This document shows positions 1 to 64,000 of a DNA stretch of 64,000 bases, piece by piece (position 1 is the first letter of the stretch; the number at the start of each line of letters is the position of its first letter). The notes beneath the pieces were generated by a model, which saw only the letters and a list, made by a program, of their open reading frames with translations, was not told where the DNA came from and did no database searches. Source of the stretch: Cloeon dipterum. Lineage: Eukaryota; Arthropoda; Insecta; Ephemeroptera; Baetidae. The translations under genes and the position numbers were made by a program. The stretch spans positions 34,989,681 to 35,053,680 of the forward strand of contig NC_088786.1 of the NCBI RefSeq assembly GCF_949628265.1. The letters are read 5' to 3'.

Positions 1-1750
1 GCGAAAGTGTGGGTGCGAGCGGGTCGTGTGCTCGCGAGGGGGAGGCTCTTGCGTTGCCTTTATTGATACCTGAGTTTCTCCCTCCGCTCTCCCCTGTGGG
101 CGCCCGAAAGTTAACGTCAGTACATATCGGTGCGCAACAATTAATAATGCGATAATATATCGTCAGGTAAAACCCTGACATGAAAATAATTAAGTTTACA
201 AAGTAATGTATTTTTCTATCATAAATTTGCCCAATTCTATGAAATTGTAACCTTAATAGCTTTCATAATATTATCTCTTTGTTCAACTGAATCTACCCTT
301 AACAGTCTGTGGAGAGAAGGGTATATATGGTTCCTGGAAAACTGTAAAAAATATGGGTTTCTTCACCAGCGGGCGGGACGAAATTTATATTTTCAAAGGC
401 AATAAAAGAGAAATTTTTAATTTACCTTGAAAAATTTATCGTCATGAAAATTTGAAGAAATGTTTAAATCGGACGGAGGTTTGTAAAAAATACCATAGTG
501 TCAATTGCAACTTAGTCAGGAGTAATCTAGCTGTTTAATTATTCAAGAATTTGCCTTTTATCTAGAAATCCGCACCCGCAGGCATTCATTTGGGCCGCTG
601 GACAGAACTCCCCAGTATAGTGTTACCCTCCCGGTAGAGCCGTGCCCTTTCAGGGTTATTTCTGACACCGCCAACTTTAATTATTTCCCAAAGTTGGAAA
701 TAGAAGATTTTGAATTTACGTTAAAAGAATTACTTCTTATAATATAAATTGAATCAAACTATTTCTAATATTTAAATTATTATTTATCTAGAACATGAAA
801 TAATATGAATTTTATTGGAGCGGCTTAAAATCTCGTAGTTTCTTTAATTACCAGGGTAAAGCAATGAAAGAGGCCAATTTATGTACTTAACAAGCTACTT
901 GTTTATATTGTTCACTGGAACTTGAACGATACAGCAAAATTTATAATATTGTGTATTTAAAATGAAACGTTTCCCTCAAAATTATTAACTCTTTTGCGAA
1001 CACTATTGAATTAATTAAAATAGGAACGGAGTAAACGAATTGAATTAAACTTTTCTTCGGAATTAATTACTTGACAAGAAAAGAAAATTAAGCTCGGTGA
1101 AATATTGTTTCTCACCACTCGCTCTGAAGTTAAGTCTGCGGACGTCTCCCACACTTGCCCGTTGTTAAAACGTGTCAAAAAATAGCTCTCAAAATGATTT
1201 TAGGGATATGTGAGTGTGCAATAGTTTCACCACACTTTAAAATGAGCAAATAAAACATCCCTACGAAATGAGATACAGTTGGTCGAGAATTAAGTGTTTG
1301 GTTTGGGGGTTTTTCTCTTGTTACCCAAAAAGATTACTCGTGCAATGAATTCTTACACAAAGATCGTTAAGCAATTTCGAATGCATTATCCTGTATCGGT
1401 AAAATAAGGGATCACAATAGCCTTAAATTGCATCATCTCATAAAATTAGTGAAATAAAGACAATTGAGGATTTGGAACTCGAGTTTCATTTTCTTTAACA
1501 TCCCAGGTGTTGCGGCCCTCCCAAGAAAGTTGCTGGGTGTGTGTTTTCTCATTTTATCTCCGCAATGCACATCAGACATTTATTCACAAGTCTGCCTCTT
1601 TTCGCGGCGATAAACAAACGGCAAGTTTGAGAACGCGCAATGGTTGTTTTGCGTAATTCTCGGTACAAATTGTTATTGCTGGAAAGAAAGTCGCGCCGCA
1701 AGTGCAATAATTCGCGGCGCGCAGGAAACAATGCAGAATAAGAGGTGTGC

Positions 1751-1777
1751 CCGCCACCGCCGCCACCGCCGCCGCCG
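1751..1777. repeat. GCC-type trinucleotide repeat
   Basis: An imperfect run of CCGCCA/CCG units, about 27 bp, read directly from the sequence. It explains the long arginine-rich and histidine-rich frames that overlap it. Confidence 0.9.
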
Positions 1778-2010
1778 TTTTACGGCGGTGTCATTATCTT
1801 TTAGTGCGATTTGCATTAAAATGCAAAGGCGGCCCGGAACGGAAAAACTTGGCGCGCTTGACGACTGCGAGGTAAGCAACTAACAATGGAGGCGTAATGA
1901 GAAACAGCATTGCATTATTGTTATTAGGCCGGTGTGTGTGTGTGTCTCCTTGTTATTACAGCACAAAGAAGAGAAGATGATGATGATAGCAGCGCGCCTC
2001 GCGCGTTTGT

Positions 2011-2027
2011 TTCTTTCTTTCTTTCTT
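2011..2027. repeat. (TTTC)n microsatellite
   Basis: About four tandem TTCT/TTTC units, inside a wider low-complexity region that also carries TGCTGC and GATGAT runs. Confidence 0.85.
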
Positions 2028-3690
2028 GTTTTGTACCTGCTCTCTGTGCTGTATATGTGTTGTTGCTGCTACTGCTGCAAAGTGTCACTTTTGCTGCTCG
2101 ACACAGACACACTCTCGGCACAGACAGCTTCAGATGAGAAAGCAGGAAAGAAAGGTGAGAGACAAGGAAAAGTAGTCTAGATGATGCAGTTCCTTCTATT
2201 ATTATACGCGGCTCCGTCGAGAGCGCAGCGCGCAGAGAAGAAATTTGCAACTTTTGCACTTCAGCGTGTTCTTTTGTGTGGACGCGAACGTGATTTCCTC
2301 GAGATGTCTGCTCAGACACAAAAAAAACACAATCACGGAAATCATGGTGCATGCGCTCGTCAGCAGGGATTCTCACCGGCACAGAGTAATTTACCATCCT
2401 CAAACTTTTAAGTTGAAACATTCAAATAATTCTTCCGAGCTTAAAATAATTTTATTTTACTTCACGCAGCATAGCCATAAATCAACACCTGCCACTTATC
2501 AGAGGTAAAATAAATACACATCTAGTCAAGCAGACATAAAAAGTGCAAATGTTTACCGACTGATCATGTTGGGGTATTGATTTTCTCCTCGAGCAAGAGC
2601 ACACAATCGTGTCAACGTGGCTGTGCGGTATCGACGACGACGACTCGATGGATATGGCCGTATAAAAATTGTGTCTGAGCTCTCTTATTTGGTGACGTGT
2701 GCATGCGTCTGCGGTGTGGTTTACCGTGGCCTAGGGCATATACACAGAGCCCCATTCATCACCGGTAGTGTCACACACGCCAATCAAGTGTGATGTATTT
2801 CTCTAATCACTCTGGCTCACGTCACTTATTATAAATGGCGCGGGCGGGTGAAAGATCGAGCGACGGGAAAATTCCGTGATGCTCCACCTCCGTCATCGGT
2901 ATCAACACCATCAGCCAAGCCGGCTCATTAAATCGTGCGCAGCTATCATTAGCAAAGGACAACAGGAAGCATTAATTAAAGAGCTAAGGCAATAACTCAC
3001 CAGCCCAAAAGTGGCGGGTTGACGACAGTGTTTTGCATGATGTAAAAACAACTATAAGTGTAACAGATAGAATATAACAGATCCTCAATCAATAACTATA
3101 TTTTTGTATGAAGAGAAGCAACAAAATTTTTTAATCGAATTGCGTCAAATATATTTTCTAAAAATGCAGCTTTACTCTCAGCGCTATGGGGGGAAAGCAT
3201 TTTTCTATAATATACACATATTAAATAATGGAAACTGTGACGAGAACGTGTCATAAAAATATGTCGTATGTGTCACCAAAGGCTTCATTCAAATTTTGAT
3301 TGTCTATAGCAGAAGGGTGTCGAAGAACTCCGCGGGTTAATTCAGAAGCCTTTTAAAACGCTGCTTTATAGACATGAATGCTTTTGTCTATATTGTAAAA
3401 TTATTCTGAGAATGCTACATGCAACCCTATTATATTTCAAAATGTTTAAAAAGGCTCTTTTAGAAAATAAGGATATTCTGGTACCAGTTTTATAATCTGA
3501 GCTCATTTCTCAAGTCGCCTGTTAGAAGCGCAAAAAATAAATCCTTTGTTTATGATCAGCAAGGCGAAATTTCGGTTTCCTCTTTTCACTGGATGAAATT
3601 CGAGCGACTTCTCGTGCTCTTCTTAGCCCGACTTTGGGCATCTGTGCGTGAATATTTATTCGGCGAGGCGTTTTTTACCCGAAAAGTTGT

Positions 3691-3709
3691 GGCGGCGGCG
3701 GCGGCGGCG
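3691..3709. repeat. (GCG)n microsatellite
   Basis: About six perfect GGC/GCG units. It creates a short poly-Ala or poly-Arg stretch in the overlapping open frames, which I do not regard as coding. Confidence 0.9.
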
Positions 3710-4147
3710 ACGTCTGAGAGGATCGACTACTACTGTTGCGCAGAGAATATTAAACGGTGCGCGTATCAAAAGGCATCATCGGTCCACAGAAGCTCCTTTA
3801 CCTGTCACGACCGCATTCCCAGAAGAGAGACGCATCGCATTGTTGTCATAAAAAGGCCGCAAAAGCAGAGCCCACTGAAGACTGTTGCACGGCTGATTAA
3901 TTAATCTTGAGCTGTCACAAATTAAAAAGGGAAGCGGTCCGTCACGATTTGGGCAATAAATTACGCCGCCGAAGACAAAGAAGGCCGATTTCGGCCGGCG
4001 GGGCGGCGTGGAACGAAAGCAGCAACACTGAATTCCCGTGTCGGACGTGGAAGCGCGCAAAAAATGCACAATTTATGGACTCGCGAATGGCACAGGTTGT
4101 AATGAGAACAATAGCCTTCATCCCAGGAATGGCGGGATCCTTTTTTC

Positions 4148-4153
4148 TTTATT
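4148..4153 (-). terminator. Polyadenylation signal of the 4289-5331 gene
   Basis: TTTATT on the plus strand reads AATAAA on the minus strand, about 135 bp downstream of the stop codon at 4289. This gives the minus-strand gene a plausible short 3' UTR. Confidence 0.55.
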
Positions 4154-4288
4154 TATACTCGAGCATAAAATATTCCGGCCTGAGAAACTCGCTTACACAG
4201 AGAGACACAAAAAGCGACTCCTTGAATGCGGCATTTTCACTTTGTAAGTCACTTTTGCGCGCGCTGCCTCTAATTAAATGAGAGAGTT

Positions 4289-5331
4289 TCAATTACCGTC
4301 TCCGTCTTGCTGTAATGAAGACATGAAGTCTTTGATCCTGTCGATGCTGGACCTGCTGACGGAGCTGCCTCCGCCGCTTTGCGCGTTTTTCAGCATCTCA
4401 ATCAGAGCCGGAAGCACTTTGTTCAGGGAGAAAACGCTCAACACTGCCGCACAGAAGGCGCCCATGACCCCGGGGGCGGCGTGGGCCAGCGGGGGACACA
4501 GGGTGACCACGATCACGACCAAACTGGCTGGAAGGGCCGTGTACACCATCATCGGCGGCATGATCTCCTCTTTCAGGAACTCCAGGATGTGGGTCAGCCG
4601 CCTGGTCAGCCAATCGTACCACGCTTCTTTGGGTTCGCTTTGGTCTGGAGGAGGATTGTCTGTCTTCGTGTACCTGAAAATTAAATAAACTCTTGTCAAA
4701 TGAATTGCTCAATTAAACAAAGTCCCATACTTTGTTCGCCAGGTTGAGCTTGTTTGTGGTCTGGTCCAATTCATGTTTGTCTTTGACTTAAAGGTGTCCA
4801 GCAGTTCTTTGACTTTCTGAGTGCAGCTGTTCAGCTCAGACACGGCTTTTGCAGTCAAATTCACTTTCTCTTCAGCTTCCTCCGCCCACTTTTCGTCTTC
4901 CGTCGCCCTAATCCTCTGAAAGAAACTCCTTGCTGCGTCTGACACCTCCTCCACCTGTGGAACCAGGTATTCGGAAATCTTCTCATCAATAGTGGTCACC
5001 TTTTCAGCAAAAGAAAAGAGTTGGTCTTTTGGATTTGGAATGCTGTAATCACGAATTAATATTTTTATTTAATAAAAAATTAGCATAATTGTTAATTAAA
5101 ATTTAAATATTAAAAGTGGCATACTCTTTACCTTTCCAGTGCTTTCTCAGCCTTCTCCCACAAAGTTGAACACATTTTATACACTTCACGCTCAAATAAA
5201 TCGCAGTAAAATTAAGTCTGCAACCATTCTCTGTTGTAGGAAGCAGGACAGGACCGAAAGAAGAAACGCGTCTCAAAACTGTCTGAAGGAGAGCATCAAA
5301 GCTTACCAGCCTGATACACATCAAAATCCAT
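4289..5331 (-). CDS. Uncharacterised protein with C-terminal hydrophobic hairpin
   Basis: Minus-strand gene assembled by eye. Exons are 5307-5331, 5132-5183, 4731-5042 and 4289-4673. The introns of 123, 89 and 57 bp all have GT...AG ends, and the phases join without a stop to give 257 aa. The first exon is the least certain: its acceptor is weak, and an alternative start at ATG 5175 would give 246 aa. In the 246-aa numbering, residues 1-118 are charged and helix-prone with many Glu and Lys, including AEKALES and EEAEEKV stretches. Residues 137-155 are amphipathic. Two hydrophobic segments follow at about 158-182 and 186-213, broken by Pro-Pro and Ala-Pro. The tail is Ser/Gly-rich and polar. 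This suggests a cytoplasmic helical domain with a membrane-inserted hairpin. I do not recognise the family. An AATAAA lies about 135 bp downstream. Confidence 0.65.
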
Positions 5332-7439
5332 CACAGCAATTTGCAGATTTCAAATAAAATTGGGGGACTAAACTGTGATTAATAAATTCTATGCAAAATA
5401 TTATAAAACGGTTTCCACACACGAATTCCCAGCGGAGCTTGAGTTAATTAAAATATTGCGTGATTATTTCTAGGTTGGCAACATTTCCAAGTGGTGAATT
5501 TAGTGAATCATCAGCCACCACAAGCTGAGCTATTTTAAAACAGGACTCACTCATTGTCGTGCACGTGACTCGTCGCAAAAAATGACGCTTTGATGCAAAG
5601 CGTGTATATATTAAATTTTAATTTGTTCCCAATTGCAGTGCTTTGACAAAAAATATTTATCAGGAGCAGAACATGTAATTAAAAAAGGCACCGCCTCGCG
5701 CACTATCAGTAAAGGACACGTAATTTTATCTTAGAGGAAGTAAGATAATTGAACCTTTTCACAGAATTTGGCTCTTTAAAACGTCAACTGCACTGGGGTT
5801 CTTTTTGTGAAATGACTCACTTTTGTGCCATTGGAGCATAGCAATAAAACATCTAATTTTAACTTCGTCGAAATGGTTTATGGCGCAAAATTATAGCAGT
5901 AGAGAAATAAATGACATCAAGATAGCACAGTTGCAATTAAAATGTGAGTGACAACTTTTGCGATAGTAGACAGGAAAACGCAATAAAAACGCGACGAACA
6001 CGCCAAAACCACTTTGGTCGAGCTCAATTAATTTTAATTGGCCGCGCAAAGGTGCTGCGTATTAAGAATTTCCACAGTGGCGTGAAATTGACGGCAGGGT
6101 GCCCATCTCACGACCACCACCGCGAAAATGATGAATTCCAAAAGGAAGCGGTTTGTTATGGAACATAAAAGGCGAGTGCGAGTGAGCCAGAGAGCGAGTG
6201 TATTAACAATGACGATGATGTGTTGCATATTACATGCAAGATTGATGAGCCGTGTGTCAAGATGGATGAGGGATGGTTTCCGCTCTTGTAAATTATCATC
6301 AGAGCTATAGCTGCGTGTGAGTGTGCGATGCTGAATGAGCCCTCCCACAGACACATAACAAGATGCAATAATGATAATAATGAGCCGCGCGCAGGACCTC
6401 CTGCACTATTATTCATTTTATGCGTGTGTATTTTAACTGTGTCAAAGGCGGCACTCAGCTTTGCCATCTTGATATCCCATAATGTCAGCGGTGACGCGTC
6501 TCAACTGCCAGTTAGTTATACATTATGGCCCATCAACCGTTCGCCGGCCAACTGGCTGCTGCCGCTGCTATAATGCTACACTGGGCATTTCGGCCTCTCG
6601 GCGTCGACCGACGAATTAATTTAATGGCACTGCCGCAAGCTTTGATCAAGACGTAACTCGACGACGATGGAGGCCAACTTAATTGCGCAATTAACTAAGT
6701 ACAAGCCGAATAATGCACTGCGCTTTGGTATGTTCCCATAAACTTCCTATGAGCTATTCCATGCCTGCTTACTGACTAATTTAATGCCCACCACGCGGAG
6801 ATTCTCTGAATTTTTCATCAAACGGTCACAGCAAAATGATTTTAAGAGTGGAAATTTGACGGAGCCGACTTTATTTCACGCATTTTTACGGCAGTTTATA
6901 TGATGGTCCCGCAACCCGTTTTTGATGGCAGGCTTGGAATTTTAGAACTTATTTGGATGTAAAAAACGAGATGAGTGTTTGTGATTTATGGTAATGGCTT
7001 TTAGTACCGTGTATCTTTTTCCTATTTAAATTCCCCAACTTATTTATGGTGGCTTTACTGAATTGCGACGGTTGAAAACATTTAATTATATTTTCATAAG
7101 GAGCTTTCACTTTATTAAGGGTGATTCTACATTCTTTTTAGTCACAATTTCAGAATTTTGCAAAAATTTGACTAAGAAACCAATATAAAAATGGTATGAT
7201 CTAATCTCCGCTCAGGTTGTTTTTTAAATTGTGGTTTCATCCTCAGCTAAATTCTTAGTAAGCAGACAAAGCGTATTCATACGTTCGTATTTTCAGTATT
7301 TTGACATCTCTATAACAGAAATATAGATACGATGATCCAGAATCCACCTTTGCCCTCAATTTGTGTGCAACCATTTTAAGGTAAAGAACTGCTGATATGA
7401 CCATTATTTCTAAAGTTGGAAAAATATGGTTGTTTTGTA
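5332..7439. other. Non-coding stretch, nothing recognised
   Basis: AT-rich spacer upstream of the minus-strand gene. Short open frames at 5944-6168 and 6034-6573 overlap each other on both strands and have no domain, supported splice site or codon signal. I see no RNA gene here. Confidence 0.5.
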
Positions 7440-7865
7440 GGGACTGAAGTGCACTAAGCATGTCCATTGGAGAAAGGTTCGCTCTGTAAAGTGACCAATC
7501 AGGGTAAAAGATTTAAAGACCACTGGGTTCAGCACTCCATTGAATGTAAAATATTACCAATCGGATGTCTAGCAAAATTATGAGCATGGCATGTTCCATA
7601 AATCTAAAAAAATCCCACGGTTTAACTTCTTGTTTTCTTGCTTGTCAGCGGTTCCATTGTCAGTGAGAAGACCCCACAATGGGCAACGCAGGTATATAAC
7701 AGGTGCAACCACAAAAGGACCTAGTTCCAAGTTCCTAGCAAAGTTTTTTTTTTGTCAAGGAGATAAAGCGTTTTCCCAACGCTTGTCAAGCTGAATAACA
7801 GAGGGATGACCGTTTCTTTGTCCATTCAATAGAAGAATGTGTAGCCACTAGATTTTTGGACACAC
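7440..7865. repeat. Diverged copy of a dispersed repeat family
   Basis: This stretch aligns in the same orientation with 12840-13250 and 38120-38520. Shared blocks include GGAGAAAGGTTC, GTGACCAATCAGGGTAAAAG, GGTTCCATTGTCAGTGAG and CAGGTGCAACCACAAAAGG. The poly-G run present in the other two copies is replaced here by unrelated sequence. The minus-strand frames over it are not conserved as proteins, so I treat it as a non-coding repeat. Confidence 0.75.
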
Positions 7866-10187
7866 CGAACAATAGTCGCATCTGCTTGAATGGAAGCAGT
7901 GGAGTCAATTTTACTAGGTCTTTGAAAAATATACATTTTTTATTAACTTGAATCTTAACAAGGAAGTAGTATTTTTTTGTTTTTGGTAATTATACATATC
8001 ACAAATTACTGCTATTGCCATACGGAACAAATTCTTTCTGCTATCTATATACAACTGGTTTAAACATACAACCTGTTTTTGCTTTTAATAACAGTGTTCA
8101 ATTCAGTAATTAAACATTCAGTGAAGTGGCAGTTCAGCACTTTAAGAAGGAGCCCAACATGTTTCGCAGCAATCAATCACGAAGCACACATACACGGATG
8201 ATTGATTTGCAGCTAGTTGTTTTGTGATTTCAAATTCAAATGTGAAACACACTGATTACATACCTGTGGATTGCGCGGCGTGATTAATCAATAGATACCT
8301 GGCGTTTATTAATAACGGGGAAGAACGGCACAGGGCGGAGAGATTAATCATTCACTTTGAAGTTTCGTGCCACTAATGAAAAACACCGTCATTTTCCCCT
8401 CACTCCCGCGCGCGCTCTAGCTTTTTGCGTATTAACAAACATTTTTATTGGAAGTGATAATTCAGGCCTGGAACATGAAGCCATAAATCTGCACCGGAAT
8501 TATAAATTGCCACGCGATTTTATTAATAAGCAGATGTGGCCTGCGATACCTTTCGCTGCCAGCCTTGCAGCTTATCTTCTCTCTTTCTCGCCGAGTGTGT
8601 GTGTTTCTGTTTCGAAAGCGGCACGACGAGCAGCCAAGGTGGGCAACAGTTGTTTTAATTGATGGCCGTGCTCATCTGTAAAAGACTTAATTATTGGTGC
8701 CGGCCAGCCCAGGCCAGCGTATCAAGCGCACGATTTATGTTGCGATTCTTGGGCTGCCATAAATTTCGCCGCTCTTGGAATTCCAATTATATACACTCGC
8801 GCTGCCGGAGAAAAAGCAAAGCAAGCAAGTGATCGGCAAGATGGGCTCAGCCCGATGGCTAGGCAATTTATTTATGTATTTGCTCTGGACACTTATCGCT
8901 TATTTATTGCGCTGCACCAGCCTCTCCGTACATTCAGCAAATTAAATTGCTGCCGAGATAATTTAATTTACCAACTGCAATTTTGATAATGAGTCGATTT
9001 GAAAATCCTGTTCTCTCTCGTGGAGGAAAATTCTGCTCGCTTAATTGCACGAAGCTGTGAGAGGAACGAGAAAACTGCAACTTTTGCAACTTTGTTGGCT
9101 CATTGCCTCATGATTTATATTTATTAAACTGACGACTAAAGGTTTGAAGGTTAATAAAAATAAAATTGATTAAAGCGATAATAGAGATATTGGTTCTCCA
9201 CGCACAAATTCAAAGTTTGTTTGCTATTTGCTTCATAAGAAATTAAATTATTCCCATACACTTTGTGTTGCAATTAATTCAATTATAATTAGCCTCACTA
9301 TTCACACACCTTTTCCATAATTGCTCTTTGTTCGCGTTTATGTGCGACAAGAGGCTTTAAATTTAGACACGAAGCCAGTTCAAATTATCAGCAGTCGGAA
9401 CTGTATTCACAATTAGCGTCAAGTCAAACGTACTCCAATTCCGAGTGTTGCGTGAGAGGTATTTATTTAATATTACGACGTTCGCGGCTGTCATACAAAT
9501 GACATTGCAGCGGCGAGTTGCTCCACTTAAAGATTAAAAAGCTGCTTGCGACTGCTACTGGAACAACTTATTAATATCTCTTACTGGCACACACACAACA
9601 GGTGTGTGCATATTTCATTCCACGTTCGCAGCATTTTCTTTGCTCTTCGGCATTTTAATGTGAACCGAACCTGACGGGCAAAATTGAGGAATTCTACCGA
9701 CGGCTGACGGCAAAATGACTGGAAATCGGTCTTAAGTTCTTTACTGCTGCACTCGACAGCAGCCTGATGGAAAATAATAAACGTGTGTGACGGGAATCAT
9801 TTCCAATGCCATTAAATCATTACGCAATCAAGTAACAGCAACAACTGCTCACTCTGAACTGCTGTTGATGTGCGGCTTCAGACATCAAGTTAAACGAGAT
9901 TTCGTAGCCATCATATATATACAATGATGGACGTGTGTGCTTTTTCACAAGTTGATGTATGTTAAGGAAAGACATGCCACAGAAACTTAAACTCTCTTTT
10001 TGTCATTTAACTGTTGCGAAGTTTTTGCCGTCTGTCTCTTTGAAATGAAAGTTGAATGGTTGAGTGTTTTTTTTTGTTGATACAATGATTTAATTTACCG
10101 ACTGAATTTAATTTCATAAACAATGAAAGGAAACAAAAAAGATTTTCTGAACCAAAAGTTAAATGATTTTAAAATAATTGGAGAGAA

Positions 10188-10772
10188 GTGAACATTTCGA
10201 AAATAGGTTGTGCAGGAGATCAATTTTGTAGTATGGACTTTTTTGTTTTTTTGGAGTTAGGATTCTTAATCGGACTTACTACACGTGAACGACAAAAACC
10301 GGAATGTTATTTTCAAAATTATAATACGCGAAAATTAAATTTAACAGTGGGGACCAGAGTCGTGCGTCGCGCAAATATGGTGTCCGGTGAAGCATGGTGC
10401 GAAAAAAACGGTCACATGAAAATTTTTGGTCAATATTGTGATATAATTTGCATTACGTGTACTAATAATTGTGTATTTTGGATCGTAACAAGAAACTCTT
10501 TGACACTCATATGGGAATCCAAAGAGAGCTTTTTGTTTCCCACATTATCAGACGCTATCTTGATTCTGCGCGGTGGCAACCAATTTTATCGCATGCTGAA
10601 ATTTAATAAAAAAAATATAAATGCATTCAATAATAATAATGCAGGAGTGTTTTACGTCATACTTGTACCAATTGCAACACCTAGAAAATTATACCGGCAA
10701 TCTTTTGCAAGGGTAAATTTATTTTTGGGTATTTTCATGTTCCCAGCATGCAGAGTCACGATTGTATTATGA
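10188..10772 (+). CDS. Orphan open frame of unknown status
   Basis: A 585-base frame without stops in AT-rich DNA. It is longer than most chance frames here but starts at GTG; the first internal ATG is at 10233. The encoded 194 residues are rich in Asn, Phe and Ile, with scattered Cys in a CDIICITCTNNC stretch. There is no signal peptide, convincing transmembrane array or domain that I recognise. An in-frame stop lies just upstream, near 10166, so it does not extend 5' without splicing. I see no poly(A) signal or promoter that would settle it. It could be a chance frame, a single exon or a decayed mobile-element fragment. Confidence 0.2.
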   Translation: MNISKIGCAGDQFCSMDFFVFLELGFLIGLTTRERQKPECYFQNYNTRKLNLTVGTRVVRRANMVSGEAWCEKNGHMKIFGQYCDIICITCTNNCVFWIVTRNSLTLIWESKESFLFPTLSDAILILRGGNQFYRMLKFNKKNINAFNNNNAGVFYVILVPIATPRKLYRQSFARVNLFLGIFMFPACRVTIVL

Positions 10773-11418
10773 TTTGTCAGCTTTCCCACGCTTGTAAATC
10801 TCATTGCACATGCATTTCCCCAAAATGTTGTTAAATTTATTTTGACTTTACGACGCAAAAGCTCTAGCGACCGTCCAGCAGCAGCAAGCAGATGCTTACC
10901 TTTTAACCATAACGATTTTCTGAGCAATCAAATACCAGGGCCATAATTCATAAGTGTCGCGGCGGAAAACGGATCAACACAATGCATTTTGGAATTGCAG
11001 TGCTAGTTGTCCGGTCGTAAATGTTGTCTTTTTATGGATATGCTCACGAATGAATAAGCAGCTATGGTCGCGGCCAGTGGTGCAGGATGGCACAAAACAC
11101 TCTCTCTCCGCACGTCGACACAATATTTATTGCCGCGCGCACAGCGAGCGCACAGTAGCGCATGCATGCATCCGATGATAATAGCAGCAGATATCCCATT
11201 CTGAGAAAGAGCACACAATGTGAAATTGAATTCTTTTTTGACAGCGGCACTAAAGAATAATGTTTTCCATCTCATTAAGCACCCACAATACGTCGTGTAC
11301 GAGGCCGGGCCATGGCGGCCCCGCGCGGCGAGAAATGATTTATTATGTATCATAATAAAGTACCGTGACTCTTCACTCCAAAAGCTTCCTAATAATGACG
11401 TAGTGGATTTTCTCGTAC

Positions 11419-11437
11419 GTGTGTGTGTGTGTGTGTG
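11419..11437. repeat. (GT)n microsatellite
   Basis: About nine to ten perfect GT units followed by CTCC. It generates Val/Cys and Thr/His runs in overlapping frames. Confidence 0.9.
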
Positions 11438-12324
11438 CTCCACCGCCGCGGCCTTTTTACATGTTGATTATTACCTATAGGCATCATGCGAAGAGTGCTG
11501 CATCATGTTTGCAGCTGCTGCGCTACCACTACTTATCAAATGAATGCATTTTCGCCGTCGGCCGCCATGTATTTGTTGTTGATGAAGGTGAAAAATTAAT
11601 AATTCTCCATAAATAATATGTCAAATGCGCTTTCTGCTGATGCCTGATGATAGTAAAAATTTGTACAGCGTGTGTGTGTGCGTGTCTGAGCCGCGCGTCG
11701 GTGCCATAATTAATCATCGCCCTGTGTGACGTGCGAGTTTCATTCTTCTTTGCGCAAAGGAAATTTGGACGCTGATTAATGAGCGCCTTGATGATACGAA
11801 AATGTTTTACGCAGATAAATTTAACGAGCGGGCGCCTTAATCCTTGGTCACATGTGTTCCTTATGAAATTCGCGTCACTGCTAACTCTCAAGGAGCACAA
11901 ACCAACACGCCATTAATTGTAAGAAGAGAGAAAATCCGTCTCACCAAGCGAAGAGCGAGGAGTTTGAGTAATGCTTGCTTCTTAGTAACTTCTACTTCAA
12001 CGTTTTGTTGCGACACAAAATTTATAGTTTAAATAGTAAGCAACACAATATCTACTAATCAACTATATTGTAATTGCAATTTTTGAAAAAATAAAATTAA
12101 ATGCATTATCGAAGACGGGATCAATTTTCTTAACCTCTCATAAATTGTCTTTCAGGACAGCAAACCGTTAAACAAGTTCGTCTCCCAGGTTGTCAGACGC
12201 TTCATTCAGGGGTCAGCCATACCAATGACTTCACGTTATCACAAAGTGTAACCATATGTTAATTCAAAAGTCAACGTTGGCGATTAATACTGGTTAACGG
12301 GAAATTTCATCTGCACTGAAATCT

Positions 12325-12570
12325 AGGGCCAAAGCTGTACTGGCTGGGACTCAGCACTTCCCGTGGGCTATATATGAGCAAACCGAGTCTCAATAACACC
12401 GCCGAGCTGATAGCATGGAACAAGTGACCCGACTGGCCGCAGAGGAGGAAATATGTGGCAATATTTTCGCCTCCCCGCACCGAAGTCTTTTATTGAAACG
12501 CAAGAAATTTGTCCCTAAAGCAGCTTGAAAGGTGCGAAAACCAGCATATGGCGCGTAATTGCTCCAGCCC
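12325..12570. repeat. Diverged dispersed repeat, copy 1
   Basis: Aligns with 52665-52885 in the same orientation. Shared landmarks, in order, are GTC(T/C)CAATAACACCG, CCTCC(C)CGCACCGA, TTGAAAC and GAAAGGTGC. The copies are clearly related but strongly diverged. I see neither a tRNA-like box A/B pair nor terminal repeats, so the class is unknown. Confidence 0.5.
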
Positions 12571-12639
12571 TTTATGATGGGAGGTTTCAGCTAACAATAA
12601 GATTCAAGCAGAAGAAAAGTGTTTTTTTTTCAAAAAGAA

Positions 12640-13567
12640 ACGAAAGGAAGCTTGACACTCACTATTATAAATGAGAATTTTTGTAAAAAGATAGGAGGAG
12701 TGTATACCTGGGATAAGTTGCCCTGGGGAGTAAACCCAAAGAATATTGGAAGTTTATGTTATTGTAGTGAATAACTGGCAAATCAGGGAAAAGGGAGAAA
12801 ATACCGTGCAATCCCTCATTGCCAGGGCGTGGAGTGCAATATGCATGACTATTGGAGAAAGGTTCACTTTTATAAAGTGACCAATCAGGGTAAAAGATAT
12901 TATAAAGACCATGCACCCTATTGGTGTAAAACGTTCCACCAATGGGATCTCTAGCCAAATTAGTGGCAAGTTCCATAAATCTAGGACAACGCCCAGAACG
13001 ACGAGCAAAGCGGATAACTTCTATAGTTTTCTTCCCTGCCAACGGTTCCATTGTCAGTGAGGCGCACGGGGGGGGGGGGGGGGGAAGACAACGTAGGTAT
13101 AACAGGTGCAACCACAAAAGGACCTAGTTCCAATTCCTAGCAAAGTTCTTTTTTTTGTCATTGAGATAAAATGTTTTTCAACGCATGTCAAAGCTAAATG
13201 ACAGGAAATGGATGTTTCTTTGTCTATTCGAAAGAAGAAAGTCTAGCCAATAGCTAAAATCTGTAAGAAATGAACGGAAGCTTGACACTGATCATTATAA
13301 ATGAGAATTTTGGTAAGAGGATACAAGGAATGTGGGATGAGTTTCCTCTGCCCTGGGGATTTTTGTATGGGTGTAAACACAAAACATAAAGGCAAAGAAT
13401 TATGGAAGTTTGTGTTATTGTAGTGAATAGTTAGCCAATGAGGGAGAAAATGAAACGAAATCCATGGACCCCGCATTGATTGAGGGCGTGGTTAGTCCAT
13501 ATAGAAAGCCACCCTGAGCAAGGCAGCTAATAACTACTTATTTCAAGCTAGAACTATAAAAAGAAAG
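12640..13567. repeat. Tandem-unit dispersed repeat, copy 1
   Basis: Contains two related units of about 590 bp. Each carries AAATGAACGGAAGCTTGACACT or close variants, TTATAAATGAGAATTTT and GCCCTGGGG. The block matches 37836-38851 in the same orientation over nearly its whole length, and 7440-7865 over part. A 17-base G run lies at 13068-13084. Long minus-strand frames exist (for example 12665-13117), but the copies do not conserve one protein, so I do not call a gene. Confidence 0.8.
13068..13084. repeat. Poly-G run within repeat
   Basis: Seventeen consecutive G on the plus strand, following GCGCAC. The equivalent place in the 37.8-kb copy has 14 G at 38353-38366. The older 7.4-kb copy lacks it. 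Confidence 0.9.
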
Positions 13568-16500
13568 AAGCCATTGCAAAACCTTTCTTATCTTTCATAA
13601 GCGCGATGATATTTCAACTAATTTTCGAAACACTGCTCAAGGGTGAGGGGCTGATTTTTCTACACTGCAAGGTCATACGGTGCTGCCCAATAAATTCATT
13701 TCCTTGTTAAGCAATACTGTAAGACATTAGATATTCTTGTCGCGAAAACCCAAAATCAGCCTCAGGTATTTTTTTAATATATCTACTAATTCGAAATTAA
13801 TTACAGTAATTTAAACGTCACCAATAACATCTTTTGTTCTCTTTAACCTTGGCTCACAAGTTCTGAGAACTGAAAACTTCTCATTTCTGATTGCGAATCG
13901 CCTGCAGGCTCCTAAACGTTTCCGAATAGTCAGAAGTTGGCGTGCCTGAGGCGGATTGGCATGCATCGTTTTGATGATAGCATGCATCTTGGATGTACCA
14001 ATAAAATACTGGAGCCACGGGGCACGTCGATGGGCCTGATTATTTCCAACGCACGCATCACGCGAAGGAAAACGCACTCGAACATAAATTCCAGCTCGAT
14101 TTCCACGACGCCAGCGAGCGAGTCGAATCGGTGCGTGTGTTTAACGTGCTAGGCCGGCGGAAATTGATTTTTCTAGGCCGGACCCGGCGCATTTGTCACA
14201 GGGAGAAATAATAAATTAGTATCAAAAGTGTCACAGCGCGCGCGAGTAATAATTTAGTGAAAGGTTAGGCGAGTGAATGGAGCGAGGCCACAACACAATG
14301 TATCACTGTCACCCCGCCAGAGGGGTGATGAGTAGTACCTTTGTTGCGCGCCAGGGTTGACACTTCAATTGTTATGCCCACGTAAGCAGCAGCTGCTGCT
14401 CTAGAGCGCGATAATTTCGTCCCATAATTCATTGCGGGCACATAAAAGCCGTGCCAGACGTGCAGACTGCGCTGCTCGCTATAGCTGCAGAGCGTGCATC
14501 GGATTTTTTCAAGTGGAAGTAACTCGGTTTTGTCGTGCTTGTCTTTCTCCGCTTTGTTCTCTCAGCCTCTGTTGATGCGCGCTCACAATCAGAGTCAATG
14601 AGAGCCGCACCAGTGTAACAACACACAATTTTGATAAGCACCGCGCGCGATTATATCTGCGTTATCTCTGCATTTTACTATATGAGACTCGGGGGATTTT
14701 GAATTTGCATGACAAAACTAGCTTGATGCCTGCCAGAGCCGCTCCAAAGGCAGATGCTCCGCTGGGTTATTGTAGTTTTCCGTGCGGCATTAGCAGCTAT
14801 TATCATTTTTCCTTTACACATACGCTGCAAATTGTTGGCAAAGGCCGTTTTCGTCTGTGATAAAATGTGGTTCAATGCACTATCTATTTGAAAAGGTAAT
14901 ATTATATCATAACAGCTGGTGTAGCTAAAAATAGGTTTATTACAAACATGTGTGGCTTTTGAATGAAAATTAGTCTTTCGTGAGTGTTTTTGCTGGTTTT
15001 AAAATCAAAAGTATTACTATTTTAATATATTAACTCTATATTTTTACGTTTCAATTTAGGAATTGTAAAAACTCTTAACTTGGATGAAATATACTATGCC
15101 TTTCCAAAAGCGATTTGAGAGTTTTGATAAGTGAAAAACATTGCCGCCTTTTTGCATGCATAATGTATTTTTTACCAGAAACCATTCGACGATATCATGT
15201 TTGAGCATAACCATAAAACACCCAACATGCGAACAAATTCAGCGCCGCGGTGACTCGTGAGTGTAAGAGTGTGTGAGTGTATATTATAATAAGCCGCGCG
15301 GCTACACATATATTCGGTGTGTGAAAGTGGTAATATAGGCGCGGAGGAATACACTCTGGCTGCTATCAATGCATCTTGATAATGCCGCTTGAGGAATAGC
15401 CCATTGTGTTGGCTGCGCTGCTGCTGTCTAGACAATAATGTTGCACGTCACCATAAATACAATAAATAATTGTGTTCGCTCGCCCGTGTGTGTTAGTGTG
15501 TGTGTGTGCGAGCGTCCAATTCGCTCTCGCACCTGAATGAGCGAGATAAATAAGAATTTATGTCCCGAGTCAGGCCCCATTTAACACCCATTGACACAAA
15601 AATAATGAGCGAGATGCAAACTCTCTTTTGTGCTTCTTCCTCCCCGCGATTTATTGCGGCATGTATTTGAGATACATATGGCGCAGAAGCTGCTGCGTGC
15701 ACTGCAAAACGCTGCTGCCTTCTGCTTCTCAATAGGGTGTCACCCTTATTATGTGCCGCCGAGAGAGTCAGTGAATGCGCACAATTTATGGACCCGCTTT
15801 ACAAGGTATTTTGGTTTCCCATTGTCACGGCGTCAAAGAACAAAATCAACCCGCGGAAGTTGCTCTGTTGGAATCCATACAACGCTTGAACACCGCGAAA
15901 TTCGTCTTTAAATTTTTTTTTCAAGACATAAATCAATTTCAGGCTGCATTTTTGTTTGTTCTTTAGAAAAAAAAATAAAGTTATGTAGCGTTGAAATCGT
16001 TACACAATGCCAGGTTTTCAAGTAAATCAACGAGAAGTATTTCGCCCAGATATTCTTGTTTATTTCGAAGCACCCTAATAAGCCACAGTCTGGTGGATCA
16101 CAACGAGAAAAATAAAATTCCTAAAAATCAGCCATGCGAATTAAAAAATATAAATACAAAATTGGATATCGTTGTGATTTTTGTACGGTCTAGAAATCCT
16201 ATTATTGACGTAATGGCATAAAAAGATTAATTCAAGCACTTGCTATCGCCGACGAAATTAAATATAAAAGCAACCTACAGCATAACAGCTGCGCGGCACA
16301 TTGCATACATTCGAGTCACTTCGCTGCTGATTTTTTAATGTCAGCTAAATTCAAAACCGAATACAAATTTTTATATAGAAAATGCATAATCGCTCCTTTA
16401 TTTTATTCGAACCACTGGGATTTTTTTTCAAAGCTTGTTGCGGAGGAAGCTCAGCACAATTTGTAACCACAAAGAACTGGCTGATCGTTCTGGAAAATTT

Positions 16501-17634
16501 ATACGTCCGAGCTGTTGTTGTTGAGCAATCAGCTCTTAAAATTACAAATCGCAATAAACAGTCCGTGTCTCATTGGCTTACAAATGTATGCAAAAAGTCG
16601 GAGAGAGTAAATATAAATAAATAAATAAATAAAGGCACGATCATGCCGTGTGTGCTCGCTGGCAAATAAATAAATTCGCCATAAATCTCGGTGATAATAC
16701 AGTAGCTGACACGAGACATATGCAACCTCCCGCGGAGCCGGTGCTGGAAATCAGAATAATAACAACAGAACTCGCTGGCTGGTTTGCTGGCTGGCTGGCA
16801 CAAACGGACAGACGAGTTTCTTCTTTATTTCTCCGCGCTCTCGCTGCCACATATATAGGCTGCACGCGGACGTATTATATTTTATGTAGAATCACAATCA
16901 GCACACCGCAAACCAGTCATGTCTCTTTTTCTGCTCGGCCATATCGATATATTTATCTTGCCCGGCTGCAAGCAAGCAAGGGTTCAATTCGGAAAAGAGC
17001 GGGGCTCTGTGGGCAATAAATACCGTCGCGGCTTAAGATAAATATAATGAATGGAGCCCGCGCCCCGCTGGGCAGATTATACGTGGATATGACTTATGGC
17101 TTTGTATTTGTTGACGCATAAATCTCGGCGCACAATTGGGCATTAATTCATGTTGAATGGATTTTAAATTAAATGAACAGGCAATATTGTACACAACAAG
17201 AAAGAGAGAGAGAGACGTGCCAGCCCATCTGGAAGATTTATTCATCCGATGAGATGCGGCGTATTATGTAGATCGTGCATCAATGAGGCCAACCATATAT
17301 CAGAATTAGCGCTTCAGAGATGCTATGCCTCAGAAAAGATCTGACGCAATGGATTCTCCAGCAAGAACCATTTTAAAATTACGCAGCTGTGAATTACATC
17401 ACTAAAACATACTTAAAAATTTCCAGTCGTCTAAACTGTACTTCTTACAGGTCTCATATTTCATACAAAATAAATAAATAAATCGTTTTGTGGTGACTGG
17501 TATAGTTGATGGGTTTTTTCAGCGTTCTACAAAAATAATAATGTCAGTTATAGAATTAAACAAAACAGTTGTGTGTTAGCAATGAATTGCTAATTATTAA
17601 AGATGGACACTGTTTACTGGTGAGAATGTTTTTT
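13568..17634. other. Non-coding stretch left of the transposon nest
   Basis: Unique-looking, with GT-rich and CG-rich patches near 14.1, 15.3 and 16.7 kb and many ATAAT/TTAAT words. Overlapping frames on both strands (for example 15172-15435 and 16648-17019) show no domain or splice support. No RNA gene was seen. Confidence 0.45.
16608..16633. repeat. (AAAT)n microsatellite
   Basis: About six tandem AAAT/ATAA units, read directly. Confidence 0.85.
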
Positions 17635-17638
17635 TTAA

Positions 17639-18073
17639 AGAGGAATGATACTGGAAAAGCCTGGAAAATGCTTGTTACCAATGCATAAACTCACCCCTTA
17701 GGATTCAGTTAAAGCCTTAATTGACCTAGCAAGCGCTGTAATTTTTTTAGAAAATTGGCTGGAAAGTTAGCGTGCTTTTCAAATAGTAATGGCTGTCTCC
17801 TTACTTGAAATCCGATTTAATTTCAAAACCAAGAGTTTGCCCAATAAGTGGCATACACCGTTGGACAGATCTCGACGAGAGGAATCGGAATATGCCAAGG
17901 AAATATGTTTGAGCACTGTAAATGTTGGAGAAAATTGGCAAAATTTGAATTTTTACTGTAGGAAGGTCATTTTTTTATTATTGCAAATTGTTGAACTAAT
18001 TGTTTATCGGTCAATTGTTTAAGGCATTCAACAATTTAAATAATTTTCAATTGTTGCCCAGTATCATTCCACT
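17639..18073. mobile_element. TTAA-flanked miniature element (left copy)
   Basis: A 435-bp segment bounded by TTAA at 17635-17638 and 18074-18077. Its ends are inverted copies: AGAGGAATGATACTGG at the left, and the complement of AGTGGAATGATACTGG at the right. A second 435-bp copy lies inverted at 31298-31732 with roughly 30 mismatches by eye. It contains a 77-codon open frame (17789-18022) that is also open in the other copy, but I see no transposase domain and treat it as non-coding. TTAA targets fit piggyBac or Kolobok relatives. The ends do not match those of the neighbouring large element, so it is a different family. Confidence 0.85.
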
Positions 18074-18190
18074 TTAAATATAATCCAGAGCGATATGGAA
18101 ATTAACATTTGAAAGTTTGCTCTTGTGTGCGGTATATTAAAACCTCAAATAAATACATTTATTTGTCATGTCGGTCAAATCTTGGCTTAA

Positions 18191-18796
18191 AGCAATTGGC
18201 CCGTGAGGCCTATACTCTGGTATCAAAAGAAAGCTTCTTAAATTTTAATAAGAAGAGTACTCTGAAAAAAGTCGAAAATATAATCGGAAGTGGTGCAAAG
18301 TTAGCATTTTCATGCTGGCACCTTTTTGAGTGTAGCGCGCCGTTAGCGTGGTCACGTGACAGAAATATGGCCGCCGTGCATGACAACACATGGAACTAAC
18401 CGCAACAGTGCTACTATGTACGCAAACCATCGTTCGAAGTTATAAATCGTGATAGAACGTTCATCTTTCCTATTAATTACAAGATAATTAATTTATCTCG
18501 TGTTCAACAGACGGTAAAAACAAAAGGAATGCTGGCATACGAAGCATTATGTGTTATATTATAATACGCTGGCGAATGGCGAAGCTTGGTCCTCGCCAAA
18601 TTTTCTGAAAAGGTAAATTTAGACTAGACCAAAGCAGAGAATGAATGTGTTTATTGACTTTTCTCATTTCTAAGACGTGTGTGAAAGAGACGCAGAGCAT
18701 ATTTGGCAAATTTCTGCTGCCAGTTGAGTGTGCCGCATGAAACACAGATCAAAAAAAACCGTAGAAAAGCGGATGACATGCTTCGCCACCAGTTAC
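18191..18796 (+). repeat. Left terminal inverted repeat (606 bp, non-array part)
   Basis: By eye this is base-for-base the complement of 30183-30788, with no indel. The first mismatch is at 18797. It includes a perfect 7-bp-stem hairpin at 18234-18255 (CTTCTTA, 8-base loop, TAAGAAG), a palindromic GTCACGTGAC near 18352-18361 and an AT-rich palindrome near 18473-18492. Its inner 100 bp already resemble a degenerate array unit. Confidence 0.92.
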
Positions 18797-21540
18797 AAGA
18801 AGAAGAAAGGAGTTGAGCAAGGCAAGGTTTCAGTTATCATGTACTGTTCTAATTTTTCAGGGGTGAGTGAAGGAGCAGAGAGTGTTTGTGGAATTTCTGA
18901 TGCCAGTGCCTTTTGCCACATGAAAAGAGATCAACAGAAAGTGTCGAAAAGTGGATGACATGCTTCGCCACCAGTTACTAGAAGAAGGAAGGAGTTGAGC
19001 AAGGCAGGTTTTCAGTTATCATGTACTGTTCTAATTTTTCAGGGGTGAGTGAAGGAGCAGAGAGTGTTTGTGGAATTTCTGATGCCAGTGCCTTTTGCCA
19101 CATGAAAAGAGATCAACAGAAAGTGTCGAAAAGTGGATGACATGCTTCGCCACCAGTTACTAGAAGAAGGAAGGAGTTGAGCAAGGCAGGGTTTCAGTTA
19201 TCATGTACTGTTCTAATTTTTCAGGGGTGAGTGAAGGAGCAGAGAGTGTTTGTGGAATTTCTGATGCCAGTGCCTTTTGCCACATGAAAAGAGATCAACA
19301 GAAAGTGTCGAAAAGTGGATGACATGCTTCGCCACCAGTTACTAGAAGAAGGAAGGAGTTGAGCAAGGCAGGGTTTCAGTTATCATGTACTGTTCTAATT
19401 TTTCAGGGGTGAGTGAAGGAGCAGAGAGTGTTTGTGGAATTTCTGATGCCAGTGCCTTTTGCCACATGAAAAGAGATCAACAGAAAGTGTCGAAAAGTGG
19501 ATGACATGCTTCGCCACCAGTTACTAGAAGAAAGGAGTTGAGCAAGGCAGGGTTTCAGTTATCATGTACTGTTCTAATTTTTCAGGGGTGAGTGAAGGAG
19601 CAGAGAGTGTTTGTGGAATTTCTGATGCCAGTGCCTTTTGCCACATGAAAAGAGATCAACAGAAAGTGTCGAAAAGTGGATGACATGCTTCGCCACCAGT
19701 TACTAGAAGAAGGAAGGAGTTGAGCAAGGCAGGGTTTCAGTTATCATGTACTGTTCTAATTTTTCAGGGGTGAGTGAAGGAGCAGAGAGTGTTTGTGGAA
19801 TTTCTGATGCCAGTGCCTTTTGCCACATGAAAAGAGATCAACAGAAAGTGTCGAAAAGTGGATGACATGCTTCGCCACCAGTTACTAGAAGAAGGAAGGA
19901 GTTGAGCAAGGCAGGGTTTCAGTTATCATGTACTGTTCTAATTTTTCAGGGGTGAGTGAAGGAGCAGAGAGTGTTTGTGGAATTTCTGATGCCAGTGCCT
20001 TTTGCCACATGAAAAGAGATCAACAGAAAGTGTCGAAAAGTGGATGACATGCTTCGCCTGCTGTGGCCACCAGTTACTAGAGGTAGGATGGAGTTGAGCA
20101 AAGCAGGGTTTCAGTTATCATGTACTGGTCTAATGTCTCAGGGGTGAGTGAAGGAGCAGAGAGTGTTTGTGGAATTTCTGATGCCAGTGCCTTTTGCCAC
20201 ATGAAAAGAGATCAACAGAAAGTGTCGAAAAGTGGATGACATGCTTCGCCACCAGTTACTAGAAGAAAGGAGTTGAGCAAGGCAGGGTTTCAGTTATCAT
20301 GTACTGTTCTAATTTTTCAGGGGTGAGTGAAGGAGCAGAGAGTGTTTGTGGAATTTTTGATGCCAGTGCCTTTTGCCACATGAAAAGAGATCAACAGAAA
20401 GTGTCGAAAAGTGGATGACATGCTTCGCCACCAGTTACTAGAAGAAAGGAGTTGAGCAAGGCAGGGTTTCAGTTATCATGTACTGTTCTAATTTTTCAGG
20501 GGTGAGTGAAGGAGCAGAGAGTGTTTGTGGAATTTCTGATGCCAGTGCCTTTTGCCACATGAAAAGAGATCAACAGAAAGTGTCGAAAAGTGGATGACAT
20601 GCTTCGCCACCAGTTACTAGAAGAAGGAAGGAGTTGAGCAAGGCAGGGTTTCAGTTATCATGTACTGTTCTAATTTTTCAGGGGTGAGTGAAGGAGCAGA
20701 GAGTGTTTGTGGAATTTCTGATGCCAGTGCCTTTTGCCACATGAAAAGAGATCAACAGAAAGTGTCGAAAAGTGGATGACATGCTTCGCCACCAGTTACT
20801 AGAAGAAGGAAGGAGTTGAGCAAGGCAGGGTTTCAGTTATCATGTACTGTTCTAATTTTTCAGGGGTGAGTGAAGGAGCAGAGAGTGTTTGTGGAATTTC
20901 TGATGCCAGTGCCTTTTGCCACATGAAAAGAGATCAACAGAAAGTGTCGAAAAGTGGATGACATGCTTCGCCACCAGTTACTAGAAGAAAGGAGTTGAGC
21001 AAGGCAGGGTTTCAGTTATCATGTACTGTTCTAATTTTTCAGGGGTGAGTGAAGGAGCAGAGAGTGTTTGTGGAATTTCTGATGCCAGTGCCTTTTGCCA
21101 CATGAAAAGAGATCAACAGAAAGTGTCGAAAAGTGGATGACATGCTTCGCCACCAGTTACTAGAAGAAGGAAGGAGTTGAGCAAGGCAGGGTTTCAGTTA
21201 TCATGTACTGTTCTAATTTTTCAGGGGTGAGTGAAGGAGCAGAGAGTGTTTGTGGAATTTCTGATGCCAGTGCCTTTTGCCACATGAAAAGAGATCAACA
21301 GAAAGTGTCGAAAAGTGGATGACATGCTTCGCCACCAGTTACTAGAGGTAGGATGGAGTTGAGCAAAGCAGCGTTTCAGTTATCATGTACTTGTCTAATT
21401 TTTCAGGTGTGCGTTTGAATGAGCAATGAGTGTTTGAGGAATTTCTGATACCTGTGTCTTTTGCCACATAAAAAGAGATCCAACAGAAATCGTCGAAAAG
21501 CGGAGGACATGCTTGGCCTGCGCCGGCATCTCTTGGGGTA
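18692..21540 (+). repeat. Left subterminal tandem array, about 15 units
   Basis: Head-to-tail units, mostly 182 bp, with a 179-bp variant (GAAGAAAGG for GAAGAAGGAAGG) and one longer unit near 20050 carrying CTGCTGTGG. The phrase GATGACATGCTTCGCC recurs at about 18.77, 18.95, 19.14, 19.32 and 19.50 kb, then regularly to 21.32 kb, and degenerates in the last unit near 21.5 kb. Adjacent units are nearly identical. The unit holds no open frame. Confidence 0.95.
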
Positions 21541-21673
21541 GGATTTAATTGTACCATTTGTGATTTTATGTAGTTATATTCTCTGTATAGTTATTGATTT
21601 GAAGTTTATAACAAGGACTGTCTAATGTGTTTGGGTTTTGATTAAATCAATTATATTGTACAATTTTAACAAG

Positions 21674-21679
21674 TTTATT
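21674..21679 (-). terminator. Polyadenylation signal of the transposase gene
   Basis: TTTATT on the plus strand is AATAAA on the minus strand, about 30 bp after the transposase stop codon and before the left array. Transcripts could therefore end without entering the array. Confidence 0.65.
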
Positions 21680-21706
21680 GGTATAATTGAAATATCCTCC
21701 CTTACA

Positions 21707-24333
21707 CTATAGATTCATTGCAAGCTGTCTCTCAGCAGCCAATCTTCTTAGATTTTGATTACTCTGTAGTTCCTCTAGCCCTGGTTTTGGAACACTTACA
21801 GTCGATTTTGGAATGCTGTATGGGGGTGAAAGGAGTTTTAGTTGCTCTTCCTCACTTCCTAGGAATTCATCGGGGTGTCCTGCATACTGAAGGATGTCAT
21901 GAATTAGGTCATACCTCCAGGTATGATCTTTTGTTTCATAGGTATTTTCCAGGGAAAAGGCTTTTCGTGATTTAGAATATCTTGTGTGACTCCCAGTTAC
22001 TGCCCTTCCAACGTTATTGTTGTGATCCAGGATGGCAAGTATCATTCTCAGTTGCATGTTTTCGAACATATAATGGAGTCTCTTAGGGGCATAGACCAAA
22101 ATTTCGTTGTGGAAGGACTCAAGTTGTCCAGTGTGAACGTAGAACCTGCAGTGTGTCAGGTCTCGCAAAAATGATGGTTTGTGTGTTACCTAAAATGAGA
22201 TATTATAGATAAGACAATAAAATTTTGTATTTATTACTTTTCTTAGAGCCAAAAGCGCGTCATCATCAGTGACCCAATCCGTGTTTTGCTGGCGTTCATG
22301 ATCGTAATTTGGGTGCTCACAAGACAATGCTTTCCCCTCTTTTTGCCATTCATGTTCTCCTCGGAGATGATGATTGAGTGAGTCCCACTTCTCCAGCAGC
22401 ACATCAGCGCTTCCCCCACAGGTACTACTGCAGTACCAAAGGTGCTTAATGATGGAATCAAGCCATGGCTCCAAACATTTATGGGTTTTTGCAGTTTTAC
22501 TTAAACTCTTCCTAAGAGACTTCGCCAAGTGCCAGACCTGTGATTAGTTTTGGAGGTGCTCTATGACATTAATTTTGCCGCTAAATCGGGTTTGTAAACT
22601 TACATCGAAAGAATGTTCAATCCCTTTGAACTGCTCCCTCATCAGTTTTGCTACAGACCTATTTCTGTCAGAGCAAAATGTCTTGATTTTCTTGGACCCA
22701 ATTTCTTCTACAACTCTCTTGAACGTGTGGTTGAAAGATTTGGACTCCATCTCACCATCTTCGAACCCTTTTTGAAAAAGGACAAAGTCAACAATTTTGC
22801 TGTCTTTGTTTGACATGATGGAGTAAAGGGAATATTTGGCACTAAACCCAGGAGAATCGAACCTAGCATCGCCAGAAAATACTAGATCTTCTTCTTTTTT
22901 CAACTCTTCATAAATCTCCTGTCTCATTTTGATCCATGAATGCCTCAATACTGGTGCGATAAATGTGCTGACATGGTTGTAAAATGTGGTCTTACCCATA
23001 AAGGCAAGACCAATGCTATCAGCAATCTTCTTGGAGGCCGTGAACCCGAGGCCTGTGCAAAATATTGCAGCACTCAGCAGCAAATTGACAATTGGCATTT
23101 TGTTCTTTGTCTTTGACGACGAGTTCCAAACTAACTCGTGCTTTGAATTTTTGGTACAAGTTGTTTTATATGATACACAAGCTCCAGTGCGCACTCGTTC
23201 AACTTCATTCATTGATCCACATGTTGAACAATTTGTGAAAAGTTGATCCAATTTGCAAACGTCTACAAGCACGTGTTTGATGCCATTCATACGAGCGTCG
23301 AATTCATCAGGATCATTGTCAAGAGAGGACTGTAGAGTCGATTCATTTAATGCGGATTTATCTGGCATGTATTCAGGGTCTTGATTGTCACAAATCTCAT
23401 CTTCACTACAGTCAGGTGCTGGCGATGCTGGAGGGGAAAAACTTTTGGGTGAAGGTGGAGAACAATCCACGTCATCTGGCTGTTTTCTCTTTGGAGTGCT
23501 GACTTTGGACGGACTTGGAATAAATAAAACTTCTTCTACAGATTTTGCAGGTGACACTTCCATGGGAAGAAGAATTTGTTTCCTTTTTGAAGCTCTCTTC
23601 TCTCTTCTACTCATGGTCAGCGTTGCATTTGATTTCTCTGAAGGAGATTGGTCTGTACTTGATGGAACAACTCCTGATGCGGAGGGGGATATTTCTACTA
23701 TTGTGCCTGGATTTGATTCCCTTGTTTCCGGCACTTTTTCCGAGGCACTCGACTTCACACCTCTTCTGGTGGTTGTGGCTTTCTTCCCTGTCACTACAAT
23801 CAAATTTTATTTCCATCAGCAACTGTCCGTAGATATTAATATTCATTTTTAATTCAAAAGTGTTGATAGAAATTCAATTCTATTCATTTTTAAACGTTAT
23901 ATATCAATTGTATTTGTAAAAGATGAAATGAATATATTTTCGTGATTCTTATCATTTTGTTTTTTAATTTTACTAAACAGTCTTGGAAATTAACCTTTTG
24001 TCAAATTTTGGCTTGGTACGGCAAATTCAGATAATTTGGGCCTTTTTGCCGGCTTTGGTACATCGACTACTGCATGAAAATCTGCGGGGTTGAAGTGGTC
24101 TCCACAGATGTGTGAGTCTTTTTCAATTTCAAATTTGAGCCCACATCTTTCTTCCCATTGTTGAAGCCTATTTGATAAAAAAATAATTATTCAATAAATC
24201 TTGGAAACGACAAAATTATAATAAACTTTCAAACTTACAGCTGTGGGTTAGAAAAGGGAATTTTGTAAAAATGCTTTACTCCTTTGCCTCTCCCAGAAGA
24301 AGCTGAACAGAGTACACACTTCGTTCTTCCCAT
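21707..24333 (-). CDS. Kolobok-type transposase with THAP domain
   Basis: Five exons on the minus strand: 24239-24333, 23995-24167, 22604-23793, 22238-22537 and 21707-22189. The introns of 71, 201, 66 and 48 bp are all GT...AG and all phases match, giving 746 aa. Residues 1-84 form a THAP zinc finger, with ligands C6, C9, C53 and H56, W36 and an AVPS box at 81-84; it would bind DNA at the element ends. Residues about 90-265 are a Ser/Pro-rich acidic linker with a basic RREKRASKRKQ patch near 152-162. A Cys/His cluster spans 278-308. The DDE core has GDARFDSPG (D398/D402), FCSDRN (D465) and HTGQLESFHN (E610), the expected catalytic acids, with FDVWHLAKS spanning the third intron. No frameshift or stop is seen. 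It shares a short spacer with the plus-strand gene at 24573. Family assignment is by motif recognition. Confidence 0.9.
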
Positions 24334-24572
24334 GGTTGGGCAAATTTAACTCATTTTCAGCCTTCCTAAACTATGGTTTTATTGAACATAAACAAAGATG
24401 GAGTTTGAAAACAATAAATGTTCCCCAAGTTCCCCATATGTTCTCCAATAACAAAGACTTTCGACCAATGACGTGACGAGGAATATATAAGAACAACAAA
24501 AATCTCTGCTAGAGCTTTTATAGAAACGAAACCAAAATAACCCACCAAAACAATAAATGAAAACACAAAACC
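24334..24572. promoter_or_regulatory. Bidirectional promoter region of the transposon genes
   Basis: A 239-bp spacer separates two divergent start codons. A TATATAAG box at 24484-24491 lies about 80 bp before the plus-strand ATG and suits that gene. I see no equally clear TATA box facing the transposase. Confidence 0.5.
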
Positions 24573-25197
24573 ATGGTAATTTTTAACCAAATTGCAGATA
24601 TACTTGATTGTTTTCAAAATTTATTTTTTAATACAGGCTGAGTCCATGGCAAACTCATTACATATCTTACGGCCTTTTGCACCTGATATAGAACCTCAGA
24701 TGACTGAAGAAAGAAGATTACAAAAAGAACATGAAACGAACAGAAAAAAGGCACTCTATGAACGTGGTGCTCAACATTTCAGCCTTTGGTGCCATTGTGA
24801 TAATTGCTCAAATTCCGGTCTCCCAATGGAGAACATTTGCTGTCGTGATACAAATGGCGCTTTATCAAAATTGAAAAAGAGCGAGAAAAAATGTGTCACC
24901 CAAACTCAAGGATTTAAAAGCACAGTTCTGAACAAGGACGTTCTCAAGATGTTGAAAAACACTTTACTCTTGTACACAAAAAATGTTGAGCATAGGCGCA
25001 AACTAAAAATGAACAATAATTCAAGCAGGCGCTTTGTTGCATACAAAAGCTACATTTCATGGATATCATCTGGAAAAAAATTGGGAAAAGGAAATAGACA
25101 AACAATCCCTGCGTGTGTAGTCAATATCATTAGAAAAAAATGGCCAGAAGCATCAGGTTCCTACATAGGATTTCAACCAGCAAGAGATATACAATAA
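24573..25197 (+). CDS. P2X7-like cytoplasmic (ballast) domain protein of the transposon
   Basis: Two exons: the ATG alone at 24573-24575 followed by GTAATT, then 24637-25197 after a TTTTTAATACAG acceptor, giving 187 aa. If the intron is not removed, ATG 24646 gives 183 aa. Residues about 52-180 match the zinc-binding cysteine-rich C-terminal domain of vertebrate P2X7 receptors. The visible matches are WCHCDNC (52-58), MENICCRD (65-72), C87 followed by GF, a RRFVAYKSYISW stretch (132-143), IPACVVNIIRKKWP (158-171) and GSYIGFQ (175-181). Only this domain is present: no channel, signal peptide or membrane segment. The N-terminus is basic, acidic and helix-prone. AATAAA overlaps the stop codon (25193-25198). 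The gene is transcribed away from the transposase and lies inside the same TTAA-bounded element. Its role is unknown; an accessory transposition or DNA-binding factor is an inference. Confidence 0.82.
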
Positions 25198-25335
25198 AAG
25201 TCATTTACAAGTCAAATTGAAAATATTTTATTGCTTCATAACTGGTGATACAAAAGCTTCTCTTGTTTTACACATCTGCGAAAAAAAGACCTACTAATCA
25301 CTGATACTAAGCTTATGAAATTCACGAGGCACACA

Positions 25336-28300
25336 AATATGGCATCAGAAATTACTCAAACACTCTGCTCCTTCACTCACCCCTGAAAAATTAGAACAGT
25401 ACATGATAACTGAAACCCTGCTTTGCTCAACTCCATCCTACCTCTAGTAACTGGTGGCCACAGCAGGCGAAGCATTACATCCGCTTTTCGACGTTTTCTA
25501 TTGATCTCTTTTCATGTGGCAAAAGGCACTGGCATCAGAAATTCCACAAACACTCTCTGCTCCTTCACTCACCCCTGAGACATTAGACCAGTACATGATA
25601 ACTGAAACCCTGCTTTGCTCAACTCCATCCTACCTCTAGTAACTGGTGGCCACAGCAGGCGAAGCATGTCATCCACTTTTCGACACTTTCTGTTGATCTC
25701 TTTTCATGTGGCAAAAGGCACTGGCATCAGAAATTCCACAAACACTCTCTGCTCCTTCACTCACCCCTGAGACATTAGACCAGTACATGATAACTGAAAC
25801 CCTGCTTTGCTCAACTCCATCCTACCTCTAGTAACTGGTGGCCACAGCAGGCGAAGCATGTCATCCACTTTTCGACACTTTCTGTTGATCTCTTTTCATG
25901 TGGCAAAAGGCACTGGCATCAGAAATTCCACAAACACTCTCTGCTCCTTCACTCACCCCTGAAAAATTAGAACAGTACATGATAACTGAAACCCTGCCTT
26001 GCTCAACTCCTTCCTTCTTCTAGTAACTGGTGGCGAAGCATGTCATCCACTTTTCGACACTTTCTGTTGATCTCTTTTCATGTGGCAAAAGGCACTGGCA
26101 TCAGAAATTCCACAAACACTCTCTGCTCCTTCACTCACCCCTGAAAAATTAGAACAGTACATGATAACTGAAACCCTGCCTTGCTCAACTCCTTCCTTCT
26201 TCTAGTAACTGGTGGCGAAGCATGTCATCCACTTTTCGACACTTTCTGTTGATCTCTTTTCATGTGGCAAAAGGCACTGGCATCAGAAATTCCACAAACA
26301 CTCTCTGCTCCTTCACTCACCCCTGAAAAATTAGAACAGTACATGATAACTGAAACCCTGCCTTGCTCAACTCCTTCCTTCTTCTAGTAACTGGTGGCGA
26401 AGCATGTCATCCACTTTTCGACACTTTCTGTTGATCTCTTTTCATGTGGCAAAAGGCACTGGCATCAGAAATTCCACAAACACTCTCTGCTCCTTCACTC
26501 ACCCCTGAAAAATTAGAACAGTACATGATAACTGAAACCCTGCCTTGCTCAACTCCTTTCTTCTAGTAACTGGTGGCGAAGCATGTCATCCACTTTTCGA
26601 CACTTTCTGTTGATCTCTTTTCATGTGGCAAAAGGCACTGGCATCAGAAATTCCACAAACACTCTCTGCTCCTTCACTCACCTCTGAAAAATTAGAACAG
26701 TACATGATAACTGAAACCCTGCCTTGCTCAACTCCTTTCTTCTAGTAACTGGTGGCGAAGCATGTCATCCACTTTTCGACACTTTCTGTTGATCTCTTTT
26801 CATGTGGCAAAAGGCACTGGCATCAGAAATTCCACAAACACTCTCTGCTCCTTCACTCACCCCTGAAAAATTAGAACAGTACATGATAACTGAAACCCTG
26901 CCTTGCTCAACTCCTTTCTTCTAGTAACTGGTGGCGAAGCATGTCATCCACTTTTCGACACTTTCTGTTGATCTCTTTTCATGTGGCAAAAGGCACTGGC
27001 ATCAGAAATTCCACAAACACTCTCTGCTCCTTCACTCACCTCTGAAAAATTAGAACAGTACATGATAACTGAAACCCTGCTTTGCTCAACTCCATCCTAC
27101 CTCTAGTAACTGGTGGCCACAGCAGGCGAAGCATGTCATCCACTTTTCGACACTTTCTGTTGATCTCTTTTCATGTGGCAAAAGGCACTGGCATCAGAAA
27201 TTCCACAAACACTCTCTGCTCCTTCACTCACCCCTGAAAAATTAGAACAGTACATGATAACTGAAACCCTGCCTTGCTCAACTCCTTCCTTCTTCTAGTA
27301 ACTGGTGGCGAAGCATGTCATCCACTTTTCGACACTTTCTGTTGATCTCTTTTCATGTGGCAAAAGGCACTGGCATCAGAAATTCCACAAACACTCTCTG
27401 CTCCTTCACTCACCCCTGAAAAATTAGAACAGTACATGATAACTGAAACCCTGCCTTGCTCAACTCCTTCCTTCTTCTAGTAACTGGTGGCGAAGCATGT
27501 CATCCACTTTTCGACACTTTCTGTTGATCTCTTTTCATGTGGCAAAAGGCACTGGCATCAGAAATTCCACAAACACTCTCTGCTCCTTCACTCACCCCTG
27601 AAAAATTAGAACAGTACATGATAACTGAAACCCTGCCTTGCTCAACTCCTTCCTTCTTCTAGTAACTGGTGGCGAAGCATGTCATCCACTTTTCGACACT
27701 TTCTGTTGATCTCTTTTCATGTGGCAAAAGGCACTGGCATCAGAAATTCCACAAACACTCTCTGCTCCTTCACTCACCCCTGAAAAATTAGAACAGTACA
27801 TGATAACTGAAACCCTGCCTTGCTCAACTCCTTCCTTCTTCTAGTAACTGGTGGCGAAGCATGTCATCCACTTTTCGACACTTTCTGTTGATCTCTTTTC
27901 ATGTGGCAAAAGGCACTGGCATCAGAAATTCCACAAACACTCTCTGCTCCTTCACTCACCCCTGAAAAATTAGAACAGTACATGATAACTGAAACCCTGC
28001 CTTGCTCAACTCCTTTCTTCTAGTAACTGGTGGCGAAGCATGTCATCCACTTTTCGACACTTTCTGTTGATCTCTTTTCATGTGGCAAAAGGCACTGGCA
28101 TCAGAAATTCCACAAACACTCTCTGCTCCTTCACTCACCTCTGAAAAATTAGAACAGTACATGATAACTGAAACCCTGCCTTGCTCAACTCCTTTCTTCT
28201 AGTAACTGGTGGCGAAGCATGTCATCCACTTTTCGACACTTTCTGTTGATCTCTTTTCATGTGGCAAAAGGCACTGGCATCAGAAATTCCACAAACACTC

Positions 28301-30200
28301 TCTGCTCCTTCACTCACCCCTGAAAAATTAGAACAGTACATGATAACTGAAACCCTGCCTTGCTCAACTCCTTTCTTCTAGTAACTGGTGGCGAAGCATG
28401 TCATCCACTTTTCGACACTTTCTGTTGATCTCTTTTCATGTGGCAAAAGGCACTGGCATCAGAAATTCCACAAACACTCTCTGCTCCTTCACTCACCTCT
28501 GAAAAATTAGAACAGTACATGATAACTGAAACCCTGCCTTGCTCAACTCCTTTCTTCTTCTAGTAACTGGTGGCGAAGCATGTCATCCACTTTTCGACAC
28601 TTTCTGTTGATCTCTTTTCATGTGGCAAAAGGCACTGGCATCAGAAATTCCACAAACACTCTCTGCTCCTTCACTCACCCCTGAAAAATTAGAACAGTAC
28701 ATGATAACTGAAACCCTGCCTTGCTCAACTCCTTTCTTCTAGTAACTGGTGGCGAAGCATGTCATCCACTTTTCGACACTTTCTGTTGATCTCTTTTCAT
28801 GTGGCAAAAGGCACTGGCATCAAAAATTCCACAAACACTCTCTGCTCCTTCACTCACCCCTGAAAAATTAGAACAGTACATGATAACTGAAACCCTGCCT
28901 TGCTCAACTCCTTTCTTCTAGTAACTGGTGGCGAAGCATGTCATCCACTTTTCGACACTTTCTGTTGATCTCTTTTCATGTGGCAAAAGGCACTGGCATC
29001 AGAAATTCCACAAACACTCTCTGCTCCTTCACTCACCTCTGAAAAATTAGAACAGTACATGATAACTGAAACCCTGCCTTGCTCAACTCCTTTCTTCTTC
29101 TAGTAACTGGTGGCGAAGCATGTCATCCACTTTTCGACACTTTCTGTTGATCTCTTTTCATGTGGCAAAAGGCACTGGCATCAGAAATTCCACAAACACT
29201 CTCTGCTCCTTCACTCACCCCTGAAAAATTAGAACAGTACATGATAACTGAAACCCTGCCTTGCTCAACTCCTTTCTTCTAGTAACTGGTGGCGAAGCAT
29301 GTCATCCACTTTTCGACACTTTCTGTTGATCTCTTTTCATGTGGCAAAAGGCACTGGCATCAGAAATTCCACAAACACTCTCTGCTCCTTCACTCACCCC
29401 TGAAAAATTAGAACAGTACATGATAACTGAAACCCTGCCTTGCTCAACTCCTTTCTTCTAGTAACTGGTGGCGAAGCATGTCATCCACTTTTCGACACTT
29501 TCTGTTGATCTCTTTTCATGTGGCAAAAGGCACTGGCATCAAAAATTCCACAAACACTCTCTGCTCCTTCACTCACCCCTGAAAAATTAGAACAGTACAT
29601 GATAACTGAAACCCTGCCTTGCTCAACTCCTTTCTTCTAGTAACTGGTGGCGAAGCATGTCATCCACTTTTCGACACTTTCTGTTGATCTCTTTTCATGT
29701 GGCAAAAGGCACTGGCATCAGAAATTCCACAAACACTCTCTGCTCCTTCACTCACCTCTGAAAAATTAGAACAGTACATGATAACTGAAACCCTGCCTTG
29801 CTCAACTCCTTTCTTCTTCTAGTAACTGGTGGCGAAGCATGTCATCCACTTTTCGACACTTTCTGTTGATCTCTTTTCATGTGGCAAAAGGCACTGGCAT
29901 CAGAAATTCCACAAACACTCTCTGCTCCTTCACTCACCCCTGAAAAATTAGAACAGTACATGATAACTGAAACCCTGCCTTGCTCAACTCCTTTCTTCTA
30001 GTAACTGGTGGCGAAGCATGTCATCCACTTTTCGACACTTTCTGTTGATCTCTTTTCATGTGGCAAAAGGCACTGGCATCAGAAATTCCACAAACACTCT
30101 CTGCTCCTTCACTCACCCCTGAAAAATTAGAACAGTACATGATAACTGAAACCCTGCCTTGCTCAACTCCTTCCTTCTTCTAGTAACTGGTGGCGAAGCA
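25336..30200 (-). repeat. Right subterminal tandem array, about 27 units
   Basis: Head-to-tail units of 179-194 bp, the complement of the left-array unit, with GAAGCATGTCATCC recurring every 179-191 bp from 25.48 to 30.20 kb. The innermost units carry a variant with CCACAGCAGGC and CCATCCTACC, also found innermost on the left. Outer units differ by small alternating variants (CCCCTG/CCTCTG and CTTTCTTCTAG/CTTTCTTCTTCTAG) in a higher-order pattern. Confidence 0.95.
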
Positions 30201-30788
30201 TGTCATCCGCTTTTCTACGGTTTTTTTTGATCTGTGTTTCATGCGGCACACTCAACTGGCAGCAGAAATTTGCCAAATATGCTCTGCGTCTCTTTCACAC
30301 ACGTCTTAGAAATGAGAAAAGTCAATAAACACATTCATTCTCTGCTTTGGTCTAGTCTAAATTTACCTTTTCAGAAAATTTGGCGAGGACCAAGCTTCGC
30401 CATTCGCCAGCGTATTATAATATAACACATAATGCTTCGTATGCCAGCATTCCTTTTGTTTTTACCGTCTGTTGAACACGAGATAAATTAATTATCTTGT
30501 AATTAATAGGAAAGATGAACGTTCTATCACGATTTATAACTTCGAACGATGGTTTGCGTACATAGTAGCACTGTTGCGGTTAGTTCCATGTGTTGTCATG
30601 CACGGCGGCCATATTTCTGTCACGTGACCACGCTAACGGCGCGCTACACTCAAAAAGGTGCCAGCATGAAAATGCTAACTTTGCACCACTTCCGATTATA
30701 TTTTCGACTTTTTTCAGAGTACTCTTCTTATTAAAATTTAAGAAGCTTTCTTTTGATACCAGAGTATAGGCCTCACGGGCCAATTGCT
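30183..30788 (-). repeat. Right terminal inverted repeat (606 bp, non-array part)
   Basis: Exact inverted copy of 18191-18796 by eye, ending in GGCCTCACGGGCCAATTGCT immediately before TTAA at 30789-30792. Confidence 0.92.
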
Positions 30789-30792
30789 TTAA

Positions 30793-31293
30793 TGTGAATC
30801 GCAGCACACATCTGTCAACTGTTTAACTTGTCCTGACATCTCTTATATAGGATCTCAGCAAGTGTTTTAAAGGAAAAAATCTCTACCACAGACAAATTTA
30901 AAAAATAAATTAAATATTAGCAACTATGCCTGACTCATCTTTAGAAGGTGCTAAAGGAAGGTTGAAAGGTGACCAAAGCATGATTAATAAAAAACTTAAA
31001 ACAATTCCCTCGAACAACATGCTGGGCTGCAATTTGTGTTTGCAAGGAAAGTCGAAAGGGGTGCTTCTCCGAGTGCTAAAATCGGATTAAAATTAAAAGA
31101 ATGGAGCTCAATTTTCAAGTATGGTTTAAACTTTTAAGTTATAGAGGGTATTAGGATACATTTTTTGATCGAAACCACGTCTTTTCGTCATATAATTATA
31201 GAATTGGAGGTTGATAACGCAATTCAAAATCTCCAAAACCGTAAGTGGTCGGAATTCTGGATATGCATTGTACACCCCATAATTATATCAGCC
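30793..31293. other. Spacer between transposon and right miniature element
   Basis: About 500 bp of AT-rich sequence with no counterpart at the left end, where the equivalent spacer is 109 bp (18078-18186). No gene or repeat was recognised. Confidence 0.6.
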
Positions 31294-31297
31294 TTAA

Positions 31298-31732
31298 GGT
31301 GGAATGGTACTGGGCAACAATTGAAAACTATTTAAATTGTTGGATGCCTTAAACAATTGACCGATAAACAATTTGTTCAACAATTTGAAATAATAAAAAA
31401 ATGACCTTCGTACAGTAAAAATTCAAATTTTGCCAATTTTCTCCAAAATTTACAGTGCTTGAACATATTTTTTTGGCATATTCCGATTCCTCTCGTCGAG
31501 ATCTGTTCAACGATGTATGCCACTTGTTGGGGAAACTCTTGGTTTTGAAATTAAATCGGATTTCAAGTAAGGAGACAGCCATTACCACTTGAAAAGCACG
31601 GTAACTTTCCAGCCAATTTTCTCAAAAAAATACAGCGCTCCTTAGGTCAATTTAGGCTTTAACTGAATCCTAAGGGATGAGTTTATGCATTGGCAACAAG
31701 CAATTTCCAGGCTTTTCCAGTATCATTCCTCT
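31298..31732. mobile_element. TTAA-flanked miniature element (right copy, inverted)
   Basis: A 435-bp inverted copy of 17639-18073, bounded by TTAA at 31294-31297 and 31733-31736. Its plus-strand ends are GGTGGAATGGTACTGG and CCAGTATCATTCCTCT. It differs from the left copy at roughly 7% of positions by eye, far more than the transposon ends differ from each other. That fits two separate, older insertions. Confidence 0.85.
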
Positions 31733-31971
31733 TTAACAACCGCAATACAACAAATTTCCTCAGGCCAAATTATACAAAATTAAAAAATATCCCATTTATT
31801 AAATTGAATTCCAGTCTCAGAATTCAAAAGGAATGTTTAATCTTTGTCAGAGAAGAGATAGGAGATGATACTACGCCAAATTCAGTGTCCTATCAATGGA
31901 TGCGCGAGAAATGCACGGCGTCAATGTAACTCCGTGTCTGCGCATCAGCGGTCGTTCCTCGAGCTTACCAC

Positions 31972-31979
31972 TATAAATA
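31972..31979 (+). promoter_or_regulatory. TATA box upstream of tRNA-Leu
   Basis: TATAAATA lies 28 bp before the first base of the tRNA gene. Upstream TATA elements of this kind are known to help Pol III transcription in several eukaryotes; here the role is inferred from spacing. Confidence 0.5.
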
Positions 31980-32006
31980 CAGGCGGGAGCACCGAGCTTC
32001 AGCAAC

Positions 32007-32088
32007 GGTAGCGTGGCCGAGCGGTCTAAGGCGCTGGTTTAAGGCACCAGTCTCTTCGGAGGCGTGGGTTCGAATCCCACCGCTGCCA
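32007..32088 (+). tRNA. tRNA-Leu (anticodon AAG)
   Basis: An 82-nt type II tRNA without an intron. The acceptor stem is GGTAGCG with CGCTGCC (one G-T pair), then discriminator A. The D arm carries TGGCCGAGCGG (box A). The anticodon stem is CTGGT/ACCAG with loop TTAAGGC, giving AAG, which reads Leu CUU, and CUC after A-to-I editing. A long variable arm, TCTCTTCGGAGG, is typical of Leu. The T arm has GGTTCGAATCC (box B). A T6 terminator follows at 32091-32096. The gene appears intact and lies about 270 bp outside the transposon nest. Confidence 0.96.
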
Positions 32089-32090
32089 CA

Positions 32091-32096
32091 TTTTTT
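32091..32096 (+). terminator. Pol III terminator of tRNA-Leu
   Basis: A run of six T starts three bases after the mature tRNA end, the normal Pol III stop signal. Confidence 0.85.
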
Positions 32097-32099
32097 GCA

Positions 32100-34300
32100 T
32101 TTTAAGAATATCGTTTTGTCATTTGACAGACATCATGGGTGTATAATTTAACTATCACAGCAAATAAAAATTCGATGTTATTCTAAATAAAGTAAATTTT
32201 ACTTTAATGGGAGTTGATTAGTTAATTTTGACTCGCATAATTATGGAAGCGAAACTTATTTTAATTTATTAGAAGCGTGCTGTTGCTGCGTCACCAGATT
32301 TTGGATTTGACGGCAGCTTGGCGATCGCAGTTGGCTGCAGGACTCCCCATTGATTTTGTGTCACTATTCGAAAATATTTCATTTTTCTCGAGGCGTTGCT
32401 GCGAGAATAGCTAGCTCATTGCTCATGGATATAGCAAAGTCGTGTTTGAAAAATGAAGGCGAATCGGATTTGATTGTCGCCGTAATTGGAGAGGAAAAAT
32501 CCGCCAAGATGAAAAATCGAGTCGGCAGCCGCGGAGGGCAAAACCAGCAGAGAGCAGTCTGGGTGAAAAGATAGTGCCGTAAATCAGCCCCCCCGCACCC
32601 TCGCATCGCACATAACTCACCCTCGCGCGCGCTGAGCCACGCCGCCGCGCGTTCAGTTCTTACACGATTGATAAATAATGGTGTGACGTTTGCACTCTGC
32701 ATGTCAGACAAAATAACAGGATGATCAATAGCGGCTGCAGATTTATTCATGGCCATTATTCTTTTCAGTCTGCAGCCGCCAGCAGTGTGCAGAGGGCATG
32801 TAACTTGCATGTAAATCATCCCCCGTTTGCGCCGACTCGCACCTTTGGATAGGACACCTCGTCGTCTGCCAGATTCGAAAATAACTCCTCTTGAGGAAAA
32901 TGTAATTTCAAGCTGAGATGCGATTCAAAAATCAATTTTACAAAATATCTCTCCAGTTTCATTACGAAAAATTATCCACGCTCTTTTGCAACAATGCAGG
33001 AAATTAAAAAGGCTGACAATGTTATGGCTCACCATTCCAAGAATTAAGTGTATGATGATGTGTACAATGGCTATAAAAAGAGCGCCGCCTCGCGCATTTA
33101 AAACTGCATGGTGTAGGAAGCGGCGCGCGTAGCTCGAGGTTTTTTGATATTTTCATTGTTGATTCGGCACGGTTTTCACCGTTGATAATGAAGAGCCTTG
33201 TTTATAGGTGTATGAAAATCGGCTGGCCGCAGAGGGAAAGATAGATAGGCGGATATATTCAAAGGCAGGCAAAAGCGTTTTTCATTATTAAAAGTTGATG
33301 GAAGCAGCAGTTCGTCTGTCTGCGAGCGTCTGCTGGCGCGTACAGAAATAAATAGCTGAGCAGTCTCTTTTCAACAATAATAATAAATAATGAATGATTC
33401 TCTTTTCAGCTCGCCGCCTGCCTGCCTGCCTGCAAATACACAGAGATGATAAATGGATCTTTTACGATCTAGACACAACAATGGAGCCAAGTTGAAGTAT
33501 GAAATTTGCGTGGTCTCCCCTGAACGCTGCATGGCTGGAAGGTGTTATCATCCGCCACATGCTTGTACTGGCTTTTTAGGTGGTGGCGGTGGTAGGAGCA
33601 CGATTGATGGTCTTTCTAATGCACTGTGCCAAAATTATATATTCATTCCCGCTCACACCTCGAGGCCGCGCTAAGTGTGTAGTGCGCCGAATTTCCTTGA
33701 ATATTTTTGCTTTGATTGACTCACTTCCAGTTAATTAATTCCCTACGCCAGCGTGGGTAAATTTGTTGGCAATGCTATAAAAATTTTAATGACCAATCAA
33801 CACCGACAAATTTATTGCGCGCACCTGCTCTCTGCTCGAGTTATAAAAATGCAAACAACTTGCCGCAACGTGTTTTTATTCCGATCAATATACAATTTAT
33901 GTGCATAAGTTGCTACTGCGTGCCCTTATTTATAACATAGTAGAAGTTTGCTTTCGCAACTTGGAATTATTTAATTGAATCTCGATTAATGTGACTGCTT
34001 TTTATCTCTCACAGATTGGCACACGAGAGAGCGAGCAATACTACATCTTATTAAATGATTAAATCAATTGCACTTGATGTACTTTTCCTGAGAGATCAAT
34101 TCTCAAGATAATCAGTTTAATTAGTTTAATGCAAATTATACATATTTCAATAATTTGCTAATTTGCATCAAATAATGGTCATATAGAAATTTCACATGCG
34201 CTGTTTATGTATAAGTTCGTCGTTTCACTGTTCAAAGCGACATCTATTTCAGGGTAATAAATAAAAACTCAACCCTGACCCTCAATTTCTACTACATACT
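32100..34300. other. Non-coding stretch right of tRNA-Leu
   Basis: Unique-looking sequence with a GCCT tetranucleotide run near 33415-33433 and several TATA-like words. Frames at 32350-32819 and 33453-33674 overlap on both strands without domains. No gene was recognised. Confidence 0.45.
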
Positions 34301-34303
34301 ATA

Positions 34304-34327
34304 ATAGTAGTAGTAGTAGTAGTAGTA
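34304..34327. repeat. (TAG)n microsatellite
   Basis: Eight perfect TAG units. A shorter TAG run occurs again about 15 bp downstream. Confidence 0.95.
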
Positions 34328-34766
34328 AAAAAAGTATAATAGTAGTAGAAAACTATGCTTCAGCGTCTTCAACAATACGATGTTTGATCAATGGACTGTG
34401 CCTAACAATAGACACTTCAAACCTCGACCTCAGGGGGGCCGGTTGGCCAGCGAGGGTTATGTTTTGACACCCCCAGCGCATTTGAAAGGAGTTCATGCGT
34501 ATGGTCATTTGTCAAATTGTCAGTTTTGAGGGAAGTTGCGACAGTTGGTCACATTTATCAATTCTTTTACAAAGGTTCACAGTTGGACAAGGAAGAAAAA
34601 ATATAACAAAAGGTATTTTGTTGGTGGATGCAACAACAAACTGACCAAATGGAAAAATAAAATAAATAGCTCAAATATAAAGAGGAAGATTGAAAAATTG
34701 TAGATTGTGAAACCAGTTGCTTTTAGGTATGATATTTGTTTATAATTATTATTATTATTTATTTTA

Positions 34767-35500
34767 TTAGACACCAACGGTGTACAACACAGAGTACATT
34801 ATAATAACGATATTATTTAAATGCAATTTCTTATATTTAGCAGCTTGAAATAAGGTAGCTGTATTATTTATACAATTGAGGAAATGATACATATCTATAC
34901 AGACTTCATCGCAGAATTGGCAAACACAATTAGCAGAAACATCTAGATGAAAACGTTTGTCTTTACATAACAGAAAATGATAACCATGGAAAGAGTATCT
35001 CGTAAAAACACATCGATCTTTACAATAAGGTAGCCACCATGAGTTCTTGTTTGTCATAGCTGGGGTACTGTAAAAATTAGGGTGAATATTTTGTTTTTTA
35101 TGCATCATATTATCCAAGAATTTAATATAAAAAGGTGTGTCTGACAGGGAGAATTTTGTCTTTAAGTCATTTACAAAATAATCAGTCTCAACTAGCTCAT
35201 ATACAAATCTTGATTTCATTCTCTTATCAACACATAAGGTTTTCTTAAAAAATCTTGACTTAGCACATTCAAGATTATTTAAGTCTTTTAAAGTCAAGTA
35301 TTTCCAGACAGCTTCAATACCATATGAGGCAACAGGAGAAAATAGCTAAATCAAATAATTTTTTGGCTGTAACAATAGAACTTTTTGACAAATTTTTAAT
35401 TTTGCCTCTATTAGCAAATATTGAGGCTTTAACTCTCTTATCGATATGTTTACTAAAACATACACCTGCAGTTTGTTTATAATTATACCATTTAAAAAGT
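34767..35500 (-). pseudogene. Non-LTR retrotransposon ORF2 tail, frameshifted
   Basis: The minus-strand frame 34767-35297 encodes a 176-aa C-terminal tail with CQFCDEVCIDMYHFLNC, a C-x2-C-x8-H-x3-C finger typical of LINE reverse-transcriptase proteins. Continuing upstream, one frameshift near 35340 joins it to SPVASYGIEAVWKYLTLKD and, before that, TAGVCFSKHIDKRVKAS, which resemble the segment after the reverse-transcriptase core. No polymerase active-site motif is present in the window, so this is a 5'-truncated, broken copy. The region downstream (34577-34766) is A/T-rich, as expected of a LINE 3' end. The clade is not assigned. Confidence 0.65.
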
Positions 35501-36732
35501 ATTTATTCAGTTTTCAGCCCAAAAAGTAATTAAAATTAATTTTCCCTCCTCTTCTATCCTAAATCCCAATGTTAAATCAATACCAGCAGTTTACTCACCT
35601 CTTATTTTTAACAGCCCTTAAATTTCAATCATTTCGCACTGGAAAAGACAAAAAAGGTTTGAAATCCAGAACTAGAAGATGGAAAGTACGATTTTCATTA
35701 ATATATCCTGTTTATTCAATGATGACTTTCACCTGAAAAATTGGGTTGCTGTCTTTCTGCTGTGCATGGCACGTGCCGAAAGAACCTAATCGTGGTTCAG
35801 CCCAAAAATACTATATATTGATAAAGAAAAATGGTCAAAATAAGGTTAAGAGAGGACGTATAATATTTATAGAAAAATATGAGTAAATAATTTCTTTACG
35901 AGTCTTTGTCTTGAGATAGGCATAAATAACGACGCTCACCTGAGATTAAATATGAGATCACCGTCCGGCAATAAAAGTCTAAAAGTCGTCATCATTTATT
36001 TCAACTGCTGATGTTCACTCCAAACAGCATGTAATTTGGTGCATATCATTAAAATTTATTCCCTGTAATTACAGAGACGGTGCGCACATTCACGCTGACA
36101 GAGATAGACATTTCAATACCCGGATGTTACACGTTAACCTGTTGTTTGTGGCGTTGCATTTTAAATGCACGTGTGTATGTCTGTCTCTGTTCTCTGTGTG
36201 TTGTGTATGCGCAGGAATTAACGCTCTCGCTCGGCTGTTGAAGCGCGCTATGGTTTTCTAACAACTCGGCGCGACCATTTAACCGCGTGTAAACTATTAA
36301 TTAGCGTCTCGCTACAGACTTTCACGACAACTCGCGGCTATTAGCATCTTTACATCGGTACTAATTTTCGAATGAAACGCCGTTTGCTCAACGCAAAGTT
36401 CACAAAACTTTGACGATGCTCGCTATTATACAAATTAACCCTCTAAAAGAAGTTTGCTGAAAGGACGAATTTATTTAATTTGATAAATAATTAAACTGCG
36501 GGGAACCTATAAAATTGAGTGATTTAGTTTTGTAACAAGGAGGTTTTATTCACAATCGGTTTGAATAAATCCATATTCGAAATTTCACCATCTATAGTTA
36601 CAGCGTCTCCCGTAGTTAGGTTTTTAGAGTCGCTTAGCTAAAACCACCTTTTATGCCATCCCTGTTATTGTGCAGCCATTAAAAGATCCCCATAATATCA
36701 AAGAGATTGTTAGCAATTTCTTTTTTTAACAC
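35501..36732. other. Non-coding stretch
   Basis: AT-rich, with no open frame of interest. GT-rich words occur near 36.17-36.20 kb. Nothing recognised. Confidence 0.5.
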
Positions 36733-36872
36733 TTAGGCCACAACTACCTTCAAATGACCCTCCCTAAATACGAAACCCTGATTCCATACTCCTCCCCTTC
36801 CCGCCATTTTTAGGGTGTCTACTTTTTTGGTGATATTCCCACTATAGTCACAGTTGAAACTCACTCTTTTCC
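36733..36872 (+). repeat. Short repeat, inverted partner of 40147-40283
   Basis: About 140 bp running from GGCCACAACTACCTTC through CATACTCCTCCCCTTCCCGCC to GTTGAAACTC. It matches the complement of 40147-40283 at perhaps three quarters of positions. The outer flanks do not align. Confidence 0.65.
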
Positions 36873-37567
36873 GTAGAAATAGAATTATATAACCTCTGCT
36901 AAACACATCCCGTGGGCTATGAGCTCAACGCCGGGTAATAAAAACACTGTCAAGCAGTTTGAACTCAATTTCTGCAAAATTTTGCAAAATTGAGGTCCAC
37001 CTAAAATCATCTCTACACTACTAATTTAACTTGAGCACCTAACTTTCTAATTTTAATTATTTAATTACTTAGTTTTAATCAATAAGTAACCGCGCATGTA
37101 TTAGATTAAGGCTATATATCAACACGATATCTATTTTGCATGGAAAAGCCATGTCATAACGAAGAGACCTTGTTCTTGACATGGTTGAACCATGATGTAC
37201 AGTTGACATAAGTTTCAAACTCAAACCTGACATGGGTGTACCATATTTCATACTCTATAACATACCTGGCACGTGTCATAAGAATATTTAGGTCATAAAA
37301 TGATATGGAACATCCGGGTCAATCTCGTTATGACATATGGATGTCCCCTTTTCACAATGTATACGTGTATATACAATCCAACCGCTTGCGTTGTTGGTGG
37401 AGGAATCCTTGGATTCAGATGACCTACAGGATGAACTTCACCTCATTTGCACCAATTGACGACGCAAAAGATCCAAGCGGCGGAAGTGTATGCCCTGAAG
37501 CTGGAGCGGAAACGGTGTTGCTGCTGCTGCTAGTTTAGTTGATGGGAATTTTGACAAATTTTCAGCA

Positions 37568-37830
37568 GAGCTTGTGATTGACCTAGATTGATAGTTTTGC
37601 CAGCAGTGCAGACAGCAACATTATTGATCACTGCTGCCCTGACAGCTATTAAAAATGAAAATTATGAATTTTAGAAAAGTGAAAAATTGTACATCTGGCT
37701 CCTGTTGAAAACGATTGTAAATCTTCGCCCTGTGAAAATTGATGATTTAATTCCTTTATAATATAAAGAGGCAAGATAGTAAAAATGGACAGCAGTTATA
37801 CAGCAAAAAGTATTTACAAAGAGGAAAGAG
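37568..37830 (+). repeat. Direct repeat, left copy
   Basis: Runs from CTTGTGATTGACCTA through GCCAG(C)AGTGCAGACAGCAAC, ACATCTGGCTCCTG and CTTCGCCCTGTGAAAATTG to GAGGCAAGATAGTAAAAATGG. It is repeated in the same orientation at 38864-39125. The two copies enclose the tandem-unit repeat 37836-38851. Confidence 0.8.
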
Positions 37831-37835
37831 TAAAT

Positions 37836-38851
37836 CTAAATGACAGGAAATAGATGTTTCTTTGTCCATTCGAAAGAAGAAAGTCTAGCCAATAGCTAAA
37901 ATCTGTAAGAAATGAACGGAAGCTTGACACTGATCGTTATAAATGAGAATTTTGGTAAGAGGATAGAAGGAGTATACCTGATATGAGTTTCCTATGCCCT
38001 GGGGATTTTTGTATGGGTGTAAACATGAAGGCAAAGAATTGGAAGTTTATGTTATTGTAGTGAATGACTTGGAAAAGGGAGAAAATATCGTGCAATCCCT
38101 CATTGCCAGGGCGTGGAGTGCAATATGCATGACTATTGGAGAAAGGTTCACTTTTATAAAGTGACCAATCAGGGTAACAGATATTATAAAGACCATGCAC
38201 CCTATTGATGAAAAGTTCCACCAATGGGATCTCTAGCAAAATTAGTGGCAAGTTCCATAAATCTAGGACAACGCCCAGAACGACGAGCACAGCGGATAAC
38301 TTCTATATAGTTTTCTTGCTTGCCAAAGGTTCCATTGTCAGTGAGACACACAGGGGGGGGGGGGGGACAACGCAGGTATAACAGGTGCAACCACAAAAGG
38401 ACCTAGTTCCAGTACAAGTAAAGTTTTTTGTCATTGAGATACAACGTTTTTTCAACGCTTGTCAAAGCTAAATGACAGGAAATGGCTGTTTCTTTGTCCA
38501 TTCGAAAGAAGAAAGTCAAGCCAATAGCTAAAATCTGTAAGAAATGAACGGAAGCTTGGAACTCACCATTATAAATGAGAATTTTTGTAAAAAGATAGGA
38601 GGAGTGTATACCTGGGATGAGTTTCCTATATGCCCTGGGGATTTTTGTATGGGTGTAAACACAAAACATAAAGGCAAAGAATTATGGACGTTTGTGATAT
38701 TGTAGTGAATGGTTATAGCCAATCAGGGAGAAAATGAAACAAAATCCATGCACCCCGCATTGATTGAGGGCGTGGCTAGTCCATATAGAAAGCCACCCTG
38801 AGCAAGGCAGCTATAAATAACTATTTCAAGCTAGAGAACTTTAAAAAGAAA
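37836..38851. repeat. Tandem-unit dispersed repeat, copy 2
   Basis: Matches 12640-13567 in the same orientation. It contains two units of about 640 bp, each beginning near CTAAATGACAGGAAATG, and a 14-base G run at 38353-38366. It shares the tail CACCCTGAGCAAGGCAGCTA with the first copy. Both copies, and the partial one at 7.44 kb, belong to one family whose termini and class I cannot define. Confidence 0.8.
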
Positions 38852-38863
38852 GGAGAATTTTCA

Positions 38864-39125
38864 GAAGTGCTTGTGATTGACCTATATAGATTGATGTTTT
38901 GCCAGCTGTGCAGACAGCAACATTTATCACTGACAGCTATTAAAAATGAAAATTAATGAATTTTAGAAAAGTGAAAAATTGTACATCTGGCTCCTGCTGA
39001 AAACGATTTTAAATCTTCGCCCTGTGAAAATTGATGATTTAATTCCTTTATAATATAAAGAGGCAAGATAGTAAAAATGGACAGTAGCGGCACAGTAAAA
39101 AAGGAACAAAGAGGGAAGAGTAAAA
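38864..39125 (+). repeat. Direct repeat, right copy
   Basis: Second copy of 37568-37830, with scattered substitutions and small indels. Downstream sequence (39130-40146) shows no gene. Confidence 0.8.
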
Positions 39126-39129
39126 AGGA

Positions 39130-40146
39130 AATAAAAGAGAGACAAAGTAGAGCTCCTCCTGGAAGGAACCCTTTCTTTCAGTACAAAAATGTCCGCGGAG
39201 ATTTTTTAGTTTAATTCAACGCACAACTCAGGTGCTGGCATACCGCAAACATGGACTTAAACACGCACAAAACAGAGAAACAGGAATGTAATTTGTAAAT
39301 ATATATTAATGAATAAACATTATTTGCCTTATCTTTCGCGGTGCATGGAGAATTTTTTATCTTATGATTTTTACCTAATTATGTTAATATAATTATAACT
39401 TCACTTTTGTTTCAAATTTTGATGGATTTCCCTATTCTTGTATACCATTGAATTAGGAAGGACGGTAGATTAAGAATGGCAGTTTCCACGCAATGCCCGC
39501 ATGGTGCGGTGGCTTCGGCTTGAGCGAAAAGGGTTCTACAGTGAAAGACACTGCGGGGGTAATAAATAACAACACGTTCATTACAGCATTAGAGCTGCTA
39601 AGTCATGTTCAAAGCATTATCGCCTGCCGAGGCCAGCCGCGTATTGTGATCACCCTGTATGAGGTCTGCTCCATCACTTTTATAACACGTCTGCTGCTTT
39701 CTGCTCACTACTTTTTCACAATCGGCTCGGAAAACCGCACCAATTAATGAGGTGGTCGGCGGCCGGCGAGAGTCTCAAAGAGCCAGCTCGCAGCAGCTGT
39801 TGATCCGCGTTCTCTATACTTTATATATAAAGGGGGGAATGAAAGGGGCTTACTATGTTTATTTACGTCAAGTTGTGTGAAAATGCGCTCTCCTGCCGTG
39901 ACTGACACATATTCAAATTTGACCTGAAGGGTGTCCGTCTGCGAAAACTTGATCTCCACCGCTGGGATGCCAACATTATTTAATTTGTGCGTACAGCTTC
40001 AATCTTTCTCTTTGCCAGCTGCAGAGAATTAAATAGGATTCCTAAAACCATTTCGGTCGTGAAGATTTTGTCAGAGAGGAAAGGCTTCCTCGGTGTGTAG
40101 CGAGCTGTTTATTTTTAAATAATTCTCATAATTCTATTTCTAATGA
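39130..40146. other. Non-coding stretch
   Basis: AT-rich then mixed sequence. Frames at 39493-39747 and 39744-39959 lack domains. Nothing recognised. Confidence 0.45.
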
Positions 40147-40283
40147 AAGGAGAGAGTTTCAGTTGTGGCCAGTGGCAATCGCAACAAAAGAGTCAACACC
40201 CTATATATGGCGGGAAGGGGAGGAGTATGCCATCAGGGTATTGTGTTTAGGGAGGGTCTTTTGAAGGTAGTTGTGGCCTTCTC
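40147..40283 (-). repeat. Short repeat, inverted partner of 36733-36872
   Basis: Reads as the complement of the 36.7-kb copy, including GGCGGGAAGGGGAGGAGTATG and GAAGGTAGTTGTGGCC. It could be a dispersed short element, or one of two ends of a 3.55-kb element. Confidence 0.65.
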
Positions 40284-40679
40284 AAGCGGTCAAAGCCACA
40301 ACCAACTGTGACAAGTGTGTAAGAAAGACGAACTTCCAACGCAACACCCTCATCCGAGGGTGTTTACCCTGCGTGCACAAATTTAGGCTGCGAAGCAAAA
40401 GGTGGCGCACTGCTTCACATTTTAAAAATTAGCTTGCTGGTCAGATTTTCCCTTCACAGCTGACCGCTTTTGTGTGCTTTGACAATAATAATGTATTAAC
40501 TGGCACGATGCTGGGGGTGCGTGAAAAATCACAAGTTAGCCGCTCTTGGATACTTGTCCACAAAAATCGAAAATCATAAGCGCTGGAAAAGCGCTCACCA
40601 GTTCTTTATTAAAATCGATTTTAAGAAGGTATAGCAATCATATGAAACGATAATTGAGTGTACGTTTATTTATATTTCT

Positions 40680-41095
40680 TTTTCGTAGGAAAAGGTTTTG
40701 TCCAGACTCACAAAATTTTGTATAATAATAGTCCTCAATATTTGCGCAATCTTGTAACAACAATGCATGATGTCGATTTTTTGGGTAGGTCACGGGCGCA
40801 TCGAATGCGACTTCGGGCCCCCTTTGTCAGTGTAACAGTGCCTGAGCAGTGCTTCCAAGTCATTTGTTATCGCCTGTGGAACAACCTGTCGCCGAATCTG
40901 TGTATGAATGGGAACTCAAGTGCATTCAAACAAAAACTGAGCCAAACATTTCTTGCCAAATACTGATATGATAGACTGATTTTACTATTCCCTCTGTTAT
41001 CAAATACAAAAAAATGCTTTGTTATATTTTTGTTAAGTTCTGGATGTGGATGTATGGGGCACAGTTGCCCTGCTGATCCGTAATAAACCAAAATT
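40680..41095 (+). pseudogene. Non-LTR retrotransposon 3' end, 5'-truncated
   Basis: The plus-strand frame ending at 40966 encodes a tail of a type common at the end of CR1/Jockey-like reverse-transcriptase proteins: HKILYNNSPQYLRNLV, then RMRLRAPFVSV, then CYRLWNNLSPNL and SSAFKQKLSQTFL. The stop is followed by a short 3' UTR with GGGCACAGTTGCCCTGC and an AATAAA near 41082, then A-rich sequence. Everything upstream of the tail is missing, as in a typical 5'-truncated insertion. The exact 5' junction, taken near 40680, is a guess. Confidence 0.6.
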
Positions 41096-41099
41096 TGAA

Positions 41100-43585
41100 T
41101 CTATATCAAAATATAGTTTTTCACGATTCTACGATGATTGGATTAACGTATTTTGTTTTTCAGCACGTCAAAAGAAACCTTTTTAAGTGAAGAATGAACG
41201 CTAGCAGGATTGAGTCTAATATCGCAGCGAAAGTGCCTTAAAATGAAATTTATTACTAAAGTTTCGAACACTAATAATTAGGGCTTAAACAACTGGTGTA
41301 TCCGTATTTTGTTCCCAAGTTATTTTTATTCAATTAAATTATAGAAACGTACTAATACTTAAGCCAGGCATGTACAAGAAATTAATAACATATTGAGCGG
41401 CAAGAAATACGGAACGTCTATTAAAAAATAAATTCTGGCTCCATTCAAAAATATGTTTTCAATAGCCAACAATTACATATGGTATCAAATTTCCAATACG
41501 TTGGACATGGATAAATAAAAATAGTGAGAAAGAACACGCTGAATAACAAGCATTGTAAAATGTGCTTGGCAAAGCTGCTTTTCGCAGCACGTTGATGCCG
41601 CGGCGGCGGCGGTCCCCTGGCTTTTCTGTAAAGCGGCGAGGCGTGTGATGTTTGAAGCTGTCTCCTCCATGATGCCCCGCTGTCACTGCTCTGTCGTTTC
41701 TACTTTACTGATGACACAGGCGGAATAATCTTCTTTATTTCGACAGCCCTTTTAGAAATCTTACACGCCCGTTCTGTGAACTGCGGCGGTGCGACAGCAA
41801 GCGCTGCTGATGTGAGTGAGATAATCTCGCCGCACAATCGCATTTCCAATCCAAGACGTGGCGAAAACGAACTCAAAACGGAATCAACCCCGTCAACGAA
41901 AGGGGAAAATTTGAAGATTCAGCTGGAATTCTCTAAATTCGATAGGTGCATGGGGGAAATTTTGGTGGCAAAAAAATCTCTCTCATTTACATATCCGTTG
42001 TGTCAAAATAGTGCCGGCTTAAAAGCTGTTTTGACTTGTCAAATATTAAGCATCTAATCCTTTTATTTAGTAGCAGCTCCCCGGGGGCCGTTGGATTGCG
42101 GCGAAAATTAAACTGGCCGCCGAGCCAGTAAGTGCATTTATTTCACGGGCTGAAATAAGCCCTTGAGACGGGTGCTACTGGAAGAAGAGACAAAAAAAAG
42201 TAAATTATTACAAGGCCCATGCACCAGGGGTGACGAGCGTGAGCAAACAAAAAATCTTATTAGTGACAACCATGACCAACAGGGCTCTTGTAATATCATT
42301 CTGCTCGGCTACGTCCACGAAATAAATTTACACCCTTGTTTTTGTCGCTCACTCGCCGCGTGTGTGTGCGTAAAAAAGGGATGGATTTGATGCTTTAGGA
42401 AGTTTATATAGGACCTCCGCGGCTAAATTGAGTGCAGCCGTGAGTGCAAGACAAATAATATTTAATGATGGTTTTAAAATACAATAGCAGCCGGTTTTGA
42501 AATTTCTGTTGCCAAGTTGTTGAAGGGGAAAGAGTTTTTTAGGGTTGGGAAGTTTTGTCGTTGCTCAAAATTAAGAAGAAACTTTGCTTCTCATTTTTCT
42601 GAACCATATGTAGATCGTGACTTTTTTCGCGGGAAAACCTTCTCGAGCAACCCAAACCAATAAGACAAGTATAAAATTGAAAACTGTATAGGAAAACTGT
42701 TATGGAAAATGCCAATGGAAGTATAGACCTATAAAAGACGATTGATTGATTTCCATACTATTAGGTAAATTAATAATAATATTTGGAAGGTAAATAAGTC
42801 GGGAAATATAAAAGTAAAATAATAACACGCTCTCGTACCATACAGTAGCTTATACATATATATATTTCGGCCTTGCTTTACTTTCTATACCACCTAAAAA
42901 TAATTCATTGTCACAGTATGTATTGTTAGTTTCTAATAATTTTGAGTCAGCAATTGTTGGTCACGTACCGTCCAACCACCTATATTCACATATGTATTTC
43001 AGAATGACAACTAAAAATAGAAACCATCAACAACAGGTTTGTATAACAATGCGTGGGACAAAAACAGCATTTTATGTCCTCTATGCGCGCACCTGTGCAG
43101 CTATCGTGATTTTGCAGGGTTTATTTCCATTGCACCTTCGGTATATTGTGAGCTGTTTATTTGTCAGTGGTATTTCATCAGAATTGCCCTGTTCAATTAT
43201 AGTTTCGACTGTTGGTTGCAGCTCCTCTCGTTCCGTCTGCGGGAAGGCTCTAGGAAAAATAAAATATAATTACATTTCCAAGCATTTTAGCACAAGAATA
43301 AACCAAAATGGACTTCAATTTAAATGCCAGTACCCTGACAAGTGGAGTATTAATGCAGCGCATCTTTGTAATTTCCCCCAAACTATATGTTTTCATGTGC
43401 TCCTCCCTGCACTCGAAGAATGAGGAGGAGGCAGTTGTACGCGAGCCGCCAAGTGAAATGCAGACGTTATTTTAATAAACCCCGAGTGCCAACAAATTGG
43501 AGTAGTTTGTATTTTTCCCTAGATCTCTCTTTTGTAGCTATAATTGCAAGTTAGACTTAGGATTTAAAATTTACGTAAAGCTCCT
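41100..43585. other. Non-coding stretch
   Basis: Mixed AT-rich and CG-rich patches. The frame 42908-43423 (171 codons, non-ATG start) is long for this DNA but encodes no recognisable domain, and I do not call it. Other frames here are short. No RNA gene was seen. Confidence 0.4.
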
Positions 43586-43589
43586 CTTT

Positions 43590-43835
43590 TGGCGCTGCCC
43601 TTCAGGCAGTGTTGGAGGACCGAGGACACAACCATCCTCCCCAGTGCGAAGGACTTGGTTAGTGTCCGGATTGCGTCGTCGAGACCCGACGAACCCAAGC
43701 TTAAGTTAGTGAACTCGCTGCCGCCCCACGGGAGTGCGGCACGCGGTCCAAAAAGGCCAAATCCGGCAAGCACCAAGAGTGCTAACCGGCGTAGCGCACC
43801 TAACACAAGTCCCGAACCCTAGACCGGGCCGTGCG
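43590..43835. repeat. GC-rich segment, possible retroelement fragment
   Basis: A sharply GC-rich island (GCGCTGCCCTTCAGGCAGTG to CGAACCCTAGACCGGGCCG) set in AT-rich DNA and open on both strands. It has the look of the 3' region of a mobile element and directly precedes the duplicated GC-rich repeats. I cannot assign a family. Confidence 0.3.
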
Positions 43836-43899
43836 TTACATTAATTGGGAATTGAACCCTCACCGCAGAAAAGCCTTTGTATGGACCCTACTTATATAA

Positions 43900-45260
43900 T
43901 ACCCATCGACAAGGGGGGGGGCGGAGTTGAGGGGCGGGGGGGGGGTCCGGGCCCGAGAGGTTTTTTGCCGCCGTCCCATAGGGGCCCGCCCCTTCGATGC
44001 GAGCGGCCTCTCTATGCTCCCGTGTAAAAAAATCGCCAAAACGGGGCCGATCGGGCCGAAACCCGGATGGCCGACAGAGGGTCACTAAACTTCCAAACGC
44101 GGAAACAACGGAGAAACCCGAGATTTCTGCCATAGGCGAATTTAAAAAAAAATAAAACCAAAAGAGGCATTTTCGAGGGTCTTTCCGGGGCAGCGGGGGG
44201 TGCGAGGGGGATGGGGGGTTGAAACTGGCGACATCGGCTGCAGAATTTGACCCCGGATTTAACGAACACCGGTTTTGGCCCGCAACTCCCATAGGAGCCG
44301 AGATATAAAATTCCAAAGTCCGAAAAACGTGGTTTGGACAATAAATTTTTTTTTGAGGAGCCCCCGCAAAGTCCCAATACGTCCGACGGCCCGCCGCGAC
44401 CTCTCATTCGAAAGAAGCTGCAATTAGCTTCATTTTGATGTGCGAGTTTGTCATCCTGCTTGAACCGCGCGGAAGGTGGAAGGGCCGAAAGGGTCAAAAA
44501 CAGGCAAAAGTCGAAACTCCCATAAGGTTAACACGGCCCGAGACATGGAAAGCTAAAAATCCAAAACCCCATCAAAAATCAATTTTGCCCATCCTAAGAC
44601 CTCCCAGCGGGTTTTAGGCCTGTGCGACCTCCTCAGGGTCAACGGTGACCCTTCAAAGGTACAAAACGCGATTTTTCGATATTCGCGGCGCCCCCGCGGA
44701 GTCCCTATGAGCCCCAGCGCCACCAAACTCGAGATTCGAACAGGCGACGAGTAGACAAAGCCAGCGGTGTGCGGAAAAGATTTTTCCGCCCCATAGCGAA
44801 AAAGTTATTAACCGGGCAAATTTGCCCATTTGCTTCCTGAGTACCTTTCGGCAGGCATATATATTATATATATTTTTGGTTCATACCATGCTTGCTGTTT
44901 GCTGTGTTACGTTCAGAAAATAGATTTTTGTCTAGAATTCTGTAAATTCTTACATAGGCTGCTGTTCCTTGAAAAATTCTTAAAAGTGCGAGTAAATTTA
45001 AATTTATTATGGTGATAATTTAAAGGGAAGTTCTAAGTTCCTAAATTATTTGATATTTCCAGAATAATTGGTAAAAATCGTTGAAATGTTTTTTTTATAT
45101 AAGTACAAACAGTTAAAACTGAAGACAATCAAATAAATTAAGATTTTGAACATACTGCGGATGCCTCGCCTCCTTACACTATACTTTGTCCAGCGAGTTG
45201 CTCCATGCCGGCAAGCGACGCCTCGGCTGCCGGGACCTCCGATACATAGAGGCGGTGTTC
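43900..45260. repeat. GC-rich long repeat, unit 1
   Basis: Diverged relative of 45460-46455. Shared landmarks, in order, are AAAAAATCGCC, CCATAGG(C/G) followed by AATTTAAAAAAAAA, GCGAACACCGGTT or AACGAACACCGGTT, GAGATAT, AAAAATCGTTGAAA, ATATAAGTAC, ACATACTGCGGATGCCTC and CTTTGTCCAGCGAGTT. G-runs occur at 43911-43943. No functional frame was recognised. Confidence 0.65.
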
Positions 45261-45459
45261 AACGTTCGAGCCATATATAGAAAAGGCATCTGTTCATCCT
45301 TTGTGTAGTACTCGTAGTATTTAATCCATAATTAAGACTGAAAAGATTACATAATAAAGAATCACAAAGGAATGTCATTATTGAAACAATTAATTTACGC
45401 ATTAAAATGCGAGTCGAGAATACAAATTTTCACCTACATAGAATATGGCAGGCGTGGAC

Positions 45460-46455
45460 CTTAGTTGGAGCGCCGAAGGCGCGACCTACCGCCAAAGTTG
45501 CGCCTCCGGCCGAAACCCGGCGAGGCCCAAGAGTTAAGCCCGCAAGCCCCTAGGAGCCTCGCGGCGCCCCCGCGACCGAGCCGCTTCCCAATATGCTCGC
45601 GGGTTAAAAAATCGCCGAATCGGCGCCGATCGGCGCACAACTCGAAACACCGACGGCCGGCGCCGCCAGAACGAGGATCCGCAGGTCGAAACCACCGCAG
45701 CCGCCATAGGGCAATTTAAAAAAAAATATAAACTTTTGACTGTTTTTTAGGGGTTCTTCGCCCCCACGGGGGTTGCAGGGGGTGCTGGGGGGCGGAGAAC
45801 GGTTGAATCCAACGCACAATTTTGCGACGAGTTCAGCGAACACCGGTTACGCCATCTAGCACGAACGGGGCCGGAGATATGAATTTTTAAAGGCAAAACA
45901 TCGCGCGCCATGACAATCCAAAATGGTGGTTTTTTGGGACTGGCGGGGGCTGTATGGCACCGATCGCGGATTTTTCGGCGTCAAAAATTCAGCCTCAACG
46001 CCTCCGGTCTGCTGACACCGAGTTTTTCAAAATTTAACCATTTTTGAGTCCGCGGCGCCATTTTTGCCAAAAAAGTCAAATTTTCAAAAATTTTTTAACC
46101 ACGACCCGAGGTTTTCCCGGATATGCTCCATTTGAGCTAGGTATCGAGCATAGATCGTTTTGTTCGAGTTTTATCAAAATTGTACTCTCGGTTTGATTTT
46201 TCAGGTAGTTCGAGAATAAAAATATTAACTATCACAGATATTTCCCAGAATTGTGAAAAATCGTTGAAAAGTTTTTTGATATAAGTACGAACAGTTAAAA
46301 CTCAAGACTATTAAAAAAATTAAGATTTTTAACATACTGCGGATGCCTCCGCCTCCTTTCACTACTTTGTCCAGCGAGTTTGTGGCTCCCAGCTCCCAGC
46401 CAGCAATCGCCGGCAATCGACGCCTCGCCCGCCGAGACCTTCGATACATGAGGGT
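45460..46455. repeat. GC-rich long repeat, unit 2
   Basis: Second unit of the family at 43900-45260, in the same orientation and somewhat shorter. It ends with the same CTTTGTCCAGCGAGTT...GACGCCTCG...GATACAT block. Units lie in tandem with about 200 bp between them. Confidence 0.65.
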
Positions 46456-46808
46456 GCGTCTCCCCTGTGTATACTTCTTATTGGTTCAAAAAATGTCTGC
46501 CTCTTTGTAGTTTTATCACAGTAGAAGGTGGGATGCCAGTACAGGAGAACAAGATTCTTTAGGGTAGTTCAAGTATTTGGAAATTGTCAACATTATCACA
46601 CAAATCGTGGAAAGACGTAGCAATCAAACATCCGAATTTTTATAAAATTCTTTTAAAGACGTCGATTTAATTATAAAGACGTTTCAGCCAAATGATAACT
46701 TCAGGGGTTAGTCAATACAATATCACACATTCATACTTATCAATACACAAAAAGGGCGTTCGACATGAACGTTGGACTTCATTCAGAGTCTTGCACTTTA
46801 ACGTTTCC

Positions 46809-46940
46809 CGTCTACCCGAGCTACTTTTTACAATGAACCATGAGCAACTTTCCCTGCCCTGAAAAAGTTGTGGGTCAAAAGTAAGCTCATATTTTGCGAC
46901 CTTTTCCCAGAAATCGATTTTTCAGGGTGATAGACCCCTC
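46809..46940 (+). repeat. 125-bp direct repeat, left copy
   Basis: Contains GAGCAACTTTCCCTGCCCTG, AAAGTTGTGGGTCAAAAGTA and CCCAGAAATCGATTTTTCAG, ending GGTGATAGACCCCT. It is repeated almost unchanged at 48259-48384. The 1.3 kb between them is AT-rich, without a recognised gene; the frame at 47110-47451 is AT-driven. Confidence 0.85.
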
Positions 46941-48258
46941 CCAGCAAGCAAAGCCTCGCCAGGGTGTTATAATATTGTTAACATAGTGGCGACTCCATTG
47001 TCCCAGCATTGACGGCACTACCCCCCCCCCTTGACTTAAACGCTATAGGGCAAAGATCTGACTAGCCTGGATATATCCTGCGCTTGCGCGCGAGGAGACA
47101 ACATCTTAAATGCCAGATTCTTACGTCGTCGGGCTGACCCGTGATTGCGCGAAAAAGTTAATCAGTTTCTGTATGAACATGGTGCATAACAATATTTCAA
47201 CGATCGTCAACGCAGGCGTGACATTGCTCAGTGTGGTATATAAATTTCATCAGAATTCAATCAGCATTCCTGTTTCTATTGAATATTTATGCCACAAATT
47301 TGTTATAAAATTAATTAAAAAATTATATGGATCTCAGTTTTTTGGTATCGATTTTATTATATTGTTTCATCAAAAAATTCAAATTAAATCCACTAATGAA
47401 TTATTCAGCACCGAGATAAAATCATTATGCAATCTCTATATATTGATATAATCAATATACAGATTGATTTACATTTTTTTTTTAGAATTTTATTTATTTG
47501 AAAAAAACATTACAAGTCCAGCCAATTCAAGACGAATTGACGGCTGGTGCTCGTTCAGCTGCTGCATCGCAGCAGCTATTTAGCAAAAATCAAAGTGCAA
47601 CAACATTTTTGTATTTACAAAGTAGTGTGTTAAAAACAATAGTAATTAGATATTTTATTATTAATCTAAGGCAAACACCTAGTATGCAATTTGCATTGCA
47701 GTTGTGTGTCACAGATGTGCCTACCATTACATGTAAACTTTGGAATACATGATATATATATGTTTCACAAGTCTCGCGACAAAATTTGCATTTACAATTA
47801 TTTTGCCTAATTAGTCGACTATTTTTAGACTGTTTCTAAGAGCAAATTAGTCGGTTTTAGACGGTTTTTGTCAATTTAGACGGTTTTATTTTTCATTGTT
47901 TCCTTCCTGTTTTATTAAATATATTTCACACAAATTCATGTTTAACTTCACGTATTATATCGTATTGCTCAGAGCCAATTTACAGATGAATTTAGTTTAA
48001 CAATTAATTGAAAAGGATAATCACTGCGGTATAGATGAGTTTTACGTTCAATCGAGCAGTGTGTCATTAGAAAATAATGGTCGATTTGGACGGATCTTAA
48101 GACATTGAAAACTTGCAGTGATTTAATTTTGTTATAGGAAATGGAGATATTCCATACTTTGAGCCCCGGCAGATATGGTTATTATAGAAAAATTGAATTC
48201 CTAGAATCAAAGTCGGACTGCAGCTTTGGATTGCGTCGAGAAATCTCCTGAAAATTGC

Positions 48259-48384
48259 CCTACCCGAGCGAGTTTTTTTACCATGAGCAACTTTCCCTGC
48301 CCTGGAAAAGTTGTGGGTCAAAAGTAAAGCTCATATTTTGCGACCTTTTCCCAGAAATCGATTTTTCAGGGTGATAGACCCCTT
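48259..48384 (+). repeat. 125-bp direct repeat, right copy
   Basis: Near-identical to 46809-46940, in the same orientation, about 1.45 kb downstream. Its near-perfect conservation stands out against the diverged repeats around it. Confidence 0.85.
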
Positions 48385-48389
48385 TAATT

Positions 48390-51300
48390 TTTTTAAGTAC
48401 ACAGTCGTCAAATCGCCCGAGAAATTCTGTGCAAGCAAATTTTCAGAATGGCAGTTTGTTGGCAACCAAAGTTTGACGTTTTGAAATCGGCTCGAATCCG
48501 TTCTCTGAAGCACTTTACCTTCAATTAGAAAATGTGCCCGTGTGGGAATCCATCCGAAGGTTGATTCCTACCCTCAGGCTCTTACCCTGACATGGCCTAG
48601 AGGGTCAGATTGCGAAAAAAGCCCGAAATTGTCAAGGGTGGTGTAATTTCACTGGGGTTTGACCCATCACAGCTTAAGTTTATTTGTTTTGAATATTTTT
48701 CACGGCATAAAAAATTGTGTTTTTGGAAAATTGTGCATGCCAAACTTGACTATTTAGACGGTTTTAGACGATTTTAGTTGTGGTTTAAATTGCTTAAAAT
48801 TGCATGATTCGTGCTCATTTAAACTGAAGCTTAGAAAAAAATAGTCAATCGTCTAAAATTCACAGCCCTAATTGATTCTTTTTTGGCAAGAGGTGCTAGG
48901 CAGGGAAACACGGTGAAGTATTTACCTTATACTTATTTTGATTGGGTGCTGGTCTCTGTTACATGTAGGCTAGTCACAATCAGGGCTTTGACAGGGAAGA
49001 GAGAGGGCTGAACTGCTTGGCGTCCCATCTACGAATCTCGCTCTCTCCTCGGCTGCTTGCTACAGCTTTCTCAACGGCATCAAGAAGTCGATATATTACC
49101 AGTTATTGGTTTACAATAATTTTTTACAATAGCTTCTCCGTCAGGGTATAAATCTACTCTGGCAGCTAAATATGTTAGAAATTCTTTTTAAAAAAAGGTT
49201 GATTATTTTCTCCTTAACTTGGGAGGTCCTTTTGAGTTCTTTCTGAAAAAGAGGCCGCCAGTTGCAGGACAGTAAATCACGCTTCTGAAATGACTAACGT
49301 GGCGGAAACACTATCGGCGTCAAATGCAGTATTAAATTTTCAGCCCTTCACACAAAAGAAGCAGACCACCAAATTTTACAACATGCTTTGTTCTGCCGGA
49401 AAGAAAGGGTAAAGAGTGCGGAGCATCCAACTGTATAAATAAAGTCGGGGCCCAAGGCGAGCGGCCATGTATGAACGCATACAAAAAGCAGGATGATATA
49501 TAGGCCTGGCGGCTCCCTCATTATGTATAATACCTACGCGCCTTCCTTGATAATACCGTCTAATTAATTATAACAGTGAATTATGCTGTCTATAAGTCGG
49601 CTATAAATTTTCTATTACAGCGCAGATGCGTTCTCTTTTCATCCCGCTGCTGCTAACACGTCCGCTGAGTTGAATAAACCGAGTGAAATACCGGCGATTA
49701 GTTATGATCCTTGCAACTCGCTCGCTCGCGCGTTATGCTTAATAAATTAACCTGCACTCTTGGCAAATTATTCAGTCGCGACGGCTGAACGTGAATATGA
49801 AGCATAAATTCACACACACACACGCACTTTCCGCTCCTTTTCGGTGCTAACGGTGAAGATGAGTGAAAAATGCTCTGGTTGCGTTTAATAAAGTGTATAT
49901 TCCGGGGCGAGGATGCTGGAATTTTATTTAGAGCGGCAAAGCACAAAAAGAGGAAGAAAAGGGTGCGTGTATTATGGGCCTGCCTGCGTGTGTGTGCTGC
50001 GTATAAAACTACTTTATGGAAGTTGATAAAGGAAAGGCAGAATTACGATGTCATAACTTCATCTTAGCGGGTAAAAGGCGTTTTCACATTATTATTTTCA
50101 CAGCTTGCCCATATAAAGGCGGCGGTATATAAGGGATTTTATCTCGTAAATACTAGGCCGGCACGCGGAAACTGGCTCTGCATCAGCGTCTCGAGTGTGC
50201 AGTTCAGCTTCCTCTGAATGTCGAAAAAGAGGTTTCTGCGTTTCGTCAATTATGAGAAATGCCACGAAGCATGAAAAACGATTATAAAACGCCATTAAAA
50301 TTAAGCAGAGAAAAGTCACTTTTTTAAGAAGGGATTTGAATTAGTAAAAAGCCGGAAACCACCGTATTTTTTAAAGCCGTTTCCCATCTTTCGGCCCATT
50401 ATTAAGAGCTGTAAAATTTGGTCCCCATAAAGTGGCGAGAGACGCGCAATAAGCCTCATCTCTTTTTTTATATTTTATATTGGCCAGAGAGCGTTTCCCC
50501 TCTCCAGGGCTGTGGTGTATATGACTTGATGATGGGCTCTTTTGATGTGAGACCGCCATGTCATATAAATAAGTATGGAAGATTTCTAGCCACAGGCTCT
50601 TTCCTACTTAAGAGACCTCCCTTGTTGTTGATGATGATGATGGTGCTCTGCTAAAAAGATATCAATCAAAATCTGCGCGCGCTGCTCGCTCACTGGCTTC
50701 TTAAAAGCAGAGAGCGGCTTCTCAATTTGCAGCCGGGCCGCCAAAATAATAATAAAAAGCAAGCCGGGCGCAATAAAAGTGACATCATAAATTAATGTTT
50801 TATTATGCATTAAGGGCGAGAGGCGGACGCATTAATTTTGTAATAAATTGACTCTGACACCCGAACCGCTGAAAATTGCGAAGCGGCTCCGCCCCAGTAG
50901 CGGAAACAAGAGGAGCATCTAAAATTTGCTCAGATAAAACTTCTCAAATAATTCCGTGACTCCATTTTTTTCTTGAAATATTCGTTATGGCGGTTTTGTT
51001 GATGCATTGAGCTCTGCCTTAATGACTTATTCAATAAGTCACTAACAAAACACACAAAGAGAATTTTGACCTCAATGGTTGTTTTGACAGAATCAAACAA
51101 TATTTTCCAATGTCTAGAGGAGTTGTTACTCGTAGAAAGACCCTAATAAATCATAGATCCTAAAATAGGGCATAAATCACACAAAAAATTGTCAATTTTT
51201 TTCTAGGGCAATCCTGTCAAGATTTGGGTCATTTCTCATTCAACAAACATGCCGCACACACTCTCTCTTGCATTGTAAAACTTCATAAAACTCGCCAAAC

Positions 51301-52300
51301 AGAGAGAGATCTGTTTAGCTTTCATACGTGCACTCCACCCGCCTCTAGTTCACAGCCCCATCATATAAAGTTAGTTTCATTCCTTCGTGATAATATGGGG
51401 CTACAGCGCTATAGGGTTAATTAAATTTTACAATCGAGACGGGCGCCTCAATTTTTAATCAAGGGGAAAAGGTTGCGTCCTTTTGGCAGCCTGAAATTGG
51501 GGTGTATTTATGAGTCTCCTACGGGGTATTGTATTTGGAAAATTATTACTGTTGAATTTTTGAATGAATAGTCTCTTTGAGAAACTTTCTGAGAAAATCT
51601 GTCAGAAAAGCCGCACTCTCTTTCTTTGGTTAGTTTCTAGAAAAGAAAGCATTTAATTTATGGTGCTCAGAGACTTTTGTGTTGTTAAGAAATATTTTTT
51701 AAATAAAGGAAGGAAGAATAACAGTCAGCGTCAAACCATGGCTGACTGATTCGCTTTTTGTAACAGATATTAGTTCTGGAATCTTGAATGAGCTGTTTAA
51801 TATTTTCATAAAATTTGTCCACTTCTAAATAGCTACAATATTGTCTTTTAAATTACTCTTATATGCTGACACACGGGGAAGCGATAAGTGAACAGGTAAT
51901 GGAGGGCTCAGCCATTCAGCTGGGCATATTCAAGTTGGCGCTTGCGTCGGGTTCTACCTTTCTGGCAAATCTCACCGTTGATAAAGTGCTGGCAGCAAGC
52001 GGCCCGGACCTCGTGGACCTCTTCGACCCTCTGGTTACCAGCAAAATCTTGGGTTTGAACACATGCTTTATAATCTTTTCAGGCCCCTCCAGCAAAGTGT
52101 GAGCGGTTTGATTTCAGCTCCACCAGTAGAAGCCTTTTTTCCACAAATTCAATTATGGTTGTGACCCATCCACCGTGGTTCAACTTCTTCAAATCAAAAA
52201 ATTCAAGAGCACAGTCGAATCACCATTCAATGAATTTTCTCTTTTTTTAGCTTTGTGCAACTGCATTATGATAGAAATAAAAATGATTGGTATCTACTCA
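48390..52300. other. Non-coding stretch
   Basis: Contains several TTTAGACGGTTTTAGACG-like words near 47.85-48.80 kb, then unique-looking sequence. A GC-richer patch at 51880-52100 is open on both strands and may be an exon (see findings), but its strand is unresolved. No RNA gene was seen. Confidence 0.4.
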
Positions 52301-52305
52301 CTCTG

Positions 52306-52588
52306 TCACTCCTCACTCCTGCGCACTTTTATCAACATGCAGTTGTCAACAGGAATATTTTTACTGCGTGCGAATTCTCGATGCCGGCCAATTTCAATTC
52401 GCAAACCGTTATTTGCAGATTCCAAACTTTCATTCTCTAGCTGCAACTTCTTCACCTCCTGTTTTTTCTTTTCTCTCGATCTTTTCACTGCTTCGTTGTT
52501 CTTCGTGCGAGAAGTTTGGATCACTTGCAGGGCGGACCTGAATGCAGACGACATCAGAGAACTTGTCATCAAAAATGTTAGGTTTTTT
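52306..52588 (-). CDS. bZIP domain exon, C/EBP-like
   Basis: Minus-strand exon with a TTGTTTTACAG acceptor (AG at 52589-52590) and a stop at 52306-52308. From the internal ATG at 52569 it encodes 87 aa. Residues 21-36 are a basic region, RTKNNEAVKRSREKKK, carrying the N-x-A-V-x-x-S-R signature of the C/EBP branch. A leucine zipper follows in register with L42, L49, L56 and H63. The protein should dimerise and bind DNA in the nucleus. The acceptor implies an upstream exon that I cannot find in the next 2 kb, where a dispersed repeat lies at 52665-52885. So it is either the last exon of a larger gene or a short bZIP starting at 52569. A donor-like GTGAGG just before the stop leaves open an alternative 3' end. 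Confidence 0.7.
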
Positions 52589-52664
52589 CTGTAAAACAAT
52601 ACATATAACACATTATATATTTTTTTATTTTTTTTTTGCTCTTTTTATCCCTGTCCGAGGACCG

Positions 52665-52885
52665 GAGGACCGGGAAGGGCGCGCACTGCACTAGCACGAA
52701 TGCTGAAACCCGGGTCCCAATAACACCGCGAGCGGATAACATGGGCGCACCAGGCCGCACAGGGACCCAGCCCACCGAAGGGCCACTTGCCTCCGCACCG
52801 AGGACTGCATTGAAACACTAGACATTCGTCCCGTGAAGCCAAATCACGCACGCTGGAAAGGTGCAAAGCAGCCCGTTGAGCAATT
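52665..52885. repeat. Diverged dispersed repeat, copy 2
   Basis: GC-rich relative of 12325-12570, sharing CCCAATAACACCG, CCTCCGCACCGAGGACT, TTGAAAC and GAAAGGTGC in the same order. Because of this match I do not read the open frames here as exons of the neighbouring bZIP gene. Confidence 0.5.
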
Positions 52886-52919
52886 TGAGCATTTCGAGTC
52901 ACTAAACTAACCACTTTTT

Positions 52920-54843
52920 GCCATCTCTCACATTTTGGGTAGCCAGTATTAGATCTCCGAACTGCTCAAATACCTCTCATTGCTTTGACACTCCTGAGAG
53001 TGCCTTAACAATGCGAGCCAACGGCTAAATATATATATACAGTATATATTATTTATAAATTAAACACAAAATCTTATAGAATGAAAGTTTAAAGGATGAA
53101 GTTTATAACGCAATGAGGATGAAGCTCATTTTATTCATATGTGAAAGTTTAATTATCCTTGCAAGAGTGCATGAAAGATCAGACTTTTAAAATCACTTTG
53201 TCGTCGCCGCAGTTTGCCAATATTGGATATTGCCTCCGGGAACCACATGCAGGATTAAAACACACGCTTCAAAGCTTCCGATCAGACTTTTCCGGGGCTA
53301 GAGATCAAAGCGCGTGAATTCGAAATTGAAAAATCACACCCACAGCACCAGAAACTTTAATTCCGTCTGCAATTTGAGCGCTGCTGGGGCCAAACAAAGA
53401 GATTTTTTGACAAGCGGCAACAAACGCCCCACTGGCTTCACCGCACTTTATTACAGGCTCTATTATTTTATCTTTGTTGACGCAATGTTGACGGGCCGCG
53501 AGCAAATAATGCAAGCTGTGTGTTTGAAAAACATCAGTCCTGTTGCGTGATGGCAGCCAGAGATTTTCGAAAGCACAGCGGCGCACGCACCCCCCTCATT
53601 CCACTTTAATGCCTAAATTGCCCTCATGCTCTTGTGTTGTGTACACTCGAGCTGTCAATTCGCGTTCCCACAATGCTCCTGAAGTGCGATGTCGAAGTGC
53701 AGCTGTTTATTGTCAATTAGCACGCACACGCATTGCTCGCTGGAAACAGAAGGTTTTCGCCTGCCAGTCTTGCCTGTCACTCAACGCGCCGCCACGCTGA
53801 ATCGTCGGGAAGAATTCGTGAAATTAGTTTCAAGTGCTTTCTGAGAACAGCAGACAGCTCAATTTTCAGGGGGAAAATTGTTGCTTAAAACAACATTTTG
53901 TGTCCCTTTACTTTAATAAGCCAAACTTTTCCCGTATCTTGTAAGAAGGATTTTTTCATGATTGATGTAGTTTGTGAGAAATTAAGTTAAATCATCACAC
54001 AACTTATTTGTGAGAGTTATATCATGAAATTTAAAACTCAAATTCTGACTTCTAAACCACCTCAATTTATCTAATTGTATTAGGTGTCATAATATAAACA
54101 TCAACATTTTTTCCAGAAGGGTTTGCATTTAACGATAACAATTATTGTTTTTGTACCTGTCTATAGAAGCAAAAGTACTTACACGATATTAACTTTAAAG
54201 AACAATTTATTTTTTGATTTTATTATTTCAATCCAATTAATAAAAATACAATTTATTTTATTATACATCAATTACTGGCTTGCACAACATTATATTGAGC
54301 ATAATTACCCCACCATCATCTGTTGGGAATGCCCCTAAAATGCCAAAAATATTCTCCGTCAGAGCACTCAACAAATTAAAAAAATTCGCCAACTCGCCAC
54401 TAATTGGTTTTCGCACCTTTCCAGTGGCTTTTTAGGGGCAATTGTCTGACATTTAAAAAAAACCCTAACTGTGTAGGGAAGCAAAAAAATGGTCACCGCA
54501 TGTGCCCATGTTCCCCTGTGGCTACTCGAGCTCCATGTTATCCGCACAGTGGAGTTTCGGTGTTATTGTGCTGTGGAGCAAGGGCAGGGGCGCGTGAAGA
54601 ATGAGGACACTCCTGAGTAAGGGCGGGGGGCTAATCTATGAGAAGTTTGAACTGAGATGCTATTACTGGAGGGGTGAAATGGCTTAATCTTTTCATAGGG
54701 TGAGATGCAATGACGAGGAGGAGCCACCTGCGCGAGGAGACAATGCTATAAAAACCCGAACGAAGGATGGAACAAGGAGAAGTGTTGTCCGCATGCATGC
54801 GCACCAAGAACGTGTTCCAGTGCCTAGTTGGAATGTTTCCGGG
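52920..54843. other. Non-coding stretch
   Basis: AT-rich DNA with unique-looking CG patches near 53.2-53.8 kb. The short frames (for example 53314-53586, both strands) have no domain. Nothing recognised. Confidence 0.45.
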
Positions 54844-56521
54844 TTTTGCGGGCGTTCAAATGTCAAAATCTGGGAATTTTTGAGTAACTTCATAACTTTG
54901 CTCAGGGTAGTCCTAGAACAAAAATTTAAAAAAACCCGTGAACTCGTCTCAACAAGGCAAACAACTTTTGCATTGACCTCAAAGTGGTAGGTCAAAGGTC
55001 AAGGTCTTAATTTTGGATTTTAAACTCAAATTTGAAAATTAACATATTGAAATTTTTTATTTTTTTCATAGCCGCATTTTGTAGAGCAAAAATAATTGAG
55101 CTAAAAACATTAAAATTTGGAATGGCGTTTTTCCTCATTTTTCTAATAACAAATGAAAACTTCGAAAACCCTTGTTTTTCGAGGTTGGTAAAAAACGATG
55201 ATTGATGATTGACTAAATCTCGACTTCTAGTCATCCGAATTTCAAAAACCGCATACCGTTAGACTCCTCTCGACGTCCCTAAGTGCACTAAAGGGGTATG
55301 AGACCCACCAACCCCCAACCCCCTTTCAACCCCCTCAAAAACGTGAAATTTATAATTTTTCGTCTGTTTCAACTCCTTTGCACGACGTTGACGCGTAATT
55401 GTCTTCTTCAAACCAATTTAGATACTTAGTTCAATTCAAATCGAGTAAAACGGTGCTTAATTTTTGTTAATAGGACCCCCACAATCCGAGATTCGGTTGC
55501 ACAAAGACGGATGCAAAAACATCCTTGATGAGCACCAAATCTCGAATTCTGCACTACAAATCTCGTCGCAATTATAAAATAAACCGCACACCACTCAAAT
55601 TGCCCTGACGTCCCTTTCGGGATTTAAGGGTGCAATCCCATTCAACCCCTAATACACACCCCACCCCAAGCGCGGTTTATTTTTGTATTCATTTTTGTGC
55701 GGAAAAGTGTAATATTTAACCACTTCTGAGACACTGACAACAGAAATGGAGACCCCAAATATCCATATTTGATATTTGGCTTTTAGCTTCCCAGAAACAT
55801 CAACCCATTTATGCAGAATTCGAGATTTGGTGCTCATCAAGCATTTTATGGCATCCATCTCGATAAAAAAAACATTGTCCACCCGAATCTCAGGTTGTGG
55901 TGCTCCTATTAACAAAAATTAAGTACCGTTTGACTCGATTTGAAGTGAACTAAGTAACTAAATTGGTTTTAAGAAGACAATTACTCGTCAACGTCGGTGC
56001 TAAGGTGTTGAAACGGACGAAAAAATGCTAAATTTCCCGTTTTTGAGGGGGTTAAAAGGGGGTTGGGAGTTGGTGGGTTTTATACCCCTTAAGTGCACTT
56101 AGGGACGTCGAGAGGAGTCTAACGGTATGCGGATTTTGAAATTCGGATGACTAGAAGTCGAGATTTGATCAATTATCGTTTTTTACCAACTTCGAAAAAC
56201 AAGGGTTTTCATTTTTTATTAAAAAAATGAGGAAAAACGCTATTCCAAATTTTAACATTTTTAGCTTAATTATTTTTTCTCTACAAAATGGCTATGAAAA
56301 AAAATAAAAAATTTCAAAATGTTCATTTTCAAATTTGAGTTTAAGTTTAAAATCCAAAATTTAATTTTTATGACCTTGACTTTTGACCTACCACTTTGAG
56401 GTCAATGCAAAAGTTGTTTGCCTTGTTGAGACGAGTTTACGGGTTTTTTTTTTGTTCTATAGGACTACCCTGAGTAAAGTACTCAAAATTCCCAGATTTT
56501 GACACTTGAACGCCCGCAAAA
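54844..56521. mobile_element. Foldback element: 1.68-kb imperfect palindrome
   Basis: Two arms of about 710 bp (54844-55553 and 55812-56521) are inverted copies separated by a loop of about 260 bp. The outer ends are TTTTGCGGGCGTTCAA and its complement. The inner ends are GATGAGCACCAAATCTCG and its complement. The arms differ by scattered substitutions and small indels, perhaps 10-15%. No transposase frame is present. The flanks just outside carry similar words, TTGGAATGTTTCCGGG on the left and TTGGAAAGGCCGGG on the right, which may be an imperfect target duplication. A non-autonomous foldback element is the simplest reading. Confidence 0.8.
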
Positions 56522-59500
56522 ATTGGAAAGGCCGGGTTTTCTCAACTGTTTTGTCGGTAAATTAGGGCAAAGTCAATGCGAAAAAATTACCATCAAAATC
56601 CATCAACCCCTGGACAGAAATTTGTTGCTTTGAGAGATTGTGGCTCAGTAATATTATTGATCAGTTTAAAGCCGTCTAAAACATGCTATTTTGCTTAAAA
56701 AATACGGACCTCTATAGGGTTTCAAGTCTCCAAGAAACTATTTTATAGGTTCAAATTTCATAGCCGTGTTTATAGCTCAAATGGATAAAAACCTTTCGGT
56801 CCAATATCTTCCGGAACATTAGTTATCTCATATTTCAAAACTGGCAGAAAATTTCCGTTTTATGCAAAATTACATCCTTATTGATTAAATTAGTTTTGGG
56901 TAAAAATTAAATATATCCTTTTGAAAAATCAAATCTTTTTGGAGTGTTCAAAAGTTTCATTTTTGCATCAGCGACAAATATGCTGCAGCCGGCGCATATT
57001 TCGTCAGAGACAGAGCAATACTCTATATGGTCCGGGGTTGCTTTCAGGCAGATTTATCATGGTGCCCATAAACCGGACTTGAATATTATGTGCGTCTGCA
57101 GTTCTCAGTCTGCACGCTTAACATTATTTTTGGCCGCGGTTAGAACTACTGTCGTGGCATGATATAATATTCATATAGCGAGAGGAGCGCGCACATTCCC
57201 CGAGTGTGCAGCCTGCATGGGAATGAACGAGCGGCATCCTAAATAAGCTGTGAATTCTTAATTCACAGGACGTTTACAGTGTTTTATGGCTATGAAGGCT
57301 GACGCTGGCTGCATAAACAAAATAAAATTATGCCGCAGCGCGTCATATAAGTCGCCTTTCTCAGTATGGCGCGCGGCGAACATCAAACGACGGCAAATAT
57401 TTTTCTGTTAGTGTTGACACAAGCACTCATAGGCTGTAAATTTCAAGTGAGAAGTGCCAGAGAAAACGTTTTCTGAATGAAGACGTGTTGTTGTGAATAA
57501 ATATTTCTGCTGGCTGGCTGGCTGATAACATGCACATTGCCTGCTCGCAGCACCAAAGCGAAATGCTCCCTTTGAGTCGGCCTGCTGCTGCCTTAAACAC
57601 ACTCACTCGCTTGCATGTTTCAATTGTAAATATCTCTAGTACATTCGCAAGCGCAAATAAGGCACACCCACGTTTTAGTGACTGCGGAAAGGAATTAAGG
57701 TGTGTGCTCAGAGCGGTGTAAAAAATTATTAAAGACATATATGCAGGACATTTGACGCAACGAGTTCAGATTTCGTTTTTTGATATAATTTCTTGAGCAA
57801 TGCAACAGCTAGCAGAATAATTTAATTCAAAATCTGATGATAATCTCTTTATGAGATCTACAAGCCGCACAGACCACAGCTGTTTCTACAAATAACCTCT
57901 CTAACTACACACGCTCTCTCAGCTCCAATTGATTAAAATTCCCAGCATCAGTTTTGTGATTGATGATGCAAGATACAGCAGTGCAATCTACTCGAAAAGG
58001 AAAAAAATATATTCTCCGTCCGATATTATTCCTTTTGATGTGAGCCGATGAATGGCCGGCTGTGAGCGAGCAGATCGCGATTGCTCCGCAGAGAGAGAGT
58101 AGTTAAGCCATTTTTGTATTGTAGAAAAGACGCTCGGCGCACATACAAATGATGCCAGACGCGGATTCAAAGGAAACCAGCGACACTTTGAGTCTATGTG
58201 CGGAGCTGCAAAAAAAGACCCCGTTTTTTTTTGCCCGATTGGTACATAGTGCCACTTGACAGGAATGCTGTACTCGTTCTGCTGTGCGGTCTTAAATCAA
58301 TCATCAACCACTTTTCAAACACGCTGACAGCCACTGGACAGCTGAACAATGAAATTAGTAGAGAATAAATCACTAATTACCGTTGACTGCTTTTTTGCTT
58401 GATTGATTTTGGTTTGGATTCTTCGTTATATATCCGCCAGCATGCCCACGGCTTTTCCTCTGCTCTTGCCCAAAGCTCAAAATTTTAAATCATGTCCATT
58501 GGTGATCATGTTTATTTCTTTTAATAAATTTATCATGTCGAACTTAATGAAAACTTCAATTAATTACATATATTTGTATCGTGGAAAATTAAAGAGATGA
58601 CATTATTTAATATTTTATTTAGCTCACAATTTGTACCAATAAACAAATTTCCAAACTTGAAATTGAATAAGAAAAATAAATTTTAAATATAATTAATAAG
58701 AATTACATAAAAAACAATTTTAATAAAATAAATTAAATCTTATTGAATAATAATTATTAAAATTTTATAATTTATAGGTTTTTGCGCAAACTATTATTTT
58801 AAAAAAGTGCATTTAATAATAATTAAGAGAAGAAATACAGATATAATTTTGTATTGTAAAGTGGCAGATTATTGGGCCCCACAGAGAATAACTTTTAAGT
58901 GTATATTTAAATTTAACGATTAACCTTTGTGTTTTTTTTCTTTGTTAATTATTAAAATTTTATATTTAAATTATCTGCGTCAACTATTAACCCGTTGAAA
59001 ATCAAATTCGATGGTACATCGCACGAGTCACGCATGCAGTTGAGGAACGTTGTGCGTTCGCGGGCACCGCGGGATAGTCGAGTTCTGTGGCCGCCGCTCG
59101 ACGCACGGGCTTAATTGAAATTCTCTTGACGCTGGCCGGGCTGACAATGCGCACATAAAATGCGAGTGTGTGACAATGGCTGCCTTTGCGGAAGTGCTCA
59201 ATAGCACAGCAAGTTGGCATGATGGATCACTTCATTGTTCTAAAAGCAATCTTCAGAGAAAGCCGCGCGCGGCTGGACGGCCTGTCAAAATGACTGAGAC
59301 GTACATGACGAGCTGGCTGGCTGCTTTTTGTCCATTGTGCCAGGCGGGCAGGCCACTTAAAGCGCGACTCGAAATTTATTCGCCTTTATTGATGGCTCGC
59401 CGCGGCCGGCTATTAAGGTAGGCAGCTCACGTGATTAATAAAACACTCGGTGCATACGAAAGCCGGCCGCGCGTAATGAATGCTGAATATTCTGTCACGG

Positions 59501-60221
59501 CTTGGGCGGAACCTCTTTTCTCTCTGTGCCTGCAAACCGTCACTCACGCTCTGCGTTGACAGCCTGACCTTTAAATTAATTTGCGCTTGATAGCCTGCTC
59601 GACGCGTGTAATTTACATCGCCGGCCAAGAACCGAGAATGCAATCGCGTTGCGCTCTTGAAACAATAAAACGCACCGGTCGTCGGACATAGTGCTGTGCA
59701 ACGCTATCATCAATTATTACCAATGCCCGACTCTCTCAGAGGAAATGTCTGCCATGCAAAACAGCTTGGCGAAGTGTGAAATATTGTTTTCGTTTGCGAC
59801 GCAGGTCGAAGGGTACATAATTTGCGACGTGAAGGAATTCAATACGCATTGCATGCACAACACGGCAAAGGAAAATAATGTCAAAGTACACTTCTGTATC
59901 GCATTATTTAATCAGTTCTGTGTGATGCAACTATTAATGGTATACGCTCACAGGAAAACATTGAGATATATATTTATTATAACTTAAGTTTGTAATTTAC
60001 AGGGTGGGTTTTCAGAACACAATAATAAATTTTAGTAACAATTATTTCTTGTTTATTATCACTTATAAAATACAATTAATATCACTTTTGTAAAGGGTAA
60101 TAAAAAAGTGAGAAAGGGCACCACTCCTGACATTATGTTCAGACGTTACTCGTTAGGATGGCTGCCGTAGAGAGAGAAGCTGCCGTTTTAGAGAGATTTT
60201 GGGGGTACCTGACCGTGCGCC

Positions 60222-60345
60222 CCCGCAATTCCGCAAAAAACCGCACCTCCGCGCGCCGTCGCGCAAAATCGTCGAAAGGCAAATCGAGCGCCTCCGCAAT
60301 GCCGCGAAAAACCGAACCTCCGCGCGCCACCGCACCAAAAAGTTT
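60222..60345. repeat. Two imperfect GC-rich minirepeats
   Basis: CCTCCGCGCGCC preceded by a CCGCAAAAAACCGCA-type word occurs twice about 72 bp apart, giving a short imperfect tandem duplication. The Arg/Ala-rich frames here are its by-product. Confidence 0.6.
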
Positions 60346-61112
60346 GATTTATTACACAAAGAAAAATTATGAATTTTTGAACTGAGACGATGCGTCTAAT
60401 ATATATTTTACGTGAAACACCTTTTAAAAACTGCTTTTCATTCAAAAGGTCTCGAAAATTTATGTGCGTCTCTAAAACACCTTAGCTGTCAAAACATCTA
60501 AACATGAATGACCATGCGTAAGGTGTCAAACATAACAAAAACACCTTTGTCAAAGTGTCCTTTTCATCCCCTCTTTTAACAAGGTACGCACAAAACATTA
60601 CGCATTTCTCTTCTCGCTCATGCGGACATGTAAAAAGGGGCCGCGCGAGCTCTTCTTACACAAGAAAGACAAGACACATTTCACGCTTTCCTATAGCGGT
60701 TTATCTTGAGAGATGTAGAATAAAGGCCGCGTGTAAATTTTCCAGAGATGCAGGCAGGACCCCTTTTTGCAGGCTAATTGATGTTAGCTGTCTGGCGAGA
60801 GAGCGAAGGCATCAACTTGTGCTCGCGGCAGCAGCACATCAAAGAGGATTTTTATTTACAAGCGCACACGATGCATGGCAGTGCTGATGACTAAAAGCTT
60901 GTCTGTAATATATTTATATGGCAGGGTGTTGAATGAGATGTGTTTTTCTTTCCGCTTGATCTTTTCAACTTCTGTGCCGCCGTCGCCGCTGCCGCCGCCC
61001 GTTCAGCGATGCTGTTATAATAAGAAAATAACACGGCGGCGCGGAAATAAAGAGGCGCCTTATGTCAAAGACAAAAGAGCAGCCGCCAGCCTCGTCCTTC
61101 TTCTCTTTTATA

Positions 61113-61147
61113 GATGGATGCTTGGATGGACGGACGGACGGATGGAT
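61113..61147. repeat. (GGAT/GGAC)n microsatellite
   Basis: About eight imperfect four-base units of GGAT and GGAC, read directly. Confidence 0.85.
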
Positions 61148-63113
61148 AAAAAACGTATTACAGCAGGAGTCAGTGGATCTGCTTCAAATGCGGCGATGAT
61201 GTGTGCTTTCTTTCAAACGAATCAACACCAGTGGCGAGTCCTACCATTTTGCGAACACTCCAAACTTAAATTTAAAATGGTTTTCTGCTAAGGTAAATAA
61301 TTTATTTTTACCTCAGGAACAGTAATTAGATTAGTACCAAAACAGGGATATTTATGAACAGTATTAACTGTATTTTTTATACTAATCCTTTCATAAAAAA
61401 GCCTAAATTAAAATATTTAAATATATAGCTTTATTATATGCAAGCAAAAGCGCTTGATTTCAAGTTGACTTGGCGTCTGTTGGAGGAAGATCGGCCACTG
61501 TCTGTTTGAAGTCTCATCTCAAGATGTTCAACATGCCCATCTCACACTTCTTCTCTCTTTTGATGGCTCCCATACATAGCAGGCAAATGTCTATCAGCAG
61601 CCGCGGCTTCTTTATTTTTGCTTTTATCCGTCTGTCACTGGGCTGTGCTCGCTCCCCACGTCTGAAGTCGCTCCTGGATGCTTTTCCCCGGGGCGATAAC
61701 TCGCCCGCCGACGTCGTCAGGAGGCACGAGTGGCCGACGACCAGCTACTCAGCCTGTCATGTATTATTGGCCTTGTCGATGATGAGACTTTTCAGCGATC
61801 ATCAAAGGTGTTGCGTTGCCGCGCCTGTTATTCGGCAAGACGGCTGATTCAATTATAGCGCCGAGCATCAAACCGTGGCTGCCATCAAAGACCGCGTGTA
61901 GGACCAGAGAGTGCGCGTACATCGTTTTTTTGACACGTGACTGCGCTAAGCTGATTGAAATGATTAATTGAATGCTTCGCATTCCACTGGGTGGATTTGG
62001 AAAAGGTATTTGTAGAAAAGCCAAGTCACGCAACATCTTTCCATGACAACTCAAAAGGCACCCAAGCTCTTTTATTGAAAAAAAAATATGAATTGCAATT
62101 AATTTGATTTAAAATCTCGTTTCTTACATCGCTGGTTTGAAAAGCGCAGTTCACAATCAATTTTCATTTAATTTTTTTCTATACAAATCATGGATGTTTG
62201 TGAATTTACCTTATTGCCTGACCGACTCGCGTGAATAAACTCCTTCAAATGTAGCAATCACGAGTTTGCAGAGCTGTCAGCAGGCTCAGGATATCTGGCA
62301 TCAGGTGAAGTGTGGAGGAGAGCCGGGGGTACGTACAGAGACGGCGGTTTGATAGACAGCAGAATGCAGGCGGCAAGTTGAAAGTGATCCCGTTTGCTGC
62401 ACTTCAGAGAAGCAGGTATAGTAAGTAAAGAAAAGCACGCAGATAAATGAGGGACTAGCAACATATAAAGAGAGCAGATTGGCGTTAGAGGTGTTTACAC
62501 TGCAGGCGTGAAGCCTAATGTCAAAAGAGACACACATAGGCAACTATCGAAAGATTCCTTTCTATGATTGATGTTCTTTAAATATGGCGGGCATTGTTGA
62601 TACTGAACAATGCTGAGAAGAGGAAAAATATATGGCGATCGAGGGTAGCTTTTACCTGGGATGAAATGCAAGCCAAAATCTTATTTACGTGTATATCTGA
62701 GCGGAATAATTCCAAAAATGTAACACAATACTTTATTTTTTTTAATTTTGGCCTTTTTATTTAATCAACGAAATTATTTGCATGTGAAAATGTTGAAGAT
62801 CCCTAGCTGATCAGCAAAACCTATAAATTGCACCATTATTTGTTAGTCAACCCTGCATTGTATGTCCGTTTCATACCCGAGGTTCCCCACGAGACCTCGC
62901 CCTGAGAAATATTCCGTCAGCACAAATTTTGGAACATATTCCTGACGAGCTATGGATCTTAGTTGACCAAGTTGCTACTTTGTAACACCAGTGAATGCAA
63001 TGTCCTTAACTTATGATTAAATATTTTAAATCTTGCCCAATACTGGAAGTGCTTCGCTTATATGGAATTGAGGATTATATACGGGGAGATCAGTTCCTTC
63101 AAATTTTTGGAAA

Positions 63114-63470
63114 TTGAAAGCATTATCTTGGGCATCTAAGAAAGAGCGAGAAATAGATTCACCAACATGTTGGACGTGCTTGCATAAATTGGAACATTTC
63201 ATTCTAGAAGAAGAGTGCTTTGACAAAAGGACGTGTATCCATGGTAGAGAAAAGTTAAGATCCTCAGCGCAGAGGATTATCCTTCTGGAAAGGATAGCTA
63301 TTGTTTCATCTGCGGTTCCGATTAATGAGCGTCCTGAATTTTACAAAAGTATCCGTCATCTGCTATTGAATGCTTCTGCTTTTCTTTCAAATTTGACCGA
63401 CGTTGAATTTCTTGTATTCGGAGATATACTTAATTCTGCCAATTTACGAGCTGGACGATTTGTTTTTTAA
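63114..63470 (+). pseudogene. Possible LINE-type C-terminal tail
   Basis: A 118-residue plus-strand frame with CWTCLHKLEHFILEEEC, a C-x2-C-x5-H-x6-C arrangement that loosely resembles the C-terminal finger of non-LTR retrotransposon proteins, followed by a Leu-rich segment (RPEFYKSIRHLLLNASAFL). The stop at 63470 is followed by AATAAA near 63538. The spacing is not canonical and I see no reverse-transcriptase core upstream, so it is a fragment at best. A second short frame upstream (about 62870-62995) is in a different register. An unrelated host exon is an alternative. Confidence 0.3.
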
Positions 63471-64000
63471 TATCACGATCGTGTATAAATACCATCACAG
63501 TAAGTGAATAATGGAAGACATTTTTGACGTTTTTGAAAATAAATAAAACTACCATTTAATTGATTGGCTATTCATTTGGGGTTTTCTAATTTATATTTCC
63601 TGAAATATATATACAGCAACTTTTTATCGAAAATGAAAAGCTGTAACTAAGATTAAAAAATAGTTTTATTTTTCTATTGCAATGAAATAATAAAAATAAC
63701 TCACTCACGTCTTTGCCACGTGTTTGTTCTTCCCATAGAGAACATTGTTTGAGCTCAACGCGCGTGCGCAAGGGTACGGTTATTGGTTATTGCCGTCAGG
63801 TGGCAGGTGCCCAACGATATATATGTGGAAAGCAAAAGCCTATCTCCCTTTACTCTCGGCATAACCACCAGATGAAGCATTCGAGCTGTTTACTAAGTGT
63901 CGCACGTGTTATTTTTGAAAGATAAGTTAATTTTTGAACTATCGAAAACATGATGCAGATGATGTTGAGGTGAGTTGATTCTTTTCAATAACTCTCGATT
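63471..64000. other. Non-coding end of window
   Basis: AT-rich sequence with no recognised gene. The short frame at 63713-63925 has no domain. Confidence 0.5.

Follow-up and report, generated by a model that had tools for sequence, protein, structure and literature searches.

An intact Kol0-type Kolobok transposon with a P2X7 ballast-domain gene and tandem arrays in both arms in Cloeon dipterum

Among the closest described systems for the element analyzed here are the transposons of the Kol0 lineage of Kolobok, which were reported to encode a transposase and, as a second protein, KolX (Kojima and Bao, 2022; PMC9587614). KolX is described there as clearly similar to the ballast region of P2X7, including seven conserved cysteines, and P2X7 itself is proposed to have originated when KolX became fused to a P2X4-like gene (PMC9587614). 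Since that report links KolX to the P2X7 tail, the central claim made for the present locus has already been published; with the idea in print since 2022, the element is a good new example and not a discovery. The Kol0 hosts named in the same text, following the word “including”, are vertebrates, annelids, cnidarians, and sponges (PMC9587614). Arthropods are absent from this open-ended list, so that finding both genes intact in an arthropod extends it modestly at most. The ballast domain had also been traced across animals (Rump et al., 2020; PMC7016195), in a work whose main text contains the string “transpos” 0 times. Among the arthropod ballast-domain proteins listed therein is one from a tick, with a domain printed as “TAHP”.

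The window, i.e., the whole stretch of 64,000 nucleotides that was analyzed, contains a DNA transposon of 12,598 bp (18191-30788), in the following called the F1 element, which is bounded on its left (18187-18190) and right (30789-30792) side by copies of TTAA, the target-site duplication. Its terminal inverted repeats start with 5′-AGCAATTGGCCCGTGAGG... at position 18191, and the inverse of AGCAATTGGCCCGTGAGG finishes at position 30788. The outer parts of these repeats span 18191-18708 and 30271-30788, with the outer 520 bp being identical between both arms. The termini, AG...CT, match the 5′-RR...YY-3′ pattern of Kolobok elements, and the TTAA duplication typical of this superfamily was found around two of two F1 copies and three of three complete copies of a second family, F2, which is described below. 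Hallmarks of KolobokP were looked for as well: instead of long terminal direct repeats the F1 element has inverted arms, and no nuclease family, the His-Me nuclease included, exceeded the Pfam cut-off in either the transposase or KolX.

Outside the element, a 446-bp repeat is present as an inverted pair (17632-18077 and 31294-31739; 93.5% alike) that brackets it. The left member recurs abundantly at scattered sites (2,350 initial candidates, 40 of them scored, and at least 42 matches), and the pair is probably an unrelated MITE.

In the gene model, the transposase is encoded by five exons on the minus strand, which have GT/AG borders and join into a single uninterrupted frame of 746 amino acids. 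The THAP domain starts in exon 1 (24239-24333) and is completed in exon 2 (23995-24167), exon 3 (22604-23793) contributes D398 and D465, exon 4 (22238-22537) the Cys/His region following D486-x-x-H489, and exon 5 (21707-22189) E610, its stop codon ending at 21707. Pfam searches identified a THAP domain (E 3.4e-8) and the Mutator-like DDE transposase family PF20700 (E 4.3e-10). The residues D398, D465, D486VWH489, the Cys/His cluster from C522 onward, and E610 were assigned by motif only; a C/D-x-x-H motif between the second D and the E, with Cys/His residues thereafter, as is characteristic of Kolobok, is present according to this motif assignment. Under the rules given in PMC9587614, D398, D465, and E610 would be read as the catalytic triad and D486-x-x-H489 as the signature.

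The second gene, KolX, is oriented divergently to the transposase gene. Its gene model comprises two exons on the plus strand, the first contributing only the ATG (24573-24575) and the second the P2X7 ballast-domain protein (24637-25197), which together encode 187 amino acids with a pI of 9.85. The 239 bp between the two divergent start codons (24334-24572) presumably constitute a shared promoter of transposase and KolX. Residues 20-181 of KolX match the Pfam family PF20478 (P2RX7_C) with an E value of 1.9e-24 and 87.1 bits (cut-off 23.5), the only family exceeding its cut-off and thus with no enzyme family among the results. The second exon furthermore matches four distinct P2X7 sequences from the PDB (E 1.6e-9 to 9.2e-8). 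All seven cysteines of the P2X7 zinc site are present in KolX with their order kept (WCxCxxC, CC, C, PAC), namely C53, C55, C58, C69, C70, C87, and C161, a pattern that was lost in every one of 20,000 shuffled versions of KolX. Five of the seven match column by column in the phmmer alignment of KolX with P2X7, the CC pair being out of register because KolX has a longer loop behind it. Rat P2X7 contacts the guanosine nucleotide through five residues; KolX retains two of them (R546 and R578) and has F, V, and E in place of H547, R574, and K583, respectively. A similar loss of the nucleotide contacts beyond deuterostomes is described by Rump et al. (PMC7016195), according to whom these rat contacts do not define the ballast domain outside mammals. 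AlphaFold2, run on the single KolX sequence without relatives, returned a poor model with a mean pLDDT of 38.6.

These results bear out what the sequence-only reading had proposed for this locus. The ends, the Pfam domains, and the open frames confirm a TTAA-bounded element with two intact divergent genes, one of which was rightly taken for a Kolobok-type THAP-DDE transposase in view of its two Pfam matches and the TTAA ends. The suggested match of the other product to the ballast domain of P2X7 holds in the profile search of the 187-amino-acid protein against the P2X7 C-terminal domain as well as in the comparison with PDB P2X7 chains. Neither of the outcomes named there as contrary evidence came about, since the profile matched and all five complete gene-bearing copies found have the gene. 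The further idea of that reading, a mobile-element accessory protein from which P2X7 may have obtained its tail, corresponds to what was published in 2022 (PMC9587614).

Relatives of KolX were also searched for elsewhere. A peptide pattern was fitted by 114 stretches in viral contigs and by 80 stretches in bacterial and archaeal genomes, none of which were confirmed by tblastn. The search for P2X receptor genes gave 0 matches in the host genome, in the same way as this family was detected in none of 14 control genomes.

The genome (190 Mb in 10 contigs) has 94 Chitin_bind_4 matches, and as such numbers are typical of arthropods, it was judged to come from one. Genome-wide searches, whose counts are lower bounds, revealed a second F1 copy at C1:38366527-38384211, which is 17,685 bp long and has TTAA sites of its own. 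The cores of the two F1 copies differ at one of 3,755 bases, a change that results in the transposase substitution S343F. In addition, three complete copies of the divergent family F2 were found (C2:28049897-28059259, C3:11481824-11494851, and C3:16502273-16511637), all of which are flanked by TTAA at either end. Pieces of THAP, transposase, and KolX could all be traced in the C2 copy, and all three copies have open frames for KolX and for the main transposase exon. Compared with the C2 copy, the two C3 copies show 4 and 1 differences, respectively, in 4,159 core bases; the three pairwise values are 1, 3, and 4. These low numbers of core differences suggest that members of both families moved recently. 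The two families share 56-58% identity in KolX and 50-57% in three core blocks of the transposase. Both genes occur in the same divergent order in five of the five complete gene-bearing elements found, across both families.

Besides these, six fragment loci were detected, of which three contain the transposase only and three KolX only; they were examined over 8-14 kb with family-1 protein queries at E 0.01. One of them, at C2:36975747, retains an open transposase piece of 345 amino acids, and any KolX belonging to it could fall beyond the sequence examined. Another TTAA-flanked locus (L065, C2:30786021-30793521) represents a 7,493-bp derivative of F2 which shows neither gene and is partly folded back on itself; its open frames resemble, as judged by eye, an LTR retrotransposon polyprotein. 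The F2 elements (L016-L021) end in 5′-AC...GT-3′, contrary to the 5′-RR...YY-3′ pattern of Kolobok. TTAA followed by the tip sequence stands alone at seven of the 19 matched places in the genome. These seven lone tips are possibly solo ends or decayed copies, and some of them are to be attributed to chance, because a reversed control pattern also gave three matches.

With respect to sequence constraint, F1 and F2 differ by 0.35 nonsynonymous changes per site in KolX and by 0.38 in the three core blocks of the transposase (496 codons). For both genes, synonymous sites are saturated between the families, and for this reason no dN/dS ratio is given. From the nonsynonymous values it follows that KolX is constrained about as tightly as the transposase, which, on the basis of these sequence comparisons, is as expected for a protein that the element needs.

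The arms of the F1 element consist largely of tandem arrays, which make up over half of its length and are not mentioned in the sequence-only reading. In the left array (18709-21518) a unit of 179-192 bp is repeated about 15.4 times, and the right array (25340-30270) has about 27 copies of a unit of the same type in inverted orientation, a figure that corresponds to 13.5 copies of a double unit; the 179-bp row covers 24.4. Three unit lengths occur in F1 (179, 182, and 192 bp). Both arms carry tandem arrays in all five complete elements, with units of 174-192 bp and about 8-57 copies per arm. The left/right copy numbers are 15.4/27 for the F1 element of the window and 11.4/57.4, 9.4/11.7, 15.4/26.7, and 13.4/7.7 for the other four. 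As the cores are near-identical, array length evolves much more quickly than gene sequence, unless the arrays were misjudged in the assembly. The units of F1 and F2 are similar in length and show no detectable similarity in sequence: alignment of the two units gave a score of 21, which was equalled by 66 of 200 shuffles, and the comparison of the F1 and F2 tips a score of 23, equalled by 106 of 200.

A derivation of the units from the element tip was considered for each family and rejected. For F1 the corresponding score of 28 was reached by only one of 200 shuffles, yet the aligned stretch adjoins the array and is most simply explained as a worn edge unit; for F2 the score of 27 was equalled by 9 of 200 shuffles. 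On their inward-reading strand, units of both families (e.g., 18852-19033) also match the consensus of a splice donor and that of a splice acceptor. Since such signals are found in 199 and 177 of 2,000 shuffles as well, they do not constitute evidence for splicing within the arrays. It is plausible, by analogy with Galileo, that the array repeats might serve as additional sites for the THAP transposase. In the main text of the report on Kol0 (PMC9587614), the term “tandem repeat” occurs 0 times.

Taken together, the F1 element is best explained as an intact, presumably autonomous transposon of the Kol0 lineage within the Kolobok superfamily, in which KolX would act as a helper in transposition, a reading to which we assign a probability of roughly 0.8. 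Points against it are the AC ends of F2 and the six fragment loci, each of which shows just one of the two genes within the 8-14 kb covered. Its identity as a Kolobok Kol0 transposon is near certain, the feature that distinguishes this lineage, a second gene KolX with a ballast domain, having been found by means of both PF20478 and the P2X7 sequences of the PDB. THAP domains bind transposon end sequences, and DDE domains cut and join DNA. In the F1 element, the THAP domain would thus bind to sites near the element ends, and perhaps to sites in the arrays too, and the DDE domain would cut and rejoin at TTAA. KolX, being small (187 amino acids), basic, and equipped with seven zinc cysteines, might join the transposase on the DNA and contribute to the assembly of the transposition complex or to its targeting. 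A precedent for such a division of labor are the Harbinger transposons, which use a Myb-like helper protein alongside the transposase. That KolX acts directly on the DNA or the transposase is a guess by analogy, to which we would give somewhat less than even odds.

Among the alternatives, the one surviving best is that KolX acts on the host outside the cutting reaction, for example by dampening the silencing of the element. The lack of any enzyme family in the Pfam results for KolX would fit such a role, and the conservation of KolX across F1 and F2 is compatible with host-side and transposition roles alike; we regard this explanation as unlikely. Considerably less probable is the assumption that KolX provides a guanine-nucleotide-dependent step in trans, as opposed to the built-in GTP-binding insertion with which the P-element transposase positions the DNA end. 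It is motivated by the binding of a guanosine nucleotide by the ballast domain of P2X7 (PMC7016195) and by the finding that the P-element transposase, which likewise combines a THAP domain with an RNase H-type domain, requires GTP for pairing and joining (PMC7776569). However, the GTP-binding insertion of the P-element transposase is termed the only one known in the review of that element (PMC7776569), and with just two of the five rat P2X7 nucleotide contacts kept, the loss of the other three weakens any reading of KolX as a nucleotide-dependent subunit. The same holds for the most far-reaching version, in which the ballast protein of Kol0 elements would be a separate part of the transposition complex, dependent on a nucleotide or on zinc and working on arrays of binding sites in the arms, and the P2X7 tail a transpososome component put to new use with its nucleotide pocket retained; we consider it very improbable. 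Finally, the idea that the F1 element picked up a host gene in a single isolated event, in line with which one might cite the single-gene content of all six fragment loci (KolX alone in three, transposase alone in three), can be given practically no weight, as five of five complete, TTAA-flanked gene-bearing elements from two families, which are about 50-58% alike in protein, hold both genes and the same is reported for Kol0 elements in other animals (PMC9587614).

Returning to the reading of the F1 element as a Kol0 transposon with KolX as a transposition helper, the element and its near-identical copy look like living transposons of this lineage, with both genes open, both ends present, and few differences between them. 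Elements of the two families would permit direct testing of the role of KolX and thereby perhaps of what the P2X7 tail originally did. Apart from the genes, the unusual, satellite-like arms of both families provide a clear example of array length varying within young transposons.

In comparison with known systems, the elements described here resemble Kolobok-1_XT and its Kol0 relatives, as these are described in PMC9587614, in their TTAA sites, in a DDE transposase with D-x-x-H, and in a KolX with a ballast domain. They differ from Kol0 as portrayed there (PMC9587614) in that their arms are filled with arrays of 174-192-bp units and in the AC ends of F2. With the ballast domain of P2X7 and with nanor (PMC7016195), KolX shares the seven zinc cysteines, whose order is unchanged, and the tail IPAC...IRKKWP...GF. 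Unlike P2X7, KolX has no channel part, three of the five rat nucleotide contacts are gone, and the loop after the CC pair is longer. Galileo belongs to the P superfamily, in contrast to the Kolobok-type F1 element. The two are nevertheless alike in having a THAP transposase, and the repeats of Galileo hold extra transposase binding sites (cited in PMC4079207). The foldback element Tetris, as presented in PMC4079207, offers a precedent for such arms, its long inverted repeats containing tandem repeats of about 220 bp in varying number. Complete Tetris copies are described as being without conserved ORFs (PMC4079207), whereas the F1 element has two intact Kolobok-type genes. Finally, the T2-MITE Xmix with its Xstir repeats from Xenopus (PMC6004289) is likewise a TTAA element of Kolobok type in which an internal segment has been amplified. 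Xmix is, according to the description given there (PMC6004289), short and non-autonomous, whereas the arrays of F1 and F2 sit in both arms of gene-bearing copies.
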